64,000 nucleotides of DNA, from the NCBI RefSeq assembly GCF_035645195.1, contig NZ_DASQNA010000013.1:1-64000 (forward strand). The letters run 5' to 3'. The position numbers and the translations under genes were made by a program. Of the stretch, positions 1 to 64,000 are shown piece after piece. Source of the stretch: Paenibacillus sp. GTDB taxonomy: Bacteria > Bacillota > Bacilli > Paenibacillales > YIM-B00363. A model generated the notes under the pieces. That model saw only the letters and a program-made list of their open reading frames with translations, searched no databases and was not told where the DNA came from. Within the stretch, counting starts at the first letter, position 1; each line of letters starts with the position of its first letter.

Positions 1-96
1 AACGTGCCAACTATACAGTGTCGGTTCCCCGACGATTTCAATTGGAGTTATTTTCATGTCTTTTAAAAGAGCTTGTGTAAGTCTAAAAAATATCAC
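1..96 (-). CDS. Unknown ORF, cut by window edge (5' part only)
   Basis: An open frame of 32 codons runs from a GTG at 96 off the left end of the window. An AAAGGAAGAG ribosome-binding site lies about 6 bases before the GTG. An in-frame ATG at 57 is an alternative start but has no good ribosome-binding site. The visible peptide begins VIFFRLTQALLKDMKITPIE and matches no family I recognise. The start lies 36-42 bp inside the GTTATGTGAAACC repeat at 126-138, which is close to the spacing of the lipoprotein gene from its own repeat. I therefore read it as the ORF of the next cassette-like unit. Function unknown; the true length cannot be seen. Confidence 0.5.
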   Translation of the reverse strand, partial: MIFFRLTQALLKDMKITPIEIVGEPTLYSWHV

Positions 97-130
97 GGAT
101 ACTCTTCCTTTCACTGTTTCGCACTGGTTT

Positions 131-255
131 CACATAACGTCTTCTGCATTCACGAACCCTGAAGGGGTTGTCCGCAGCTCCAGCTTCCTTCGAATCATCG
201 TCTGCGGACCGAGGGGCAGCGTAGCTGGCCTGATGCGTGAATGCGGTGTTATATG
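131..255 (-). repeat. attC-like folded palindrome
   Basis: The ends are CACATAAC (131-138) and GTTATATG (248-255), complementary at 7 of 8 positions. Inside them lies a perfect 9-bp inverted repeat, GCATTCACG (146-154) and CGTGAATGC (236-244). Between these arms sit three smaller hairpins: AACCC/GGGTT (155-159, 165-169), GTCCGCAG/CTGCGGAC (170-177, 202-209) and CAGC/GCTG (217-220, 224-227). The R-spacer-L-loop-L-spacer-R layout, the length near 125 bp and the position just after the stop of an ORF in the same orientation are those of an integron attC site. The spacers (7 and 3 bases) and the repeat cores (ATAAC/GTTAT) only loosely fit the RYYYAAC/GTTRRRY consensus. A structured RNA or a transposon end remains possible. 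Confidence 0.5.
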
Positions 256-265
256 ATGCCGGACA
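248..265 (+). repeat. Inverted repeat B bounding the lipoprotein unit
   Basis: GTTATATGATGCCGGACA reads on the plus strand here. Its near-perfect complement (16 of 18) is at 772-789. Together they enclose the 282-749 gene in a unit of about 542 bp. The outer 8 bases are shared with the right end of the attC-like palindrome. A diverged third copy, GTTATGTGAAACCA in minus orientation, lies at 125-138. Confidence 0.7.
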
Positions 266-281
266 CTTCGGAGCTTTACCA

Positions 282-749
282 TCAAAAATCTTTCATTGCT
301 CGATAGTCACCAGTCTTATGGAATTGACTTACCCCGATTACTTCATTAATATAACCCTTGATTTCAATGATTGGGCTCTCTATATCAATATTCTTATTAT
401 CTTCGTACATTTCCTCGGGAGCAAATACTGAGAGTAGGACTTCTTCCCCTGGTTTGATATCAAGTTTATTATCCCTTGCCTCTATTTTAAATTCATTCCC
501 CTTCAAGCCTGTTCCGGTTATAATCGGGAAACTCAAATAAACATTATTCTGTTTTATTACTTGCTTGGATTTGTTATGCAGTCTAAGTGTATAATTTATC
601 CCACGTGGATTTTCTTGATGCTCTACTATCTCCAAACTTATATTATCGATATCTTGCGAGGTAACTATAACTTCATTGTTACACCCCGCAATAATCAGGG
701 AGAGTAAAAATATAACAAAACAAGTTAATGTCTCAATATTCCGCTTCAT
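282..749 (-). CDS. Small predicted lipoprotein of unknown function
   Basis: This encodes a 155-residue protein with a classic lipoprotein signal: MKRN, a hydrophobic stretch, then the lipobox LIIAGC with the acylated Cys at residue 23. The mature part (about 130 residues) is polar with alternating beta-like segments and no cysteine pairs, resembling a small immunoglobulin-like extracytoplasmic domain; this is inference only. The ATG at 749 is preceded by AGGGGGTAAC. Base composition is clearly AT-richer than the housekeeping genes from 2867 onward, which fits horizontal acquisition. The gene is framed by 18-bp inverted repeats and followed by the attC-like palindrome, so it looks like the cargo of a mobile cassette. 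Function not recognised. Confidence 0.75.
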   Translation of the reverse strand: MKRNIETLTCFVIFLLSLIIAGCNNEVIVTSQDIDNISLEIVEHQENPRGINYTLRLHNKSKQVIKQNNVYLSFPIITGTGLKGNEFKIEARDNKLDIKPGEEVLLSVFAPEEMYEDNKNIDIESPIIEIKGYINEVIGVSQFHKTGDYRAMKDF

Positions 750-771
750 GAGTTACCCCCTAATCAAAAAA

Positions 772-789
772 TGTCCGGTTTCATATAAC
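772..789 (-). repeat. Inverted repeat C bounding the lipoprotein unit
   Basis: On the minus strand this reads GTTATATGAAACCGGACA, the partner of the repeat at 248-265 with two mismatches. It lies 23 bp upstream of the lipoprotein start codon. Its GTTATATGAAACC half is nearly identical to the minus-strand GTTATGTGAAACC at 126-138, which lies at the corresponding position before the next ORF. In integron terms it would be the 3' end of an attC or an attI-like site. Confidence 0.65.
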
Positions 790-893
790 TTCTTATTTGT
801 GTATTTCTGGTAATTCCTCCGCCTCGGTTGGATTTGCGTATAAATGTTCTGCGAAGTGCTGATATTCCGGCGGAGTCGTAGGCCCGTGCCGCA
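790..893. other. Intergenic stretch beside repeat C
   Basis: This stretch separates the 894-1280 gene from repeat C. It contains one 7-bp inverted repeat, CTCCGCC (817-823) and GGCGGAG (869-875). Unlike the 131-255 element it lacks a complementary ATAAC core near 894, so it is at best a one-sided or decayed attC-like or attI-like site. No ORF, promoter or terminator is evident. Confidence 0.4.
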
Positions 894-1280
894 TCAATCA
901 AACTTGTGCAACCAGTACCGCCAGATGGCCAAGGTCCAATGATTGTTCAGGAACGGGACCAGCTCGTCTACACTGTGGAAGCGGCGGTGAACGTACCATT
1001 CGCGTTCTTTTTCACGGTGGGTGAGCTCGTCGCTGAAGCCGTAAAACAGGACTAGGTAGGTTGGCTGCTTGCGCACACGGAAAGCCTCGGCTTCGTCGGG
1101 CGTGCCAATGCGGACGTCGGCACGTTCGTGCACTTGTGCGAGCACGGTTTGAACGTCGGTCTCCCCGGTGCCGGAAAAAACGAGAATGCGCACCGAGGGG
1201 AAAAAGACATCCTTGAGCACGGTAAGCAGGATCATTAAAGCAAGCACGGCGAGGTAAAACATCTTTAGCTTTTTCCTCAC
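894..1280 (-). CDS. Membrane-anchored protein of unknown function, coupled to the recombinase
   Basis: This encodes a 128-residue protein with a basic N-terminus (MRKKLK) and one hydrophobic segment at about residues 7-27, then a soluble domain. It looks like a type II anchored or secreted protein with no lipobox. The soluble part starts RILVFSGTGETDVQ and contains a YLVLFYGF strand, suggesting a small alpha/beta domain; I do not recognise the family. The ATG overlaps the stop of the recombinase by 4 bases, so the two are probably translationally coupled and co-transcribed. The coupling hints at a role beside the recombinase, but that is inference. Confidence 0.65.
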   Translation of the reverse strand: MRKKLKMFYLAVLALMILLTVLKDVFFPSVRILVFSGTGETDVQTVLAQVHERADVRIGTPDEAEAFRVRKQPTYLVLFYGFSDELTHREKEREWYVHRRFHSVDELVPFLNNHWTLAIWRYWLHKFD

Positions 1281-2431
1281 GGAAGATCCCCCTCCCGCAG
1301 GGCATCCTGGCCAGCCATCAAACGATCTAACGGGCTTTGGATGCGCCGAATTTCCCGCGTGCTGACATGGGTGTACAGCTCCGTAGTCTTGACGTTCTTA
1401 TGGCCGAGCAGCTCTTGGATGTGGCGCAAGTCGACGCCGGCCTCCAACAGATGGGTGGCGAATGAATGCCGCAGGCTATGGACGGTAACGTCTTTCTGGA
1501 TGCGAGCCTTCGTTTTCGCCTGCTCGAACACTTTTTGGACGGATCGCTCGCTTAAGTGCCTTCGGGGGTCTTGGCCTGGGAACAGCCACGTTTCCGGACG
1601 CGCTTCGGCAAGGTATTGCTGCACCAGAGAGAGCGCGGCGGCGGAAAGCATGCTATAGCGGTCTTTCCGCCCCTTGCTTTGGCGTAAAAACACGGTGTTT
1701 CGTGCGAGGTCAAGATCTTGGACGCGCAAGCGAACGACTTCTCCGACGCGGAGCCCGGCTGAGTACGTGAGGGACAAGATCGCGCGATGCTTCAGGAACG
1801 TGACCGCCTGCAGCAGCCGCAGCACCTCCGCTCCGGACAATACATTCGGCAGCTTCTTTTCCCGCTTCGGGCGAACATATCGGACAGTGGCCGGTGCTTG
1901 TTTGCAAACGTGACGCATGTAGAACGACACCGCGCTGATCGCTTGATTGACGTAAGAATGGGAATGACCGGTTTGGAGCAGCCGTTCGCTGTATTGAGTC
2001 ACGACGTTAGCATCCCACTCGGTAGGCGTCCCTTCCGCTGCGGCGAGGAATCGCCTGACATGACCCGCGTAAGCGCGGATCGTTTTTGCACTGTACCCTC
2101 GGAGCCGCAGCTCCTGCAGCAGGACGTCTAGGTCGCGATCGGCCTCTACAGTAGCGGAGGCAGCGGAAGTGTCAACGCCCCGCTCCGCTTCGATGCGAGA
2201 CGACGAAGGCAGTTCGGCATAAAGAACCCAAGCGTTAGCCATCTCCGCGCCGCGAAACAATTCAAGAAGCGCCACCGCATTCGTTCGCGTGCGCGGCACG
2301 AGCCACATGCGTCGGTCCGGGTCGTATTCCCGGAACGGGATCGTCCGGATGTGCGAAAGCACCTCTTCGTCCCAAGGGCGCCATGCAATGCCAAGCCTAC
2401 GCTCGTCGATCGCCGTGAATGTAACTTTCAT
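1277..2431 (-). CDS. Tyrosine recombinase/integrase with an extra N-terminal domain
   Basis: This 384-residue tyrosine recombinase has an N-terminal segment of about 70 residues containing IPFREYDPDRRMWLVP. That segment resembles the short HARP/SNF2-associated DNA-binding motif rather than a normal arm domain. A SAM-like core-binding domain follows (about 100-190), then the catalytic domain with Arg in SAGLRVGEV, Lys in QSKGRKDR, His-x-x-Arg in HSLRHSFATHLL, and the final GHKNVKTTELYTHV carrying the nucleophilic Tyr. It ends in an SPLDRL tail seen in IntI-like and related recombinases. It lacks the extra segment between motifs that marks true integron integrases. An AGGAGG ribosome-binding site precedes the ATG. 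It is a second recombinase, distinct from the XerC at 50480-51385, and its neighbours suggest it mobilises the adjacent small units. Confidence 0.85.
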   Translation of the reverse strand: MKVTFTAIDERRLGIAWRPWDEEVLSHIRTIPFREYDPDRRMWLVPRTRTNAVALLELFRGAEMANAWVLYAELPSSSRIEAERGVDTSAASATVEADRDLDVLLQELRLRGYSAKTIRAYAGHVRRFLAAAEGTPTEWDANVVTQYSERLLQTGHSHSYVNQAISAVSFYMRHVCKQAPATVRYVRPKREKKLPNVLSGAEVLRLLQAVTFLKHRAILSLTYSAGLRVGEVVRLRVQDLDLARNTVFLRQSKGRKDRYSMLSAAALSLVQQYLAEARPETWLFPGQDPRRHLSERSVQKVFEQAKTKARIQKDVTVHSLRHSFATHLLEAGVDLRHIQELLGHKNVKTTELYTHVSTREIRRIQSPLDRLMAGQDALREGDLP

Positions 2432-2448
2432 GATACGATGTCCTCCTC

Positions 2449-2477
2449 ATTATATGGGAACTTCCCTATTTTGGAAA
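2449..2477 (-). promoter_or_regulatory. Recombinase promoter with embedded palindrome
   Basis: Read on the minus strand, a perfect -10 hexamer TATAAT (2454-2449) sits shortly before the AGGAGG of the recombinase. A weak -35 (TTTCCA) lies 18 bases upstream. The spacer contains the perfect palindrome GGGAAcTTCCC (2456-2466), well placed for a repressor. It does not match the Gram-positive LexA box GAAC-N4-GTTC, so the regulator is unknown. Confidence 0.5.
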
Positions 2478-2478
2478 T

Positions 2479-2513
2479 AAAAAAGACCGCAACGCCCCGG
2501 CGGGCGTGCGGTC
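2479..2513 (-). terminator. Intrinsic terminator upstream of the recombinase
   Basis: GACCGC (2485-2490) and GCGGTC (2508-2513), with an inner CGCCC/GGGCG pair (2493-2497, 2502-2506), form a GC-rich hairpin. On the minus strand it is followed by a run of six T. It would stop transcripts arriving from polC and isolate the recombinase promoter. Confidence 0.75.
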
Positions 2514-2598
2514 TCCGATGCTTTCGGAAGTCCGTGTAACGTCGTATAAAATTACCATACCATGGAAAGCTGGAAATGTCGAGGGGCGCCGCTCGCCG

Positions 2599-2629
2599 TG
2601 AATGGAGGGATGACCTCCGGTACAAAATA
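2599..2629 (+). promoter_or_regulatory. Possible sigma-G (forespore) promoter
   Basis: TGAATG (2599-2604) and CAAAATA (2623-2629), separated by 18 bases, match the sigma-G consensus TGAATA-N17/18-CATACTA at 5 of 6 and 5 of 7 positions. The inferred start lies about 40 bases before the ATG of the 42-codon gene. A GGAGG/CCTCC inverted repeat falls in the spacer. The call rests on consensus matching only. Confidence 0.3.
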
Positions 2630-2677
2630 AGGGCGTCGCGGTACGCCGCGTTCACATACGAAAGGGGTAGACGAACG

Positions 2678-2806
2678 ATGGCTAAGCAAAGAAACAAGCA
2701 AAAGCAGCAACAGCAGCAAGATCAAGGCGGTCTGACCGGCGCAGTGAAGCAAGTGACGAAGTCCGTAAAGAACGCCTTCACGGGCGGCAACGACAACCAG
2801 CAGTAA
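2678..2806 (+). CDS. Small Lys/Gln-rich protein, possibly sporulation-related
   Basis: A 42-residue protein begins MAKQRNKQKQQQQQ and continues GGLTGAVKQVTKSVKNAF. It has a good ribosome-binding site, AAAGGGG at 2661-2667, 10 bases before the ATG. Longer in-frame starts exist upstream but lack a ribosome-binding site. The basic Lys/Gln-rich N-terminus followed by a short amphipathic helix recalls the small minor proteins of spores, though I cannot assign it to a named family. It is the only plus-strand gene in the first 58 kb and sits between the recombinase region and polC. A terminator-like hairpin follows the stop by 8 bases. The putative sigma-G promoter upstream supports the sporulation guess weakly. 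Confidence 0.6.
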   Translation: MAKQRNKQKQQQQQDQGGLTGAVKQVTKSVKNAFTGGNDNQQ

Positions 2807-2813
2807 CAAAGCG

Positions 2814-2852
2814 AAGGGAACGCGTCCGGCTTCGCGGCCGAGGCGTTCCCTT
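2814..2852. terminator. Hairpin between the small gene and polC
   Basis: AAGGGAACGC (2814-2823) and GCGTTCCCTT (2843-2852) form a perfect 10-bp stem between the convergent ends of the 42-codon gene and polC. It could serve both strands. There is no long T run on either side, so it may be a weak or factor-assisted terminator. Confidence 0.55.
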
Positions 2853-2866
2853 GCTCCATACATAAG

Positions 2867-5800
2867 TTAGAATAAGGACAATTGATTCGTTTCCGGCAGG
2901 CCGCGGAAGCAGCCCATCCCGGTCAGCAGCTCGATGATCGTCTTGGACGCCTTCGAGCGCTGCTGGAAGTCCTCGATCGAGAGGAACGGACCGCCTTCGC
3001 GAGCGGCGGCGATGTTGCGGGCCGCGTTCTCGCCGATGCCGGCCACCGCGGAGAACGGCGGAATGAGCGAATCGCCGTCAACCAAAAATTTGCGCGCATC
3101 CGACTTGTACAAGTCCAAAGACTTGAACGTAAACCCGCGCGCGGTCATCTCCAACGCCATCTCGAGCGGAGAAATCATATTCTTCTCCTTCGTCGTAGCG
3201 TTGAAGCCCTTCTCTTCGATCTCGATGATTTTCGCAAGAATGGCGTCATAGCCTTGCGCGAGCAGGTCGAGATCGAAATCTTCCGCACGCACCGTAAAGT
3301 ACGTCGCGTAGTATTGAATCGGGTAGTACACCTTGAAGAACGCCGTCCGCACGGCGGAAATGACGTACGCGGCTGCGTGCGCCTTCGGGAACATGTACTC
3401 GATGCGCAGGCACGAGTCGATGTACCATTTCGGCACGCCGCATTTTTTCATTTCTTCGATCCATTCGTCCGTGAGGCCTTTGCCCTTCCGTACGCTTTCC
3501 GTAATTTTAAACGCGAGCGCCGCGTCCATTCCGGCTTTATAAATCAAGTACAGCATGATGTCGTCGCGGCAGCCGATAACCGTCTTGATCGTACAGGTGC
3601 CGTTCTTGATCAGTTCCTGCGCGTTGCCGAGCCATACGCCGGTGCCGTGCGACAGACCGGAAATTTGGAGCAAGTCGGCGAACGTTTTCGGCTGCGTTTC
3701 TTCTAACATCTGGCGGACGAAGCGCGTCCCCATCTCCGGCACGCCATACGTCGCGACCGGGGAACGAATTTGCTGCGGCGTCACGCCGAGCGCCTCCGTC
3801 GACGAGAAGATGCTCATTACTTTCGGGTCGTTCATCGGGATCGTCGTCGGGTCGACGCCGGTCAAATCCTGCAGCATCCGCATCATCGTCGGATCGTCGT
3901 GCCCGAGAATATCGAGCTTGAGCAGGTTCGCGTCGAAGGCGTGGTAGTCGAAGTGCGTCGTTTTCCAATCCGCCGACGTATCGTCCGCCGGGAACTGCAC
4001 CGGGGTGATGTCTTCGACTTCGATATAATCCGGAACGACGACGATGCCGCCGGGATGCTGGCCGGTCGACCGCTTCACGCCGGAGCAGCCGAGCGCGAGC
4101 CGGCTTTCTTCGGCGCTCCGCCAGCGGACCGCCTTCTCTTCCTCGTACTTCTTCACGAAGCCGTACGCCGTCTTCTCGGCGACGGTGCCGATCGTGCCGG
4201 CGCGGAATACGTTCTTCTCGCCGAACAGCACCTTCGTGTAGTTATGCGCATGCGGCTGGTATTCGCCCGAGAAGTTCAGATCGATATCGGGAACCTTGTC
4301 GCCTTTGAAGCCGAGGAACGTCTCGAACGGGATGTCCTGCCCTTCGCCCTTGAGCGGCTTGCCGCAGCGCGGACAGTCCTTGTTCGGCAGGTCGAAGCCC
4401 GAAGGATACGAACCGTCGAGGAACCATTCGCTATATTGGCACTCCAGGCACAAGTAGTGCGCCGGCAGCGGGTTCACCTCGGAGATGCCGAGGAACGTCG
4501 CGACGACGGACGAGCCGACGGAGCCCCGGGAGCCGACGAGATACCCATCTTCGTTCGACTTCTTTACGAGCCGTTCGGAAATGAGGTAGTTCGCCGAGAA
4601 GCCGTATTTGATGATCGGGACGAGCTCCTTCTCGAGCCGCGCCGTGACGACCTCCGGGATCGGATCGCCGTACAGCTTGCGCGCGGTGTCGTAGCACTTG
4701 CTGCGAATCTCTTCCTCAGCGCCGTCGATGATCGGCGTGAACAGCTTGTCCGGGAACAGCTCGAACGTTTCGAACCGGTCGGCGAGCTCCGACGTGTTTT
4801 TCACAACCACTTCGTGCGCGACGTCATCGCCGAGGAACGAAAATTCCGCCAGCATCTCCTTCGTCGTCCGGAAGTGCGCCTCCGGCTTGCGCTGATCCTT
4901 CAGCGGGCTGAAGCCGGTGATGCCGTGAATCGTAATGTCGCGGAATAGCTTCTGGCGCGGGTGCGCATAGTGTACGTTGCCGGTCGCGACGACCGGTTTG
5001 CCGAGCTTCTTGCCGATCGCGAGCACCGTTCGGATCGCCTGCTGCAGCTGCGCGGCGCTGCCGACGAGCCCTTTGTCGACCAAATGTTCGTAGAACGTCA
5101 GCGGCTGAATTTCGAGCACGTCGTAAAACTCCGCCACGCTCTCCGCTTCTTCGAGCGATTTGTTGAGCACCGCTTCGAAAAACTCGCCCTTCTCGCAGCC
5201 GGACATGACGAGCAGTCCTTCCCGCAGCTCTTCGAGCTTCGACTTCGGAATGCACGCGACCCGGTTGAAATATTCGGTATGCGACAACGAAATAAGTTTA
5301 TATAAGTTCTTCTTGCCGACCGCATTGAGCGCGTAAATGTTGCAGTGGAACGGTCGCGTATTGGACAAATCGGTGCCGACATAATCGTTCAGCTGCGACA
5401 GCACCTTCATATTCCGGCCGTCCGCCTCTTTGAGCAAATGCGTCAGCACTTCGCCGAGCGCCTTCGAGTCGTCGATCGCGCGGTGATGGCTCTCTAGCGA
5501 CACTTTGAACTTGTCGGCGAGCGTGTTGAGACGATGGTTTTTCATCGATGGGAACAACAGCCGCGCCAACTCGAGCGTATCCAGCACCGGATTCGGCATT
5601 TCCGGCAAGCCGTGGCGTTTGCACGCCGCCTGCAAGAAGCCGGTATCGAATCGCGCGTTATGCGCGACGAGCACTGCGTCCCCGACCCATTCGACGAACT
5701 TCGGAATGATCTCGGATTCCTCGGGAGCGCCCGCGACCATGTCGTCCGTAATGTTCGTCAGCTGCGTGATGTTGTACGGAATTTTCTCGTGCGGGTCGAT

Positions 5801-7177
5801 GAACGTTGCGAACTCGTCGACAACTTTGCCGTCGACCATTTTGACGCCGGCGAGCTCGATGATTTTGTTGTTCACGACCGACAGACCCGTCGTCTCGACG
5901 TCGTACACGACGTACGTCGCGCCCGCGAGCGGCCGATCGTCCGGCTTCAGTACGACCGGGACGGCGTCGTTGACGACGTTCGCCTCCACGCCGTAAATCA
6001 TCTTGATGCCGTTCTTTTTCGCGACCTTCGCCGCTTCCGGGTACGCCTGCACTGCCGCGTGGTCGGTGATCGCGATCGCTTTGTGGCCCCATTTGGCAGC
6101 CAGCTTCACGTATTCGCCGATGTCGCTCACCGCGTCCATCGTGCTCATCGTCGTGTGCAGATGAAACTCCACGCGCTTCTCCGCGGCGTCGTCCATCCGC
6201 TCCGGCGGCGCGAGCACCTCGTTCAGGTCGTTGACCATCATGACGAGCTCCGGTACCTGCATGAATCGGTCGTACTCGACCTTCCCGCGCAGACGTACCC
6301 ATTTGCCGACGGTAAGCAGCTTCAGCGTCTTCACGTCTTCCTTCGTTTTGGCGAAGCATTTGCACTGGAGCGAATCCGTGAAGTCGGTGATCGAGAACTG
6401 GAACAGCGTGCTGCCGTTGCGCAGCTCCTTCACCTCGAGCTGGAAGACGGTGCCCTGAATCGTAACCTTCTTCTCTTCTTCTTGGATGTTCTGGATCGGC
6501 ACCGGCTGGTCTTTGATGTCGTAGCCGTACATCAGCTTATCCGGCGCATCGCTGGCCGCCGGCTCCGGTTCGCCCCCGTACGCCGCCTCGGACAGCAGCT
6601 CCTGGGTGAACATCCGCTCTTCCTCCAGGATTTTCGCCTGAAACCGTTCGTACTCCTCCGCCCGGTTTTCCGTAACGGAAAATTTCACGCGCAGCTCGCG
6701 CGCGAAATATTTCGAGTAGAACGTCTTGATCAGCTCGTCGACGCCTTTCTTCTTCGCCAGCTCCAGCGCGGTGTTGTCCAGCAGCGTCACATTGACGAGG
6801 TTGCCTTCCGTCTCCACCTTCGCCTTCGCCAGCCAGCCGTTGACCGATGCGACCTCGCGCTGCGCCCAATCGACGAACAGCGGCCAATACGCGTCGATCA
6901 GCTCGGCGTCCGCGACCTCCGGATCGTAGACGAGCACGAAGCGAATCGCAGCGACCTGCGCGAACCGCTCGACGACCGCCTTGCAGAACGCGCGGTACAC
7001 GTCCGCAGGCACGAGCGTCGATTTGCGCAGGACGAACGTCCACTCGCGGTTCGTCCGGCTCGTCTCCACCCGATCGATATACCCGTCCCGAAAAAAAGAA
7101 TCGATTACGTCGGTCGGGATGCCCGCCTGCTTCATCAGAAGCTCGAATCGATTCCGTTTGTCAGCCACAACGCTCAA
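2867..7177 (-). CDS. polC: DNA polymerase III alpha subunit, PolC type
   Basis: This is the main replicative polymerase of low-GC Gram-positives, 1436 residues, the usual size. In order it has N-terminal domains, an OB-fold (about 235-320), a PHP domain starting near residue 335 (VEFHLHTT), and an inserted DnaQ-like 3'-5' proofreading exonuclease near 424 (VYDVETTGL). It continues with a Cys zinc motif near 909 (CLECQY...CPRCGKPL) and the polymerase palm (VPDIDLNFSG near 964). The TTG start is chosen because GGAGGAGACCC lies just before it. As in B. subtilis it is the last gene of the dxr-rseP-proS-polC series. The rimP-nusA-infB operon that normally follows is absent here, replaced by the small gene and the mobile region. 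Confidence 0.98.
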   Translation of the reverse strand: MSVVADKRNRFELLMKQAGIPTDVIDSFFRDGYIDRVETSRTNREWTFVLRKSTLVPADVYRAFCKAVVERFAQVAAIRFVLVYDPEVADAELIDAYWPLFVDWAQREVASVNGWLAKAKVETEGNLVNVTLLDNTALELAKKKGVDELIKTFYSKYFARELRVKFSVTENRAEEYERFQAKILEEERMFTQELLSEAAYGGEPEPAASDAPDKLMYGYDIKDQPVPIQNIQEEEKKVTIQGTVFQLEVKELRNGSTLFQFSITDFTDSLQCKCFAKTKEDVKTLKLLTVGKWVRLRGKVEYDRFMQVPELVMMVNDLNEVLAPPERMDDAAEKRVEFHLHTTMSTMDAVSDIGEYVKLAAKWGHKAIAITDHAAVQAYPEAAKVAKKNGIKMIYGVEANVVNDAVPVVLKPDDRPLAGATYVVYDVETTGLSVVNNKIIELAGVKMVDGKVVDEFATFIDPHEKIPYNITQLTNITDDMVAGAPEESEIIPKFVEWVGDAVLVAHNARFDTGFLQAACKRHGLPEMPNPVLDTLELARLLFPSMKNHRLNTLADKFKVSLESHHRAIDDSKALGEVLTHLLKEADGRNMKVLSQLNDYVGTDLSNTRPFHCNIYALNAVGKKNLYKLISLSHTEYFNRVACIPKSKLEELREGLLVMSGCEKGEFFEAVLNKSLEEAESVAEFYDVLEIQPLTFYEHLVDKGLVGSAAQLQQAIRTVLAIGKKLGKPVVATGNVHYAHPRQKLFRDITIHGITGFSPLKDQRKPEAHFRTTKEMLAEFSFLGDDVAHEVVVKNTSELADRFETFELFPDKLFTPIIDGAEEEIRSKCYDTARKLYGDPIPEVVTARLEKELVPIIKYGFSANYLISERLVKKSNEDGYLVGSRGSVGSSVVATFLGISEVNPLPAHYLCLECQYSEWFLDGSYPSGFDLPNKDCPRCGKPLKGEGQDIPFETFLGFKGDKVPDIDLNFSGEYQPHAHNYTKVLFGEKNVFRAGTIGTVAEKTAYGFVKKYEEEKAVRWRSAEESRLALGCSGVKRSTGQHPGGIVVVPDYIEVEDITPVQFPADDTSADWKTTHFDYHAFDANLLKLDILGHDDPTMMRMLQDLTGVDPTTIPMNDPKVMSIFSSTEALGVTPQQIRSPVATYGVPEMGTRFVRQMLEETQPKTFADLLQISGLSHGTGVWLGNAQELIKNGTCTIKTVIGCRDDIMLYLIYKAGMDAALAFKITESVRKGKGLTDEWIEEMKKCGVPKWYIDSCLRIEYMFPKAHAAAYVISAVRTAFFKVYYPIQYYATYFTVRAEDFDLDLLAQGYDAILAKIIEIEEKGFNATTKEKNMISPLEMALEMTARGFTFKSLDLYKSDARKFLVDGDSLIPPFSAVAGIGENAARNIAAAREGGPFLSIEDFQQRSKASKTIIELLTGMGCFRGLPETNQLSLF

Positions 7178-7321
7178 AAGGGTCTCCTCCTACATCTCAT
7201 ACTTTTGCAACCGGCCCTCTTGACTCTGCAACTTTGCCTCTTTAGTTTGTGAAAACGCAGCGCGAACGCAGCCGTCCCCGGGAGAATACCGGGACCGGCG
7301 CGTCCGCGCGGCGGGAAAAGC
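7178..7321. other. proS-polC intergenic region
   Basis: This 144-bp gap contains an imperfect GTCCCCGG/CCGGGAC inverted repeat at about 7276-7295. It has no T run and so is not a convincing terminator. The polC ribosome-binding site is at its left end. I see no gene and no clear promoter in it. Confidence 0.4.
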
Positions 7322-8779
7322 TTAGTACGCCCGAGCGAAGGCGACCGTATGCTTGGCGTCGCCGCCGCACACGAGACATTTCGTTTTGCGTTCGGTCGGC
7401 TCGAACGGAATGTTCCGGCTCGTCGCGCCCGTTTCTTCCTTCACTTTGGACTCGCAGTCGCGCGAGCCGCACCAGCCGGCGAGGACGAAGCCTCTCAGCT
7501 TCTCGTCGTTCGCCTTCAGCTCGTCCAGCGTGTCGACGCTGCGAAGGTTTTCGTTCATGAATTGCAGCGCCCGCGCATACAGCTCCGCGTGCACGTCGTC
7601 CAGCATCCGCTGCACTTCGGCAACGATGTTGTCCAGCGCGACGATGCGCTTCTCGCCACTGACGCGCGAAGCGAGGACGGCTTGTCCGTTCTCCAAGTCG
7701 CGCGGCCCGAGCTCGATGCGAACCGGAATGCCGCGCATTTCGTACTCGTTGAACTTCCAGCCCGGGCTCAGGTCCGAACGATCGTCCATCCGGATGCGCA
7801 CGCCCGCTTTCTTCAGGTCGGACAGCACTTCGGCCGCCTTCGCCAGCACCGGCTCGCGCTTCGCCGGCGGACCGATCGGGATGAGCACCGCCTGCGTCGG
7901 CGCCACCTTCGGCGGCAAGACGAGACCTTTGTCGTCGCCGTGCACCATGATCAGCGCGCCGATGAGCCGCGTGGACACGCCCCAAGAGGTCGTATGCACG
8001 AACTGCTGCTTGTTCTCGCGGTCTAAATATTTAATGTCGAAGGCGCTCGCGAAATTCGTGCCGAGGTAGTGCGACGTACCGGCTTGGACGGCCCGTCCGT
8101 CGCGCATCATCGCCTCGATCGAATACGTGTCGACCGCGCCGGCGAACTTCTCCGATTCCGTCTTCTGCCCGACGATGACCGGAATCGCCAGCACGTTCTC
8201 GACGAATTCGCGGTACGTCTCTAGCATGAGCATCGTTTCCTTACGCGCGTCTTCCTCGTTCTCGTGCGCCGTGTGGCCTTCTTGCCACAGGAACTCGCTC
8301 GTCCGAAGAAACGGCAGCGTCCGCTTCTCCCAGCGCACGACGTTCGCCCACTGGTTGATCAGGACCGGCAAATCGCGGTACGAGTGAATCCACTTCGCGT
8401 ACATATGCCCGATCATCGTTTCCGACGTCGGACGAATGGCGAGACGCTCCTCGAGCTTCTCCCCGCCCGCCTCGGTCACCCACGGCAGTTCCGGATTGAA
8501 GCCTTCGACGTGCTCCTTCTCTTTCTCGAAGAAGCTCTCCGGGATGAATAACGGGAAATACGCGTTCCGGTGACCCGTCGCCTTGAACCGGTCGTCGAGC
8601 TGACGCTGGATCAATTCCCAAAGCTCGTAGCCGTCCGGCTTAAAGACGATACAGCCGCGCACCGGCGCGTAATCCATCAGATCCGCCTTGCGGATCGCAT
8701 CCAAATACCAACGGGAAAAATCTTCGCTCTGCGGCGTAATTTCCCGATTGCCTGCCTGATTGTCCGTGTTTTTCGTCAT
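7322..8779 (-). CDS. proS: Prolyl-tRNA synthetase, archaeal/eukaryotic-type (ProS type 3)
   Basis: This charges tRNA-Pro with proline in the cytoplasm. At 485 residues it is the compact form lacking the roughly 180-residue editing insertion of bacterial-type ProRS (about 565 residues). Class II motifs are visible: RPTSETMIGH (motif 2 region) and GVSTRLIGAL (motif 3 region), followed by an anticodon-binding domain (PTQAVLIPIG onward). The C-terminal extension has paired cysteines, WCGSRDC and CLVCGG, a zinc-binding tail typical of the archaeal/eukaryotic type. It occupies the rseP-proS-polC slot where B. subtilis carries the bacterial type, so it may be an in-place replacement. The start follows GGGGGTAACGGGTCTA. 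Confidence 0.95.
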   Translation of the reverse strand: MTKNTDNQAGNREITPQSEDFSRWYLDAIRKADLMDYAPVRGCIVFKPDGYELWELIQRQLDDRFKATGHRNAYFPLFIPESFFEKEKEHVEGFNPELPWVTEAGGEKLEERLAIRPTSETMIGHMYAKWIHSYRDLPVLINQWANVVRWEKRTLPFLRTSEFLWQEGHTAHENEEDARKETMLMLETYREFVENVLAIPVIVGQKTESEKFAGAVDTYSIEAMMRDGRAVQAGTSHYLGTNFASAFDIKYLDRENKQQFVHTTSWGVSTRLIGALIMVHGDDKGLVLPPKVAPTQAVLIPIGPPAKREPVLAKAAEVLSDLKKAGVRIRMDDRSDLSPGWKFNEYEMRGIPVRIELGPRDLENGQAVLASRVSGEKRIVALDNIVAEVQRMLDDVHAELYARALQFMNENLRSVDTLDELKANDEKLRGFVLAGWCGSRDCESKVKEETGATSRNIPFEPTERKTKCLVCGGDAKHTVAFARAY

Positions 8780-8787
8780 TAGACCCG

Positions 8788-10068
8788 TTACCCCCGAAAC
8801 AAACGCAAAATATCGTTATATGTGACAGCGACCATAAGCAGCATCAGCATCGCGAAGCCGATGAAGTGGACGAGGCTTTCCCGATCGCGGTCGATCGGCC
8901 GGCCGCGAATCGCCTCGAGGCCGAGGAACAGCAGTCGGCTTCCGTCCAGCGCCGGCACCGGCAGCAGGTTGAAGATCGCCAGGTACAAGCTCAGCATCGC
9001 CGCCCACCACGTGTAATACAAAAGGCCGGCGTTCGCAAGCTGCAGCGTCATTTCCGCCATGCGGACCGGTCCGCCCAAGTCGTCCAGCGTGAACTGGCCG
9101 AGAACGAGCATTTTGAAGCCTTCGAAAATGGTTACCGTCGCCGCCCACATCGTCGTGAAGCCGTTCGTCAGCCCTTCCTGCAGCGTGGCCGGCCGGGTGA
9201 GCGGCATCATTTCGACGCCGACGCGGATTTGCGCATTGCCGTTCGGATCCTCCGCCTCGATCGGCGTCATCTCCACGGCCACAGGTTTTCCGTCGCGCAG
9301 CACGACCCACTCCATCGGCTGGTCGGGAGACGAGGTGACGAGCTCGCGGATTTTCGACGAATTCGGCCCGATCTCGATGCCGTTGATCGATTGAATGATG
9401 TCGCCCGAACGAATGCCCGCCGCTTCCGCCGGTTCGCCCGGCGTTACCTTGTTGACGACGACGTTCACCGCGACGCCGTTGAGGAACGCGAAGGCGATGA
9501 ACAAGCCCGCCGCCAGGATGACGTTCATCATCGGGCCGGCGAATATCGCCATCGCCCGCTGCCGCACCGTCTTGCCGGCGAACTGGCGATCCCACGGCGC
9601 GATCTGCATCGCTTGGCCGCGGGCGATCGTCACCGCTTCGGGATCGATCCGATACCGCTCTTCGATGCCGTCGACGTCGAGCCGAAGCTCCAGCCGATGC
9701 TCGAGGTCGATCGATTTCACCTCGCCGCGCACCGCGTTCATCCGCTCGTCGATGCGGTCGAGATACAGCCGCTTGACGACGTCGCCGTCCGCCTCCACCG
9801 CGATCGTCTGGCCGGGCGCGACGTTCACCGTCTCCGGATCCTCGCCCGCCATGCGGACGTAACCGCCGAACGGAAGCAGCCGCAGCGTATATTTCGTCTC
9901 GCCTCTGCGGAACGCGAACACCTTCGGGCCGAAGCCGATCGCGAATTCGCGCACGAGAATGCCCGCCCGCTTCGCGAAATAAAAATGACCCCACTCATGA
10001 ATCGTCACCAACACGAAAAACAGTAAAACCGTCAGGGCGATGTTCTGCGGAGTCAATTGAGCCGTCAT
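8788..10068 (-). CDS. rseP: RIP metalloprotease RseP (RasP/YluC)
   Basis: A membrane-embedded site-2 protease that cleaves anti-sigma factors, signal-peptide remnants and other membrane substrates within the bilayer; 426 residues. The zinc motif HEWGH lies near residue 26 in the first membrane helix. A PDZ domain is centred on GEPAEAAGIRSGDIIQSING, and the second catalytic motif FNLLPVPALDG lies near residue 372, followed by two more hydrophobic helices. The ATG at 10068 is preferred; the adjoining TTG at 10071 is nearly as good relative to the AAGGAGGAAC ribosome-binding site. The middle is somewhat longer than usual (about residues 90-170). It sits between dxr and proS as in B. subtilis. 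Confidence 0.95.
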   Translation of the reverse strand: MTAQLTPQNIALTVLLFFVLVTIHEWGHFYFAKRAGILVREFAIGFGPKVFAFRRGETKYTLRLLPFGGYVRMAGEDPETVNVAPGQTIAVEADGDVVKRLYLDRIDERMNAVRGEVKSIDLEHRLELRLDVDGIEERYRIDPEAVTIARGQAMQIAPWDRQFAGKTVRQRAMAIFAGPMMNVILAAGLFIAFAFLNGVAVNVVVNKVTPGEPAEAAGIRSGDIIQSINGIEIGPNSSKIRELVTSSPDQPMEWVVLRDGKPVAVEMTPIEAEDPNGNAQIRVGVEMMPLTRPATLQEGLTNGFTTMWAATVTIFEGFKMLVLGQFTLDDLGGPVRMAEMTLQLANAGLLYYTWWAAMLSLYLAIFNLLPVPALDGSRLLFLGLEAIRGRPIDRDRESLVHFIGFAMLMLLMVAVTYNDILRLFRG

Positions 10069-10190
10069 CAAAGTAAGCCGTTCCTCCTTACGCTCCCGGA
10101 TGCAGCACATCCCAATCCCGGGGCAGTATGTCCTTATAGCTTACCATTATTCCCGAGGACGCTTCAAGAGAACGGAAACCGGGAGAAATT

Positions 10191-11330
10191 TCACAATTTT
10201 GCCGCGAAATCCCTTGCCCACGCGTCGGCTTCCCGAATCGCGCCGAGATCGGCCGCGCCGACGACGTCGTGCTTCGCGAGCGTCGATTCGACGATCGACT
10301 CGATCGCAAGGAACGGCACGGCGCCGGATAAGAAACGCGACACCGCGACCTCGTTGGCGGCGTTGAACACCGCCGTCGCCGTCCCGCCCGCGCGGCCCGC
10401 TTCATACGCGAGGCGCATCATCGGGTACCGCTCGAAGTCCATCGGGCGGAACGTGAGCTTGCCGAGCGCCGCGAGGTCCAGCGAATCGGCCGGCGAGCTC
10501 GGCCGTTCCGGGAAGGTAAGCGCATATTGGATCGGCACCCGCATATCCGGAACGCCCAATTGCGCGATGACGCTTTTATCTAAAAATTCGACGTACGAGT
10601 GAATGATCGATTCCGGGTGGACGAGCACGCGAATGCGGTCGTAGTCGACGCCGAACAGCCAATGCGCCTCGATGACCTCGAGGCCCTTGTTCGCCATCGT
10701 CGCCGAATCGATCGTCACCTTCGCGCCCATCGACCAGTTCGGATGCTTCAGCGCGTCGGCGACGGTCACGTTCGCGAGTTCGTGCCGCCCGCGGTCGCGG
10801 AAGCTGCCGCCGGACGCCGTCAGCGTCAGCGCCAGCACATCGTCGATGCGCGAGCCGTTCAGCGATTGGAAGATCGCGGAATGCTCGCTGTCGACCGGGA
10901 TGAGCGGCACGCCGCGCAGCCGCGCGCGCTCGGTGACGATGCGGCCGGCGGCGACGAGCGTCTCCTTGTTGGCGAGCGCGATCGCCTTGCCCGCGTCGAT
11001 GGCGGCGAGCGTCGGCTCGCAGCCGGCGCTGCCGACCATCGCCGACACGACGACGTCGGCGTCGTTCTCCGCCGCCACCGCGCGCACCCCTTCGTCGCCG
11101 TACAGGACGCGGGTGCCCGCCGGCACGAGCGCCGCGAGCCGCTCGGCATGCGCCTTCGTCGCGACCGACACGATCTCCGGCCGGAACCGGTGCGCCTGCT
11201 CCACGAGCAGCTCCACGTTCGAGCCCGCCGCGAGCGCCGCCACGCGAAACCGCTCCGGATGATGCGCCGCGATGTCGAGCGTTTGCGTGCCGATCGAGCC
11301 CGTGCTTCCCAAAATCGCGATTGTTTTCAT
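10191..11330 (-). CDS. dxr: 1-deoxy-D-xylulose-5-phosphate reductoisomerase
   Basis: The first committed enzyme of the MEP isoprenoid pathway, converting DXP to MEP with NADPH; 379 residues, the family's normal length. The N-terminal Rossmann motif ILGSTGSIGTQTLDI binds NADPH, and the metal/substrate motif is PVDSEHSAIFQ. The SGGSFRD loop and the C-terminal ANEVAVSRFL segment also match. Together with uppS and cdsA it makes a local cluster for undecaprenyl and phospholipid precursors. The gap to rseP is about 120 bp without a recognisable site. Confidence 0.97.
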   Translation of the reverse strand: MKTIAILGSTGSIGTQTLDIAAHHPERFRVAALAAGSNVELLVEQAHRFRPEIVSVATKAHAERLAALVPAGTRVLYGDEGVRAVAAENDADVVVSAMVGSAGCEPTLAAIDAGKAIALANKETLVAAGRIVTERARLRGVPLIPVDSEHSAIFQSLNGSRIDDVLALTLTASGGSFRDRGRHELANVTVADALKHPNWSMGAKVTIDSATMANKGLEVIEAHWLFGVDYDRIRVLVHPESIIHSYVEFLDKSVIAQLGVPDMRVPIQYALTFPERPSSPADSLDLAALGKLTFRPMDFERYPMMRLAYEAGRAGGTATAVFNAANEVAVSRFLSGAVPFLAIESIVESTLAKHDVVGAADLGAIREADAWARDFAAKL

Positions 11331-11340
11331 GAAACCTCTC

Positions 11341-12135
11341 CTATTGCGGCAGCAGCCCGAGCAGATGGACGAACGGAAACACGATGATCCACGAATCCGT
11401 CCGGTCCAGGATGCCCCCGTGGCCGGGCAAAATCGTGCCGGAATCTTTAATGTTGCGCACGCGCTTGTACGCGGATTGGATCAGATCGCCGAGCTGGCCG
11501 AGAACCGACACGAGCAAGCCGATGGCGACGGCTTCCCGCACGGTGAGCAGTTCGGGGCGAATCATCGCGAACGCGACCGCCGTCGCGATCGACACGAGGA
11601 TGCCGCCGACGGCGCCTTCCACCGTCTTCTTCGGCGAAATCGACGGCCACAGCAGCTTCTTCCCGAGCAGCCTGCCCGCGAAATACGCGCCGACGTCGGT
11701 CAGCCAAATGCAGCCGAACAGCAGCAGCGTCCAGAAGAGCCCCTCCGGCATCCAGCGCGTGTAGATCATATAGTGAAACCCGACGCCTATGTAAACGACA
11801 CCGATAAACAGCAGCGCGATTTTATCGATGCTCGTCCGATTTTGCGAAATGACCGTCAGCGCGAAAAACAAAAACATGAGCAGCCAGACGACCGTCTGCT
11901 GCGGCGGCACGCTCCAGCCGAACAGCATGTTCCATGGCACGACCAGATACAGGATGCCGGCGAAGCCGACGAGCGACGCGGGTTCCCTCGCTTTGGCCCC
12001 GTTCAGCCTCACGAACTCCTGGTAGGCGATGACCGCCAGCAGCGTGATTAGCAGCGTATACCAGCCGCTGCCCGCGGCCAGCATCGTCAGAAAGAAAAGC
12101 GCGGCAAGCAATCCCGTAATGATGCGTTGACGCAT
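11341..12135 (-). CDS. cdsA: Phosphatidate cytidylyltransferase
   Basis: This makes CDP-diacylglycerol from phosphatidic acid and CTP, the branch point to phosphatidylglycerol and phosphatidylethanolamine. It is a 264-residue integral membrane protein with about eight hydrophobic segments. The family signature is at the C-terminus: KDSGTILPGHGGILDRTDS, including the metal-binding Asp residues. WLTDVGAYFAGRLLG and SPKKTVEGAVGG are further conserved blocks. It lies between uppS and dxr in the conserved order, with a gap to dxr of only 10 bp. Confidence 0.96.
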   Translation of the reverse strand: MRQRIITGLLAALFFLTMLAAGSGWYTLLITLLAVIAYQEFVRLNGAKAREPASLVGFAGILYLVVPWNMLFGWSVPPQQTVVWLLMFLFFALTVISQNRTSIDKIALLFIGVVYIGVGFHYMIYTRWMPEGLFWTLLLFGCIWLTDVGAYFAGRLLGKKLLWPSISPKKTVEGAVGGILVSIATAVAFAMIRPELLTVREAVAIGLLVSVLGQLGDLIQSAYKRVRNIKDSGTILPGHGGILDRTDSWIIVFPFVHLLGLLPQ

Positions 12136-12166
12136 GTCAGCCGTACTCCCTTCTTCGCCGCCTCCG

Positions 12167-12931
12167 TTACAGCTTCCCGTATCGGCGCGCGCGCCCTTGA
12201 TAAGAACGAATGGCTTCGTGGAAATGCTCCGTACTGAAATCCGGCCAGAACACGTCAGTAAACCAGAGCTCCGTATACGCGAGCTGCCATAGCATGAAGT
12301 TGCTGATGCGCACCTCGCCGCTCGTCCGGATCAGCAGGTCGAGCTCCGGCAAACCGTCCGACTGCAAAAACGCGTTGATATCGGCTTCCGTCAGCTCATC
12401 GGGGTCGAGCCGGCCGTCCCTCGCCGCCTCGGCGACTTGACGCATGCCGAGCAGCAGCTCGCGGCGGCCGCCGTAATTCATCGCAAAATTCAAAATAAGT
12501 CCGGTATTATGCCGAGTCTCCTCGATGGCCGCATCGACCGCCCGCAGCGTATGCTCAGGGAGCCCTTCCCGCTCTCCCATCATGCGGATGCGCACGTTTT
12601 TCGCCTTCAGCTCCTCGATTTCCAGCGGAAAAAATTCTTGAGGCAGCTTCATGAGAAAATCGACTTCTTCTTGCGGACGCTTCCAATTTTCGGTCGAGAA
12701 CGCGTACAGCGTTAACGCCTTGATGCCGAGCGCATCGGCGGCGATCGCGATCGTCTTGACGTTCTTCATGCCGGCTCGGTGGCCGGCGATGCGCGGCATC
12801 CCGCGCTGCCGGGCCCACCGCCCGTTGCCGTCCATGATGATGGCGACATGCTTCGGAACGTTGTCAAGGCGCACCGGCTCGTCCGTCGACGGCTTCTTTC
12901 CCTCTCGGAACCACCCGAAAAGACGGTTCAT
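12167..12931 (-). CDS. uppS: Undecaprenyl diphosphate synthase (isoprenyl transferase)
   Basis: This condenses isopentenyl diphosphate with farnesyl diphosphate to give the C55 lipid carrier used in cell-wall synthesis. The protein has 254 residues. The catalytic block IIMDGNGRWARQRG holds the key Asp, and ALTLYAFSTENWKRP and LLIRTSGEVRISNFMLWQ are conserved; E. coli-type numbering would place the IPP-binding RTSGExR motif in the latter. The start at 12931 is preferred over the longer frame to 12976 because GGAAGGGG lies just before it and the longer N-terminus runs into the frr terminator hairpin. Confidence 0.96.
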   Translation of the reverse strand: MNRLFGWFREGKKPSTDEPVRLDNVPKHVAIIMDGNGRWARQRGMPRIAGHRAGMKNVKTIAIAADALGIKALTLYAFSTENWKRPQEEVDFLMKLPQEFFPLEIEELKAKNVRIRMMGEREGLPEHTLRAVDAAIEETRHNTGLILNFAMNYGGRRELLLGMRQVAEAARDGRLDPDELTEADINAFLQSDGLPELDLLIRTSGEVRISNFMLWQLAYTELWFTDVFWPDFSTEHFHEAIRSYQGRARRYGKL

Positions 12932-12976
12932 GACGCTTCCCCTTCCGCTTCCCGCGTTAACGTGTTTATGCAACAA

Positions 12977-13001
12977 CCCCCTGCCGCATGAAGCCAGGGG
13001 G
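12977..13001 (-). terminator. Hairpin after frr
   Basis: CCCCCTG (12977-12983) and CAGGGGG (12995-13001) pair with an 11-base loop between frr and uppS. On the minus strand it is followed by TTGTTG, a poor T run. It could be a partial terminator or an RNA-processing hairpin. Confidence 0.5.
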
Positions 13002-13015
13002 CCGTTCGAGTACGA

Positions 13016-13570
13016 TCACACTTCCATGATTTCCTTCTCTTTAGCGGCAAGCACTTTGTCGACTTCCGCCACGAACCGGTCGGTCAGCTTTTGGATGTCG
13101 TCCTGATGGCGCTTGGACTCGTCCTCCGAAATCTGATCCTTCTCCAGCTTCTTGATGTCGTCGTTCGCGTCGCGGCGAATGTTGCGGATCGCTACCTTCG
13201 CCTCTTCGCCGAACTTTTTCGTCATTTTCACGAGGTCCGCACGGCGTTCCTCCGTCAGCGGCGGCATCACGAGGCGGATCGCGTTCCCGTCGTTCGTCGG
13301 CGTAATGCCGAGATCCGATTTCATGATCGCCTTCTCGATCGCCGAGAGCGAGCTCTTATCCCACGGCTGGATGAGCAGCGTGCGAGAATCCGGCGTATTG
13401 ATGTTCGCCAGCTGGTTGACCGGCGTCGGCGTGCCGTAATATTCGACTTGGATGCGGTCGAGCAGCGCCGGCGTGGCCCGGCCCGCGCGCAGCGTGGACA
13501 GGTCGCGCTTCAGCGCGCCGATCGCTTTCTCCATCCGTTCTTCTGCGTTCTTCTTAATCGTTGCCGGCAT
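13016..13570 (-). CDS. frr: Ribosome recycling factor
   Basis: Splits the post-termination ribosome together with EF-G. It has 184 residues, matching the family (about 185). The start [17 protein letters not shown] is preceded by GGGAG; the open frame extends further upstream only because it overlaps pyrH out of frame. Conserved blocks include [30 protein letters not shown] and [14 protein letters not shown], forming the three-helix bundle and beta/alpha/beta domain. It lies 5 bp after pyrH. Confidence 0.97.
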
Positions 13571-13575
13571 AGAAA

Positions 13576-14388
<813 letters not shown>

Positions 14389-15039
14389 TTACTTGTTCAC
14401 TTGCGCCATGACTTCTTCGACGAAGTTATCCTGTTTCTTCTCCAGGCCTTCGCCGAGCTCGAAGCGGACGAAGCGGCGGATCGAGATGTTCTCGCCGATG
14501 GTGGCGATCTTTTCGTTCACGAGCGTTTGGATCGTTTTTTCCGGATCTTTGACGAACGTCTGCTCCAGCAAGCAGAACTCTTCGTAGTACTTGCTCATGC
14601 GGCCTTCGACCATTTTGTCGACGATGTGCGCCGGCTTGCCTTCGTTGAGTGCTTGCGCGCGGAGAATTTCTTTCTCCTTCTCAAGCTCTTCTTGCGGCAC
14701 TTCTTCGCGGGTTACGTACTTCGGGCTCGCTGCCGCGATTTGCATCGCGACGTCTTTCACGAACTCGCGGAACGAATCCGTCTTCGCGACGAAGTCCGTT
14801 TCGCAGTTAACTTCTACAAGAACGCCGATCCGTCCGCCAGCGTGAATGTACGACTCTACGAGACCTTCCGTCGCGATCCGGCCCGCTTTGTTTTTCGCTG
14901 CGGCGAGACCCTTCTCGCGAAGAATTTCGCTCGCTTTCGTCAAATCGCCGTTCGCTTCCTCGAGTGCCTTTTTGCAATCCATCATGCCTGCGCCCGTCTT
15001 TTCGCGCAGTTCCTTTACCAATGCCGCAGTAACCGCCAT
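14389..15039 (-). CDS. tsf: Elongation factor Ts
   Basis: Nucleotide-exchange factor for EF-Tu. The 216-residue product is the short Gram-positive form. The N-terminal UBA-like domain contains [19 protein letters not shown], and the dimerisation/core region contains [16 protein letters not shown]. The start at 15039 follows AGGAGGATACCATA. The longer frame to 15120 is not used since it runs through the rpsB-tsf terminator hairpin. Confidence 0.97.
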
Positions 15040-15084
15040 TATGGTATCCTCCTTTATATGGTAGAGCGTTAGTCTATGTATCCG

Positions 15085-15118
15085 AAAAAAAGGGGAGTGA
15101 TCGGTTTGATCAACCCCC
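15085..15118 (-). terminator. Terminator-like hairpin between rpsB and tsf
   Basis: AGGGGAGTGATC (15091-15102) pairs imperfectly with GATCAACCCCC (15108-15118). On the minus strand the stem is followed by seven T. It sits inside the rpsB-tsf pair and would reduce EF-Ts output relative to S2. Confidence 0.7.
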
Positions 15119-15148
15119 ACCCACCCTTTTCTTAGGTCTTACATTCCA

Positions 15149-15847
15149 TTATGCGCTCGTTTGCTCGCCTTGATGCGCTTCGATCACGGCGTCCGCCATT
15201 TTCGACGTGAGCAGCTTGACGGCGCGAATCGCGTCGTCGTTACCCGGGATGACGTAGTCGATCTCGTCCGGATCGCAGTTCGTGTCGACGATGCCGACGA
15301 TCGGGATGCCGAGCTTGCGAGCTTCGGCAACGGCGATGCGCTCTTTGCGCGGGTCGATGATGAACACCGCGTCCGGCATGCCGCGCATATTCTTAATGCC
15401 GCCGAGGAACTTCTCGAGGCGCTCGTGTTCTTTCTTCAGCAAGATGACTTCCTTCTTCGGGAGCAGGTCGAACGTGCCGTCCGCTTCCATACGCTCAAGA
15501 TCTTTCAAGCGGTTAATCCGCTTCCGGATCGTTTCGAAGTTCGTCAGCGTGCCGCCGAGCCAGCGCTGGTTGATGTAGAATTGACCGCAGCGAGCGGCTT
15601 CTTCCGCAACCGAATCTTGCGCTTGCTTCTTCGTGCCCACGAACAAGATCGTGCCGTTGTTTTCTGCGACGGATTTGACGAAATTGTAAGCCTCTTCGAC
15701 CTTCTTAACCGTCTTTTGCAAATCGATAATGTAAATCCCGTTACGTTCCGTGAAGATGTACTTGTCCATTTTCGGGTTCCAGCGACGAGTTTGGTGACCG
15801 AAGTGCACGCCCGCCTCCAGAAGCTGTTTCATGGAAATTACTGCCAT
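15149..15847 (-). CDS. rpsB: Ribosomal protein S2
   Basis: Small-subunit protein of 232 residues. It begins [20 protein letters not shown] and contains the signatures [12 protein letters not shown] and [20 protein letters not shown]. The ATG at 15847 follows AGGAGGTGCGTGTAAG, so the longer frame to 16042 is discarded. It is transcribed from a strong promoter about 130 bp upstream, just beyond the terminator of the flagellar operon, which makes rpsB-tsf an independent transcription unit. Confidence 0.98.
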
Positions 15848-15968
15848 CTTACACGCACCTCCTCTAAAATGGTTTTTTTGGCCTCCGCCCTCCGCATCTT
15901 TCCCCCGGACTTCCGCCGAGCGGAAGCACCCCGAAGAAAATTGGAAAGGCGTGTGATTTTTCACACCG
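15848..15968 (-). other. rpsB 5' leader with two hairpins
   Basis: The mRNA leader inferred from the promoter is about 120 nt. It carries a perfect GTGTGA/TCACAC hairpin (15951-15966) near its 5' end and a perfect CTTCCGC/GCGGAAG hairpin with a 3-base loop (15910-15926). Such a leader could bind S2 for autogenous control, as known for rpsB in gammaproteobacteria, but no sequence match to a described leader is claimed. Confidence 0.45.
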
Positions 15969-15974
15969 TCAACA

Positions 15975-16004
15975 AATATACCATATCCACCGAGTTGTTC
16001 GCAA
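15975..16004 (-). promoter_or_regulatory. Sigma-A promoter of rpsB-tsf
   Basis: On the minus strand the -35 is TTGCGA (16004-15999) and the -10 is TATATT (15980-15975), with an 18-base spacer. A TG one base before the -10 makes it an extended -10 promoter. It begins about 11 bp past the flagellar-operon terminator hairpin. Confidence 0.75.
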
Positions 16005-16015
16005 CCTTCATTTCT

Positions 16016-16066
16016 CAAAAAAACGCCGTCCTCCGCATCCATATGCTGGATCGGCGGAACCGGCGT
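16016..16066 (-). terminator. Intrinsic terminator ending the flagellar/chemotaxis operon
   Basis: ACGCCG (16023-16028) and CGGCGT (16061-16066) close a long hairpin with inner TCCGC/GCGGA and GATCC/GGAT pairing. On the minus strand it is followed by seven or eight T. It overlaps the very end of the YceG-like gene region and closes the operon that starts at flgB. Confidence 0.85.
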
Positions 16067-16068
16067 CG

Positions 16069-16563
16069 TTACGGCGTCGTCAGCGCTTCGATGAGCTCGT
16101 CCGTCGTCGGAACGCGGTCGAACCGGTAATGCTTCGCTTGGACCTTACCGGCGAGTCCCCGCTCCTGCATTTCGAACAGGAAGCCGTTGTAATCGTCCAC
16201 CAGCCCGAGCTCGTACACAAGCTTCGCCACGTCCTTCAGCTCCGAGCCGGAGCCCACCGTGAAGGCGTAGACGACGGCCGGCTTCGCCGCATCCTCGGGC
16301 GCCGCGCCTATCGCTCCTTCCGCCTCCAGCTCGGCGCGAAGACGTCGCTCCGCCTCGGCCGCCCGCTCCTGCATCTGCTGCTCCGTAAACCAGGCCACTC
16401 GGGCGTCCTTCAGCACATAGCCGCTCGCGGCCGCAGCCGCTTCCAACTGAGCTTCGGACATCGGACCGGCCGACGACTCGCCGATGGAAGCGAGCTGCAG
16501 CAGCACCGATCCGGCGATGAGGCCCGTCCCGAGCCCGTACAGATACGATTTACGGCTGACCAT
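16069..16563 (-). CDS. Membrane-anchored protein with YceG/MltG-type LysM-like module only
   Basis: This 164-residue protein has an N-terminal membrane segment (about residues 8-27). The middle is Ala/Glu-rich, probably helical, around residues 40-95. The C-terminal domain of about 60 residues ([20 protein letters not shown] ... [17 protein letters not shown]) resembles the LysM-like module of the endolytic transglycosylase MltG. No catalytic transglycosylase domain follows, so it may bind wall material or only act as a regulator. Its start overlaps the SwrB-like gene by 14 bp, and it is the last gene of the flagellar operon. Function not established. Confidence 0.75.
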
Positions 16564-17191
16564 GCTGCGGTTCCTCCTGTTTGGCGAGCCCGATAATCAG
16601 CTGTACCTCGCCTTTGTTTTTCCCAAGTTTCTTCGCGATATATTCGATCGATTTGCCGGCGTCGTACAGCTCGAACAGCTCCTGATACCGAGCCTTGACG
16701 GTGCCGGCGAAACGCGAAGAACGCGGCGCCTTCGCTTCGTCGTCCGCCGCGGAGACCGCAGGCGCGCCTGCCGCGGGAACGCCTGCGCTTTCCGCCGCGG
16801 ACGACGCTGCCGGCACAGGAGGCGAAGCCTGCGCTAGCGCGGCGGGAGCGGCGGGCTCCGGCCGAACGGCTTCCGCGAACGCGCTCCCCGCAGAGGCGGA
16901 GCGAGCCGAGTCGACGGCCGCGGCGGCGGGCGGCGCGGCTTGCTTCTCGAGTTGCTCGATTCTCGACAGCAGCGACGAGGTCCGCTTCTCGTGCTCGCGC
17001 TTCATGTCGCCGACCATGCGGAGCAGCTCTTTGTTTTCTTGTTCGATTTCGTCCGCGAACTGCTGCAGCGTATCGCCCATGGAATCGAGAAACTCCTCCG
17101 GCGCCGGCTTCCGCTCCTGCGTGCGGGGCAGCAGCGACGCGTAGAGCAAAATCACGAGACCGAGCAGCGAGACGATCATCCACATTTGCAA
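16550..17191 (-). CDS. swrB: SwrB-like protein (YlxL/DUF6115 type)
   Basis: A 213-residue single-pass membrane protein. An N-terminal hydrophobic helix (about 4-19) is followed by a coiled coil (FADEIEQENKELLRMVGDM to about residue 90) and an Ala/Pro-rich linker. It ends in a helix-turn-helix-like domain (LYDAGKSIEYIAKKLGKNKG). In B. subtilis SwrB sits directly after sigD, promotes swarming and helps activate the flagellar basal body export switch. Position and architecture match here, though sequence in the linker is unrelated. The symbol is assigned by position and domain layout. Confidence 0.75.
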   Translation of the reverse strand: MQMWMIVSLLGLVILLYASLLPRTQERKPAPEEFLDSMGDTLQQFADEIEQENKELLRMVGDMKREHEKRTSSLLSRIEQLEKQAAPPAAAAVDSARSASAGSAFAEAVRPEPAAPAALAQASPPVPAASSAAESAGVPAAGAPAVSAADDEAKAPRSSRFAGTVKARYQELFELYDAGKSIEYIAKKLGKNKGEVQLIIGLAKQEEPQHGQP

Positions 17192-17217
17192 CGGCCTTCA
17201 CCCTAACTTTCCGCTTC

Positions 17218-17541
17218 CTATAATGAAATATCGATATGCCGTCCCTTGAACGGATGACCCGGTTCCGCCGCGCCGCGGCGTTCGTCATCGTCCGCCTTCC
17301 GCCGGCGGGCGTTCCCCTCGCGCGCGCCGCTTCGCGCGCCTCCGCCGTCCTCCCGCACGTTCAGGAAGTCGGCGCCGTCCGCGCGAACGGCTTGCGTTCG
17401 CTCCCGCTCCGCCCGCTTCGCGGTTTGGTTCGCGAGCGACGCTTGGTCGTAGCCCGGTTTTTGGTTGAGCTGATTTTGAACGTTCGTCGCTTCGGTGGTG
17501 CGCGGGACCGCGATTTGCATTTCGACGCCTTTCATGCTCAT
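17218..17541 (-). CDS. Conserved small flagellar-operon protein of unknown function
   Basis: A 107-residue hydrophilic protein starting MSMKGVEMQIAVPRTTEATN, with a Gln/Asn-rich stretch, an Arg/Asp/Gly-rich middle and the ending HPFKGRHIDISL. Small proteins with a similar start (MS-ixgvdmQ-xxPKTxE) and a similar hydrophobic ending occur beside sigD in other spore formers, from memory; no function is known to me. It lacks membrane segments. It lies between the DUF342 gene and the SwrB-like gene in the same direction. A second ATG two codons in is equally possible as start. Confidence 0.65.
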   Translation of the reverse strand: MSMKGVEMQIAVPRTTEATNVQNQLNQKPGYDQASLANQTAKRAERERTQAVRADGADFLNVREDGGGARSGAREGNARRRKADDDERRGAAEPGHPFKGRHIDISL

Positions 17542-17586
17542 CTTCCCTACCCCCGTTTCCGAGCGCCGCCGTCGCCGGCGACGGCG

Positions 17587-18999
17587 TCACATGTGCGAAG
17601 ATAACGTAATTTCGCCCCCCTGCAATTGGAAGGCCACGCGCGTCGTAGAATCCTTAATGAATCGGGTATATCGTCCGATGACGACTTTCGTTCCGGCGTA
17701 TACCGTGCCTATGATTTCGACCTTCGCTTTTTCGATGTCTTCCAGGCTCGATTCGATCTCCCAGATTCGCTCCTTCGCCGCCGTCAGCTCCTCCGTCGTC
17801 GCTCGTCTCGCGGTTTGCAGCTTGGAGCGCATTTCGAGCTTCTCCTGCGTCAGCGTGCCCGCGGCCGCCATCTGATCCAGCAGCGTCAGCGCCTTCTCCG
17901 TTTTGTCCAAATTTTCGGAAATTTGTTTGATCGCCGAACGCAGCTGCACCAATTCCGCCCGCAGCTCCGGGCTGACGCCGACCTCGAGCGCCGTCGCCGT
18001 GGACGTCGTATTGCCGACCGTCCTCGCCTGGATATACTCTCCCGCTTGGACGCTGCCGCCGACGATCAGCCCCTTGGTTCCTTTGCAGACGACGCTTTTG
18101 CCGGCTCTGACGTTCGAATGCAGAATGCTTTGGCTGACGATGACGTTTTGGCCCGCGTAGACGTTCGCTTCCTGCATGAACGAGCTTTTCACGTCGAGCC
18201 CGGCTTTGACGAACCCTTTGCCCGCGGCGAAAATGCCGGAGGCGATATCGACGGACCCTTCCGCTTCCACCTCGGCGCCTTCGACCCCTCCGGTGATCCG
18301 GATGTCGCCCGCCGCTTTGATCCGAAAGCCGGTCAGCACGCTGCCGCGGACGACGACCGTGCCGATGAAATCGATGTTGCCGACCGAATAGTCGACGTCG
18401 CCGTTCACCTCGTATACGGGGAACACGTTGATTTTGCCCCGTTCGGTCACGGTGACGAGCCCGTCGATGACCGCGTACATGTTCATCTTCTCCGCGTCGA
18501 CGACGACGTTTTTCCCTAGCTTGAAACGGACTTCTTTCCCGTCTTTGCCGGGGATCGTCTCGCCGGTGACGGCCATGCCGGGCGTTCCCTTCGTCGGGAG
18601 CACCCGCTGCGCGATCAGCTGTCCTTTCGACGCGTTATTCAGCTGCATCAGCTCGCGGTAATCGACCGCGCCGCCTTCCAGCTCCAGCGGTTTGCGCTGC
18701 CTGTTCTCCGAATTGAACAAATTCTCTATGAAACCGTCTTTGCCTGGAACGGGATGGGTGCCTTGCGCGATTAACAGCGGTGCGGAAACGTACGACAGCG
18801 GGTTGATCAAAAAATCGGCGAGCGCGCCCTCCAAAATGCCGAACACGACGCCGTTCGCCTTCAGGAGCTGCTCGAGCCCCTCCTTCGATAACGATCCTGC
18901 CGCATCCGGATCTATCAACTGCATGAACGCGCTCATCCGATCTTCCGAAACCGAAACCGCTACCGCCGCTCCCAAGTTCGTAGGAAAATCCGCCGCCAC
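17587..18999 (-). CDS. fapA: FapA/DUF342 family protein
   Basis: A 470-residue protein with the repeated beta-helix pattern of the FapA (DUF342) family: successive strands such as GDVDYSVGNIDFIGTVVVRG, then VKAAGD-type rungs, and TKGLIVGGSVQAGEYIQART. A C-terminal coiled coil (LRSAIKQISENLDKTEKAL onward) ends in a short beta segment. FapA proteins are cytoplasmic and linked to flagellar assembly or membrane-stress signalling, with the mechanism unclear. The GTG start at 18999 is chosen because GGAGGGAACG lies just before it; the open frame upstream is only the opposite reading of sigD. It follows sigD by 26 bp. Confidence 0.85.
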   Translation of the reverse strand: MAADFPTNLGAAVAVSVSEDRMSAFMQLIDPDAAGSLSKEGLEQLLKANGVVFGILEGALADFLINPLSYVSAPLLIAQGTHPVPGKDGFIENLFNSENRQRKPLELEGGAVDYRELMQLNNASKGQLIAQRVLPTKGTPGMAVTGETIPGKDGKEVRFKLGKNVVVDAEKMNMYAVIDGLVTVTERGKINVFPVYEVNGDVDYSVGNIDFIGTVVVRGSVLTGFRIKAAGDIRITGGVEGAEVEAEGSVDIASGIFAAGKGFVKAGLDVKSSFMQEANVYAGQNVIVSQSILHSNVRAGKSVVCKGTKGLIVGGSVQAGEYIQARTVGNTTSTATALEVGVSPELRAELVQLRSAIKQISENLDKTEKALTLLDQMAAAGTLTQEKLEMRSKLQTARRATTEELTAAKERIWEIESSLEDIEKAKVEIIGTVYAGTKVVIGRYTRFIKDSTTRVAFQLQGGEITLSSHM

Positions 19000-19025
19000 A
19001 CCGTTCCCTCCTCGCCCTAGAGCAT

Positions 19026-19817
19026 TTATTGCTGCATCAATTGATCCTTCGCGCGTCCCAATTGGCCCCGCAGCCGCAATATCGCTTTCGAGTGCAATTG
19101 GGAGATGCGCGAGGGCGAAAGCGACATCACTTCCGCGATTTCGCTCAGCGACAGCTCCTCGTAATAAAACAGCGACACGACCGTGCGCTCTTTCTCCGTG
19201 AGCCGTTCGATCGCCTTGGCGAGACTCTCCTTCAGGTACAGCTCCCTGACGCTGTCCTCTGGATTTTTCGCGCGTTCGTCCACGAGCATCGTCAGCCTCG
19301 TCTCCGATTCCTCGTCCCGAATCGGGTCTTCGAGCGAGCAGATCGACGCGACCGACACTTCTTGAAGCATCGTCTGAAACTCTTGTTCCGACACCTGCAA
19401 ATACGCGCTCATTTCGCCGTCCGTCACGCTGCGGAGATGCTCCTGCTCGAGCTTCTGGTACGCTTCCTCGATTTTGCGCGCTTTCTCGCGCACCGAGCGC
19501 GGCACCCAGTCCGCCTGGCGCAGCCCGTCGATGATGCTTCCGCGGATGCGCCATGACGCGTACGTTTCGAATTGAAGCCCGCGCTCCAAATCGAATTTCT
19601 CGACGGCGTCGATCAACCCTATTATACCATAACTGGCAAGATCGTCTTTAGACACATTGCGAGGCAAGCCGATGGCGAGTCGGCTCGTCACGTAATCCAC
19701 CAATCCCAAATAATGCTCGATCAGGCGGCTTTTCGCTTCCGGATCGCCCGAATGCTTCCAGCGCAGCCATAGCGCTCCGGTATCGTTCGCCTGAGCCTGC
19801 GGGGAGGAAGTTTCCAT
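19026..19817 (-). CDS. sigD: Flagellar RNA polymerase sigma factor (SigD/FliA/WhiG family)
   Basis: A 263-residue sigma-28-type factor that directs late flagellar, motility, chemoreceptor and autolysin genes. Region 2 includes ASYGIIGLIDAVEKFD and FETYASWRIRGSIIDGLR with the WVPRSVR motif. Region 3 is around residues 120-170, and region 4 is a helix-turn-helix (LSLSEIAEVMSLSPSRISQLHS). As in B. subtilis it is encoded near the 3' end of the fla/che operon after cheD, so its level reflects full transcription of the long message. Confidence 0.96.
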   Translation of the reverse strand: METSSPQAQANDTGALWLRWKHSGDPEAKSRLIEHYLGLVDYVTSRLAIGLPRNVSKDDLASYGIIGLIDAVEKFDLERGLQFETYASWRIRGSIIDGLRQADWVPRSVREKARKIEEAYQKLEQEHLRSVTDGEMSAYLQVSEQEFQTMLQEVSVASICSLEDPIRDEESETRLTMLVDERAKNPEDSVRELYLKESLAKAIERLTEKERTVVSLFYYEELSLSEIAEVMSLSPSRISQLHSKAILRLRGQLGRAKDQLMQQ

Positions 19818-19833
19818 CGACTTGATTCACCTC

Positions 19834-20214
19834 CTACTTCTCCGACATGTGTCTTAGCGCTTGCGCGAGAAACTCGGGATCGATCTCTTGGTCGGTTTTC
19901 GTCAGCTTCGGCGGCGAGAGGGGCGTAAACTGCGGCGCTTCGTCTTCCTCCGGAGTGACGATGTCGATCGCTGCGCCTTTGCCTTCTTCTTCCGCCGCCT
20001 CGCCTTCCGCCGGCTCCGGCTCCGGAGGCGGAGTCAGCGCGATCGCTTTTCCGATCATCCATCGCACCGCATACGTAAGGGCGAACGTCATCGCGAAGCT
20101 GACGCCCGCGCGGTACGCCGCCGTGGACAACGGATTGTTCGAGAACGACAGCAGGAAGATGAGCGTTCCGAGCGCTCCCGCGGCGACCCCATTCCAGCGC
20201 CACGAGCCGATCAT
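19834..20214 (-). CDS. Small membrane protein of unknown function between cheD and sigD
   Basis: A 126-residue protein with two hydrophobic segments (about 10-25 and 38-54), then an acidic Pro/Glu-rich tail (TPPPEPEPAEGEAAEEEG) and a charged end (EIDPEFLAQALRHMSEK). I do not recognise a named family. It lies 3 bp after cheD and 16 bp before sigD, so it is translated within the flagellar operon. The C-terminal EFLAQALRHM segment looks like a short helix for a protein contact. Function unknown. Confidence 0.7.
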   Translation of the reverse strand: MIGSWRWNGVAAGALGTLIFLLSFSNNPLSTAAYRAGVSFAMTFALTYAVRWMIGKAIALTPPPEPEPAEGEAAEEEGKGAAIDIVTPEEDEAPQFTPLSPPKLTKTDQEIDPEFLAQALRHMSEK

Positions 20215-20217
20215 CGG

Positions 20218-20712
20218 TTACAGCTCCTTCGTCCCGTGCAGGACGCTGCGGACGTACAGCACGCCCGTAAGGCTCTCGATTTCGATCGTTCGTCCATAAT
20301 TCCCACCCGTATCTTCCGCTTTTATCGGTATGTTGTACCTGACCAGCCCTTCCTTGCACGCTTCTACATTGCGAGGGCCGATGCGCATCGTGTCCCCCGC
20401 GGGGGACGAGAAGGTGAACATTTGGGCGCCGCCCGCCAGCTTCGCTTCGAGCCGCGCGATCGACGCGCCCAGCGCCCTCATCCGCGCAAGCAGCTCGGGC
20501 AGCGCCGTGTCGGCGTATTTCGCCTTGTTGATCGCCGCGTCTTTGGCGATCGTCGACGACGGCAGCATAATGTGCGCCATGCCGGCCACCCGGGTAACCG
20601 GATCGTACAGAGTTAAGCCGACGCAGGATCCGAGACCCGTCGTCCGCAGCGCGCCGCGGCTCGTCGCGTTCAGATCCGCCATGCCGACCTTCACCACGAG
20701 CTCTTCCGTCAT
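20218..20712 (-). CDS. cheD: Chemoreceptor glutamine deamidase CheD
   Basis: Deamidates specific glutamines of chemoreceptors and binds CheC in the Gram-positive adaptation system. It has 164 residues. The active-site Cys lies in TTGLGSCVGLTLYDP and the catalytic His in VAGMAHIMLPSS, followed by the conserved Thr region ITGGAQMF-like segment (KLAGGAQMFTF). The start overlaps the cheC stop by 4 bases, consistent with translational coupling of the two partners. Confidence 0.97.
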   Translation of the reverse strand: MTEELVVKVGMADLNATSRGALRTTGLGSCVGLTLYDPVTRVAGMAHIMLPSSTIAKDAAINKAKYADTALPELLARMRALGASIARLEAKLAGGAQMFTFSSPAGDTMRIGPRNVEACKEGLVRYNIPIKAEDTGGNYGRTIEIESLTGVLYVRSVLHGTKEL

Positions 20713-21329
20713 TCGGGAGGCACTCCCAACGCGGCGAAGATGGTCGCGAACGACTCCGGATCCGGAATGAAAAACAAGTTGCCCTCTACGCGATCGATGC
20801 CATCGAAGAACGACGTCTCGATCAAGAGCGCCCGGTCGCCCATGTCCCCGAATTGGAGCAGCCCGTACGCCAGGATGGGGCCGGCCATGTCGACGGCGAA
20901 GCCCGGCACGGTCGGGGACAGCGACAGCCTCGTGAAGTCCGCGAGCGACGACAAGTAAGAACCTGCTAAAATGTTGCCGATTTCGGACAGCGCCGACACC
21001 TCGAGCTCGGTGAACGGCTCCCCGTCCGGCGATTCGATGCGCACCAGCTCCAGCAGCAGCTGCTTGGCCGATGTCTGCGACAGGATAAAGAACAAATTGC
21101 CGGGCGCGTCTCCCTCCACGCGAAGGAACACCGCGACGACGACCGCTTCCGGACCGCCGACCTGCTCGGCGATTTCGTCGAAAGGGACGACATTGACGCG
21201 GGGCACGGACATATCAACGGGTTTGCCCAACAGCTTCGACAATGCGGTGGCGGCATGTCCGGCACCGATGTTGCCTACCTCGCGCAGCACGTCCATTTGG
21301 GTGTCGCCGAAGCGTTCGAAATCGCTCAA
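20709..21329 (-). CDS. cheC: CheY-P phosphatase CheC
   Basis: Hydrolyses CheY-P and is regulated by CheD. The 206-residue protein has two CheC-type active-site helices: the first EVGNIGAGHAATALSKLL, the second ALSEIGNILAGSYLSSLADF, each with the Glu-x2-Asn pattern. The TTG start is supported by GGAGGACTGACCC. It sits between cheW and cheD as in B. subtilis. Confidence 0.96.
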   Translation of the reverse strand: MSDFERFGDTQMDVLREVGNIGAGHAATALSKLLGKPVDMSVPRVNVVPFDEIAEQVGGPEAVVVAVFLRVEGDAPGNLFFILSQTSAKQLLLELVRIESPDGEPFTELEVSALSEIGNILAGSYLSSLADFTRLSLSPTVPGFAVDMAGPILAYGLLQFGDMGDRALLIETSFFDGIDRVEGNLFFIPDPESFATIFAALGVPPE

Positions 21330-21332
21330 GGG

Positions 21333-21794
21333 TCAGTCCTCCATTTGCTCCAATTGGATAATTTCGGATTTATTCAGCACCTCGGACAAATTGAGCATGA
21401 CGAGCAAACGCGATTCGCCGACGCGGGCGATGCCGCGCAAATATTTCGCGCGAATGCCGCCGACGATTTCCGGCGGCGCTTCGATCCTCTCCGGATCGAC
21501 GTCGATGACGTCGTTCGCCGCGTCGACGATAAAGCCTACGTCGATATCGCCTACGCTGACCATGACGATGCGCGTGTTCTCCGTCGGCTCCGATTCGGGA
21601 AGGCCGAACCGGGACGCGAGATGGATGACGGGCACGACGACGCCCCTGAGGTTCACGACGCCCTTGACGAACGGAGGCGTCTTCGGAACGCGCGTCATCG
21701 GCATCATCCGCTCGATCGTTTTTACGTGCTCCACTTCGATGCCGTACTCTTCGTTGCCGATGGAAAACACGATCGTTTTCACAACCGCTGCCAT
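21333..21794 (-). CDS. cheW: Chemotaxis coupling protein CheW
   Basis: Links chemoreceptors to the CheA kinase. The 153-residue protein consists of a single CheW domain with the conserved GIEVEHVKTIERMMPMTRVP and KGVVNLRGVVVPVIHLASRFG blocks and the VDAANDVIDV region. It immediately follows cheA. Confidence 0.96.
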   Translation of the reverse strand: MAAVVKTIVFSIGNEEYGIEVEHVKTIERMMPMTRVPKTPPFVKGVVNLRGVVVPVIHLASRFGLPESEPTENTRIVMVSVGDIDVGFIVDAANDVIDVDPERIEAPPEIVGGIRAKYLRGIARVGESRLLVMLNLSEVLNKSEIIQLEQMED

Positions 21795-21822
21795 AGCTGC
21801 ACTCCCTTTCTGCCTACGCAGA

Positions 21823-23943
21823 TTATTTGATCAACGCATTCGGATCCAATATGAGCGCGACTTGGCCGTCGCCGAGAATGGTGGCGCCGGACACCGCGAA
21901 TACGTTCGTTAAGTATTTGCCAAGCGATTTCAGGACGATCTCCTGCTGGCCGATCAGCTCCTCCACCGCGATGCCCGCGAGGCGGTCGCCTTTGCGGACG
22001 ATGACGACTTCCGTCTCCTCTTCCCCGTCCTCCCGGTAGTCCGGCACCTCGAACAGCCGGCTGAGGCTGATGAGCGGAATGACGCTGGAACGGAATTCGA
22101 ACATGTTGACGCCGTGCACTTTGCGGATCTGCTCCTTGCGGACGATCGCCGTCTCGACGATGCTGGAGAGCGGAATGGCGTACTTCTCGCCGCCGAGCTT
22201 CACCATCATCGCCATAATAATCGACAGCGTGAGCGGCAGCTGGATCGAAAATTTGGAGCCTCGGCCCGGCGTCGACGTGACGTGAACGCGGCCGCCCAGC
22301 GATTCGATCTTGGATTTGACGACGTCGAGTCCGACGCCTCGGCCGGAAATGTCCGAGATGACCTCGGCCGTGCTGAAGCCCGATGCGAACAGCAGCTGGT
22401 ACACGTCTTCGTCGCTCATCAGGTCGCCCTGCTCTTTCGAGACGATGCCGTTCTTGATCGCCCGCTTCAAGATGACGTCGCGGTTAATGCCTTTGCCGTC
22501 GTCCTCCGCCTCGATGAACACGTGATTGCCGCTGTGGAACGCGCGAAGGTGAACCGTTCCCGTCTCGGGCTTGCCGGCTTTCAGCCGCTCCTCCGTCGAT
22601 TCGATGCCGTGGTCGACCGAGTTGCGGAGCAGATGCACGAGCGGATCGCCGATTTCGTCGACGACGGTCCGATCCAATTCGGTGTCCGCGCCGCTGATGA
22701 GGAGATCGACCTTCTTGCCGAGCGTCTTCGCCACGTCGCGCACCATCCGGGGAAATCGGTTGAATACCGATTCGACCGGCATCATCCGAAGCTTCATGAC
22801 GACGTTCTGGAGGTCGCTGCTGACGCGGCCCATATGCTCGACCGTTTCGATCAGATCGGCGTTCTTCACTTCTTTCGCCAGCGACTCGATGCGGACGCGG
22901 TCGATCAACAGCTCGCTGAACAAATTCATCAGCGCGTCAAGCTTTTCGATGTCGACGCGGATGGTGCGGGTTTGCGCCGGCGGCGCCTTCGGCGCGGCGC
23001 TCCCCGCCGCTCTCGGCTGCGCGTCGGCGGCCGGAGCCGCGGCGCGCTCGGGCGCGCTCCCTGCGGATGGCGCGGGCGCGGGAGCCGCCGCGGCGGCTGC
23101 GGCTTCGCGGGCGCTCGATGCGGCCGGAGCGGCCGGAGCGGCGCCGCCCGCTAAATCCGAAGCCTCGATCGGCGCGACCGTGGCGCTCGCGATCTCGGAG
23201 ACGCCTTCGATGCTAGATTGGATCGCCTTCGCGTCCGACGAGCTCAGGAAGACGAGCGTAAATTCGTAGTCGAATTTATCCGCTTCGATGTCCTCCGCGG
23301 GCGGAGACGACTTGACGACCTCGCCCAGCTTGCCGAGCGCGTCGAACACCATGTACGCCCGGACCGCTTTCAGCACGCAATCTTTGCGAAGGGCGACGTC
23401 GATCCGATAGGCGAGATGGCCGGCTTCGATCGACTGCTGCACGATCGAGATTTGATACTGGTCCAACAAGGCGCGGACGCCTTGGGCGCCTTCGGCCGGC
23501 TGCGCGTTCCCCGCCGCCGGCGCGGCTTGTCCGGCCGCTGCCGGCGCCGCGCCGGCGCGGAACGAGCCGTCGACGATCGCCTTGAGGTCGGCGACGATCG
23601 CGCTTACGTCGGAGTTGCCGGTGCCCCCGGCGACGATGTCGGCGATCATCGCCTCCAGCGCGTCCAAGCTCCGGAAGACGACGTCGAAGATGAACTCTTC
23701 CATCTTCAGCTTCCCGTTCCGGACGAGATCGAGCACGTTCTCCATCTCGTGCGTCAGCGAAGCGATATCCTCGTACCCCATCGTAGCGGACATGCCTTTC
23801 AGCGTGTGCGCCGAACGGAACATATGTTGAACGAGACCGATATCGTCCGGAGCGTTCTCCAGCGCCAGCATATTGTCGTTCATCGCTTGCAGGTGCTCTC
23901 TCGATTCGTCAATAAACATGGATAAGTACTGGTTCGTATCCAT
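21823..23943 (-). CDS. cheA: Chemotaxis histidine kinase CheA
   Basis: A 706-residue signalling kinase. The P1 HPt domain carries the phospho-accepting His46 in FRSAHTLKGMSATMG. A CheY/CheB-binding P2 domain (about 170-270) follows, then an Ala/Pro-rich linker. The P3 dimerisation domain starts near IRVDIEKLDALMNLFSELL, the P4 ATPase has its N box (HLLRNSVDHGIE) and G boxes (DDGKGINRD, DISGRGVGLDVV), and a C-terminal CheW-like P5 domain completes it. It phosphorylates CheY and CheB. Encoded in the cheB-cheA-cheW-cheC-cheD order of Gram-positives. Confidence 0.98.
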   Translation of the reverse strand: MDTNQYLSMFIDESREHLQAMNDNMLALENAPDDIGLVQHMFRSAHTLKGMSATMGYEDIASLTHEMENVLDLVRNGKLKMEEFIFDVVFRSLDALEAMIADIVAGGTGNSDVSAIVADLKAIVDGSFRAGAAPAAAGQAAPAAGNAQPAEGAQGVRALLDQYQISIVQQSIEAGHLAYRIDVALRKDCVLKAVRAYMVFDALGKLGEVVKSSPPAEDIEADKFDYEFTLVFLSSSDAKAIQSSIEGVSEIASATVAPIEASDLAGGAAPAAPAASSAREAAAAAAAPAPAPSAGSAPERAAAPAADAQPRAAGSAAPKAPPAQTRTIRVDIEKLDALMNLFSELLIDRVRIESLAKEVKNADLIETVEHMGRVSSDLQNVVMKLRMMPVESVFNRFPRMVRDVAKTLGKKVDLLISGADTELDRTVVDEIGDPLVHLLRNSVDHGIESTEERLKAGKPETGTVHLRAFHSGNHVFIEAEDDGKGINRDVILKRAIKNGIVSKEQGDLMSDEDVYQLLFASGFSTAEVISDISGRGVGLDVVKSKIESLGGRVHVTSTPGRGSKFSIQLPLTLSIIMAMMVKLGGEKYAIPLSSIVETAIVRKEQIRKVHGVNMFEFRSSVIPLISLSRLFEVPDYREDGEEETEVVIVRKGDRLAGIAVEELIGQQEIVLKSLGKYLTNVFAVSGATILGDGQVALILDPNALIK

Positions 23944-23946
23944 CCG

Positions 23947-25176
23947 TTACACCTCCTCGGCCTGAGTCACTTCCTTCGTGATTTGCGCGGCGATTGCCTC
24001 GAGCGGGAGCCGATGGACGACGCAACCCAACTCGACCGCCGCCCGCGGCATGCCGTACACGATGCAGCTGGACGCATCCTCGGCGATCGTTCGCCGCACG
24101 CCTTGTTCGTACAGCAGCTTCATCCCTTTGGCCCCGTCGCTGCCCATGCCGGTCATCAGCACCGCCGTCCGGTCGAGCTCGCGGCATTCCGCGAGCGATT
24201 CGAACAGCATGTCCACCGACGGGCGATGACCGCTCTTCGGCGGGTCGTCCGTGAGGCGCAGCCTGTAGCCGCGGGGCTCCTTGCGCAGCACGAGATGCTG
24301 CCCGCCCGGGGCGATGTACGCCGTGCCGGGCAACGGCTCGATCCCGTCCTCCGCCTCCGCCACCTCGATGGCGCACAGCGTGTTGAGCCGCTGGGCGAGC
24401 GACTTCGTAAAGCCCGGCGGCATATGCTGCACGATGAGCACCGGCGCCGGGAAGTCGGCCGGCAGCCGGGTCAGCACCTGCTGCAGCGCCCGCGGGCCGC
24501 CGGTCGACGTGCCGATCGCCACGATGCGATTCGTCGGCCGGCTCGGCGGCTTCATACGAGGAGGCGGCGCCTCCGCTGCGCCGGACGACGCCGGCGGCCG
24601 CGCGAGCGGCTCGACCGGCTTGCGCACCGGCGCGAACGCCTTCGGAGGGCTTGCCGCGTCCGGCCGGCTCGGCTTCGGCGCCGGGACCGGCGGACGCGCG
24701 GGCTTCGCCGGCGGAGGCGCCGCGGCGGACGCGGGCGGCGGCGGAGGCGGAGGCAGCGGCGCCGGCTGCAGCCGCAGGGCGACCGTCTCCTTCTTGTGCT
24801 CGACGGCCGCCCGAAGCGTCGCCGTCAGCGTTTCCTGCATATGCCTGAGATCGGTCTTGGCGACGAAGTCGAAAGCGCCGAGCTCCAGCGCGCGAATCGT
24901 GGCGGCCGCGCCCTCGCGGGTCGAGCTGCTTAGCATGATGACCGGCGTCGGCGCTTCGCGCATGATGACCGGCAGCGCCTCGAGGCCCGTCATTTCCGGC
25001 ATTTCGACGTCCATCGTCACGGCGTCCGGCTTCAGCCGCTTGACGGCGTCGACCGCTTCGAACCCGTTGCGAGCCGTGCCGACGACCTCGAGCGTCGCGT
25101 CCGCGTTAATGAGGTCGGACACGAACGTTCTCATGAAGGCCGAATCGTCGACCACCAGAATGCGATAGGGGGACAT
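23947..25176 (-). CDS. cheB: Chemoreceptor methylesterase CheB
   Basis: Demethylates receptor glutamates when phosphorylated by CheA. The 409-residue protein has an N-terminal receiver domain (acidic pair D10/D11, phospho-acceptor D56 in VTMDVEMPEMTG). A long Pro/Ala-rich linker spans about residues 150-215. The C-terminal esterase domain has its Ser-His-Asp residues in IGTSTGGPRAL, VQHMPPGFTKS and MTGMGSDGAKG. The linker is longer than in typical CheB (about 350 residues). It ends 3 bp before the cheA start. Confidence 0.97.
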   Translation of the reverse strand: MSPYRILVVDDSAFMRTFVSDLINADATLEVVGTARNGFEAVDAVKRLKPDAVTMDVEMPEMTGLEALPVIMREAPTPVIMLSSSTREGAAATIRALELGAFDFVAKTDLRHMQETLTATLRAAVEHKKETVALRLQPAPLPPPPPPPASAAAPPPAKPARPPVPAPKPSRPDAASPPKAFAPVRKPVEPLARPPASSGAAEAPPPRMKPPSRPTNRIVAIGTSTGGPRALQQVLTRLPADFPAPVLIVQHMPPGFTKSLAQRLNTLCAIEVAEAEDGIEPLPGTAYIAPGGQHLVLRKEPRGYRLRLTDDPPKSGHRPSVDMLFESLAECRELDRTAVLMTGMGSDGAKGMKLLYEQGVRRTIAEDASSCIVYGMPRAAVELGCVVHRLPLEAIAAQITKEVTQAEEV

Positions 25177-25197
25177 GAGCTCCCTCCTTCCCCGTGG

Positions 25198-26112
25198 TTA
25201 TCTCATGAACGAGAGCATGCGGCTCAGGAACCGCTTGACGCCGCCGGCGGCGTCCATCGACGGTTCGGCAAGCGGCGCGCGCGAGGACGATTCGAACCGG
25301 CGCACCAGCTCCTTCAATTCGCGCGTCGCGGCCGTCTCCGGAAACATGACGGAGAACGGCGTCTGCTTTTTTACCGCTTTCGACACGTTCGCGTCGTCCG
25401 GGATGTACCCGAGCGTCGGGATGTCCAGCTGCAAAAACTGCTGAGACACGAGCCTGATTTTATCGGCGGTCTGCTTGCCTTCCAGACGGTCGGTCACCCG
25501 GTTGACGACGAGCTGGAACCTAACGCTCGGCTCCCGGGCGTGCACCATTTTAATGATCGCGTACGCGTCCGTGATCGACGTCGGCTCCGGCGTCGTGACG
25601 ACGATCGTCTGCTCTGCCGCCGTGATGAACTTGAGCGATTCCTTGGATAACCCCGCGCCGGTGTCGAACAGGATGAAATCGACCGTGCCGCTGAGCGACA
25701 TTACCTGGGACGAGAAATACTCCAGCTCCTCCGGCTTAAGCGACAGCAAGTCGTTGAAGCCGGACCCTCCGGCGATAAACTGCAGATCGTTGTAGCCGCG
25801 GCAGATGATTTCCTCGATCGTCTTCTCCCGTTTCAGCAAATGGTACAAATTGTACTTTGGCGACACACCCATCAAAACGTCGATGTTGGCCATGCCGATG
25901 TCGGCGTCGAACACGAGCACTTGATAGCCGAGCGACTGCAGCTGCAGCGCGAAATTGAGCGTGAAATTCGATTTGCCGACGCCGCCTTTGCCGCTCGTGA
26001 TCGTGAAAATGCGCGTTTGGCGATCCGGCGTCTCCGTACCCGGGACCGGCATCCGTCCGCGTTCTTCCTGCCTTACGAGGTTGCGAAGCGCTTCCGCTTG
26101 GTCATTCGTCAT
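25198..26112 (-). CDS. flhG: MinD-like ATPase FlhG (YlxH)
   Basis: Controls flagellar number and placement together with FlhF, by stimulating its GTPase and helping C-ring assembly. It has 304 residues from the ATG at 26112 (a GTG at 26121 is possible). The deviant Walker A motif is TSGKGGVGKSNFTLN; further ATPase blocks are VLVFDADIGMANIDVLMG and ILFDTGAGLSKESL. The N-terminal segment QAEALRNLV resembles the FlhF-activating DQAxxLR motif of the family. A C-terminal membrane-targeting helix is plausible (SRMLSFMR). Its frame overlaps the end of flhF by about 11 bp. Confidence 0.96.
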   Translation of the reverse strand: MTNDQAEALRNLVRQEERGRMPVPGTETPDRQTRIFTITSGKGGVGKSNFTLNFALQLQSLGYQVLVFDADIGMANIDVLMGVSPKYNLYHLLKREKTIEEIICRGYNDLQFIAGGSGFNDLLSLKPEELEYFSSQVMSLSGTVDFILFDTGAGLSKESLKFITAAEQTIVVTTPEPTSITDAYAIIKMVHAREPSVRFQLVVNRVTDRLEGKQTADKIRLVSQQFLQLDIPTLGYIPDDANVSKAVKKQTPFSVMFPETAATRELKELVRRFESSSRAPLAEPSMDAAGGVKRFLSRMLSFMR

Positions 26113-27391
26113 GAGGTTCACCTACTAGTTCGTCGGCCATTTTATTCGGATCGGCCAAATGGATGTCGTCCGGGACGGTCTGTCCGTTCGTCACGTACGA
26201 CAACGACAGCGGGTAGTCGTGGAGCAAGTTGACGACCGAGCCGAAGGACGCCGTCTCGTCCGCTTTCGTAAACAGCACCTTCTCGACGCCGAATTTGTAG
26301 AAATTGTCCGTTACGGCTTTCATGTCGGCATATTTCATGCTGAGCGACAGCACAAGGAACGTATCCCGCCGTTCTTCGATCCTGAGCAGCGAATGAAGCT
26401 CGGAGACGGCCATTTCGTTCCGGAAATTGCGCCCCGCCGTGTCCATCAAAATCATGTCGCGGTCTTCCAGCTTCTCGAGCGCCTTCTGCAGATCGAGCGC
26501 CGAAAACACGACCTCGATCGGCACGTTCAGGATCGAAGCGTACGTCCGGAGCTGCTCGATCGCGGCGATCCGGTACGTATCCGACGTGATGAGCGCGATC
26601 GATTTGCGCGCCTTCAGCGTCTGTTCGGCGGCGAGCTTGGCGATCGTCGTCGTCTTGCCGACGCCCGTCGGCCCGACGAAATGGACGAGCCGCGCATCCT
26701 CGCGAATGCGTTCGATCGGCCGCCTCGTCAGCAGCTCGACGATGCGCGCCTTGACGGCGTCCGCCGCCTCCTGCGCCGTCACGTCCGACAGCGGACGTTC
26801 GCCGAACGCCGCCGCGGCTTCGTCGACGAGCGACTGCGCGAGCGCCGGCAGCACGTCCTGCTCGATCAGCCGCGAGCGGATCGACGCGAACGGGGCCGGA
26901 AGGTCCGGCTCCGCGGCGACGCCGGACTGCGCGCTCGCGAGCTTCAGCATCATTTCCTTCATCTGCTTTACTTCCTGCAGCAGCGCGTCCTCACTCGCGG
27001 ACGGCGCCGGCGCGGACAAGACGGCGGCCTGCGCCGCGGGCGGAACGAACGGCGCGGGCGCGGGCGCCGCATCGATTCCGCCGTATAGGGAGCCTCGCTC
27101 CGGAATCGCCGGGTCAGGCTTCGCGCGCGATGCGGGCGGCGGGCTCGGGCGCTGCGGCGCCGGCTTCGGCGCGGGAACCGCGGCCGGACGGCCGGAGCGA
27201 ATCGGCGCGCTCGATTCGGGATGGGAATCGGTCGCGGCGACGACCTCGACCTTCTTCTTCGCGAACAAGCCGAGGAAGCCGCCGACGCGAATCTCCTTCG
27301 TATTGATGATGACCGCGTCCTTGCCGAGCTCGCTGCGAATTTTTTGCAGCGCGTCGGGCATCGAGTCGACCACATATTTTTTTACCTTCAT
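26102..27391 (-). CDS. flhF: SRP-family GTPase FlhF
   Basis: Places the flagellar base at the correct membrane site. The 429-residue protein has an N-terminal basic region (MKVKKYVVDSMPDALQKI), a Pro/Ala-rich B-domain linker (about 75-150) and an N domain. The G domain carries the P-loop [16 protein letters not shown], the DTAGRN motif and FTKADETASFGSVVN (G4 and beyond). It lies directly after flhA with a 4-base overlap, and before flhG. Confidence 0.97.
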   Translation of the reverse strand: MKVKKYVVDSMPDALQKIRSELGKDAVIINTKEIRVGGFLGLFAKKKVEVVAATDSHPESSAPIRSGRPAAVPAPKPAPQRPSPPPASRAKPDPAIPERGSLYGGIDAAPAPAPFVPPAAQAAVLSAPAPSASEDALLQEVKQMKEMMLKLASAQSGVAAEPDLPAPFASIRSRLIEQDVLPALAQSLVDEAAAAFGERPLSDVTAQEAADAVKARIVELLTRRPIERIREDARLVHFVGPTGVGKTTTIAKLAAEQTLKARKSIALITSDTYRIAAIEQLRTYASILNVPIEVVFSALDLQKALEKLEDRDMILMDTAGRNFRNEMAVSELHSLLRIEERRDTFLVLSLSMKYADMKAVTDNFYKFGVEKVLFTKADETASFGSVVNLLHDYPLSLSYVTNGQTVPDDIHLADPNKMADELVGEPHDE

Positions 27392-29421
27392 ACGTTCACC
27401 ACCCCAATGCTTTGGACTTCGACGTTCGGTTCAAGCTCGCTGTACGAGAGCACCGTAATATCCTGCATCGCGCGCTCCAGCAGCTGCTTCAAGTACATGC
27501 GTATCGTCGGCGACGTCAGGACGATCGGCGTGCCGCCCGACTGGACGAGCTTCGACGCCTGCTCCGCCACTTTCTGCACGACGGTTTGCGAGCTGGCCGG
27601 ATCCATCGCGAGATAGCTGCCGTGCTCCGACTGCTGCACCGCTTCGGCGATTTTCCGCTCGAGCGACGGGCCGACCGTCACGACGCGCAGCGTGCCGCTT
27701 CCGGGCGCGTACTGCTGCGTAATTTGACGGGATAAGCTCTGACGCACGTATTCGGTCAAAATGTCGGGATCCTTCGTGTACGTGCCGTAATCGGCCAGCG
27801 TCTCGAAAATCGTCACCAAATCGCGGATCGACACCTTCTCCTTCAGCAGCTTGGCCAGCACCTTCTGCACCTCGCCGATCGACATGATGTTCGGGATCAG
27901 TTCGTCCACGAGCGTCGGATACGATTCCTTCAGGTTGTCCACGAGCGACTTCGTCTCCTGGCGGCCGATCATCTCGTGCGCGTGGCGCTTGATGACTTCG
28001 GTCAAATGCGTCGCCACGACCGACGGCGGGTCGACGACCGTGTAGCCGGACATTTCCGCCCGATCCTTCGTCGCCTCGTCGATCCACAGCGCCGGCAGCC
28101 CGAAGGCGGGCTCCATCGTTTCGATGCCGGTCACGCTGTCGTCATCGATGCCGGGGCTCATCGCCAAATAATGGTTCAGCAGCAGCTCGCCCCGCGCCAC
28201 CGCGTTGCCCTTGATTTTGATCACGTATTCGTTCGGCCGAAGCTGAATGTTGTCGCGAATCCGGATGACCGGCACGACGAGCCCGAGCTCGAGCGCGCAT
28301 TGTCGGCGGATCATGATGATTCGATCGAGCAGGTCGCCGCCCTGCTGCTGATCCGCGAGCGGAATGAGTCCGTAGCCGAACTCGAATTCGATCGGGTCGA
28401 CCTGCAGCAAATTGACGACGCTCTCCGGGCTGCGGACCTCTTCGATTTGCTGCTCTTCGACGAGCATCTCCTGCTCCGCTTCCCGCTTCTTCACCATGCC
28501 GTCCATCCGGTACGCGGCGAACGCGAGCATCCCGCCGACCGGCACCGTCAGCATCGGACCGATCGGCGTGAACAGGCCGAGCGCGACGACCGTGCCGCCG
28601 ACGATGTACAAAAGACGCGGATACGCGGACATCTGCTCCGTCAAATCGGAAGCGAGGTTGCCTTCGGAGGCGGCGCGCGTCACGATGAGGCCGGCCGCCG
28701 TCGAAATGAGCAGCGCCGGAATTTGGCTGACGAGGCCGTCGCCGATCGTCATGATCGAGTAAATTTCCATGGCTTGTCCGAACTCGAAGCCCTTCATGGA
28801 CATGCCGATGATAATACCGCCGATCAGGTTAATAAAGAGGATGATGATCGAAGCGATCGCATCCCCTTTGACGAACTTCATGGCGCCGTCCATCGCGCCG
28901 TGGAAATCGGCTTCCGATTCGATTTTTTTCCGGCGCTCGCGGGCTTGCTGTTCGTTGATGAGGCCCGAATTGAGGTCCGCGTCGATGCTCATCTGCTTGC
29001 CGGGCATCGCGTCGAGCGTAAAGCGGGCGCCGACCTCGGCGACGCGCTCCGAGCCTTTCGTAATGACGATGAACTGCACGATGACGAGAATGAGGAACAC
29101 GATGAAGCCGACCGCGATGTTGCCCTGCGCGACGAACGAACCGAACGTCTCGACGACCTTGCCCGCATGCGCGTTGGCGAGGATGTTCCTCGTCGTCGAC
29201 ACGTTCAGCGCGAGCCGGAACAGCGTCGTGATCAGAAGCAGCGAGGGGAAGATGGAAAACTGCAGCGGCTCCTTCGTATTCATCGCCACGAGCAGCATCG
29301 TCAGCGCGAGCGAAATGTTGATGATCAGCATAAAATCGAGCAGATGCACGTTCACCGGCACGATCATCATGAGGACGATGCCGATAATGCCGATCAGTAC
29401 CGCTAAGTCTTTGATTTTCAT
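27388..29421 (-). CDS. flhA: Flagellar export gate protein FlhA
   Basis: Forms the nonameric export gate that converts proton motive force into protein export. It has 677 residues, the family length. The N-terminal half has about eight membrane helices and includes the conserved FHIPEP-type region (RVAEVGARFTLDAMPGKQMS) and GAMKFVKGDAIASI. The C-terminal half is a soluble chaperone-docking domain (from about residue 330). It sits between flhB and flhF. Confidence 0.98.
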   Translation of the reverse strand: MKIKDLAVLIGIIGIVLMMIVPVNVHLLDFMLIINISLALTMLLVAMNTKEPLQFSIFPSLLLITTLFRLALNVSTTRNILANAHAGKVVETFGSFVAQGNIAVGFIVFLILVIVQFIVITKGSERVAEVGARFTLDAMPGKQMSIDADLNSGLINEQQARERRKKIESEADFHGAMDGAMKFVKGDAIASIIILFINLIGGIIIGMSMKGFEFGQAMEIYSIMTIGDGLVSQIPALLISTAAGLIVTRAASEGNLASDLTEQMSAYPRLLYIVGGTVVALGLFTPIGPMLTVPVGGMLAFAAYRMDGMVKKREAEQEMLVEEQQIEEVRSPESVVNLLQVDPIEFEFGYGLIPLADQQQGGDLLDRIIMIRRQCALELGLVVPVIRIRDNIQLRPNEYVIKIKGNAVARGELLLNHYLAMSPGIDDDSVTGIETMEPAFGLPALWIDEATKDRAEMSGYTVVDPPSVVATHLTEVIKRHAHEMIGRQETKSLVDNLKESYPTLVDELIPNIMSIGEVQKVLAKLLKEKVSIRDLVTIFETLADYGTYTKDPDILTEYVRQSLSRQITQQYAPGSGTLRVVTVGPSLERKIAEAVQQSEHGSYLAMDPASSQTVVQKVAEQASKLVQSGGTPIVLTSPTIRMYLKQLLERAMQDITVLSYSELEPNVEVQSIGVVNV

Positions 29422-29463
29422 CCGTTTCCCCTCCCTTCCCGGCGATCGAATACGGACGCGGCT

Positions 29464-30570
29464 TTACCGTCTCGCCGCCGCGCCCTTTCCTTTCGTCTTA
29501 TACACGTACGCGAGCACTTCCGCGACCGCATGGAACATTTCTTGCGGAACCGATTGGCCGATGTCGACCTGCGCGTACAGCGCGCGAGCCAGCGGCTTGT
29601 TTTCCATCAGCGGAACGTCGTGCTCCTTGGCGACTTGTTTGATGCGAAGCGCCAAGTAATCCGCGCCCTTCGCGATGACCCGCGGCGCGTCCATCTCGTT
29701 CCCGTCGTAGCGGATGGCGACCGCGAAGTGCGTCGGGTTCGTGATGACGACGTCCGCCTTCGGCACTTCCTGCATCATCCGCTGCAGCGCCATGCGGCGC
29801 TGCTTTTCGCGTATTTTCGATTTGACGAGAGGATCGCCCTCCGTCTTCTTATGCTCGTCTTTGATGTCCTGTTTCGACATGCGAAGGTTTTTCTCGTACT
29901 CCCACTTCTGATACGCGTAGTCGAGCAGCCCGAGGATGAGCAGCGCGGCGCCGGCAAACAGGCCGAGGCGCAGCGTCAACGACGCGATATATGCGAACAT
30001 CGCTTCCAAAGGCACCGATGCCAAAGTGAGCAGCGTCGTCCGTTCGCCCCATAGAATAAAGAAAGCGATCGTGCCGATGATAAACACCTTCAGCATCGAT
30101 TTCAAAAATTCGACGACCGAGCGCATCGAAAAAATTTGCTTGAAGCCTTGGATCGGATTGAGCTTTTCCAATTTCATTTTGAGCGGCTCCCCCGTAAAGA
30201 GGAACCCGACCTGCGCGTACGTCGACAGCAGCGCCATCACGACGCCGACCGCGAAAATCGGCAGAACGAGCAGAAATCCCTGCCGTATGAGCTGCGAAAA
30301 CATGACAATAATATTGGCGTCGGTCACGTCCCAAAGAATGTACTCGGACAACCCCGCCCGGAACATGCTGACGATGCCGTCGCCCATCGAGGCGCCGTAC
30401 ATGGCGAGCAAACCGAAAGCGCCCAGCATGATGAGTGCGCCGGGCAGCTCCATGCTTTTCGCCACTTGGCCTTTTTGGCGAGACTCCTGACGTTTTCTTG
30501 GCGTCGCGGTTTCCGTTTTTTCTTGGGCGAACAACTGCAAATTCAGCGACAGCCGAAGCTCGCGCGGCAT
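29464..30570 (-). CDS. flhB: Flagellar export switch protein FlhB
   Basis: Membrane component that switches export from rod/hook to filament substrates. It has 368 residues with four membrane helices, then a cytoplasmic domain with the self-cleaving NPTH motif in VVITNPTHFAVAIRYD. The ATG at 30570 is chosen because GGGAGG precedes it; the longer frame adds only seven residues. The cytoplasmic domain is a clear paralogue of the free-standing YlqH encoded at 60525-60821. Confidence 0.97.
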   Translation of the reverse strand: MPRELRLSLNLQLFAQEKTETATPRKRQESRQKGQVAKSMELPGALIMLGAFGLLAMYGASMGDGIVSMFRAGLSEYILWDVTDANIIVMFSQLIRQGFLLVLPIFAVGVVMALLSTYAQVGFLFTGEPLKMKLEKLNPIQGFKQIFSMRSVVEFLKSMLKVFIIGTIAFFILWGERTTLLTLASVPLEAMFAYIASLTLRLGLFAGAALLILGLLDYAYQKWEYEKNLRMSKQDIKDEHKKTEGDPLVKSKIREKQRRMALQRMMQEVPKADVVITNPTHFAVAIRYDGNEMDAPRVIAKGADYLALRIKQVAKEHDVPLMENKPLARALYAQVDIGQSVPQEMFHAVAEVLAYVYKTKGKGAAARR

Positions 30571-30591
30571 GGGGCACCTCCCGGTTCTCAA

Positions 30592-31377
30592 TTATGCGGC
30601 GCGCAGGGCTCTCATCATTTCGTACAAATGCTCGAACAACGTATGGAACAACGTTTGAAACAAGGCGACGAAGCCGGGAATGAGCAGCAGCACGATGCCG
30701 AGACCGACGATGATTTTCAGCGGCATCCCGACGACGAACACGTTGAATTGCGGAGCCGTTTTGGCCAAAATGCCGAGCGCCAGGTCGACCAAAAACATCG
30801 ACGCGACGATCGGCGCCGCCATTTGGAACGCGAGCGTAAAGGCGGCGGATACGCTTTTGGTCAGCAGCTCCGACGGCGGTCCCGCCGCCAGCGCCGCGAA
30901 GAACGAATTGTCCAGCGGGATGAGCTCGTAGCTGTCCATTATGCCGATCAGCAAAAAATGGTGACCGTCGTACGTAAGGAACAGCAGCATCGCGATCATA
31001 TACTTAAAACTGCCGAACACCGGACTTTGCGCGCCCGTCATCGGGTCGATGACGTTGGCGATGCCGAAGCCCATCTGCATATCGATGAACGAGCCGGCGA
31101 TCTGCACGACCGTGAAAAACAAATAGGCGACAAACCCGAGCAGGACGCCGATCAACGATTCCCGAACGACGTAGTACAGATACTCCCCGTCGATCGGAAT
31201 CGCCCGTTCCGTGCCGGCCGCGAAAAAGGCGAGCAGCGAAGCGAATACGGCAAGGCCGATGCGAAATTGCGGCGGCACGTTGCTTTGCGTCGCGAACACG
31301 GGCGCCGTTACGAAAAAACCTGTCATCCGGCAAAAAACGAGCAAAAAGTTCGGGAAAAACTGCAGTACCTCTTCCAT
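30592..31377 (-). CDS. fliR: Flagellar export protein FliR
   Basis: Subunit of the FliPQR export channel. The 261-residue, six-helix membrane protein has the conserved GFFVTAPVFATQSNVPPQFR and FVDLALGILAKTAPQFNVFV segments. It is encoded between fliQ and flhB with gaps of 6 and 21 bp. Confidence 0.96.
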   Translation of the reverse strand: MEEVLQFFPNFLLVFCRMTGFFVTAPVFATQSNVPPQFRIGLAVFASLLAFFAAGTERAIPIDGEYLYYVVRESLIGVLLGFVAYLFFTVVQIAGSFIDMQMGFGIANVIDPMTGAQSPVFGSFKYMIAMLLFLTYDGHHFLLIGIMDSYELIPLDNSFFAALAAGPPSELLTKSVSAAFTLAFQMAAPIVASMFLVDLALGILAKTAPQFNVFVVGMPLKIIVGLGIVLLLIPGFVALFQTLFHTLFEHLYEMMRALRAA

Positions 31378-31383
31378 CCGGCA

Positions 31384-31653
31384 TTACCCGATATAACGAT
31401 ACAAATTGTCGAGAATATGAAACGTAAAATCGACCAGCTTTGACAATATCCAAGGGCCGAAAAACAAAATCGCGATCAAGACGACGACGATTTTCGGAAC
31501 GAACGCGAGCGTTTGCTCCTGGATTTGCGTCGTCGCTTGGAAGACGCTGATGGCAAGGCCCACGACGAGCGCCAGAAGCAGCATCGGGGCGCTGGCCATC
31601 AATGTCGTATATATCGCTTCTCCCGCGATCCGAATGACCGTGTCCGAGCGCAT
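31384..31653 (-). CDS. fliQ: Flagellar export protein FliQ
   Basis: Small export-channel subunit of 89 residues with two membrane helices (about 16-38 and 50-75). The conserved LLALVVGLAISVFQATTQIQ block and the PKIVVVLIAILFFGPWIL helix identify the family. Present in the fliP-fliQ-fliR order. Confidence 0.96.
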   Translation of the reverse strand: MRSDTVIRIAGEAIYTTLMASAPMLLLALVVGLAISVFQATTQIQEQTLAFVPKIVVVLIAILFFGPWILSKLVDFTFHILDNLYRYIG

Positions 31654-31675
31654 CGTGGTTCCCCTCCTTCGTTCG

Positions 31676-32431
31676 TCACGTATGGAAGCTGAGCAGCAAC
31701 GACTTCACGACCAAGTACCAGCCGTCGACGAGCACGAACAGCAAAATTTTGAACGGCAGCGAAATCATGACCGGCGGCAGCATCATCATCCCCATCGCCA
31801 TGAGCGTACTGGAGACGACCATGTCGATGACGAGAAACGGCACGAAAATCATGAAGCCCATCTGAAACGCCGTCTTCAGTTCGCTGATCGCGAACGCCGG
31901 AACGAGCGCCGTCAGCGGAATATCCTCGTACGACGTCGGACGAGGCATGTTCCCGTAATCGAGGAACAGCATCAAGTCTTTCTCGCGCGTCTGGCTCGCC
32001 ATAAACTTCTTTAACGGGACGGCCGCTTGATTCAGCGCTTCCGTCTGGGAAAGCTCCCCTTCGAGATAGGGCTGCAGCGCGGTTTCGTTGATTTCGCCGA
32101 TCGTCGGCGCCATCACGAACAGCGTGAGAAACAAGGCAAGGCCGATCAGCACCTGGTTCGGCGGCATCTGGTTCGTCGCGAGCGACGTTCGAACGAAGCC
32201 GAGGACGATCACGATGCGGGTGAAGCACGTCATCATAATAAGAATGCCGGGCGCCAAGCTTAGCACCGTCAGCATCAATACGATGCTTAACGTCGACGAT
32301 ACGTCCGAAGGCTCGTCCGACGTGCCGATCGACAGGTCGATGCCGGGAATCGGCGTTCCCGCCGCGATGGCGGCCTGAGGCGCGAACGCGAAAGACAGGC
32401 CGAGCAGCAGCAGCGGCAGCCAGCGTTTCAT
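31676..32431 (-). CDS. fliP: Flagellar export protein FliP
   Basis: Core of the export channel. The 251-residue precursor begins MKRWLPLLLLGLSF with a cleavable signal peptide (cleavage probably near AIAAG). Conserved FliP blocks include LAPGILIMMTCFTRIVIVLG, RTSLATNQMPPNQVLIG and FLVIDMVVSSTLMAMGMMML. The start at 32431 follows GGAGGAGGAAAAGCG and overlaps the fliO stop by 4 bases; the longer frame to 32578 is the opposite reading of fliO's end. Confidence 0.97.
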   Translation of the reverse strand: MKRWLPLLLLGLSFAFAPQAAIAAGTPIPGIDLSIGTSDEPSDVSSTLSIVLMLTVLSLAPGILIMMTCFTRIVIVLGFVRTSLATNQMPPNQVLIGLALFLTLFVMAPTIGEINETALQPYLEGELSQTEALNQAAVPLKKFMASQTREKDLMLFLDYGNMPRPTSYEDIPLTALVPAFAISELKTAFQMGFMIFVPFLVIDMVVSSTLMAMGMMMLPPVMISLPFKILLFVLVDGWYLVVKSLLLSFHT

Positions 32432-32985
32432 CGCTTTTCCTCCTCCTCCATCCATTCCTTCATGGCCTCCTTGCGTTGGATGCCCTTCAGCTTCTGGGAG
32501 AGGAGTTCGCGGAACGCTTCGTTCGACTGCCATTCCGTCTCTTCGCTCGGCGGCTGCTTGCGGCGGCTCGCGATCCATTGAGCGATCGCGGCGACCGCGC
32601 CGCCCGCGGACGGGGCCGGGCCCGGATCGAGCGCTGCCAGCAGCGCTTCGGCTTTCTCCGGATCGTCGATTTTATCAAGGAGCGTTACGTTCTCGCCCAC
32701 CCCGACAACATAGACCGAATCGCCGATCTCTACGATCTGCAGCGATTTGTTCGGTCCGAGCGGTACGCCGGCATGGACGAGCAGCGAACGCTTGCCCGAC
32801 CAACGTTTGTTTCTCCCCGCCAGAAACCGGATCAAGACGACGATCAGACCGACGACGACGGCCAGGACGACGACGACCTGGATCATGCTGCCGTAAAACT
32901 CGCCGGTCGAAAAATCGCTCGGCGGCGAAGCGTCCGGCGTCTGCATCGATTCGCCGAACGTTGCGACGAGAATGGGGTATATCAT
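32428..32985 (-). CDS. fliO: Flagellar export assembly protein FliO (FliZ)
   Basis: Assists assembly of FliP. The 185-residue protein has one membrane helix (about residues 34-55), then the FliO domain RFLAGRNKRW...LVHAGVPLGPNKSLQIVEI and a charged C-terminal tail. It lies between cheY and fliP, where B. subtilis has fliO (fliZ). Confidence 0.88.
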   Translation of the reverse strand: MIYPILVATFGESMQTPDASPPSDFSTGEFYGSMIQVVVVLAVVVGLIVVLIRFLAGRNKRWSGKRSLLVHAGVPLGPNKSLQIVEIGDSVYVVGVGENVTLLDKIDDPEKAEALLAALDPGPAPSAGGAVAAIAQWIASRRKQPPSEETEWQSNEAFRELLSQKLKGIQRKEAMKEWMEEEEKR

Positions 32986-33348
32986 TTAGCCCAACGTCTT
33001 CTTGATCGCTTCGATGACGCGGTCGGCTTGGAACGGCTTGACGATGAAGTCCTTCGCGCCCGCTTGGATCGCGTCGATGACCATCGCCTGCTGACCCATC
33101 GCGGAGCACATGATGACCTTCGCGCTCGGATCGATTTTTTTGATTTCTTTCAACGCCGTGATTCCGTCCATCTCAGGCATCGTAATGTCCATCGTAATGA
33201 GGTCCGGATTCGATTCCTTGAATTTCTCGATGGCTTGCGCGCCGTCGCTCGCTTCGCCGACGACCTCGTAACCGTTTTTGGTCAAGATGTCCTTAATCAT
33301 CATTCTCATGAACGCTGCATCGTCTACCACTAAAATTCGGTTTGCCAT
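32986..33348 (-). CDS. cheY: Chemotaxis response regulator CheY
   Basis: A single receiver domain of 120 residues that binds the FliM/FliY switch when phosphorylated. It shows the acidic pair VVDDAAFMR, phospho-acceptor in ITMDITMPEMDG, the Ser of MCSAMGQQ and the Lys of FIVKPF. The start at 33348 matches the B. subtilis protein and follows AAAGGA. It is encoded inside the C-ring/export gene block, as in Bacilli. Confidence 0.97.
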   Translation of the reverse strand: MANRILVVDDAAFMRMMIKDILTKNGYEVVGEASDGAQAIEKFKESNPDLITMDITMPEMDGITALKEIKKIDPSAKVIMCSAMGQQAMVIDAIQAGAKDFIVKPFQADRVIEAIKKTLG

Positions 33349-33420
33349 TCGATACAATCCTTTCGATCGGTAGTTTGATAGTTTGCAAGTACGGATGCCG
33401 TACGGACTGCCTGCTGTTGG

Positions 33421-34734
33421 TTACTGTAACTTTTGGATCCGGTCCCACGGGCTGACGATGTCGGTGACCCGGACGCCGAAGTTTTCGTCGATGACGACGA
33501 CCTCGCCCTTGGCGATCAGCTTGTTGTTCACCAGGATGTCGACCGGTTCCCCCGCCAGCTTATCCAGCTCGACGATCGATCCTTGGGACAGCTCGAGAAT
33601 GTCCTTGATTTGCTTCTGAGTTCTCCCTAATTCAACAGTAACCTTAAGGGGGATGTCCAGAAGCAAATTAAGGTTCGTATTCTCCGTCCCGGGAGTCCCG
33701 AAGCCGGCCAAATCGGCGAACTGCGCCTGCTGCACGTTCCGATTCGGCGGCGGCGGGGGCGGAGGCGCGTACTGCGGCTGCTGCGGCGCCCCGTAAGGCG
33801 CTGCGTACGGCTGCGGCGGGTACGGCGGCGGGTACGGCGCCTGATAGTGCGGCGGCGGCGGCGGATACCCGCCGTACGCCGGCGCCGGCGGCTCCGGATA
33901 TGCCGGAGGCGGCGGCGCGTGCTGCGGCTGCTGCGGCGGCGCAGGCGGCGGGGCCTGCGCCGCCGGGGCGGGCGCCGGAGGCGGCGATGCCGCCGGCCGC
34001 GGATTCGACGGCGGCGGCGATTCGCCGGCCGAGGTGCCGCCCATCAAAATCGACACCATGTCTTTGGCGAACCAGACCGGCAGCAGCTGCATAATGCTGG
34101 AATCGATCAAATCGCCGATCGTCAGCCGGAACGAAATTTGGATGAACGCTTCCTCCGTCAGCAGCTTGTCGCCTTCGCCGGCGGCGAAGTTCAACACGTC
34201 GATGCCCGGAGGCGAAATGTTGACGAACCGATTGAATATCGTCGACATCGACGTCGCCGACGACCCCATCATTTGGTTCATCGCTTCTTGAACGGCGCTG
34301 ATGTGAATTTCGTTCAGCTCCGTTTCTTCCGGGTGCCCGCTGCCGCCGAGCATGAGATCCGCGATCACCTGCGCGTCGCGCGTTTTGATGACGAGCAGGT
34401 TAATGCCGTGGAACCCGTCCACGTAATTGACATGCACGGCGACGTGCGGATTCGGGAACGTGCCCGCGACGTCGTCCTTCGCGATGGCGGACACCTTCGG
34501 CGTCGTAATGTCCACTTTGCGTCCGAGCAGCGTGGACAGCGCGGTCGCTGCGCTGCCGAACGTAATGTTGCCGATTTCGCCGAGCGCGTCCTGCTCGATC
34601 GGCGACAAATAGTCGTCGATCGACAGCCCGGCATCGAAACCGCCGCCCCCGAACGAATCGACGCCGCTCGCGTCTTCCGACTGCCTCAGCAGCGCGTCGA
34701 TCTCCTCTTGGGATAAATAATCTTTATTCGTCAT
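33421..34734 (-). CDS. fliY: Flagellar switch/phosphatase protein FliY (FliN-type C-terminus)
   Basis: C-ring protein that also dephosphorylates CheY-P. The 437-residue protein begins with a FliM-like CheY-binding stretch (LSQEEIDALLRQ). The CheC-like phosphatase helices follow (ALGEIGNITFGSAATALSTL and EAMNQMMGSSATSMSTIF). A Pro/Tyr/Gln-rich linker of about 110 residues (225-335) and a FliN/SpoA domain (VTVELGRTQKQIKDILEL) complete it. The linker is much longer than in B. subtilis FliY (378 residues). The start overlaps the fliM stop by 11 bp. Confidence 0.96.
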   Translation of the reverse strand: MTNKDYLSQEEIDALLRQSEDASGVDSFGGGGFDAGLSIDDYLSPIEQDALGEIGNITFGSAATALSTLLGRKVDITTPKVSAIAKDDVAGTFPNPHVAVHVNYVDGFHGINLLVIKTRDAQVIADLMLGGSGHPEETELNEIHISAVQEAMNQMMGSSATSMSTIFNRFVNISPPGIDVLNFAAGEGDKLLTEEAFIQISFRLTIGDLIDSSIMQLLPVWFAKDMVSILMGGTSAGESPPPSNPRPAASPPPAPAPAAQAPPPAPPQQPQHAPPPPAYPEPPAPAYGGYPPPPPHYQAPYPPPYPPQPYAAPYGAPQQPQYAPPPPPPPNRNVQQAQFADLAGFGTPGTENTNLNLLLDIPLKVTVELGRTQKQIKDILELSQGSIVELDKLAGEPVDILVNNKLIAKGEVVVIDENFGVRVTDIVSPWDRIQKLQ

Positions 34735-35722
34735 GCTCTTCTTCTCCTTCGGTCACAAGATCCGTGATTTGAACGGCCAACTTGCCTTTCACCGTACCCG
34801 GCGTTCCGATATATTTCGGTCGGTCCCCGATTTTGATTTCCAGAGGATCGTCCACCGATTTGTTCAGGGCGATGACGTCGCCGGTCGCCAGCTGGAGAAA
34901 CTCCCGGATCGTGATGGTGGATGTGCCCAATTCCGCTATAATCGGGAGGGTCGCCCGTTGAAGCCTCTCTTGCAGCACTTCCATCTCTTCCGGCGCTCTC
35001 GTTTTCTTCGGAGAGAAGAACAGATTATTCACGGATAAGCGCGGCATGATCGGTTCCAGCACGACGTGCGGGATACATAGGTTGATCATCCCTGTCGTAT
35101 CGCCGATTTTCGTGCTTAAGCTGATCAGCGCGATCGTCTCGTTGGGCGAGACGATTTGCATGAACTGCGGGTTCGTCTCGAGCGCTTCCAACCTCGGATT
35201 GATCTCGATGACGGTTTTCCAAGCCTCTTGGAGGCTGTCGAACGCTTTGCTGAATATGCGTTCCATCACGATCGTTTCGATTTCCGTTAACGTCGTGATT
35301 TTCGACGGGGACGTCCCCGTGCCGCCGAGCAGGCGGTCAAGCATCGCGTACGCGACGTTCGGATGCACCTCGAGCACCATGCGTCCCTCGAGAGGCTCCG
35401 CTTCGAAGATGTTTAAAATCGTCATTTTCGGAATCGATCGAATGAATTCATCGTAAGGCAGCTGTTCCACTTGAACGACGTTGATCTGCACGAACGTTCT
35501 AAGCTGCGCCGAGAAATACGTCGTCAGAAAGCGGGCGAAATTCTCATGGATCCGCGTAAGACTTCGAATATGATCCTTCGAAAACCGGACGGCGCGCTTA
35601 AAGTCGTAGGAGCGCACTTTCTTTTGGGTTTCTTCTTTTTTTAGCTCTTCGGCGTCCATTTCGCCCGAGGACAACGCGGCTAACAGCGCGTCGATCTCGT
35701 TCTGCGAAAGCACGTCCACCAT
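34724..35722 (-). CDS. fliM: Flagellar motor switch protein FliM
   Basis: C-ring component that receives CheY-P and sets rotation direction. It has 332 residues from the ATG MVDVLSQNEIDALLAAL, whose first residues are the CheY-P-binding peptide. The CheC-like middle domain and a C-terminal SpoA domain (LGTSTITIREFLQLATGDVI) follow. A GTG three codons upstream is possible but lacks spacing to the GAGGGTG ribosome-binding site. Confidence 0.97.
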   Translation of the reverse strand: MVDVLSQNEIDALLAALSSGEMDAEELKKEETQKKVRSYDFKRAVRFSKDHIRSLTRIHENFARFLTTYFSAQLRTFVQINVVQVEQLPYDEFIRSIPKMTILNIFEAEPLEGRMVLEVHPNVAYAMLDRLLGGTGTSPSKITTLTEIETIVMERIFSKAFDSLQEAWKTVIEINPRLEALETNPQFMQIVSPNETIALISLSTKIGDTTGMINLCIPHVVLEPIMPRLSVNNLFFSPKKTRAPEEMEVLQERLQRATLPIIAELGTSTITIREFLQLATGDVIALNKSVDDPLEIKIGDRPKYIGTPGTVKGKLAVQITDLVTEGEEEHDE

Positions 35723-35782
35723 GGGGTTCACCCTCTTTTTTGTGCAAAATCAACTCGCCAAGCTCGAACGGCGTGCGAAGCG

Positions 35783-36259
35783 TTATTGTTCGGTAACGAT
35801 AAACTTCGTAATGTACACATGTCTGACTTTGCCCTCGTGCAGCAGTTCGTTCGTCTTGTTGATGAGCGCCGCCGTAAGCGCGTCTTTGCCTTCGCTTCCG
35901 CGCACTTGCTCGGGCGTCATGTCGGAAAGCGTCGTATTGATGACGTCTTTCATTTTATATGCGAGAAGCTCGAATTCGTGTTTGGCATCCGCGCTGTCCA
36001 GCTCGAAGGTGAAGCTTGCGTTCACGAAAAAGGCAGGGTCCGCCAGATTCGTAATGATGTCGTCGATCGCATACGTCATCTCCGCCAGCTTTTCCGCGCT
36101 GATATATTCCGCTTCGACCTGCCCCGCCTGTTCCCTGGCGGCCTCGCGCGGATCCGCGGGCTCCGTGTTGACGAAACTGTTCCACAGCACGAAGGCGGCG
36201 CCGACGATTAACGTGACGGCGAGCAGAATGACGATGATCCAAGGCAACATTTTTTTCAC
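35783..36259 (-). CDS. fliL: Flagellar basal-body protein FliL
   Basis: Single-pass membrane protein that surrounds the stator and supports torque at high load. The 158-residue product has a membrane helix at about residues 5-27 and a periplasm-facing stomatin-like domain ending HEGKVRHVYITKFIVTEQ. It lies directly after flbD (adjacent stop and start) and before fliM. Confidence 0.93.
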   Translation of the reverse strand: MKKMLPWIIVILLAVTLIVGAAFVLWNSFVNTEPADPREAAREQAGQVEAEYISAEKLAEMTYAIDDIITNLADPAFFVNASFTFELDSADAKHEFELLAYKMKDVINTTLSDMTPEQVRGSEGKDALTAALINKTNELLHEGKVRHVYITKFIVTEQ

Positions 36260-36481
36260 TTACGACTCCTCCGTTTGCTGCAGCGCTGCGGTCGGCCTCA
36301 CGAGCCCGATGCGGGATAAGTACTCCTGGGTGAGCGCGACCAATTCTGCCGTTTTTTCCGTGACCACGATTTTTTTGCCGGTCGTCAGCGTAATGATCGT
36401 ATCCGGAGTTTCCTCCACCGTTTCGATAAACAGCGCGTTTACGGTCACCCGCGTGCCGTTGAGCCGGGTCACGGTGATCAT
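36260..36481 (-). CDS. swrD: FlbD family protein (SwrD/YlzI)
   Basis: A 73-residue protein starting MITVTRLNGTRVTVNALFIE with TIITLTTGKKIVV, the conserved FlbD family sequence. In B. subtilis SwrD (YlzI), encoded at this place, raises flagellar motor power. The start at 36481 follows GGAGGAGGAGTGG; a longer frame adds seven acidic residues that read through the ribosome-binding site. Confidence 0.9.
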   Translation of the reverse strand: MITVTRLNGTRVTVNALFIETVEETPDTIITLTTGKKIVVTEKTAELVALTQEYLSRIGLVRPTAALQQTEES

Positions 36482-36563
36482 AAACCACTCCTCCTCCTCC
36501 AAGATCCGTCCGGAGGCCGGGAAGGCGCGCCCTCCCGGCCCGGTACGGAATCCTTATGCCGAA

Positions 36564-37385
36564 TTATCGCTTCAGATTCACGACTTCTTGGAGAACTTCG
36601 TCGGAAGTCGTAATAATGCGGGAGTTCGCCTGGAAGCCGCGCTGGGCGACGATCATTTCGGTAAACTCGTTCGTCAGGTCGACGTTCGACATCTCCAACT
36701 GGCCGGAGATGATCGCGCCGGTGCCGACTTCCGCGTTCATCGCCGTCGAAATTTCGACCTCGCCGTCCGGATTCGCGTTCGCGTTCACCCGGTACATATT
36801 GCCGCCGATTTTCTCCAGCGCGTTCGGGTTCGCCACTTTCACGACGCCGATTTGGAAATCGGTCGGTTCGCTAGTGCCGTCGGCGTTCACCGCGATGATC
36901 GTGCCGTCCTGCGCGATGGAGAACGCCGTTACTTCTTCGTCCAAAATGATGTTGCCCCCGTCGACCGATCGGACGAAATATCCTTCCGCGGTGACGAGCT
37001 GGCGGTTGCCGTCAAGCGTGAAGTTGCCCGCGCGCGTTAAGTACGGCACGTCTTGGTCTTCGGTCGCCGCTACCGCGAAGAATCCGTCGCCGTCGATTCT
37101 GAGGTCGGTGACGATGTTCGTCGTCATCGCGCTCCCCGGCGTATGGATCGTGTCGATCGCCGCGAGCGTCGAGCCGAGGCCGACTTGCTTCGCGTTCACG
37201 CCGCCTCGCGTGCCTTCCTCCGGCGCCGTGATGCCGGAGATCGTCTGACTAAGGATGTCCTTGAACATCACGCGGCCCGATTTAAAACCGACCGTATTGA
37301 CGTTCGCGATGTTGTTGCCGATGACGTCGAGTTTCGTTTGAAACCCGCGCATGCCGGAAATACCGGAATAAAGCGATCTAAGCAT
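36564..37385 (-). CDS. flgE: Flagellar hook protein FlgE (FlgG-like, short form)
   Basis: A 273-residue rod/hook-family protein whose N-terminus MLRSLYSGISGMRGFQTKLD and IGNNIANVNTVGFKSGRVMF are nearly those of the B. subtilis hook protein (264 residues). The C-terminal FTEMIVAQRGFQANSRIITT is the usual coiled-coil segment. By length and motifs it could equally be called FlgG. Its place after flgD and the TIGR02530 gene marks it as the hook subunit. The start at 37385 follows CGGAGGATGC. Confidence 0.93.
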   Translation of the reverse strand: MLRSLYSGISGMRGFQTKLDVIGNNIANVNTVGFKSGRVMFKDILSQTISGITAPEEGTRGGVNAKQVGLGSTLAAIDTIHTPGSAMTTNIVTDLRIDGDGFFAVAATEDQDVPYLTRAGNFTLDGNRQLVTAEGYFVRSVDGGNIILDEEVTAFSIAQDGTIIAVNADGTSEPTDFQIGVVKVANPNALEKIGGNMYRVNANANPDGEVEISTAMNAEVGTGAIISGQLEMSNVDLTNEFTEMIVAQRGFQANSRIITTSDEVLQEVVNLKR

Positions 37386-37467
37386 GAATTGCATCCTCCG
37401 CTTTGTTGGAATGGTCGTTGCGCTTCAGTCGGTCCGCGCAACCTTGGGCTTCCGTCAAGGGCCAGCC

Positions 37468-37851
37468 CTATTTGACGACGATGGTGCTGTCGATTTGCGT
37501 AAACACGTGGTCGTTCATCGAGGCTCCGTCCATCGCGGTGACGACGGTTCGGTTTTTCACGTTGACGATGAACGCCATGTCTTGAAACAGGACGAGCGAA
37601 TCTTTCGCCCCTTTGGCGGCCGCTTTGTCGACGGCGCCTCCGATGCGGCTCAGCTGTTCCGGCTCGAGCCGGATGCCCCGCTGCGCCAATCGCTGTTCGG
37701 CATGATGGCTGAATTTCAGAAACTGACGATCCAGTACGTCGCGGAACGCCGGTCCGTTCGTCTGCGCCGCCGGCCTCGCCGCCGCCGGCTTCGGCGGAAA
37801 AAATCCCGCCCGATTCGGATATAACTGGTTGATCGTCTGACGTTCGTTCAT
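37468..37851 (-). CDS. TIGR02530 family flagellar operon protein
   Basis: A 127-residue protein with the conserved block LKFSHHAEQRLAQRGIRLEP and VKNRTVVTAMDGASMNDHVF. Members are found between flgD and flgE in many Bacillota; they are thought to help hook formation, but the biochemical role is unknown to me. The start overlaps the flgD stop by 4 bases. Confidence 0.85.
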   Translation of the reverse strand: MNERQTINQLYPNRAGFFPPKPAAARPAAQTNGPAFRDVLDRQFLKFSHHAEQRLAQRGIRLEPEQLSRIGGAVDKAAAKGAKDSLVLFQDMAFIVNVKNRTVVTAMDGASMNDHVFTQIDSTIVVK

Positions 37852-38291
37852 GGCGCCTGCTCCTCCGCCGGCTGCCGCATGGCGACGATGTCGGAGAACG
37901 GCACCTGCTTGCCGTCGATTTCGGCGTACTGCGCCCCGTCCTTGATCAGGATCGAATCGACGATGCCCGACTGCGTTCCCGTCGGCTTCCCGTCCATGTC
38001 GTACGTCGTCCAGGTCGCCTCGAGTCCGATCATGCCGGAGGCGATGCCGAGCGACTGGCGCAGCCCTTTGATCTCGTTCGTCATGTTCATCATTTGTTCA
38101 AGGGAGGAAAATTGCGCCATTTGCGCGATAAATTCCCGGTCCTGCATCGGCGACGCAGGATCTTGGTTCTGCAGCTGCGTGATCAGGATTTTAAGAAATT
38201 GATCTTTCCCTAGCACGCTGCCGTTTTGGCCGTTCCGTTCCGGCGTCGGGTTCGAGCTGGAATACGTCGGCCATTGCACGTTGCTGACCAT
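37848..38291 (-). CDS. flgD: Hook-cap scaffold protein FlgD
   Basis: Caps the growing hook and is removed when the hook is complete. The 147-residue short Gram-positive form has the conserved N-terminus LGKDQFLKILITQLQNQDPA and MAQFSSLEQMMNM. It lacks the long C-terminal Ig-like part of enterobacterial FlgD. GGAGGTGAATCGC precedes the ATG. Confidence 0.95.
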   Translation of the reverse strand: MVSNVQWPTYSSSNPTPERNGQNGSVLGKDQFLKILITQLQNQDPASPMQDREFIAQMAQFSSLEQMMNMTNEIKGLRQSLGIASGMIGLEATWTTYDMDGKPTGTQSGIVDSILIKDGAQYAEIDGKQVPFSDIVAMRQPAEEQAP

Positions 38292-38307
38292 TGCGATTCA
38301 CCTCCGC

Positions 38308-39774
38308 TTACGCCTCGGCCCGGAACGAATTGCCGATGACGTCCAAATTCGCCGCGTTCAGATTCGCCGTTACGGAAAGGACTTCCGCCCAATCTTCGGC
38401 ATCCTGCTCCTCGCGGGAACGACCGTCTCGATTCGGTTCGCGTCCGGCTTGCTGTTCTCTCCGTCCTTCCTGCTCGAAGCCGGAAGGCTGACCGTTAGGC
38501 TGTTGTTGAGATACGACGAGACGTTCGACCGTCACGCCTTGGGATTGCAGATTTAAGCGCAGCGCCGACAAATTCGATTCCAGCGCGTCTTTCGCCATCG
38601 CAGATTCCGTCGTAATCGTCGCGGCCAGCTGACCGTTCTGCATCGTCAGCTTCACCTGCACCTCGCCGAGATGCTCCGGCTTCAGCTTCAAAATCGTCTC
38701 GGCTTTGAAATCGCCGCCGCCCGACGATTGGCGCAGCATCCACTCCTTCAGCTGCTCCGTCGCTTCCGGAAGCGTCATGCGAGGCGCCGCCGCCTCCGCT
38801 CTCGGCTGCGCGTCCGTCGCGTTCGCTTTCAACGCGTCCCACGCGGACGATGTCAGTATCGGCTCGCCTTGAGACGCCGCTCCCGCGGTATCCGCTCCAT
38901 GGGCCGCGGCATCCGCCGCTCCGACCGCCGCCGTCGACGCCGCTTCGACCGCTGTTACGCGGACGAGCGATACTTTCGCCTGCATCGCAGACAAATGCGA
39001 CCAGCGCGCGTTCGCGTTCCGGGCGCCTTCCGACTTCGGCGCTTCCACGCTGCCGTTCGCCTTCGCGAGCAGCTCCGCCAGCGCCCCTGCCGCAGGCTTC
39101 ATGCCCGCCGCGCTGCCGCCGCGCGTCTCCGCCGCTCCGCGCTCCGCGGATCCGTCCGCCGCGTTCTCGGCTCCGGCGTCGACCGCCGCGAGCAAGCTCG
39201 CCGCTTGCGCCAGCACGAGCGGCGCCTGTTTTGCGGCCGCGAGCAAATGCGGTTGATTCGGATCGGCTTCCAGCGCTTTCGCCAGCCGGCCCCACAGCTC
39301 CGCGATCGGCTGCGCGCCCGCAGCGCCGTTCTCGCCCGCCTGCGCCGTCGCCGCGTTCAAACCGGTCGGAGCGACGTCTTCGAGCAGCGCGGACATCGCA
39401 AGCTCCGCGTTCGCGAGCGCCATCCATTCGGACACTTCCGGCTGGTTCGCAAGCTGCTGCTGCTGTTCGGCCGTCAGCGACGCGATCCAAGCGGACATTT
39501 CCGCCAGCAGCGCGTCCAGCGCGGTCTGATCTTCTTCCGCCGCTTCGGTCTGCGCGCCTTCCGGCAGCGCCGCGCCCGCGAGCCATCCGAGCATCGCCGC
39601 TTCCCGCCCTTCCGCCGGCATCGCCGAACCGCCGAGCAGGCTTGCGATCAGCGCCGCGAAGCCCGAGCTTTCCGCCGGCGCGCCCGTTCCCGCGGCGCCG
39701 CCGCCGGAAATCGCCGCAACCGCCGTCGTTTGCACCGAAGCGCCCGCTATTGCCGTTTGCACACCATTCATCAT
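38308..39774 (-). CDS. fliK: Hook-length control protein FliK
   Basis: A secreted ruler that ends hook growth by acting on FlhB. The 488-residue protein is very Ala-rich and low in complexity for its first 350 residues. The C-terminal Flg_hook domain is LKPEHLGEVQVKLTMQNGQL ... LNLQSQGVTVERLVVSQQQ, followed by a Gln/Arg-rich tail. The ATG at 39774 is chosen because AAAGGAGGTGA stands 8 bases upstream. Its sequence would diverge quickly; identification rests on the C-terminal domain and on position between the MotE-like gene and flgD. Confidence 0.9.
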   Translation of the reverse strand: MMNGVQTAIAGASVQTTAVAAISGGGAAGTGAPAESSGFAALIASLLGGSAMPAEGREAAMLGWLAGAALPEGAQTEAAEEDQTALDALLAEMSAWIASLTAEQQQQLANQPEVSEWMALANAELAMSALLEDVAPTGLNAATAQAGENGAAGAQPIAELWGRLAKALEADPNQPHLLAAAKQAPLVLAQAASLLAAVDAGAENAADGSAERGAAETRGGSAAGMKPAAGALAELLAKANGSVEAPKSEGARNANARWSHLSAMQAKVSLVRVTAVEAASTAAVGAADAAAHGADTAGAASQGEPILTSSAWDALKANATDAQPRAEAAAPRMTLPEATEQLKEWMLRQSSGGGDFKAETILKLKPEHLGEVQVKLTMQNGQLAATITTESAMAKDALESNLSALRLNLQSQGVTVERLVVSQQQPNGQPSGFEQEGRREQQAGREPNRDGRSREEQDAEDWAEVLSVTANLNAANLDVIGNSFRAEA

Positions 39775-39859
39775 TGTTGTATTCACCTCCTTTCCCTGCG
39801 GCTCCGGCATGCGCTCCGCCCCGGCTGCGGCAGGGGACCGTCATTCGCCGAACGCGCCC

Positions 39860-40777
39860 TTACCCGAGCCTTGCCGCGATTCTCGCCGTGCGTCCCTTGT
39901 CCAGTTTCGCGAGCGAATCGAGAATCGTCGCACGCGACGACTCTTCCATCCCCCGGAGGATGAGCACGACCTGCGACTGCTCCATCTCGAGCAGCACTTC
40001 GGCCGCGCGGTCCGGCGTCATTTGCGCGATCGTGCGGCTCAGCTCCTCGGTCGTCAGCTCCGCCGACGCATCCGCGGCGGCGGAACCGAGCGCGAGCCGC
40101 TCCTGCAGCGCGGCGATTTGCAAATCTTTCGACGGCACGGCGTCCTTGAGCAAAATCGACGTCTCCGCCGCGACGGCCGGGTCCATTCGTTCGAAGATGT
40201 CGACCTGCTGCTCCTCGTCCATCTCCCGCATGACGAGCACCCGTTCGCTGAGCGTCAAGTTTTCGAGCAGCGGCGCCGCTTTGCTTGCCTTCATGCTGCC
40301 GTATACGGCGGCCAGCTTCTTGACGTTAGCCGCGTATTCCTCTTCGGACGCCGCCTCCGCCGCAGCCTGCTCTTCCGCCGCTTGCTTCGCTTCAAGCTCC
40401 GCCTGTAACTGCGCGATCCGCTGCTCCTTCTCCGCCGACTCGGCGCGCAGCTGCGCGAGCTCCGCTTCCTTCGCGGCCAAATCGGCGCGAACCGCCGCGG
40501 CCTCGCCGCTCTCCGCCGCCGCGCCCTCGCCCTGCGCGGCCGTTTGGTCCGCCGCGCGCATCGCCTCCCGAAGCTCCGCCTCGGTAGGCTTCGGATCGGG
40601 CAGCACCGCCGCGATTCCCGGCACCTTGTTGCCGGCTCGCAGCATCTCGTTCACTACGTCATAACCGAACACCGTAAGCAGGACGCCGGTCAGGAGCAGC
40701 GTAAACAATACCGGAAGCGTATAGAAAAGCAGCCGCTCCACAACAGAATACGATCGCTCCTCCTCCAACTCCGCCAC
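39860..40777 (-). CDS. ylxF: MotE-like membrane protein with MgtE N-terminal-type domain (YlxF)
   Basis: A 305-residue protein with an N-terminal membrane helix (about 18-45), a long Glu/Ala-rich coiled coil (about 75-165) and a C-terminal MgtE_N-like domain (LVMREMDEEQQVDIFERMDP, TAEEVLLEMEQ-type repeats). MotE proteins are chaperones for motor proteins in some bacteria; B. subtilis YlxF occupies the same place. The GTG at 40777 is chosen since AAGGAGGGAG precedes it; an ATG six codons upstream would place that site inside the gene. Confidence 0.82.
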   Translation of the reverse strand: MAELEEERSYSVVERLLFYTLPVLFTLLLTGVLLTVFGYDVVNEMLRAGNKVPGIAAVLPDPKPTEAELREAMRAADQTAAQGEGAAAESGEAAAVRADLAAKEAELAQLRAESAEKEQRIAQLQAELEAKQAAEEQAAAEAASEEEYAANVKKLAAVYGSMKASKAAPLLENLTLSERVLVMREMDEEQQVDIFERMDPAVAAETSILLKDAVPSKDLQIAALQERLALGSAAADASAELTTEELSRTIAQMTPDRAAEVLLEMEQSQVVLILRGMEESSRATILDSLAKLDKGRTARIAARLG

Positions 40778-40807
40778 GCTTCTCCCTCCTTCCATCGCCC
40801 AATGTCT

Positions 40808-41248
40808 TTAGTAAGCGTATCGGCTGCGCGCCGTCGCCATCTCGTCCAATTCATGCTGCAAGCGGCGTTCCGCTTCCTTGCGATGCTCGGCGAGCGCCTT
40901 GTCCTTGGCGTTGAGCCATATTTTTTCGTCCATCGATTTGTCGGTCAGCCGCTCGCGCAGCTCCGCGACGCGCCGTTCCGCTTCGCGCATTTTGCGTTCC
41001 GCCGCCTTGATGCGCTCGTCCAAATAATCGATATACCGCTGGCTTGCGATCACTTCCGCCATCGCAAGGGCGCCGAGCGCCTCCTCCGCCAGCCTCGTCT
41101 GCGCGCGTTCCTTCTCTCCCGCCGCTTCTCGCAGCTCGCTCTCCGCTTCGCGCAGCGCGCCGAACGCCTCGGCGAGCCGCGACTCCGCTTCCTTTTTCTC
41201 GTTCGTTTTCACGTCGAGCACCTTTTGGAACGGGTACACGAATTTCAT
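40808..41248 (-). CDS. fliJ: Flagellar export chaperone FliJ
   Basis: An export-apparatus stalk protein that links the FliI ATPase ring to FlhA. The 146-residue product is almost entirely coiled coil, beginning MKFVYPFQKVLDVKTNEKKE, the usual FliJ start. A TTG 4 codons upstream is too close to the GGAGG. It lies just after fliI. Confidence 0.92.
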   Translation of the reverse strand: MKFVYPFQKVLDVKTNEKKEAESRLAEAFGALREAESELREAAGEKERAQTRLAEEALGALAMAEVIASQRYIDYLDERIKAAERKMREAERRVAELRERLTDKSMDEKIWLNAKDKALAEHRKEAERRLQHELDEMATARSRYAY

Positions 41249-41256
41249 GGATCGCG

Positions 41257-42588
41257 TCAACCTCCGAAGAACTGTCGAATCAAAGTCTCCTGCGCTTCCT
41301 GCAGCGTCGTCTTCTCGTCCGTCGCCTGCCTCGTAAAGCCGTGTATCGCTTGGATCGAGTCGATCGCTTTATCGATCTCGAGGTTCGATCCCGCTTTATA
41401 AGCGCCAATATTGATCAAATCCTCCGCGTCCCGGTACACGGCGAGCAGTTCCTTCAGCCGATTGCCGGCGGCGATCTGCTCCCGCGGGGCGATTTCGTTC
41501 ATGACGCGGGAGACGCTGGCGAGCACGTCGATCGCCGGGAAATGCCCCCGGTTCGCGAGCTTGCGGTCCAGGACGATATGGCCGTCCAGGATGCCGCGCA
41601 CCGCGTCGGCGATCGGCTCGTTCATGTCGTCGCCGTCGACCAGCACCGTGTAGAACGCGGTGATCGAACCTTTCGGCCCGGTCCCGGCGCGCTCGAGCAG
41701 CTTCGGCAGGCTGGCGAACACCGAGGGCGTATACCCTCGGGTCGCCGGCGGCTCGCCGACGGCGAGGCCGACTTCGCGGAGCGCCATCGCGTACCGCGTA
41801 ACGGAGTCCATCATCATCATCACGTTCAGCCCGCGGTCCCGGAAATATTCCGCGATCGCGGTCGTGATGAGCGCGCCCTTCATCCGGATCAGCGCCGGTT
41901 GATCGCTCGTCGCGACGACGACGACCGATCTCGCGAGCCCTTCCGGGCCGAGGTCGCGTTCGATGAAATCGAGCACTTCGCGTCCGCGCTCGCCGATCAG
42001 CCCGATCACGTTGACGTCCGCCGACGTGTTGCGGGCGATCATGCCGAGCAGCGTCGACTTGCCGACGCCGGACCCGGCGAAGATGCCGACCCGCTGCCCT
42101 TTGCCGATCGTGAGCAGCCCGTCGATGCAGCGAACGCCGACCGACAGCGGCTCGAGCACGCGCGGGCGCTTGAGCGGCGGAATCGGCGCGTTGTTCGCGG
42201 GCACCTCGGTCATCCGCAGCGGCAGCGAGGAGCCGTCCATCGGCAGTCCGAGGCCGTCCAGCACTTTGCCGAGCAGCTCGTGCCCCGCCTTGACGGCGAG
42301 CGGCTTGCCGGTGCCGACGACGTCGCAGCCGGGTCCGATCGCCGTCAGTTCGCCAAGCGGCATCAGAATGACTTTGTTGTTGCGAAAGCCGACGACCTCG
42401 GCCTTGACCGGCGGCGCGCCTTTGCCCGGGTGAATGAGGCATACGTCGCCGAGCTTGACGTCGGGACCCTCGGATTCGACCGTGAGGCCGATCACCTGCG
42501 TCACCTTGCCGTTAATCCGGATCGGATCGACCGAACGCAGCGCTTCCACGTACTTCTCGATGTCCGGCGCCTTGAACGCTCCGTTCAC
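41257..42588 (-). CDS. fliI: Flagellum-specific ATPase FliI
   Basis: An F1-beta-like ATPase that drives substrate unfolding and delivery to the export gate. It has 443 residues. The Walker A motif is FAGSGVGKSTLLGM, the Walker B region is VMMMMDSVTRYA and the family signature is PPATRGYTPSVFASLPKLL. It uses a GTG start (GGAGG just before) that overlaps the fliH end by 4 bases. Confidence 0.98.
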   Translation of the reverse strand: MNGAFKAPDIEKYVEALRSVDPIRINGKVTQVIGLTVESEGPDVKLGDVCLIHPGKGAPPVKAEVVGFRNNKVILMPLGELTAIGPGCDVVGTGKPLAVKAGHELLGKVLDGLGLPMDGSSLPLRMTEVPANNAPIPPLKRPRVLEPLSVGVRCIDGLLTIGKGQRVGIFAGSGVGKSTLLGMIARNTSADVNVIGLIGERGREVLDFIERDLGPEGLARSVVVVATSDQPALIRMKGALITTAIAEYFRDRGLNVMMMMDSVTRYAMALREVGLAVGEPPATRGYTPSVFASLPKLLERAGTGPKGSITAFYTVLVDGDDMNEPIADAVRGILDGHIVLDRKLANRGHFPAIDVLASVSRVMNEIAPREQIAAGNRLKELLAVYRDAEDLINIGAYKAGSNLEIDKAIDSIQAIHGFTRQATDEKTTLQEAQETLIRQFFGG

Positions 42589-43430
42589 GCCGATCCCTCC
42601 TCGTCGTCGCCGCGGGAGGCGATCTCCATGAGCGCCGTTTTCAACTCGGAGAGCTGCGTATCGATGCGGGCGTCGATGCTGCCGAACGCGGTGCGCACGA
42701 CGCAGCCGCCTTCATCGACCGTCGCGTCGGGCACGATGACGAGCTCCGCCTCGGAGTCGACGGACAGCGTCAGCTCCGCCCTCGCATCCTGCATCTTCGG
42801 GAACTGGGACGGCGCGACGCACAGCGTGATGAGCCCTTTCTCGCGCCGGCGCTCGAGCGTCCGCTTGACCTGCGCAAGCGTCCATTCGGGCGCGACGGCC
42901 AGATGTTCGCCGATGATTTTCTTCGCGACCGACGTGGACAACTCGACGAGGAACGGCTCGGCTTCGGCGATGACGCGCTCCTTCACCCGATGCGCTTCCG
43001 TCACTAGACCGCGGGCTTCCTGAATCAGGCCTTCGTACCGCTGCGCGATTTCCGCCTCCGCCTGCTTCAGGCCTTCTTGGTAGCCCGCTTCGTATCCGGA
43101 GCGCTTGCTCTCCTCGACGACGCGCAGATCCTCGATCCTTCGCTCGTCCCACCATTTATCGATTTGCTCCGACGCTTCGCCGAGCCTCCGTTCCGCCTCT
43201 TCCGCGGCGCTGCGCAGCAGCTCTTCCGCCGCCTGCTTGGCGTCTTCGAGCAGCCGCTCCGCGTCGGCGGCCGCCTGCGCTTCCCGCTCGGACGGCGCCG
43301 GATGCGCGCGGGCGAGCGCATCGTTCGCCGGTTCCGGCGAAGCCGCTTCCGGCGGCCGGTAAGCGAAGGCTTCCAGCTTTCGGGTTTCTTCCAGAGGAAT
43401 GTACCGATTCGACTTAATCACATTAGACAA
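42585..43430 (-). CDS. fliH: Flagellar assembly protein FliH
   Basis: Regulates FliI and links it to the C-ring. The 281-residue protein has an Ala/Glu-rich coiled coil (about 45-150) and a C-terminal FliH/V-ATPase-E-like domain (AKKIIGEHLAVAPEWTLAQV ... GGCVVRTAFGSIDARIDTQL). The predicted start is a TTG overlapping the fliG stop by 8 bp. The short N-terminal SNVIKSNRYIPLEETRKL is typical of FliH in Bacilli. Confidence 0.93.
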   Translation of the reverse strand: MSNVIKSNRYIPLEETRKLEAFAYRPPEAASPEPANDALARAHPAPSEREAQAAADAERLLEDAKQAAEELLRSAAEEAERRLGEASEQIDKWWDERRIEDLRVVEESKRSGYEAGYQEGLKQAEAEIAQRYEGLIQEARGLVTEAHRVKERVIAEAEPFLVELSTSVAKKIIGEHLAVAPEWTLAQVKRTLERRREKGLITLCVAPSQFPKMQDARAELTLSVDSEAELVIVPDATVDEGGCVVRTAFGSIDARIDTQLSELKTALMEIASRGDDEEGSA

Positions 43431-44445
43431 TGATATCGTCTCCTCCGCCGCGGGCGATAATAATCTCTCCGGCTTCCTCGAGTCGTCGCACCGTCGCTAC
43501 GATGCGCGTTTGCGCCTCTTCGACGTCCCGAAGTCTGACGGGACCCATAAATTCCATTTCTTCTTTGAAAGAATCCGCCATCCGCTTGGACATGTTGCGG
43601 AATATCGCTTCCCGCACCTCTTCGCTCGCAACCTTGAGCGCGAGCTGCAGATCCGCGTTTTCGATATCCCGGATGATCCGCTGAATGGAGCGGTTGTCGA
43701 GATTGACGATATCTTCGAAGACGAACATGCGCTTCTTGATTTCTTCCGCCAGCTCCGGATCCTGAATCTCGAGCGAATCGAGAATGGTACGCTCCGTGCC
43801 GCGGTCGACGCCGTTGAGAATTTGCACGATCGCTTCGATGCCGCCAGCGGACGTATAATCCTGCGTGACCGTCGCCGACAGCTTCTGTTCGAGCACGCGC
43901 TCCACCTGCGAGATAACCTCAGGCGACGTGCTGTCCATAATCGCGATCCGTTTCGCGACGTCCGCTTGCTTCTCCTGCGGCAGCGACGACAAAATGATCG
44001 CCGCCTGCTCGGGGTGAAGGTACGATAGCACGAGCGCGATCGTTTGCGCGTTTTCGTTTTGGATAAAGTTGAGAATTTGACCGGCGTCCGCCTTCCGGGC
44101 GAAATCGAACGGCCGCACCTGAAGCGTCGCCGTCAACCGATTGATGATGTCCATCGCCTTGCTCGGGCCGAGCGCCTTCTCCAAAATTTCTTTGGCGTAG
44201 TTGATGCCGCCCTGCGTGAGAAACTCCTGCGCGACCGCGATCTGGTGAAATTCCGCCATGATCGCGTCCTTCTCGGCGTTATCCACTTTGCGGACGTTGG
44301 CGATTTCCAGCGTCAGCTGCTCGATTTCCTCGTCTCGCAGATGCTTGAACACTTGGGCGGACACCTCGGGACCGAGGGTGATGAGCAGAATCGCCGCTTT
44401 TTGTCTGCCTGTCAACATTTGCTGCTGCGCCTGGGCTTTTGCCAT
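43423..44445 (-). CDS. fliG: Flagellar motor switch protein FliG
   Basis: The rotor subunit that contacts the stator. The 340-residue protein has the three armadillo-like FliG domains: N-terminal (LTGRQKAAILLITLGPEVSA), middle (LSYLHPEQAAIILSSLPQEK with the EHPQ-type motif) and C-terminal torque domain (RRSIQ-type helix NRSIQRIIRDIENADLQLAL). Encoded between fliF and fliH. Confidence 0.98.
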   Translation of the reverse strand: MAKAQAQQQMLTGRQKAAILLITLGPEVSAQVFKHLRDEEIEQLTLEIANVRKVDNAEKDAIMAEFHQIAVAQEFLTQGGINYAKEILEKALGPSKAMDIINRLTATLQVRPFDFARKADAGQILNFIQNENAQTIALVLSYLHPEQAAIILSSLPQEKQADVAKRIAIMDSTSPEVISQVERVLEQKLSATVTQDYTSAGGIEAIVQILNGVDRGTERTILDSLEIQDPELAEEIKKRMFVFEDIVNLDNRSIQRIIRDIENADLQLALKVASEEVREAIFRNMSKRMADSFKEEMEFMGPVRLRDVEEAQTRIVATVRRLEEAGEIIIARGGGDDIIV

Positions 44446-44459
44446 TCCCTTATCCCCCT

Positions 44460-46046
44460 TTATTCATCCGCCAGCCATGTACGCAGCAAATTCGTGAATT
44501 CCTCTGGCTTTCGTTTCGCCAAATGCTCGAGCTGCTTCCGAATTTGGTTGTCGTTGCCGACCTGTTCGATGTCGAGCACCTGCTCCGGCTGCTGCGTCTC
44601 CGCCGCCGCAAGCTCGATCTCGGCCTGCGCGAGCGCCTCCGCTTTCGCCTTCCGACGGCGTACCACGGCGAATGCGCCGGCCGCGACGACGGCCGCGACG
44701 GCGGCGCCCGCAGCCGCGTACAGCAGCATTTGGTTGTCCGTCGTTTCCGCCGTTACGGCTGCGCCGTTGAACGAGCGGGAAATGACCGACACCTTGGAAG
44801 CCAATTGCTCCTCGCTGAGCGTCTGCCCGGAGTTCGCAAGCGACGCCCCGACGATGCTCGTAAGCAGCTGTTCCACCTGGGCGACCGTCTCCGGATCGTC
44901 CGTCGAGTTGATGCCGACGGAAATGCTGAGGTCCTTCACTACGTAAGGACTCGAAACGATTTCTTCCGATATGCGGTTAAAATCGAAATTTTCGATGATA
45001 TCGCTTTTCTCCGACTCCATGCTGCCCTGTACCGACGAGCCCGGATAGCTCGGAACGTCCGTCTCTCCGGTGCCGACCGTGCCGCCGGTTTCGCCGCCTG
45101 TGCTCGTCACCGACTCTTCGCTCGCTTGGCGCGAAACGATGATGCCGGTGCCGTCTTCCGCGTTGACCGGCTCGACGCGGTTCGCCGAGCTCTTTTTCTG
45201 GTCGAAGTTGAGCGTGGAGAACACGCTGACGATGACGTCGTCTTCCCCGAGCAGCGGCGCAAGGAAGCTCATGATATTGCGCTGTAAATCGAGCTCGAAT
45301 TGCTTCTTAAGCCGAAGCTGCTGTTCGATTTGGCCGGTCGAGGCGCCCATGCCTCCTCCGAGCCGCGAGGACGGCAGCAGCTCGCCGTTCTGGTCGGAAA
45401 TCGTGATGTTGTCGATCGACAAGTTCGGCACGCTGCGCGCGACCAAGTTGTAAATCGTGTCGATCTTCGCTTGATCCGGCGGAAACCCCGGCGTGAAATT
45501 GACGACGACCGAAGCGGTGGACTGCTGTCCCGCTCCGTCCGGATTCAAAAATACGCTTTGTTTCGGGACGTTGATGAGCACCTCGGAGCTGCTGACGCCG
45601 CTGATTTGATTGATCAAGCGTTGGATTTCTCCCGATCTCGCGTCGGCGTTCAGCACGTCGAACTGCGAGTCCGTCATGCTCCAACTGTTCATGTTTTCAC
45701 GGAAAATTTCGTAGCCGATCGCCCCGTTCGTCACGAGACCTTGGGAGGCGACGTCGATTTTCACCGAGGACACCATCGTGCTGGGCACGCCGATCGTTCG
45801 ACCGTCCACGCTAAGCTTGTACGGGATGGCGTTCGATTCCAAATACCCCTTCACGTTCGCGGCGTCCGTCGGATTCAAATCCGTGAAGGCGACGGAATAC
45901 TCCGTTTTGGAAAACTGAAAGACGAGCAGAGCGATCGTCGCGACGCTTAACACGAAGGCGCCGACAAACAAGAATCGCTGTTTGTTCGTATATTGACCCC
46001 AGAACCGAAGTAGCGATTCGCGGTACCGGGCGAGCGTTTCGTTCAC
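44460..46046 (-). CDS. fliF: MS-ring protein FliF
   Basis: Builds the membrane ring on which the flagellum assembles. The 528-residue protein has two membrane helices (about 25-45 and 440-462), ring-building motifs between them (VSSVKIDVASQGLV, SSEVLINVPKQSVFLNPDG) and a C-terminal FliG-binding tail (LLRTWLADE). The GTG start follows GAGGTGACACA. Confidence 0.97.
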   Translation of the reverse strand: MNETLARYRESLLRFWGQYTNKQRFLFVGAFVLSVATIALLVFQFSKTEYSVAFTDLNPTDAANVKGYLESNAIPYKLSVDGRTIGVPSTMVSSVKIDVASQGLVTNGAIGYEIFRENMNSWSMTDSQFDVLNADARSGEIQRLINQISGVSSSEVLINVPKQSVFLNPDGAGQQSTASVVVNFTPGFPPDQAKIDTIYNLVARSVPNLSIDNITISDQNGELLPSSRLGGGMGASTGQIEQQLRLKKQFELDLQRNIMSFLAPLLGEDDVIVSVFSTLNFDQKKSSANRVEPVNAEDGTGIIVSRQASEESVTSTGGETGGTVGTGETDVPSYPGSSVQGSMESEKSDIIENFDFNRISEEIVSSPYVVKDLSISVGINSTDDPETVAQVEQLLTSIVGASLANSGQTLSEEQLASKVSVISRSFNGAAVTAETTDNQMLLYAAAGAAVAAVVAAGAFAVVRRRKAKAEALAQAEIELAAAETQQPEQVLDIEQVGNDNQIRKQLEHLAKRKPEEFTNLLRTWLADE

Positions 46047-46090
46047 TGTGTCACCTCATTACACGGCTCAGGTCGAGTGGAACCACCTCA

Positions 46091-46414
46091 TTACAGCTGC
46101 GTTCTCATAATCTCTTGGTAAGCTTCGATCACCTTGTTGCGAACTTGAACGGTCAGCTGCATACCGAGCTGCGCTTTCTCCGCGGCGATGACAAGGGTAT
46201 GCACGTCGGAAATTTGACCGGTAACGAATTGCTCGTTCAATACGCGCACTTGCTTCTCTTGCGCATCCACCGATTGCAGCGCCTTCTCCAGCACGTTCGC
46301 GAACGCTCCCGTAATTTGCCCGACGCCTCCCGGATCGGAAGAAGTTTGGGCGGTCGAACCGCCCGCGGCGGGAGTCGCTATGGAAAATGGTTTCAATCCA
46401 GCAATAGACATCAT
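46091..46414 (-). CDS. fliE: Rod/MS-ring adaptor FliE
   Basis: Joins the rod to the MS ring and export gate. The 107-residue protein ends with the conserved DVHTLVIAAEKAQLGMQLTV ... KVIEAYQEIMRTQL block. AAAGGAGAGAGA precedes a double ATG; the first is used. Encoded in the flgB-flgC-fliE-fliF order. Confidence 0.95.
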   Translation of the reverse strand: MMSIAGLKPFSIATPAAGGSTAQTSSDPGGVGQITGAFANVLEKALQSVDAQEKQVRVLNEQFVTGQISDVHTLVIAAEKAQLGMQLTVQVRNKVIEAYQEIMRTQL

Positions 46415-46455
46415 TCTCTCTCCTTTACTTGCGCGATTTAGCGAACCCCATCCGT

Positions 46456-46905
46456 TTATCTTCCGATCTCTAGAGCTTTCGTGATGAACGATTTCGATGC
46501 GTTAAGCGCTGTTACGTTCGCTTCGTACGAACGCGTGGCGGAAATCATGTCCACCATCTCCTTCAGTACGTCGACGTTCGGCATCAGCACGAAGCCGTTC
46601 GCGTCCGCGTCGGGATGCGTCGGGTTGTATACTTGTTTGTAAGGCGCCGGGTCGTCATAAATGCGGGTCACTTTCACCCCTTGGCTCGCGCCGTCGCGCA
46701 TCGTACCCTCGAGCACGTCTTTGAAGGACACTTGCCCCTTCGGCTCCATGACGACGAGCTTGCGCGTGTAGGGCACCCAGCGGCCGTCCACGAATTTGCC
46801 CCGCGTCGTCTCCGCGTTGGCGATGTTCGAGGCGATGACGTCCATCCGAAGGCGCTGCGCCGTTAATGCCGAGGAGCTAATGTCGAATCCGTTCGTTAAT
46901 CGCAT
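46456..46905 (-). CDS. flgC: Proximal rod protein FlgC
   Basis: A 149-residue rod subunit with the N-terminal flagellar rod motif RMDVIASNIANAETTRG and the C-terminal EMVDMISATRSYEANVTAL coiled-coil segment. The start abuts the flgB stop (1-base overlap). Confidence 0.96.
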   Translation of the reverse strand: MRLTNGFDISSSALTAQRLRMDVIASNIANAETTRGKFVDGRWVPYTRKLVVMEPKGQVSFKDVLEGTMRDGASQGVKVTRIYDDPAPYKQVYNPTHPDADANGFVLMPNVDVLKEMVDMISATRSYEANVTALNASKSFITKALEIGR

Positions 46906-47312
46906 TATCTGCCCTCCACCGCGGTTCTCGCGAGCTTGATCTCATGGGACGCTTGCTGCACCAACGCGTTGTAGCGCAGCTGATTTTTGGCCATGAGCGA
47001 CATTTCCGAATCGATATCCACGTTGTTCAAGTTGTTGTTCATGACGGAATTTTCGTCGACGACGATTTTAGGCTTAATTTCCTGCGACGTTCTGCCGATA
47101 TTAATGTGGCGGGGGTCCGTACGGCGGCCGACAACCTTCGCCGGCGAATCGGTCAACGATTGCTGAAGCAGCGACTCGAATTGGACCTCGGACCTTTTGA
47201 ATCGAGGCGTATCCACGTTGGCGATATTGTTGGCGATGACTGCCTGCCTGAGGCTGGCCGCGTCCAACGTCCGCTCAATCATGCGGAAGTGGCTGCCGTT
47301 CACGTTGAGCAC
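46905..47312 (-). CDS. flgB: Proximal rod protein FlgB
   Basis: First gene of the flagellar/chemotaxis operon; 135 residues. The rod motif is RQAVIANNIANVDTPRFKRS and the C-terminal part is MAKNQLRYNALVQQASHEIK. The GTG start has GGAAGGGG about 7 bases upstream. As in B. subtilis it follows codY, but here a 369-bp gap with a terminator and strong inverted repeats intervenes. Confidence 0.96.
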   Translation of the reverse strand: MLNVNGSHFRMIERTLDAASLRQAVIANNIANVDTPRFKRSEVQFESLLQQSLTDSPAKVVGRRTDPRHINIGRTSQEIKPKIVVDENSVMNNNLNNVDIDSEMSLMAKNQLRYNALVQQASHEIKLARTAVEGR

Positions 47313-47488
47313 AAGTGATCCCCTTCCTATTTCCCAATGATTTTATGCCTATTTTTCAAACCCTTCTTTAGGTCAGATAATCATATTCCACAGCGCATGA
47401 ATTTTTTCCTTCTTGTTTCGACAAATTTTTTATCTATTTTTGTTTCCATATCGATATTGAATAAAACTGTAAAAATGTCGTAAACGTA
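47313..47488 (-). promoter_or_regulatory. AT-rich region before flgB, likely holding the fla promoter
   Basis: This stretch is far AT-richer than its surroundings. Candidates on the minus strand are TTTACA and TATGGA with a 17-base spacer (47473-47445) and an isolated TATGAT -10 at about 47386-47381. A loose SigD-like TAAA-N16/17-GGCATAAA lies just before flgB (about 47370-47343). None is convincing. An inverted TTGT/ACAA repeat lies at 47413-47424. No gene is present. Confidence 0.4.
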
Positions 47489-47600
47489 AGAAAAACTTCT
47501 ATCGAAGTACATTACAAGATGAGCGACCGCGGTAAAGCGGAAGTTTTTCTTGGTATAGAATTTACTCGTTCCGAAGTCAGCGAAACTCATAAATTCTATA
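47489..47600 (-). ncRNA. Structured element with paired hairpins upstream of flgB
   Basis: Two 10-bp perfect inverted repeats follow one another: TATAGAATTT/AAATTCTATA (47554-47563, 47591-47600) and AGAAAAACTT/AAGTTTTTCT (47489-47498, 47541-47550). The first encloses a further 6-bp stem (GTTTCG/CGGAAC). The second encloses CCGC/GCGG. An alternative hairpin, ACTTC-GATA-GAAGT on the minus strand, would compete with the second stem. It lies just downstream of the codY terminator, so it is either a leader RNA of the flagellar operon or a DNA operator region. I cannot match it to a known family. Confidence 0.4.
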
Positions 47601-47606
47601 TCGATC

Positions 47607-47641
47607 AAAAAAACCCTATTGCAGCAAGTGCAATAGGGTTT
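47607..47641 (-). terminator. Intrinsic terminator after codY
   Basis: AAACCCTATTGC (47611-47622) and GCAATAGGGTTT (47630-47641) form a perfect 12-bp stem with a 7-base loop, followed on the minus strand by seven T. It separates codY from the flagellar operon, unlike the partial readthrough arrangement described in B. subtilis. Confidence 0.93.
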
Positions 47642-47681
47642 TACCGTTTGTCGAAAAAATGTCGATCTGTCGAACGTCGGT

Positions 47682-48464
47682 TTAGTGGTTGCCGCTCTTC
47701 ACGATTTGTTCGACCAATTGGTCGTTCAAAATTTTGATGTACGTGCCCTTCATCCCGAGCGAACGCGTTTCGATGACGCCCGCGCTTTCGAGCTTACGGA
47801 GCGCGTTCACGATGACGGAACGGGTGATGCCGACACGATCCGCCACCTTGCTCGCGACAAGAAGCCCTTCCTTGCCGCCGAGCTCTTCGAAAATATGCTC
47901 GACCGCCTCCAGCTCGCTGAAGCTGAGCGAACCGACCGCCACCTGAACGGCCGCTTTCGTGCGCGCCTCGAGCTCGCTTTCCTCCGCCCGTTCGCGCAAA
48001 ATTTCCATGCCGACGATCGTCGACCCGTACTCGGCGAGCACGAGGTCGTCCTCGCCGAACGGACGATCCGCCCGCGTGACGACGAGCGTGCCGATCCGGT
48101 CGCCCGCGCCGAGAATCGGCACGACCGTCACGAACTGATCCTCCATCAGCTCGTGAACGCGCTCGACCAAGTTCCGGTACGGGCTGTCCTCGTCGTCGTT
48201 CCCGGTCGTCTCGTCGATGCTGGTGAACCATTGGTTCGCCTCTTGCGGAAACCGGCGTTCCTCGAGGACGTAACGGGACAGCTCGTCGCCTTGCGGCAGA
48301 CGCGCGAGACCGCAGCCCAATATTTTCCCTTTTCTGCTGACGACGAATACGTTGGCGCCGATAATGTCCCGGAGCACCTCGCCCATCTCCATGAAATTAA
48401 CGGAAGTGCCGGCCGCTTTCTGGAGCAGTTTATTCAAACGCCTCGTTTTGGATAACAATGTCAT
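47682..48464 (-). CDS. codY: Global transcription regulator CodY
   Basis: A GTP- and branched-chain-amino-acid-sensing repressor of stationary-phase, transport and motility genes. It has 260 residues with an N-terminal GAF domain ([20 protein letters not shown]) and a C-terminal winged helix-turn-helix ([24 protein letters not shown]). The start [14 protein letters not shown] matches B. subtilis CodY (MALLQKTR); the upstream GTG at 48476 is less likely. It lies between hslU and the flagellar operon, the conserved position. Confidence 0.97.
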
Positions 48465-48489
48465 GATGCTGCACACAAGCCTCTCACAT

Positions 48490-49893
48490 TTATAGGATGT
48501 ACTGACTCAAATCGCGGTTTTTCGCCACCTCGCCGAGCTTTTCTCGCACGTATTCCGGCGTAATGACAATTTGCTCCAGATTGATGTCCGGCGCCTCGAA
48601 GCTCAAATCCTCCAGCAGCTTCTCTAAAATCGTATGAAGGCGTCTCGCGCCGATATTTTCGGTGTTTTGGTTCACTTCCGCCGCGATGCGGGCGATTTCG
48701 GAAATCGCCTCCGGCGAAAATTCGACCTCGATGCCTTCGGTTTGCAGCAGCGCTGTATACTGCTTCGTCAGCGCGTTCTTCGGCTCTTTCAGGATCAGCT
48801 CGAAATCGCTTTGCGTCAGCGAGTTCAGCTCCACGCGGATCGGGAATCGGCCCTGCAGCTCCGGAATGAGGTCGGACGGCTTCGCGACGTGGAACGCGCC
48901 CGCGGCGATGAACAGCACGTAATCGGTTTTGACCGGACCGTATTTCGTCATGACCGTGGAGCCTTCCACGATCGGCAGAATGTCGCGCTGCACGCCCTCG
49001 CGGGAGACGTCCGGACCGGTGCCGCGCGAGGAGCTTGCGATTTTGTCGATCTCGTCGATGAAAATGATGCCCGATTGCTCCGCCCGGCGGATCGACTCCT
49101 GCGTCACGTCGTCCATGTCGATCAGCTTTTGCGCTTCTTCCTGCGTCAGCACCTTGCGGGCTTCCTTGACCGGAAGCTTCCGTTTTTTCGTCCGTTTCGG
49201 CAGGAAGCTGCCGAACATTTCCTGCATGTTCATGCCCATTTGCTCGTTGCCGCCTTGTCCCGCGAGCATGTCGAGCATATTCGGCGCGTTCTCTTCGATC
49301 TCGATCTCGATCATCTCGTTCTCGAGCGCCCCGTCGGCGAGCTTCCGCCGCACCGTTTCGCGCCGCTCGTGCAGCGTCGGATCGTGCTCCTGCGCCGGCT
49401 GCGCCGGCTGCTGCGCGCCGCCGAAAATCATTTCGAGCGGGTTTTTCATCGGCTTCTCCCGCTGCGGGCTCGGCACGAGAATGTTGACGATCCGCTCGTT
49501 CGCGAGCGCCTCCGCCCGGTCCTTCACCTTCTCCGTCCGCTCGGCCTTCACCATGCGGATCGCCGTCTCGACGAGATCGCGAACCATCGATTCGACGTCG
49601 CGTCCGACATATCCGATTTCGGTAAATTTCGTCGCCTCGACTTTGACGAACGGCGCGTTCACGAGCTTCGCGAGACGCCGCGCGATTTCCGTTTTGCCGA
49701 CGCCCGTCGGCCCGATCATCAGCAAGTTTTTCGGCACCACTTCGTCGCGGATGCTCTCGTCGAGCAGGCTCCGGCGGTACCGGTTGCGCAGGGCGACCGC
49801 CATCGACCGCTTCGCTTTCTTTTGACCGACGATGTACTTATCGAGTTCCGCTACGATTTGTCTTGGCGTGAACGCCTCGTTCGATGTGGACAT
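48490..49893 (-). CDS. hslU: HslU/ClpY unfoldase ATPase
   Basis: AAA+ unfoldase feeding the HslV protease. It has 467 residues. The Walker A motif is [17 protein letters not shown], the pore motif is [11 protein letters not shown] and the Walker B is [13 protein letters not shown]. An intermediate I-domain spans about 110-240. The C-terminal peptide ENLSQYIL-like ending ([10 protein letters not shown]) inserts into HslV. It is encoded 9 bp after hslV. Confidence 0.98.
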
Positions 49894-49902
49894 AGCGCTT
49901 CC

Positions 49903-50454
49903 TTACCCCTCCATCTCCTCGACGATGATGTTGTCGTTCGTATACACGCAAATTTCCGCCGCCATCTTCATAGCCGCGAGCGCGATTTCTTTCGCTTCCA
50001 TATGATCGCCGGCGTACCGCTTCAGCGCCCGGCCCGCGGACAGCGCGAAGCTGCCTCCGGAGCCGATCGCGAGCACGCCGTCGTCCGGCTCGATGATTTC
50101 GCCGTTGCCCGAAATGAGCAGCAAATGCTGCGCGTCCATCACGATCATCATCGCTTCCAATCGGCGCAGCACGCGGTCCGACCGCCACTCCTTGGCTAGC
50201 TCCACCGCGGCGCGCTGCAGGTTGCCGCTGTGCTCCTCGAGCTTCCCTTCGAATTTCTCGAACAGCGTGATCGCGTCGGCGACCGATCCGGCGAAGCCCG
50301 CCGCGACCTTGCCGCGGTACAGCCTGCGCACCTTCTTCGCGCCGTGCTTCATGACCATCGCGTTGCCGAACGTCACTTGCCCGTCGCCGGCGATCGCTCC
50401 TTTGCCTTTGTGCCTGACCGCGAATATCGTCGTCGCGTGAAATTGGGAATCCAT
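49903..50454 (-). CDS. hslV: HslV/ClpQ protease subunit
   Basis: Proteasome-like peptidase of the HslVU complex; 183 residues. The N-terminal [13 protein letters not shown] carries the HATT sequence whose first Thr aligns with the catalytic Thr1 of other HslV. This requires removal of seven residues; B. subtilis ClpQ instead is reported to use a Ser exposed after Met removal. [31 protein letters not shown] and [16 protein letters not shown] are the conserved blocks. Encoded between xerC and hslU. Confidence 0.96.
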
Positions 50455-50479
50455 CGTGTCTCCTCCTCGTTTCTAGAGG

Positions 50480-51385
50480 CTATGCCCTCGGATGGGCTCG
50501 ATTGTATATCGATTGCAGGTGGTCCTTCGTAACGTGCGTGTACACTTGCGTCGTGGACAAATGCGCGTGACCGAGCAGTTCCTGCACGCTTCGAAGATCG
50601 GCGCCCGCCTCCAGCAGATGCGTCGCGAACGTGTGGCGCAGCGTGTGCGGGCTGATCCGGTTCAAATCCGCGATGCGGTCCACGTATTTGTCCAAAATGC
50701 GGCGCACGCTCCGGTCGCTGAGCCGCGTGCCGTCGCGATTGAGGAAGAGCGCCTCCTCGCCGGCGCCTTGCGCCGACTTCGCGAGCAGTTCCGCGCGCCC
50801 TCTCTCTAGGTATACGCGAAGCGCGTCCGCGGCATGTTCGCCGACCGGCACCCAGCGCTCTTTCCCGCCTTTGCCGTACACGAGCGCCATGCCGAGCTCG
50901 AGCCGGACGTCGCCGACGTCGAGCCCGACGAGCTCGCCGACGCGGAGGCCGCTGCCGTACAGCAACTCGAACATCGCGCGGTCCCGCGCGCCGAGGCTCG
51001 TCGCGGCGTCCGGCTGCGCGAGCAGGCGGAGCGTCTGATCCGCGTACAAAAACTTCGGCAGCGGCTTCTCCAGCTTCGGGCTGCGCACCGACGCCAGCGG
51101 ATTCGAAGAGATTTGGCCCTCCTGCGTTAGAAAGCGAAAAAACGATCGCAGCGCGGACAGCTTACGCGCGACGGATCGCTTCGCCAATTGCTTTGCATGC
51201 AGGCTGGCCAAGAAGGATCGTACCGTCACGTGCGTGACGGACGACCACTCCTTGACGGATTGCTCGCCGAGAAATTCCAAAAACTGCGCCAAATCGGAGG
51301 CGTAATGACGAATCGTATGCGTAGAAGCGTTATGCTCCATCTCCATCGACAGCAAAAATCGTTCGACCCACTGATCCGAATTCAT
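50480..51385 (-). CDS. xerC: Tyrosine recombinase XerC
   Basis: Resolves chromosome dimers at dif together with XerD. It has 301 residues with a SAM-like N-terminal domain and a catalytic domain: Arg in LLYGSGLRVGELVGLDVG, HTLRHTFATHLLEAG, GHAHLSTTQVYTHV with the nucleophile Tyr. In the conserved trmFO-xerC-hslV-hslU-codY order, it is clearly the housekeeping copy and not the mobile one at 1277-2431. Confidence 0.97.
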   Translation of the reverse strand: MNSDQWVERFLLSMEMEHNASTHTIRHYASDLAQFLEFLGEQSVKEWSSVTHVTVRSFLASLHAKQLAKRSVARKLSALRSFFRFLTQEGQISSNPLASVRSPKLEKPLPKFLYADQTLRLLAQPDAATSLGARDRAMFELLYGSGLRVGELVGLDVGDVRLELGMALVYGKGGKERWVPVGEHAADALRVYLERGRAELLAKSAQGAGEEALFLNRDGTRLSDRSVRRILDKYVDRIADLNRISPHTLRHTFATHLLEAGADLRSVQELLGHAHLSTTQVYTHVTKDHLQSIYNRAHPRA

Positions 51386-51453
51386 GCGGTTTCCCCCGTG
51401 CCGCGGCGTACGTTCAAAGCGCTTCTTTCATCGTATCACAGCGCCGATTGCGT

Positions 51454-52773
51454 TTACAAGACAGGCTGACGGACGATTGTCGCAAAATTCCGAATTCGTT
51501 CGAGAGCGCGGTGGGCGATCGCTTCGTTCTTCTCTTTCTTATTGCGAATGCGCTCCTCGAGCGGCGGGAACAGTCCGAAATTCGCGTTCATCGGCTGGAA
51601 ATGCCGGAAGTCGGCCGTCGTAATATAGTGGGCCATACTGCCGAGCGCCGTGTCCTCCGGGAATACGAGCGGCTCCTGCCCGAGCGCGTGCCGCGCGGCG
51701 TTGATGCCGGCGATCAGCCCCGACGCGGCCGACTCGACGTAGCCTTCGACGCCGGTCATTTGGCCGGCGAAGAACAGGTCCTCGCGGTCGCGGTACTGGT
51801 ACGTCGGCTTCAGCAGCTTCGGCGAGTTGATGAACGTGTTCCGGTGCATGACGCCGAAGCGGACGAACTCCGCGTTCTCAAGCCCCGGGATCATGGAGAA
51901 CACGCGCTTCTGCTCGCCCCATTTCAGATGCGTCTGGAAGCCGACCATGTTGAACAGCGTGCCGGCCGTATTGTCCTGCCGCAGCTGCACGACGGCGTAT
52001 GGCTGCTTGCCCGTGCGCGGATCGACGAGGCCGACGGGCTTCAGCGGCCCGAACAGCAGCGTCTGTTTTCCGCGCTTTGCCATTACCTCGATCGGCATGC
52101 AGCCTTCGAAGTAAATTTCCTTCTCGAATTCTTTCAGCGGGGCCGCCTCGGCCGTGACGAGCGCGTCGTAGAAGGCGTTCCATTCGTCCTCGTTCATCGG
52201 GCAGTTCAGGTACGCCGCCTCGCCTTTGTCGTAGCGGGAGGCGAGGAACACCTTGTCCATGTCGATGGAATCCTTCTCGACGATCGGCGCCGCCGCATCG
52301 TAGAAGTAGAAATAATCTTCGCCGGTCAGCTTCTTGATTTTCTCCGACAGCTCCGGCGACGTCAGCGGTCCCGTGGCGATGACGACGATGCCGGACGGAA
52401 TGTCCGGCATCTCCTCCGTGCGCACGTCGATCAGCGGATGCTCGCGCAGACGCGACGTCACCTCGCCCGAGAAGCCGTCGCGGTCGACCGCGAGCGCCCC
52501 GCCCGCAGGCACGGCATTATGATCGGCCGCGGACAGGATGAGCGAATCGAGCAGACGCATCTCTTCCTTCAGCACGCCCACCGCGTTCGTCAGTCCGTTC
52601 GCCCGCAGGCTGTTGCTGCAGACGAGCTCCGCGAATTTATCGGTATGATGCGCCGGCGTTTTGCGCGCCGGGCGCATTTCGTACAGCGTAACGCGTACGC
52701 CGCTCGACGCGATTTGCCAGGCCGCTTCGCTGCCGGCGAGACCCGCGCCGATGACGGTCACATGCGGTTCCAT
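51454..52773 (-). CDS. trmFO: tRNA (uracil-5-)-methyltransferase TrmFO (Gid)
   Basis: Folate- and FAD-dependent enzyme making m5U54 in the T loop of tRNA. It has 439 residues. The FAD-binding motif is [17 protein letters not shown]. Conserved family blocks are [35 protein letters not shown] and [18 protein letters not shown]. Encoded between topA and xerC as in other Bacillota. Confidence 0.97.
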
Positions 52774-52791
52774 GCTTGCATTTCTCCTTTA

Positions 52792-54891
52792 TTAAGCTTC
52801 CTCTTGCTCCTGCTCTTCATGCTTGTGCGTGCAGACGGTGCATTGAATCGTCGCGCCGCTGCGCGTCCGCTTCTTGACGAGCAGCTCGCCGCAGTCGGGA
52901 CAAGGATCGGCCACCGGCTGATCCCACGACACGAAATCGCACTCCGGATACGTGTCGCAGCCGTAAAACACGCGGCCCCGCTTGCTGCGCCGCTCGACGA
53001 TGCGCCCCTTCTTGCATTTCGGGCACGCCACGCCGACATCCTTGACGATCGGCTTCGCGTTGCGGCAGTCCGGAAAGCCCGAGCAGGCCAAAAACTTGCC
53101 GAACCGGCCCATTTTGTACACCATCGGCCGCCCGCATTTGTCGCACATTTCGTCCGACACTTCGTCCTGCAGCTCGACTTCCTTCATTTCTTCTTCGGCC
53201 ACTTCAAGCCGTTTCTCGAACGCCCCGTAAAATTCGGAAAGCACCTTGACCCAATCCGCTTTCCCTTCTTCGACGAAATCGAGATCCTCTTCCATGTGCG
53301 CCGTGAATTCGACATCGAGAATTTCCGGAAAGAACTCCTCCATCATCGCGACGACCATATCCCCGAGCTCCGTCGGGAAAAACTTTTTCTCCTCGAGCGC
53401 GACGTAGCCTCGTTTTTGGATCGTTTCCAAAATCGGGGCGTACGTGCTCGGACGGCCGATGCCGAGCTCTTCCAGCGCCCGAACGAGGCGGGATTCCGTA
53501 TACCTTGGAGGAGGCTGCGTAAAATGCTGTTTCGGCTCGATCGAACTCGTCTTCAGCTCTTGCCCTTTCGCAAGCGGCGGCAAAAACTTGTCTTCGTCCG
53601 CCGCGCTCACGCCGTCGTCGTTGCCTTCGACGTACACTTTCATAAAGCCCGGGAACTTCACCTTCGAGCCGACCGCCCGGAACGTCACGCCGCCTGCCGT
53701 CAGGTCCGCCGTGACCGTGTCGAGCACGGCCGACGTCATTTGGCTCGCGACGAAGCGCTCCCATACGAGCTTATACAGGCGGTATTGGTCGCGCGACAAG
53801 TACGGCTTCACCGCTTCGGGCTCGTATTTGACGGACGTCGGGCGAATGCCCTCGTGCGCATCCTGCGCGTTCGCGTTTTTCTTCGTGTAATTGCGAGGCG
53901 TCTCCGGCACGAACGCCGGTCCGAACGCGCTCGCGATATATTCGCGGGCTTCCTCCTGCGCGACGGGCGAAATGCGCGTCGAGTCGGTACGCATATACGT
54001 AATCAAACCGACCGTGCCCTCTTTGCCGAGATCGACGCCCTCGTACAGCTGCTGCGCGATCTGCATCGTCTTGGCGGCGCGGAAATTCAACTTGCGCGCG
54101 GCTTCCTGCTGCATCGAGCTCGTGATGAACGGCGGCGACGGGTGGCGCTGACGCTCCCGCTCCTTGATCTCTTCGACAACGAACCGGTGATCGCCGATCG
54201 CCGCGAGCACCCGCTTCACTTCATCCTCGTTCGGCAGCTCTTTCTTCTCGCCGCCTTCGCCGTAAAACTTCGCCTCGAACGTCGCGCCGTCGGTCGCAAG
54301 CTGCGCCGTGATCGACCAGTATTCTTCCGGCTCGAACGCTTTGATTTCCTTCTCGCGGTCGGAAACGAGCTTCACCGCGACCGATTGCACGCGGCCGGCG
54401 GACAGCCCTTTCTTGACCTTCTTCCACAGCAGCGGGCTGATCTTGTAGCCGACGAGCCGGTCCAAGATGCGCCGCGCCTGCTGCGCGTTCACAAGGTCCT
54501 TATTGATCGGGCGCGGATGCTTGAACGCTTCCTTCACGGCCTGCTTCGTGATCTCGTTGAACACGACGCGGCATTCCTCGGTATCGTCCAGCTCCAAATA
54601 ATGCGCCAAGTGCCAGGCGATCGCTTCCCCTTCGCGGTCGGGGTCGGCCGCCAGATAAACGCGCTTGACCTTTTTGCGGGCGTCCTTCAGCTCTTTCAGC
54701 ACGTCGCCCTTGCCGCGGATCGTAATATATTTCGGCTGGAAGCCCTGGTCGATTTCCACGCCGATTTGGCTTTTCGGCAAATCCCGGATATGGCCCATCG
54801 ACGCTTTGACGATATACTTGCTTCCTAAATATTTGCCTATCGTCTTCGCTTTGGCCGGCGATTCAACGATGACGAGCGTATCGGCTGCCAT
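52792..54891 (-). CDS. topA: DNA topoisomerase I
   Basis: Type IA topoisomerase relaxing negative supercoils. It has 699 residues. The TOPRIM domain is at the N-terminus ([33 protein letters not shown]), and the active-site Tyr lies in [14 protein letters not shown]. Three C-terminal Cys4 zinc ribbons follow ([27 protein letters not shown]), the normal Gram-positive number. It sits 20 bp after dprA. Confidence 0.98.
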
Positions 54892-54911
54892 CTCCCCTGC
54901 ACCCCATTCCG

Positions 54912-56012
54912 TCAGTTCACTTTCACGATATACTGCGACCCGGGCAGCGCCCGAATCCGATTCTTTACGAGTAACGATAACAAAACCGTATGCAAATGTC
55001 CAAAACTATGACCCGTTCTCGCGATCATTTCGTCGATCGTCATCGCTTCGCCGCCCATGACGGCGACGAGCTCCGCCTCCTCCGGCGTCAATCCGGCGGT
55101 ATCGACCGCGCGCGCCGGGGCGGCCGATGTCCCGGGCCGCTGCCCGATTTCCTCGAGCAGCTCGGCCGGCGACAGCGCCAGCTTCGCTCCGTCGCGGATC
55201 AGGCCGTAGACGCCGGCGCTTTTGGCCGACGTTATGTGCCCCGGCACGCCGAACACGTCACGCCCGTGCTTCAGGGCGTAATCGGCCGTCTGCAGCGAGC
55301 CGCTTTTGGCGGCGGCCTCGACGACGAGCGTGGCGCAGGCGATGCCCGCGATGATCCGGTTGCGCCAAGGGAACGTCAGCTTCGACGGCTTCGCGTTCCA
55401 GGCGTACTCCGTCACGACGATGCCCTTCGACGCGATGGCGCGCTGCAGCGCATGATGCTCGGGCGGGTAGACGACGTTGAGCCCGTTGCCGAGCACGGCG
55501 ATCGTCGCCCCCGTCGTCCGGAGCGCCCCCGCATGCGCGTACGAGTCGACGCCGCGCGCGAGCCCGCTGACGACCGGCACGCCGGCGGCGGCCAGCTCGG
55601 CGCCGAACCACCCCGCGACCTCGCGTCCGTACGCGGTCGGATGACGCGAGCCGACGACGGCCACGGAGGCCCGCTGCAGCAGTTCGAGGTCGCCTTGCGC
55701 GTACAGCACCCAAGGCGGCCGGTACATGTACCTCAGCCACGGCGGATACGCCGTATCGAAGAACGTGATCGGGGCTACGCCGCGGCTCTCATAGAACCTA
55801 AGTTTACCCGCTATGGATTCATTCGTCAAAAGCGCGTCGATTTTGGCGGCCAATTCCGTCGGCACGCCCGCGCCCGCGATCCTCGCCGCGGCCGGTTTGT
55901 CGAGCAGCGCCGTGAAATCCGGGAACGCGTCCGCGATTTTTTCGATCGTCTCCCAATCGACGCCTTCGATTTCGTGGACGGCCAGCAGCACATCCCTCTC
56001 CTTCATCATCAT
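54912..56012 (-). CDS. dprA: DNA processing protein DprA
   Basis: Binds incoming single-stranded DNA and loads RecA during transformation. It has 366 residues. An N-terminal SAM-like domain is followed by the Rossmann-type core ([46 protein letters not shown]) and a C-terminal winged helix ([20 protein letters not shown]) after a short linker. Three ATGs in a row follow AAAGGGGAATGG; the first is taken. Neighbouring comM is also a competence-linked gene. Confidence 0.95.
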
Positions 56013-56032
56013 CCATTCCCCTTTCGCTCGGA

Positions 56033-56081
56033 AAATAAAAGAACCTCCCGCCCTCGGCCTGCTGGCCGAAAACGAGAGGTT
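56033..56081 (-). terminator. Intrinsic terminator after sucCD
   Basis: AACCTCCCG (56042-56050) pairs with CGAGAGGTT (56073-56081), with an inner CGGCC/GGCCG stem. On the minus strand the hairpin is followed by TTCTTTTATTTT. It lies between sucD and dprA. Confidence 0.85.
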
Positions 56082-56114
56082 GCTTACCTGCTCATGTGTT
56101 GCTATGCTTTCAAA

Positions 56115-57047
<933 letters not shown>

Positions 57048-57084
57048 TGGGATTCCTCACTTCCTTTAATCTGTAATGAGGCGA

Positions 57085-58245
57085 TTACTTAACGAGCGAA
57101 ACGATCTTCTGCGCGCCGTCCGCCATCGAATCCGCGGCCACGATGTTGAGGCCCGACTCGTTCAAAATTTGCTTGCCGAGCTCGACGTTCGTGCCTTCCA
57201 GGCGCACGACGAGCGGCTTGTCCAAGCCGATTTGGCGAGCTGCCGTCACGACGCCGTTCGCGATGACGTCGCAGCGCATGATGCCGCCGAAAATGTTGAC
57301 GAAAATGCCTTTCACTTTCGAGTCGGAGAGGATGATCTTGAACGCTTCCGTAACCTTCTCCGTCGTCGCGCCGCCGCCGACGTCGAGGAAGTTCGCAGGC
57401 TCGCCGCCGTAATATTTAATGATGTCCATCGTCGCCATCGCGAGGCCTGCACCGTTGACCATGCAGCCGATGTTGCCGTCGAGCGCGATGTACGACAGAT
57501 CGAACTTCGAAGCTTCGATTTCCTTCTCGTCTTCTTCGTCCAAGTCGCGAAGCTCGACGATGTCCTTGTGGCGGAACAGCGCGTTCGAATCGAAGTTCAG
57601 CTTCGCGTCGAGCGCCATCACTTCGCCGTCGCCCGTGACGACGAGCGGGTTGATTTCCGCGATGGAGCAATCTTTCTCGACGAACGCTTGATACAGCGCC
57701 GTCATGAACGATACCGCTTTGTTGACGAGCGGACCCGGGATGTTGATCGCGTACGCCAGCTTGCGCGCTTGGAACGGCGCGAGGCCGACCGCCGGATCGA
57801 TCACTTCTTTGAAAATTTTCTCCGGCGTATGCGCCGCTACTTCTTCGATTTCCGTGCCGCCCTCTTCGGACGCCATCATCGTGACGCGGCCCGTGCCGCG
57901 GTCGACGACCAAACCTATGTAATATTCTTTCTTAATATCGCAGCCTTGTTCGATCAAGAGACGCTTGACTTCTTTGCCTTCCGGCCCCGTTTGATGCGTT
58001 ACGAGCGTCTTGCCGATCAACTCGGACGCGTAATTGCGCACGTCGTCGAGGCTTTTTGCAATTTTAACGCCGCCCGCTTTCCCGCGGCCGCCGGCGTGGA
58101 TTTGCGCTTTCACGACAGTGACCGGCGTGCCGAGCTTCTTCGCCGCTTCGACGGCTTCGTCGGCCGTGAACGCCACGTATCCCTCCGGAACTTTCACGCC
58201 ATACTGCTTGAGCACAGCTTTCGCTTGATACTCGTGAATGTTCAT
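57085..58245 (-). CDS. sucC: Succinyl-CoA synthetase beta subunit
   Basis: Nucleotide-binding subunit of succinyl-CoA synthetase. It has 386 residues with an ATP-grasp fold: [20 protein letters not shown] at the N-terminus, [35 protein letters not shown] and the C-terminal [32 protein letters not shown] precedes the ATG. An extended -10 promoter lies about 75 bp upstream. Confidence 0.98.
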
Positions 58246-58318
58246 CTGTAAACCTCCTATTCGATTCTATGGACGCCTACTACTCGATTGCCAATGAGCA
58301 TGGGACACCAACTTTTCC

Positions 58319-58328
58319 ATTGTATCAC
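58319..58328 (-). promoter_or_regulatory. Extended -10 promoter of sucCD
   Basis: On the minus strand GTGATACAAT has a TACAAT -10 (58324-58319) preceded by TG with one base between, the extended -10 form. The -35 region (about 17 bases upstream) is a poor match. The start codon of sucC lies about 75 bp further on. Confidence 0.5.
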
Positions 58329-58435
58329 GAACGTGGAACATTTTCCTCACAATCAATCAACTTTCGACATTAATTTTGCTTGTATCCCTTATAACTTTTC
58401 CAAATAGTGCACAGAACATTTTGGCTGTCTTACAG

Positions 58436-58463
58436 TTGTTTTCGACGGGAATCGTGCTAAAAT
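58436..58463 (+). promoter_or_regulatory. Promoter of comM
   Basis: TTGTTT (58436-58441) and TAAAAT (58458-58463), 16 bases apart, form a plausible sigma-A promoter. The expected start site near 58470 places the following terminator hairpin in the transcribed leader. Confidence 0.5.
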
Positions 58464-58489
58464 TATGGGTAGAGCAAGCGATGAGGAAG

Positions 58490-58531
58490 CACCTCTCCTT
58501 CGAGACCAACCATCGAAGAGAGGTGTTTTTT
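58490..58531 (+). terminator. Attenuator-like terminator in the comM leader
   Basis: CACCTCTCCTTCGA (58490-58503) pairs with TCGAAGAGAGGTG (58513-58525) with one bulge, followed directly by six T (58526-58531). This is a complete intrinsic terminator, yet it stands only 4 bases before the comM ATG. The right arm contains the only Shine-Dalgarno-like sequence (GAGAGGTG) for comM. So folding would both stop transcription and hide the ribosome-binding site. A small RNA of about 60 nt ending here is the alternative. Confidence 0.75.
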
Positions 58532-58535
58532 AATT

Positions 58536-60134
58536 ATGTACGGCATTTGTTACGGAGCGTGCATGCACGGAATCGACGGAAAGACGGTGCGCGTGGAGGT
58601 CGATTTGTCGAACGGGCTGCCGACGTTTTCGATCGTGGGACTGCCGGACAGCGCGGTGCGCGAGTCGACGGAGCGGGTGCGGGCGGCTTTGAAAAACGGT
58701 TCGTTCGAATTCCCGCTGCGGCGAATTACGGTCAATTTGGCGCCGGCGGACGTGCGCAAGGAAGGCGCGGCGTTCGACCTCGCGATCGCGGTAGGCATTC
58801 TTTTGACGAGCGGGCAGTGGCCCGCCTCGCTCGCCGACGGCACGTTGTTTTTAGGCGAGCTGAGCCTGCACGGCGACGTGCGTCCGGTCCCCGGCGTGCT
58901 CGCGATGGCGCTCGCCGCGCGGGACGACGGCTTTTCGCGCCTCGTCGTGCCGTGGGACAACGCGCGGGAAGCGGCGCTCGTCGACGGGCTGGAGATCGTC
59001 CCGGTGAGACGCCTCGCGGACGTTCTGTCTCCCGGGCGGGACGATGCCGAAGACGGCGCCGACGGGGCCTCTGCGGGAAAGCGCGTGCCGCAGAAGGCGG
59101 AGCCGCCCGGCGAGGAGCTCGATTTCGCCGACGTCGTCGGCCAGCTGCAGTCGAAGCGGGCGCTCGCCGTGGCGGCGGCCGGCCGCCACAACGTGCTGTT
59201 TATCGGTCCGCCGGGCTCCGGCAAGACGATGCTGATGCGGCGGCTCGGCACGATATTGCCGCCGCTCGACGACGACGAGGCGCTCGAGGTGACGAAGGTA
59301 TACAGCGCGTCGGGAATGCTCGCCGACCGCGGCGCCCTCGTCCGGCGGCGTCCGTTCCGCGCCCCTCATCATACGATTTCGACGCAGGGGCTCATCGGCG
59401 GCGGCGCCTCCCCGCGGCCCGGCGAGGCGAGCCTCGCGCATCGGGGTGTCTTGTTCCTCGACGAGCTGCCGGAATTTCCGCGCGCGGTGCTCGAGGCGCT
59501 GCGGCAGCCGCTCGAGGACGGCGCCGTGACGATCGCCAGGGCCAAAGGCGCCTTCACCTTCCCGGCGCGGTTCGCGCTCGCGGCGACGATGAATCCGTGC
59601 CCATGCGGGTACGACGGCTACGAATTCGACAACCGCGGCTGCAGCTGCCCGCTGCCGCGGAGAATCGCGTACTTGTCGCGGCTGTCCGGCCCGCTCATCG
59701 ATCGAATCGACATGACGATGGACGTGCCGCGCTTAACCCCCGGAGAGGCCGCCGCCTGGACTCAGACCGGCGCTGCCCTGGATACAGGGCGGCTGCGGGA
59801 GCTCGTCGAGCGGGCGCAGGCGGCGCAGCGGGAACGGTACGCCGGGACGGGCATCCGCTGCAACGCGGAGCTGTCCGGCAAGTTGCTGCGCCGGTACTGC
59901 CCGCTGAGCCCCGATGCGTCCGAGCTGCTGCTCCGGGCGTACGGCTCTCTAGGCCTCAGCGCCCGCGCCCACGACCGCGTACTTAAGGTCGCGCGCACGA
60001 TCGCGGACGTGGAAGGCGCGGAGCGCATCGAGGCGGCGCACATGAACGAGGCGCTGTCCTACCGCGCGTTCGAGCTGCGGCAGCAGCGCCTCCGAGAAGG
60101 AACGAAGCTCGGAGCCGACGCCCCGAGCCGATAA
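58536..60134 (+). CDS. comM: ComM/YifB-type AAA+ ATPase (Mg-chelatase-like)
   Basis: A helicase-like ATPase; ComM in naturally competent bacteria drives branch migration of integrated DNA. It has 532 residues. An N-terminal Lon-protease-like fold (VEVDLSNGLPTFSIVGLPDS, RITVNLAPADVRKEGAAFDL) lies before a central AAA+ domain with Walker A FIGPPGSGKTMLMRRL and Walker B GVLFLDELPEFPRAVLEAL. A Cys cluster (NPCPCGY...RGCSCP) and a C-terminal Mg-chelatase domain follow. It is the only large plus-strand gene and splits the conserved yraN-sucC order of B. subtilis, though this place is common for comM in related genera. Confidence 0.95.
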   Translation: MYGICYGACMHGIDGKTVRVEVDLSNGLPTFSIVGLPDSAVRESTERVRAALKNGSFEFPLRRITVNLAPADVRKEGAAFDLAIAVGILLTSGQWPASLADGTLFLGELSLHGDVRPVPGVLAMALAARDDGFSRLVVPWDNAREAALVDGLEIVPVRRLADVLSPGRDDAEDGADGASAGKRVPQKAEPPGEELDFADVVGQLQSKRALAVAAAGRHNVLFIGPPGSGKTMLMRRLGTILPPLDDDEALEVTKVYSASGMLADRGALVRRRPFRAPHHTISTQGLIGGGASPRPGEASLAHRGVLFLDELPEFPRAVLEALRQPLEDGAVTIARAKGAFTFPARFALAATMNPCPCGYDGYEFDNRGCSCPLPRRIAYLSRLSGPLIDRIDMTMDVPRLTPGEAAAWTQTGAALDTGRLRELVERAQAAQRERYAGTGIRCNAELSGKLLRRYCPLSPDASELLLRAYGSLGLSARAHDRVLKVARTIADVEGAERIEAAHMNEALSYRAFELRQQRLREGTKLGADAPSR

Positions 60135-60153
60135 GTCGATAGGATCACGCGTA

Positions 60154-60528
60154 CTAAAACGCGTCCTCGATATAATCAAGGGAGACAACGATCCCTTCTC
60201 CGTCCAACACGACGCCCGCGCAATCGAACCGGAAGCGCGCGGCCGCCGAAGACGTCTGCTGCAGATACGCTTCGGCGACGCGCCGCACCTTGCTTCGTTT
60301 CTTCGGCGTGACCGACTCGAGCGGCGCGCCGAAGGCGCCGAGCGTCCTCGCAGATCGCGACCGCACCTCGACGAAGGCGATCGTCCCGTCCTTCGCCGCG
60401 ATGACGTCGATCTCGCCGATGCGGCAGCGCCAATTGACGGCGAGGATCTCGTACCCGCGATCTTCCAAGTACGCCGCGACGGCCTTCTCCCCGGCGGCGC
60501 CCAACGGACGCCGGCGATCCCCGATCAA
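60154..60528 (-). CDS. yraN: YraN family (UPF0102) nuclease-like protein
   Basis: A 124-residue restriction-endonuclease-fold protein. The conserved pattern includes GEKAVAAYLEDRGYEILAVN, WRCRIGEIDVIAAKDG and IAFVEVRSR, containing the Glu, Asp and Glu-x-(Lys/Arg) positions of the nuclease core. The biochemical role is unproven. Its ATG overlaps the stop of the ylqH gene by 4 bases. Confidence 0.92.
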   Translation of the reverse strand: MIGDRRRPLGAAGEKAVAAYLEDRGYEILAVNWRCRIGEIDVIAAKDGTIAFVEVRSRSARTLGAFGAPLESVTPKKRSKVRRVAEAYLQQTSSAAARFRFDCAGVVLDGEGIVVSLDYIEDAF

Positions 60529-60821
60529 CGCGCTTCATCCTTTCGCTCGACGCTCTCCCTCGCCGCTTGATCCGTCCGGTACACGAAGCTCAATATTTCC
60601 GCCACAAGCCGGTACAGCTCCGGCGGAATTTCTTGCTCCAAGTCGAGTTTGGCAAGCACCTCGACGAGCGACGCGTCCTCGCGCACAGGCACCCCGTGCT
60701 CGGCAGCGATCGCCACGATCCGTTCCGCCACGTGCCCCTTCCCTTTCGCCTTGACGACCGGAGCCGCGGCGGCTTCGTTCGAATACGACAGCGCCACCGC
60801 CTGTTTCGGTTGTTTCGTCAT
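60525..60821 (-). CDS. ylqH: YlqH, free-standing FlhB cytoplasmic-domain protein
   Basis: A 98-residue protein that aligns along its length with the part of FlhB just after the NPTH cleavage site. Compare AVALSYSNE and IPPELYRLVAEILSFVYR here with AVAIRYDGNE and VPQEMFHAVAEVLAYVYK in FlhB at 29464-30570. It lacks the membrane helices and the NPTH motif itself. Such FlhB-like fragments can stand in for the FlhB C-terminal domain in some bacteria (known as FhlB). The start at 60821 overlaps the upstream FliK-like gene by 4 bases. Confidence 0.9.
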   Translation of the reverse strand: MTKQPKQAVALSYSNEAAAAPVVKAKGKGHVAERIVAIAAEHGVPVREDASLVEVLAKLDLEQEIPPELYRLVAEILSFVYRTDQAARESVERKDEAR

Positions 60822-62728
60822 ACGCGCAGATCGACTCCTTTGTACGTTTGCGGCGCATACGCGGAAAGAATCGGCTTCGCGGAGGCTCCGCCGGCCGTTT
60901 GCGTCTCCTTCGGCTTCGGGGAGTGCTTGAACGCCAGCAGCTGATAGCCGATGTCCTTCAACGCCGCCTCCATGTACGTTTTCTGCGCCGCGATCGCATC
61001 CGCCACCGCCGGATGATCGTTCCACACGTGCAGGCCGACGACGCGGTTCGACACCGTCACGTCGACCCACGTTTCCCCGATCGCCGCAAGCGACAGCTGA
61101 AACCACAAACGGCAGTTTTCCGCGTCGAGCTCCCCTTTTTTTCCGCGTCTCGTATGAATATGCACTGCCGCGTTCCCGTCGCCGTTCCCGTCGGGCCCTT
61201 TCAGCGGAATAAACATCGCGACATGCGCGAACGGCGCCGTCTTGTCCTGCGCCAGCAGCAATTGCTGCCCGGTCACCGATTGCAGCGCGTTCTGTGCCGC
61301 TTCCTTCAGCGCCGGCGGCGCGTCGTCGCTGGCCGCAATTTGCGAGAGCAGCGATTTCAGCGTTTCGGCCGGCGATTTCTCGGCGGCGGCTTGCGCCGTC
61401 TGCTGCCCCGCCTCCGCGCCGACGGGCAGCGGCAGCGGCGCTTGCGGCGCAATCTCGACTCCCGGCCGGCCCGGACGCGCCGGCGTTTCCGCCGCGCCTT
61501 CGTCGGTCGGCGCCGCCGCGTTCGCCGCGAGCTCCGCCGTGCGCTGCGTCTGCGCCGCATCGAGCTTCAGCCATTCGCGCTCGGCGTCGATGCCCAGCAG
61601 CTTTAGGAACGTCATGAGAGGCGGTCGGTCCGCGCTCTTGCCCGTTTCGGCAGGCGCTCGCCTCGTTTCCTCGGCGCTTAACTTCGCCGACTCGGCCGAC
61701 GCACGCGCCTGCCCCGACGGCGAGGGCGCCTCGTCCGCGGCAGCGGCAGCTGCGCTTGGCGCCGCGCCCGGCGCCCCTTGCGGCGGAGCGCCTCCGTCCG
61801 ACGACGCTCCGCCGGCAGCCCCGTGGGGCCGTCCCGCAGCACCCGGCGCACCTGCAGGCGAAGCCGCGTTGGCGGACGCTTCAGACGGCTGCGGCAGCGC
61901 TCCCGGCTGCGGGTCCATCGGCGCTTGCCCTGCCGGAGCTTGTCCCGCTGACGGCTTAGCCGCCGCCGCACCCGACGAGGGGAGCGACGAGGAGGCACCG
62001 CTTATCGCCCGGCCGGGCGCGGGCGTCTCCCCGCCGTCCCCGGCCGCTCCGAGCGCCTGCCCCAGCGCCGTCTCCGCGCGCTCGAGCGCCGCCAGCAGCC
62101 CGGCGGCCGCCTGCTTCGTCGCCGCGCTCGTCTGCGGCGCGGCGAGCGCCTCGCGCGCTCCGCTCTCGAGCGCGCGCAGCAACTCCGTGGCCGGCGGTCC
62201 CGACATCGCCGCATGCAGCGCGCGCACCGTCTCCGCCGTCGCGGGCAATCCGCGCTTTACCGCCGTCGCCGCTGCGCGCAGCAGCGCTTCCGCGTCGCCG
62301 GACGGCGCCAGCGCTTCGACCGCCGCGGCGACGGAAGCCGCCGTCGCGCGGGACAACGGCGCGCCCTCTTCGTGCAGGACGCGCACGACGGCGCGATGCA
62401 GCGGCGTGTCTTTCAACCCGAAGCTTTTCAGCACCGCTTCGAACGATTCCGCGCCGACGTCGGAAGCCGCTTGGGCGAGCGGCCTCATCGACACGACGTT
62501 CGCCGGAGAATCCGGCTGCACCTGCAACAGCGTCCACTGCCCCGGCGCGACGGGCGTCTCCAGCTTCGCGCGAACGGTCGTCCCGCCGACCTGCAGCAGC
62601 GCCTCGTTCTCCGCGAACAGTTCCAGCACGACGGCGCGCACGACTTGTCCGGGACGCAGCTCCGCCGTCTTCGTTTCCGCCGGCGACGCCTCGCCGAGCA
62701 CCGCCCGCATCAATCGTCCGACATCCAT
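60818..62728 (-). CDS. ylqG: FliK-like protein (YlqG type)
   Basis: A 636-residue Ala/Pro/Gly-rich protein. The N-terminal about 90 residues (AELRPGQVVRAVVLELFAEN ... VAPGQWTLLQVQPDS) form a small beta-rich domain. A long low-complexity middle (about 230-420) follows. The C-terminal domain (CRLWFQLSLAAIGETWVDVT ... AALKDIGYQLLAFKHSP) resembles the Flg_hook domain of FliK. The start at 62728 follows GAGAGGGGAAACGGCG. Genes of this type stand before ylqH in B. subtilis. The pair thus looks like a second FliK/FlhB-C-like set outside the main flagellar operon; function unproven. Confidence 0.8.
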   Translation of the reverse strand: MDVGRLMRAVLGEASPAETKTAELRPGQVVRAVVLELFAENEALLQVGGTTVRAKLETPVAPGQWTLLQVQPDSPANVVSMRPLAQAASDVGAESFEAVLKSFGLKDTPLHRAVVRVLHEEGAPLSRATAASVAAAVEALAPSGDAEALLRAAATAVKRGLPATAETVRALHAAMSGPPATELLRALESGAREALAAPQTSAATKQAAAGLLAALERAETALGQALGAAGDGGETPAPGRAISGASSSLPSSGAAAAKPSAGQAPAGQAPMDPQPGALPQPSEASANAASPAGAPGAAGRPHGAAGGASSDGGAPPQGAPGAAPSAAAAAADEAPSPSGQARASAESAKLSAEETRRAPAETGKSADRPPLMTFLKLLGIDAEREWLKLDAAQTQRTAELAANAAAPTDEGAAETPARPGRPGVEIAPQAPLPLPVGAEAGQQTAQAAAEKSPAETLKSLLSQIAASDDAPPALKEAAQNALQSVTGQQLLLAQDKTAPFAHVAMFIPLKGPDGNGDGNAAVHIHTRRGKKGELDAENCRLWFQLSLAAIGETWVDVTVSNRVVGLHVWNDHPAVADAIAAQKTYMEAALKDIGYQLLAFKHSPKPKETQTAGGASAKPILSAYAPQTYKGVDLRV

Positions 62729-62803
62729 CGCCGTTTCCCCTCTCAACCATCCGATTACTTACTTACTATATCGTCGGAACGGCGCCGGAACGTTACGGGT
62801 ATC

Positions 62804-63421
62804 CTAAAACAATTCCAGTTGCGTCAGCCGCTCCGCCATGACCTTGCCCAAGAACGATTGCCGGTGCAGCGGACTCGGTCCGAATTCGATCAACCGTTCG
62901 CGATGAAACTTCGTGGCGTACCCTTTGTGCGCCGCGATGCCGTATTCGGGATACATCGCGTCCCATTCCAAACAGAGCCGATCCCGCGTCACCTTCGCCA
63001 CGATCGAAGCCGCCGCGATCGACAGCGACAGCGCGTCGCCGTGAATGATCGCCGTCTGCGGAATCGGCAGGTCGACCGACTCCGCATCCACGAGCAAATG
63101 CTCCGGCGCCGTCCCCAACGCTTCCACCGCGCGCTTCATCGCGAGCCGGGACGCTTGCCGGATGTTGATGCGGTCGATCGTCTCCGCGTCGACGCGCCCG
63201 ACGCCGATCGCGATCGCCTGCGATTCGATCGCCGGCAGCAGCGCCTCTCGCTGCTTTTCGCTAAGCTTCTTGGAGTCGTCGACTCCGTCCAAGCGGCAGC
63301 CGCGCGGCAGCACGACCGCGGCCGCGACCACGTCGCCGAACAAGCAGCCCCGGCCGACCTCGTCCACCCCGGCGACCGCCGCGACGCCCTGCGCCCAAAG
63401 CTCGTTTTCGTATGTAAGCAT
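62804..63421 (-). CDS. rnhB: Ribonuclease HII
   Basis: Removes ribonucleotides from DNA and RNA primers. It has 205 residues. The catalytic acidic residues appear in AGVDEVGRGCLFGDVVAAAV (Asp-Glu-x-Gly-Arg-Gly motif) and later DDSKKLSEKQRE and a third acidic site near AASIVAKVTRDRL. It lacks the N-terminal extension found in B. subtilis RnhB (255 residues). Encoded just after rbgA as in most Bacillota. The ATG follows GGGGGAGTAAAGG. Confidence 0.96.
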   Translation of the reverse strand: MLTYENELWAQGVAAVAGVDEVGRGCLFGDVVAAAVVLPRGCRLDGVDDSKKLSEKQREALLPAIESQAIAIGVGRVDAETIDRINIRQASRLAMKRAVEALGTAPEHLLVDAESVDLPIPQTAIIHGDALSLSIAAASIVAKVTRDRLCLEWDAMYPEYGIAAHKGYATKFHRERLIEFGPSPLHRQSFLGKVMAERLTQLELF

Positions 63422-63468
63422 CCTTTACTCCCCCAAAAACCTACGCTGCATTAGGAAAATTGTACACG

Positions 63469-63503
63469 AAAAAAAGCCCCCCGTCTCCGTTGGGGCTTTT
63501 CCA
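63469..63503. terminator. Terminator after rbgA
   Basis: AAAAGCCCC (63472-63480) and GGGGCTTTT (63492-63500) form a strong hairpin with A/T runs on both sides. On the minus strand seven T follow, ending the rbgA transcript before rnhB. Confidence 0.88.
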
Positions 63504-63520
63504 TCTTTGCCCATATGCCG

Positions 63521-64000
63521 TTATGGCGCATCCGCCGGCAGTTCCAACGAGATGCGCCCGAGCTTCCCGGTACGCAAATCGTGCAAAAACACATCCGACG
63601 CCTTCGACAAATTGATTTTGCCGCCGCTCATAATCGCGCCGCGCCGTTTGCCGATCGCTTCCAACAGCCCTACGACTTCGTGAGGATTGTCGAGATCCTC
63701 GGGCAGTTCGTCAATGCCGTATCGTTCCTGAAAAACGGAAGGATAATGCGTGCATAAGTATTTTGCCAGGAAGAACGCAACATCTTCCGAATGCAAAATT
63801 TCATCTCGAATCGCACCCGTCGCGGCCAAACGGAAGCCGACCTGAGGATCCTCGAACTTCGGCCACAAAATGCCCGGCGTATCGAGCAAATCCATCTCTT
63901 TCCCGACCTTGATCCACTGCTGCCCTTTGGTGACTCCGGGGCGATCCCCCGTCGCGGCGACATGGCGTCCGGCCAATCGATTGATCAGCGTCGATTTGCC
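63521..64000 (-). CDS. rbgA: Ribosome biogenesis GTPase RbgA (YlqF), 5' end beyond window
   Basis: The final 159 codons of the 50S-assembly GTPase RbgA. It is a circularly permuted GTPase: the P-loop residues [11 protein letters not shown] lie at the right edge of the window, followed by the G2/G3 region [12 protein letters not shown] and [14 protein letters not shown]. The C-terminal helical RNA-binding domain spans the rest ([34 protein letters not shown]). The start and the G4/G5 motifs lie outside. It heads the rbgA-rnhB-ylqG-ylqH-yraN series. Confidence 0.95.

Follow-up and report, generated by a model that had tools for sequence, protein, structure and literature searches.

Integrons and the locus examined

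In classical integrons, the integrase IntI picks the bottom strand of the folded attC site via extrahelical bases that are held by the I2 helix (PMC2727003, PMC4792948). The IntI-specific domain is held to be necessary for reading these extrahelical bases, and an Xer-like ancestor that gained the domain has been proposed (PMC4792948). The survey made with IntegronFinder 2.0 found integrons to be nearly absent from Firmicutes, with one complete integron and a few integrase-less clusters (PMC9024848). In the open-access papers, no integron in Paenibacillus and no description of the system reported below was found.

The present locus is a palindrome near the start of a 64,000-nucleotide stretch (the window) of Paenibacillus sp. 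Very probably, this palindrome serves as an attC-type recombination site in an integron-like cassette system carried on the chromosomes of Paenibacillales. At the level of sequence, the system is shown to consist of a predicted recombinase gene, an attI-like site and one-gene units of about 0.7 kb, each ending in a foldable site. In the window, the elements follow one another on the minus strand as recombinase gene (2431->1277), small ORF (1280->894), attI-like site ending at G789, first cassette (788->138) and next cassette. The assigned features are as follows:

1..137, minus strand: start of the next cassette, cut off by the contig end
128..257, minus strand: attC-type cassette recombination site (match to covariance model R1, copies in the genome)
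130..138, minus strand: R' box G|TTATGTGA; complementarity to the cassette's own R'' starts just after the G
138..788, minus strand: first gene cassette, 651 bp (5' end complementary to its own R''; 21-nt inverted repeat)
146..154, minus strand: L' box CGTGAATGC; spacer to R' of 7 nt
155..230, minus strand: three hairpins branching from the L stem (224-230/214-220; 202-209/170-177; 165-169/155-159), the terminal part of attC (folding; the same hairpins covary in alignment A4)
236..244, minus strand: L'' box GCATTCACG; spacer to R'' of 3 nt
248..256, minus strand: R'' box with the conserved TC flank, 5'-TCATATAAC-3' on the minus strand
282..749, minus strand: cassette gene, 155 aa, with its stop about 25 bp before attC
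789..859, minus strand: attI-like site ...ACCAGAAATACACAAATAAGAA|G789 ahead of the first cassette (aligned with attI of 16 other arrays)
894..1280, minus strand: 128-aa ORF located between the recombinase gene and attI (without a match to any family)
1277..2431, minus strand: tyrosine recombinase of the array, 384 aa (family profile searches)
2449..2477, minus strand: sigma-70-like promoter TTTCCA-17-TATAAT just upstream of the recombinase (consensus match only)

The palindrome and the array head

A sequence-only reading of the palindrome had described outer cores, a perfect 9-bp inner arm and three internal hairpins. All of these are present, with ATAAC at 134-138 facing GTTAT at 248-252, GCATTCACG at 146-154 facing CGTGAATGC at 236-244, and hairpins made by AACCC 155-159/GGGTT 165-169, GTCCGCAG 170-177/CTGCGGAC 202-209 and GGGCAGC 214-220/GCTGGCC 224-230. 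Since the cassettes read on the minus strand, the plus strand of the window corresponds to the attC bottom strand. When folded as ssDNA, as that reading had proposed, each strand is far more stable than its shuffles (plus strand, -30.6 kcal/mol, z -4.8, 1 of 200 shuffles as good; minus strand, -26.7 kcal/mol, z -3.7, none of 200). The pseudoknot suggested between CCAGCT and AGCTGG is complementary in the window copy but not conserved elsewhere, as other copies with a CCAGCTA loop carry AGCCGG, AGCGGA, AGTGGG or AGCGGG at the partner position. The palindrome was also said to follow an ORF stop; this is correct for the minus strand, on which the cassette gene (749->282) ends, and not for the plus strand, on which a spurious 66-aa ORF crosses the palindrome. 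On the minus strand, the crossover would fall after the G at 138 and before the T at 137.

A DNA search revealed 14 more places resembling the palindrome in the same genome (G000, 5.95 Mb), with 74-86% identity. These lie on contigs C33 and C41 in a single orientation and are mostly 0.55-0.9 kb apart. The covariance model R1 gave 18 sites in total in this genome (elsewhere in the analysis counted as at least 18), and the window site is a full-length match of 120.8 bits. An Rfam search of the palindrome returned nothing at the gathering score or at E<=0.5. The array on C33 begins at the first bases of that contig, the window array begins at base 1 of C13, and the two orientations fit one array split by assembly; the window array probably continues on C33.

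Of 17 positions at the 5' end of the first cassette, 15 are complementary to the cassette's own R'', compared with 9 for the next best start, and a 21-nt inverted repeat (248-268/769-789) lies at the cassette ends. The 155-aa product has a lipoprotein-like start and a weak match to the transglutaminase C-terminal Ig-like family. Alignment of 17 arrays gave the attI consensus ...CGAAGTTCGTAAATAAGA.|GTTA, which is conserved up to G|TTA and of which the window site is a diverged version. The last part of attI resembles the L'-spacer-R' half of attC, and many attI sites have a second TTCG-containing box about 30 bp further up. In 12 other arrays, 107-194 bp separate the recombinase stop from attI, compared with 488 bp in the window; the gap in those 12 arrays is too short for the 128-aa ORF. 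This ORF (894-1280, minus strand) is membrane-like and overlaps the recombinase stop. A second array of this genome (L010, on C41 at about 248-252 kb) has four sites and an attI-like sequence before its first cassette, and no recombinase was detected near it.

Anatomy of the sites

The sites are mostly of three size types, about 100, 120 and 160-175 nt, which have in common an R stem, a central internal loop, an L stem of 8-9 bp and a three-hairpin branched top. As in canonical attC sites, R''/L'' and L'/R' form inverted pairs of boxes and the central spacer is unpaired; in nearly all sites scored, this spacer has 3 nt on one side and 6-7 nt on the other. The fold of one Cohnella site is less clear. 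The R boxes are GTTANNNGAAA and its complement, and the canonical R boxes are rare, GTTRRRY being found in 54 of 234 sites and RYYYAAC in 54 of 239. No conserved extrahelical base was found in the 8-9-bp L stem of the 120-130-nt and 103-nt types, the rarer types having been only sampled.

The sequence-only reading had made its case depend on compensatory changes in homologues, and such changes were found. Because the copies within this genome are close, alignment A2 alone gave modest covariation (5 double-change pairs; shuffles 256/500). An automatic consensus fold of the loose alignment lost two hairpins because of indels and was not used; a hand-set structure and the near-ungapped 103-nt family took its place. 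Among 24 such sites (alignment A4), 15 of the 33 pairs are changed on both sides, with 56 such cells, and 92% of the cells pair. None of 500 shuffles reached the double-change count or the covariation score of the 103-nt sites, and sliding the partners abolished the signal. Among 103 sites, the bottom strand is the more stable in 72 when linear and in 87 when circular. The top strand therefore folds nearly as well as the bottom strand, and strand choice is not established by folding.

Pairing between the two ends of a cassette

If a unit moves as a circle closed at G|TT, the start of a cassette is expected to pair with the R'' at its own far end and not with the preceding R''. This was examined in 111 cassettes of 20 arrays against a control that keeps the array and the conserved letters, so that a pairing signal in excess of the control is private to each cassette. 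At positions 4-6 after the G, 91/88/91% of the starts pair with their own R'', compared with 50/39/42% within the linear site and 49/34/39% for pairing with the array's other cassettes. Pairing with the own R'' at positions 11-16 amounts to 69-91% versus 26-41%, and position 10 is a conserved mismatch. The bottom-strand fold energy is -37.4 kcal/mol for the circle, -29.9 kcal/mol for the linear site and -29.8 kcal/mol with another cassette's start. The circle junction is the more stable in 100 of 103 cases, and about 7 kcal/mol is gained by the circular junction only. This pairing of each start with the end of the same unit shows, statistically, that a cassette unit is defined by its own 5' end and its own attC and behaves as a circle opened and closed at G|TT. 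Classical cassettes follow the same logic with 9-11 complementary nt (PMC2727003), compared with about 16 nt with an internal mismatch in this system.

Cassettes have a median length of 713 bp (IQR 672-876), and the longest ORF lies in the cassette orientation in 120 of 134 cassettes outside G032. The cargo includes NUDIX, GNAT, methyltransferase, nucleotidyltransferase and histidine phosphatase proteins and two Cass2 "integron-associated" proteins. Several repeats speak for cassette movement: one cassette is found in both the C33 and C41 arrays of this genome with 89% identity, cassette pairs recur between species at 68-97% identity, identical and near-identical cassettes are repeated along one array, and G032 has identical copies in more than one place. 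The G032 array (L067-L070, 80 kb) also holds dozens of cassettes of about 700 bp, mutually 73-97% identical, with no ORF over about 50 aa; these are apparently an amplified non-coding family. Other G032 cassettes (742, 763 and 343 bp) recur at the same length and are 100% identical where checked.

The linked tyrosine recombinase

The recombinase contains an extra N-terminal domain (1-95), a SAM-like domain, a catalytic domain and a C-terminal IQSPLDRL. Among family profiles, the best matches are NF040815 (XerA/integron integrase; 221.9 bits against a cut-off of 220) and TIGR02249 (integron integrase; 212 bits against a cut-off of 265). The TIGR02249 match falls short of the cut-off and is split in two, with profile positions 181-232 left out. 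In comparison with VchIntIA (2A3V), about 22 residues lie between the aligned blocks where IntI has about 64. The catalytic Lys motif and LRHSFA are 68 residues apart, a spacing like that of other XerA-like proteins (63-73) and shorter than in the IntIs from viral contigs (107-110). By the profile, VchIntIA and motif-spacing comparisons, the IntI-specific additional domain with the I2 helix, an insertion of about 40 residues, is absent from the recombinase. Judged by this defining feature, the predicted protein is not a member of the IntI family. The catalytic residues R228, K253, H318, R321, H344 and Y353 are invariant in alignment A3. In a tree of 48 sequences, IntI forms one clade (100/99) with the array recombinase family outside it, and the array family together with L077 forms its own clade (94/95). 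The tree supports no particular order of these two clades among the XerA-like lineages, and a sister grouping of the family with IntI passed the AU test (p-AU 0.157).

The extra N-terminal domain carries the motif GRxWxPxxRxWxxP and weakly matches HARP (E 0.0023 when the domain is searched by itself; three of 11 members at E<=0.1). HARP of eukaryotic annealing helicases binds forked DNA, and a role of the HARP-like domain in this system is speculation. Upstream of the recombinases, the best match to the LexA box CGAACNNNNGTTCG has 2-4 mismatches and no conserved place. No second, true IntI gene was found above the cut-off in this genome. A phage collection contained no record covering 80% of the recombinase. 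Viral contigs yielded mostly true IntIs and XerA-like proteins; L077 (49% identical) alone fell within the family, and a single weak site accompanies it.

Several recombinase genes contain internal stops or frameshifts, mostly beside intact arrays (L023, L026, L027, L029, L031, L032, L036, L049 and L057), i.e., the recombinase appears to be frequently lost. With the gene broken in many relatives, part of the arrays may be inactive or may depend on Xer proteins acting in trans. A recombinase gene on a Chryseobacterium plasmid (L061, NZ_CP041688.1, Bacteroidota, 11968-13011) is 38% identical over nearly the full length, including the extra N-terminal region; it has no R1 sites nearby, and a paired small ORF and Crp/Fnr gene occur twice downstream.

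Distribution in Paenibacillales

Sites were found in 175 of 296 genomes of the order (59%), in 26 of 48 genera, in Paenibacillus and Cohnella relatives. Recombinase relatives with species names include Cohnella mopanensis and Paenibacillus profundus, both of which carry arrays. The sites matched by the covariance model are regularly spaced in one orientation, and in G032 (one 5.1-Mb contig), 73 sites extend over about 75 kb, the most in one chromosome. Among 398 genomes across Bacillota, only four were R1-positive, all of this order, and therefore the R1 model has little background; outside the order, no R1 site was found in roughly 390 sampled Bacillota genomes. With thresholds of >130 bits for the recombinase and at least 2 sites, 60 relatives comprise 23 with recombinase and sites, 2 with recombinase only, 2 with sites only and 33 with neither (Fisher p 3.5e-12). 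True IntI above the cut-off is present in 2 of the 398 Bacillota genomes (G365 and G179), in agreement with the single complete Firmicutes integron (PMC9024848). These IntI genes are L064, L065 and L066, two of them in G365.

Proposed mechanism and alternative explanations

The arrays contain at least two attC sites less than 4 kb apart, one per cassette, with a linked tyrosine recombinase gene and an attI beside it. The sequence-only reading had named single-strand recombination of the attC type; one site per gene, covarying stems, complementarity in the cassette circle, attI and the linked recombinase all bear this out. In the proposed mechanism, the linked tyrosine recombinase would excise cassettes as circles by attC x attC recombination with a cut at G|TT, and excised cassettes would be inserted at attI by attI x attC recombination. 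The substrate may be the folded bottom strand, as in classical integrons, which is the less certain step. As the recombinase has no I2-bearing insertion and the L stem has no conserved extrahelical bases, recognition must therefore differ from the classical one if the bottom strand is the substrate. Candidates for setting the strand are the fixed 3-vs-6/7-nt central spacer, the branching of the top and the recombinase's additional N-terminal domain. The long outer stem, which is formed in the circle only, could tip the balance from further excision towards capture. As the recombinase and the cassettes point the same way, transcription of the cassettes may start at the recombinase promoter.

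Four other explanations were weighed. That the cassettes are moved by host XerC/XerD-type enzymes while the linked recombinase has another role is quite unlikely: several arrays do adjoin broken recombinase genes, but the recombinase lies 107-194 bp from attI in 12 arrays, its co-occurrence with sites is strong, and ordinary Xer-like paralogues are found in relatives without sites. If a Gram-positive host had acquired a classical integron together with its true IntI, the same layout and the same G|TT cut would be expected, and the best annotated names (XerA/integron integrase, integron integrase) point the same way. This is very unlikely in view of the two-piece TIGR02249 match below 265, the spans of about 22 versus about 64 residues against VchIntIA and of 68 versus 107-110 from Lys to LRHSFA, the IntI clade (100/99) that excludes the family, and the classical GTTRRRY/RYYYAAC in only 54/234 and 54/239 sites.

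Dispersed MITE/REP-like palindromes or transposon terminal inverted repeats that lie between genes by chance are likewise palindromic and repeated, and would give inverted ends on each unit. This explanation is extremely unlikely, as the copies form one-orientation arrays beside one recombinase family, an attI is present, and each unit has inverted ends of its own that covary, as shared terminal repeats would not. A structured RNA, which the sequence-only reading had kept as its alternative, or a terminator downstream of each gene would account for the position of each site behind a stop codon and for its good folding on the cassette strand as well. It is barely credible: Rfam has no match, and the strongest pairing joins the two ends of each cassette, so that the outer pairing is broken in a transcribed linear array and intact only between one cassette's ends. 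An RNA would require R''-R' pairing at positions 4-6 of the linear site, which is at background level.

The attC-type cassette system is the preferred explanation. It passes the integron-platform tests made but fails the IntI-family test, and is therefore a variant of the integron rather than an IntI member. On balance, integrons of a second kind seem to exist in Paenibacillales. Their recombinase would either have evolved from an Xer-like enzyme independently of IntI or have diverged before the I2-bearing insertion was acquired by IntI, and it would recombine a folded, branched attC without extrahelical bases, possibly read with the HARP-like N-terminal domain. Such a system would be either a convergent integron or the I2-less intermediate called for by the Xer-to-IntI scenario; an independent origin and an early split from IntI are both compatible with the tree. 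A system without both the IntI domain and the conserved bases makes the question of the need for the domain testable. Since 59% of the sampled genomes of one order carry these sites, soil Gram-positives would have a major gene-capture system that has gone unnoticed, plausibly through searches that look for IntI and canonical attC.

Comparison with known systems

XerA and IS91-associated tyrosine recombinases (e.g., L063, L059 and L061) belong to the same broad group as the array recombinase and have no IntI insertion, but no R1 sites lie beside L059 or L061. The rare true Bacillota integrons (Limnochorda pilosa, PMC9024848; G365 and G179) occur in the same phylum. In the sampled Bacillota genomes, a true IntI exceeds the cut-off in G365 and G179, whereas R1 attC sites were found only within this order. 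The integrons of Archaea are likewise integrons in an unexpected lineage; archaeal IntIs keep the IntI-specific additional domain (PMC9668308), which the present recombinase does not have.

The closest resemblance in layout is to the sedentary chromosomal integrons of the Vibrio cholerae type. Both have a recombinase, attI and a long one-orientation array of single-gene cassettes, a palindromic foldable site after each gene, a G|TT cut, a cassette start complementary to its own R'', similar cargo and arrays of tens of cassettes (73 sites in G032). In contrast to the Vibrio cholerae type, the recombinase of the Paenibacillales system lies outside the IntI clade, has no IntI insertion and reads toward the cassettes. 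Its sites differ in the R boxes (GTTANNNGAAA / TC-NNN-TAAC), in the L stem without conserved extrahelical bases, in the three-hairpin branched top and in the longer outer stem.
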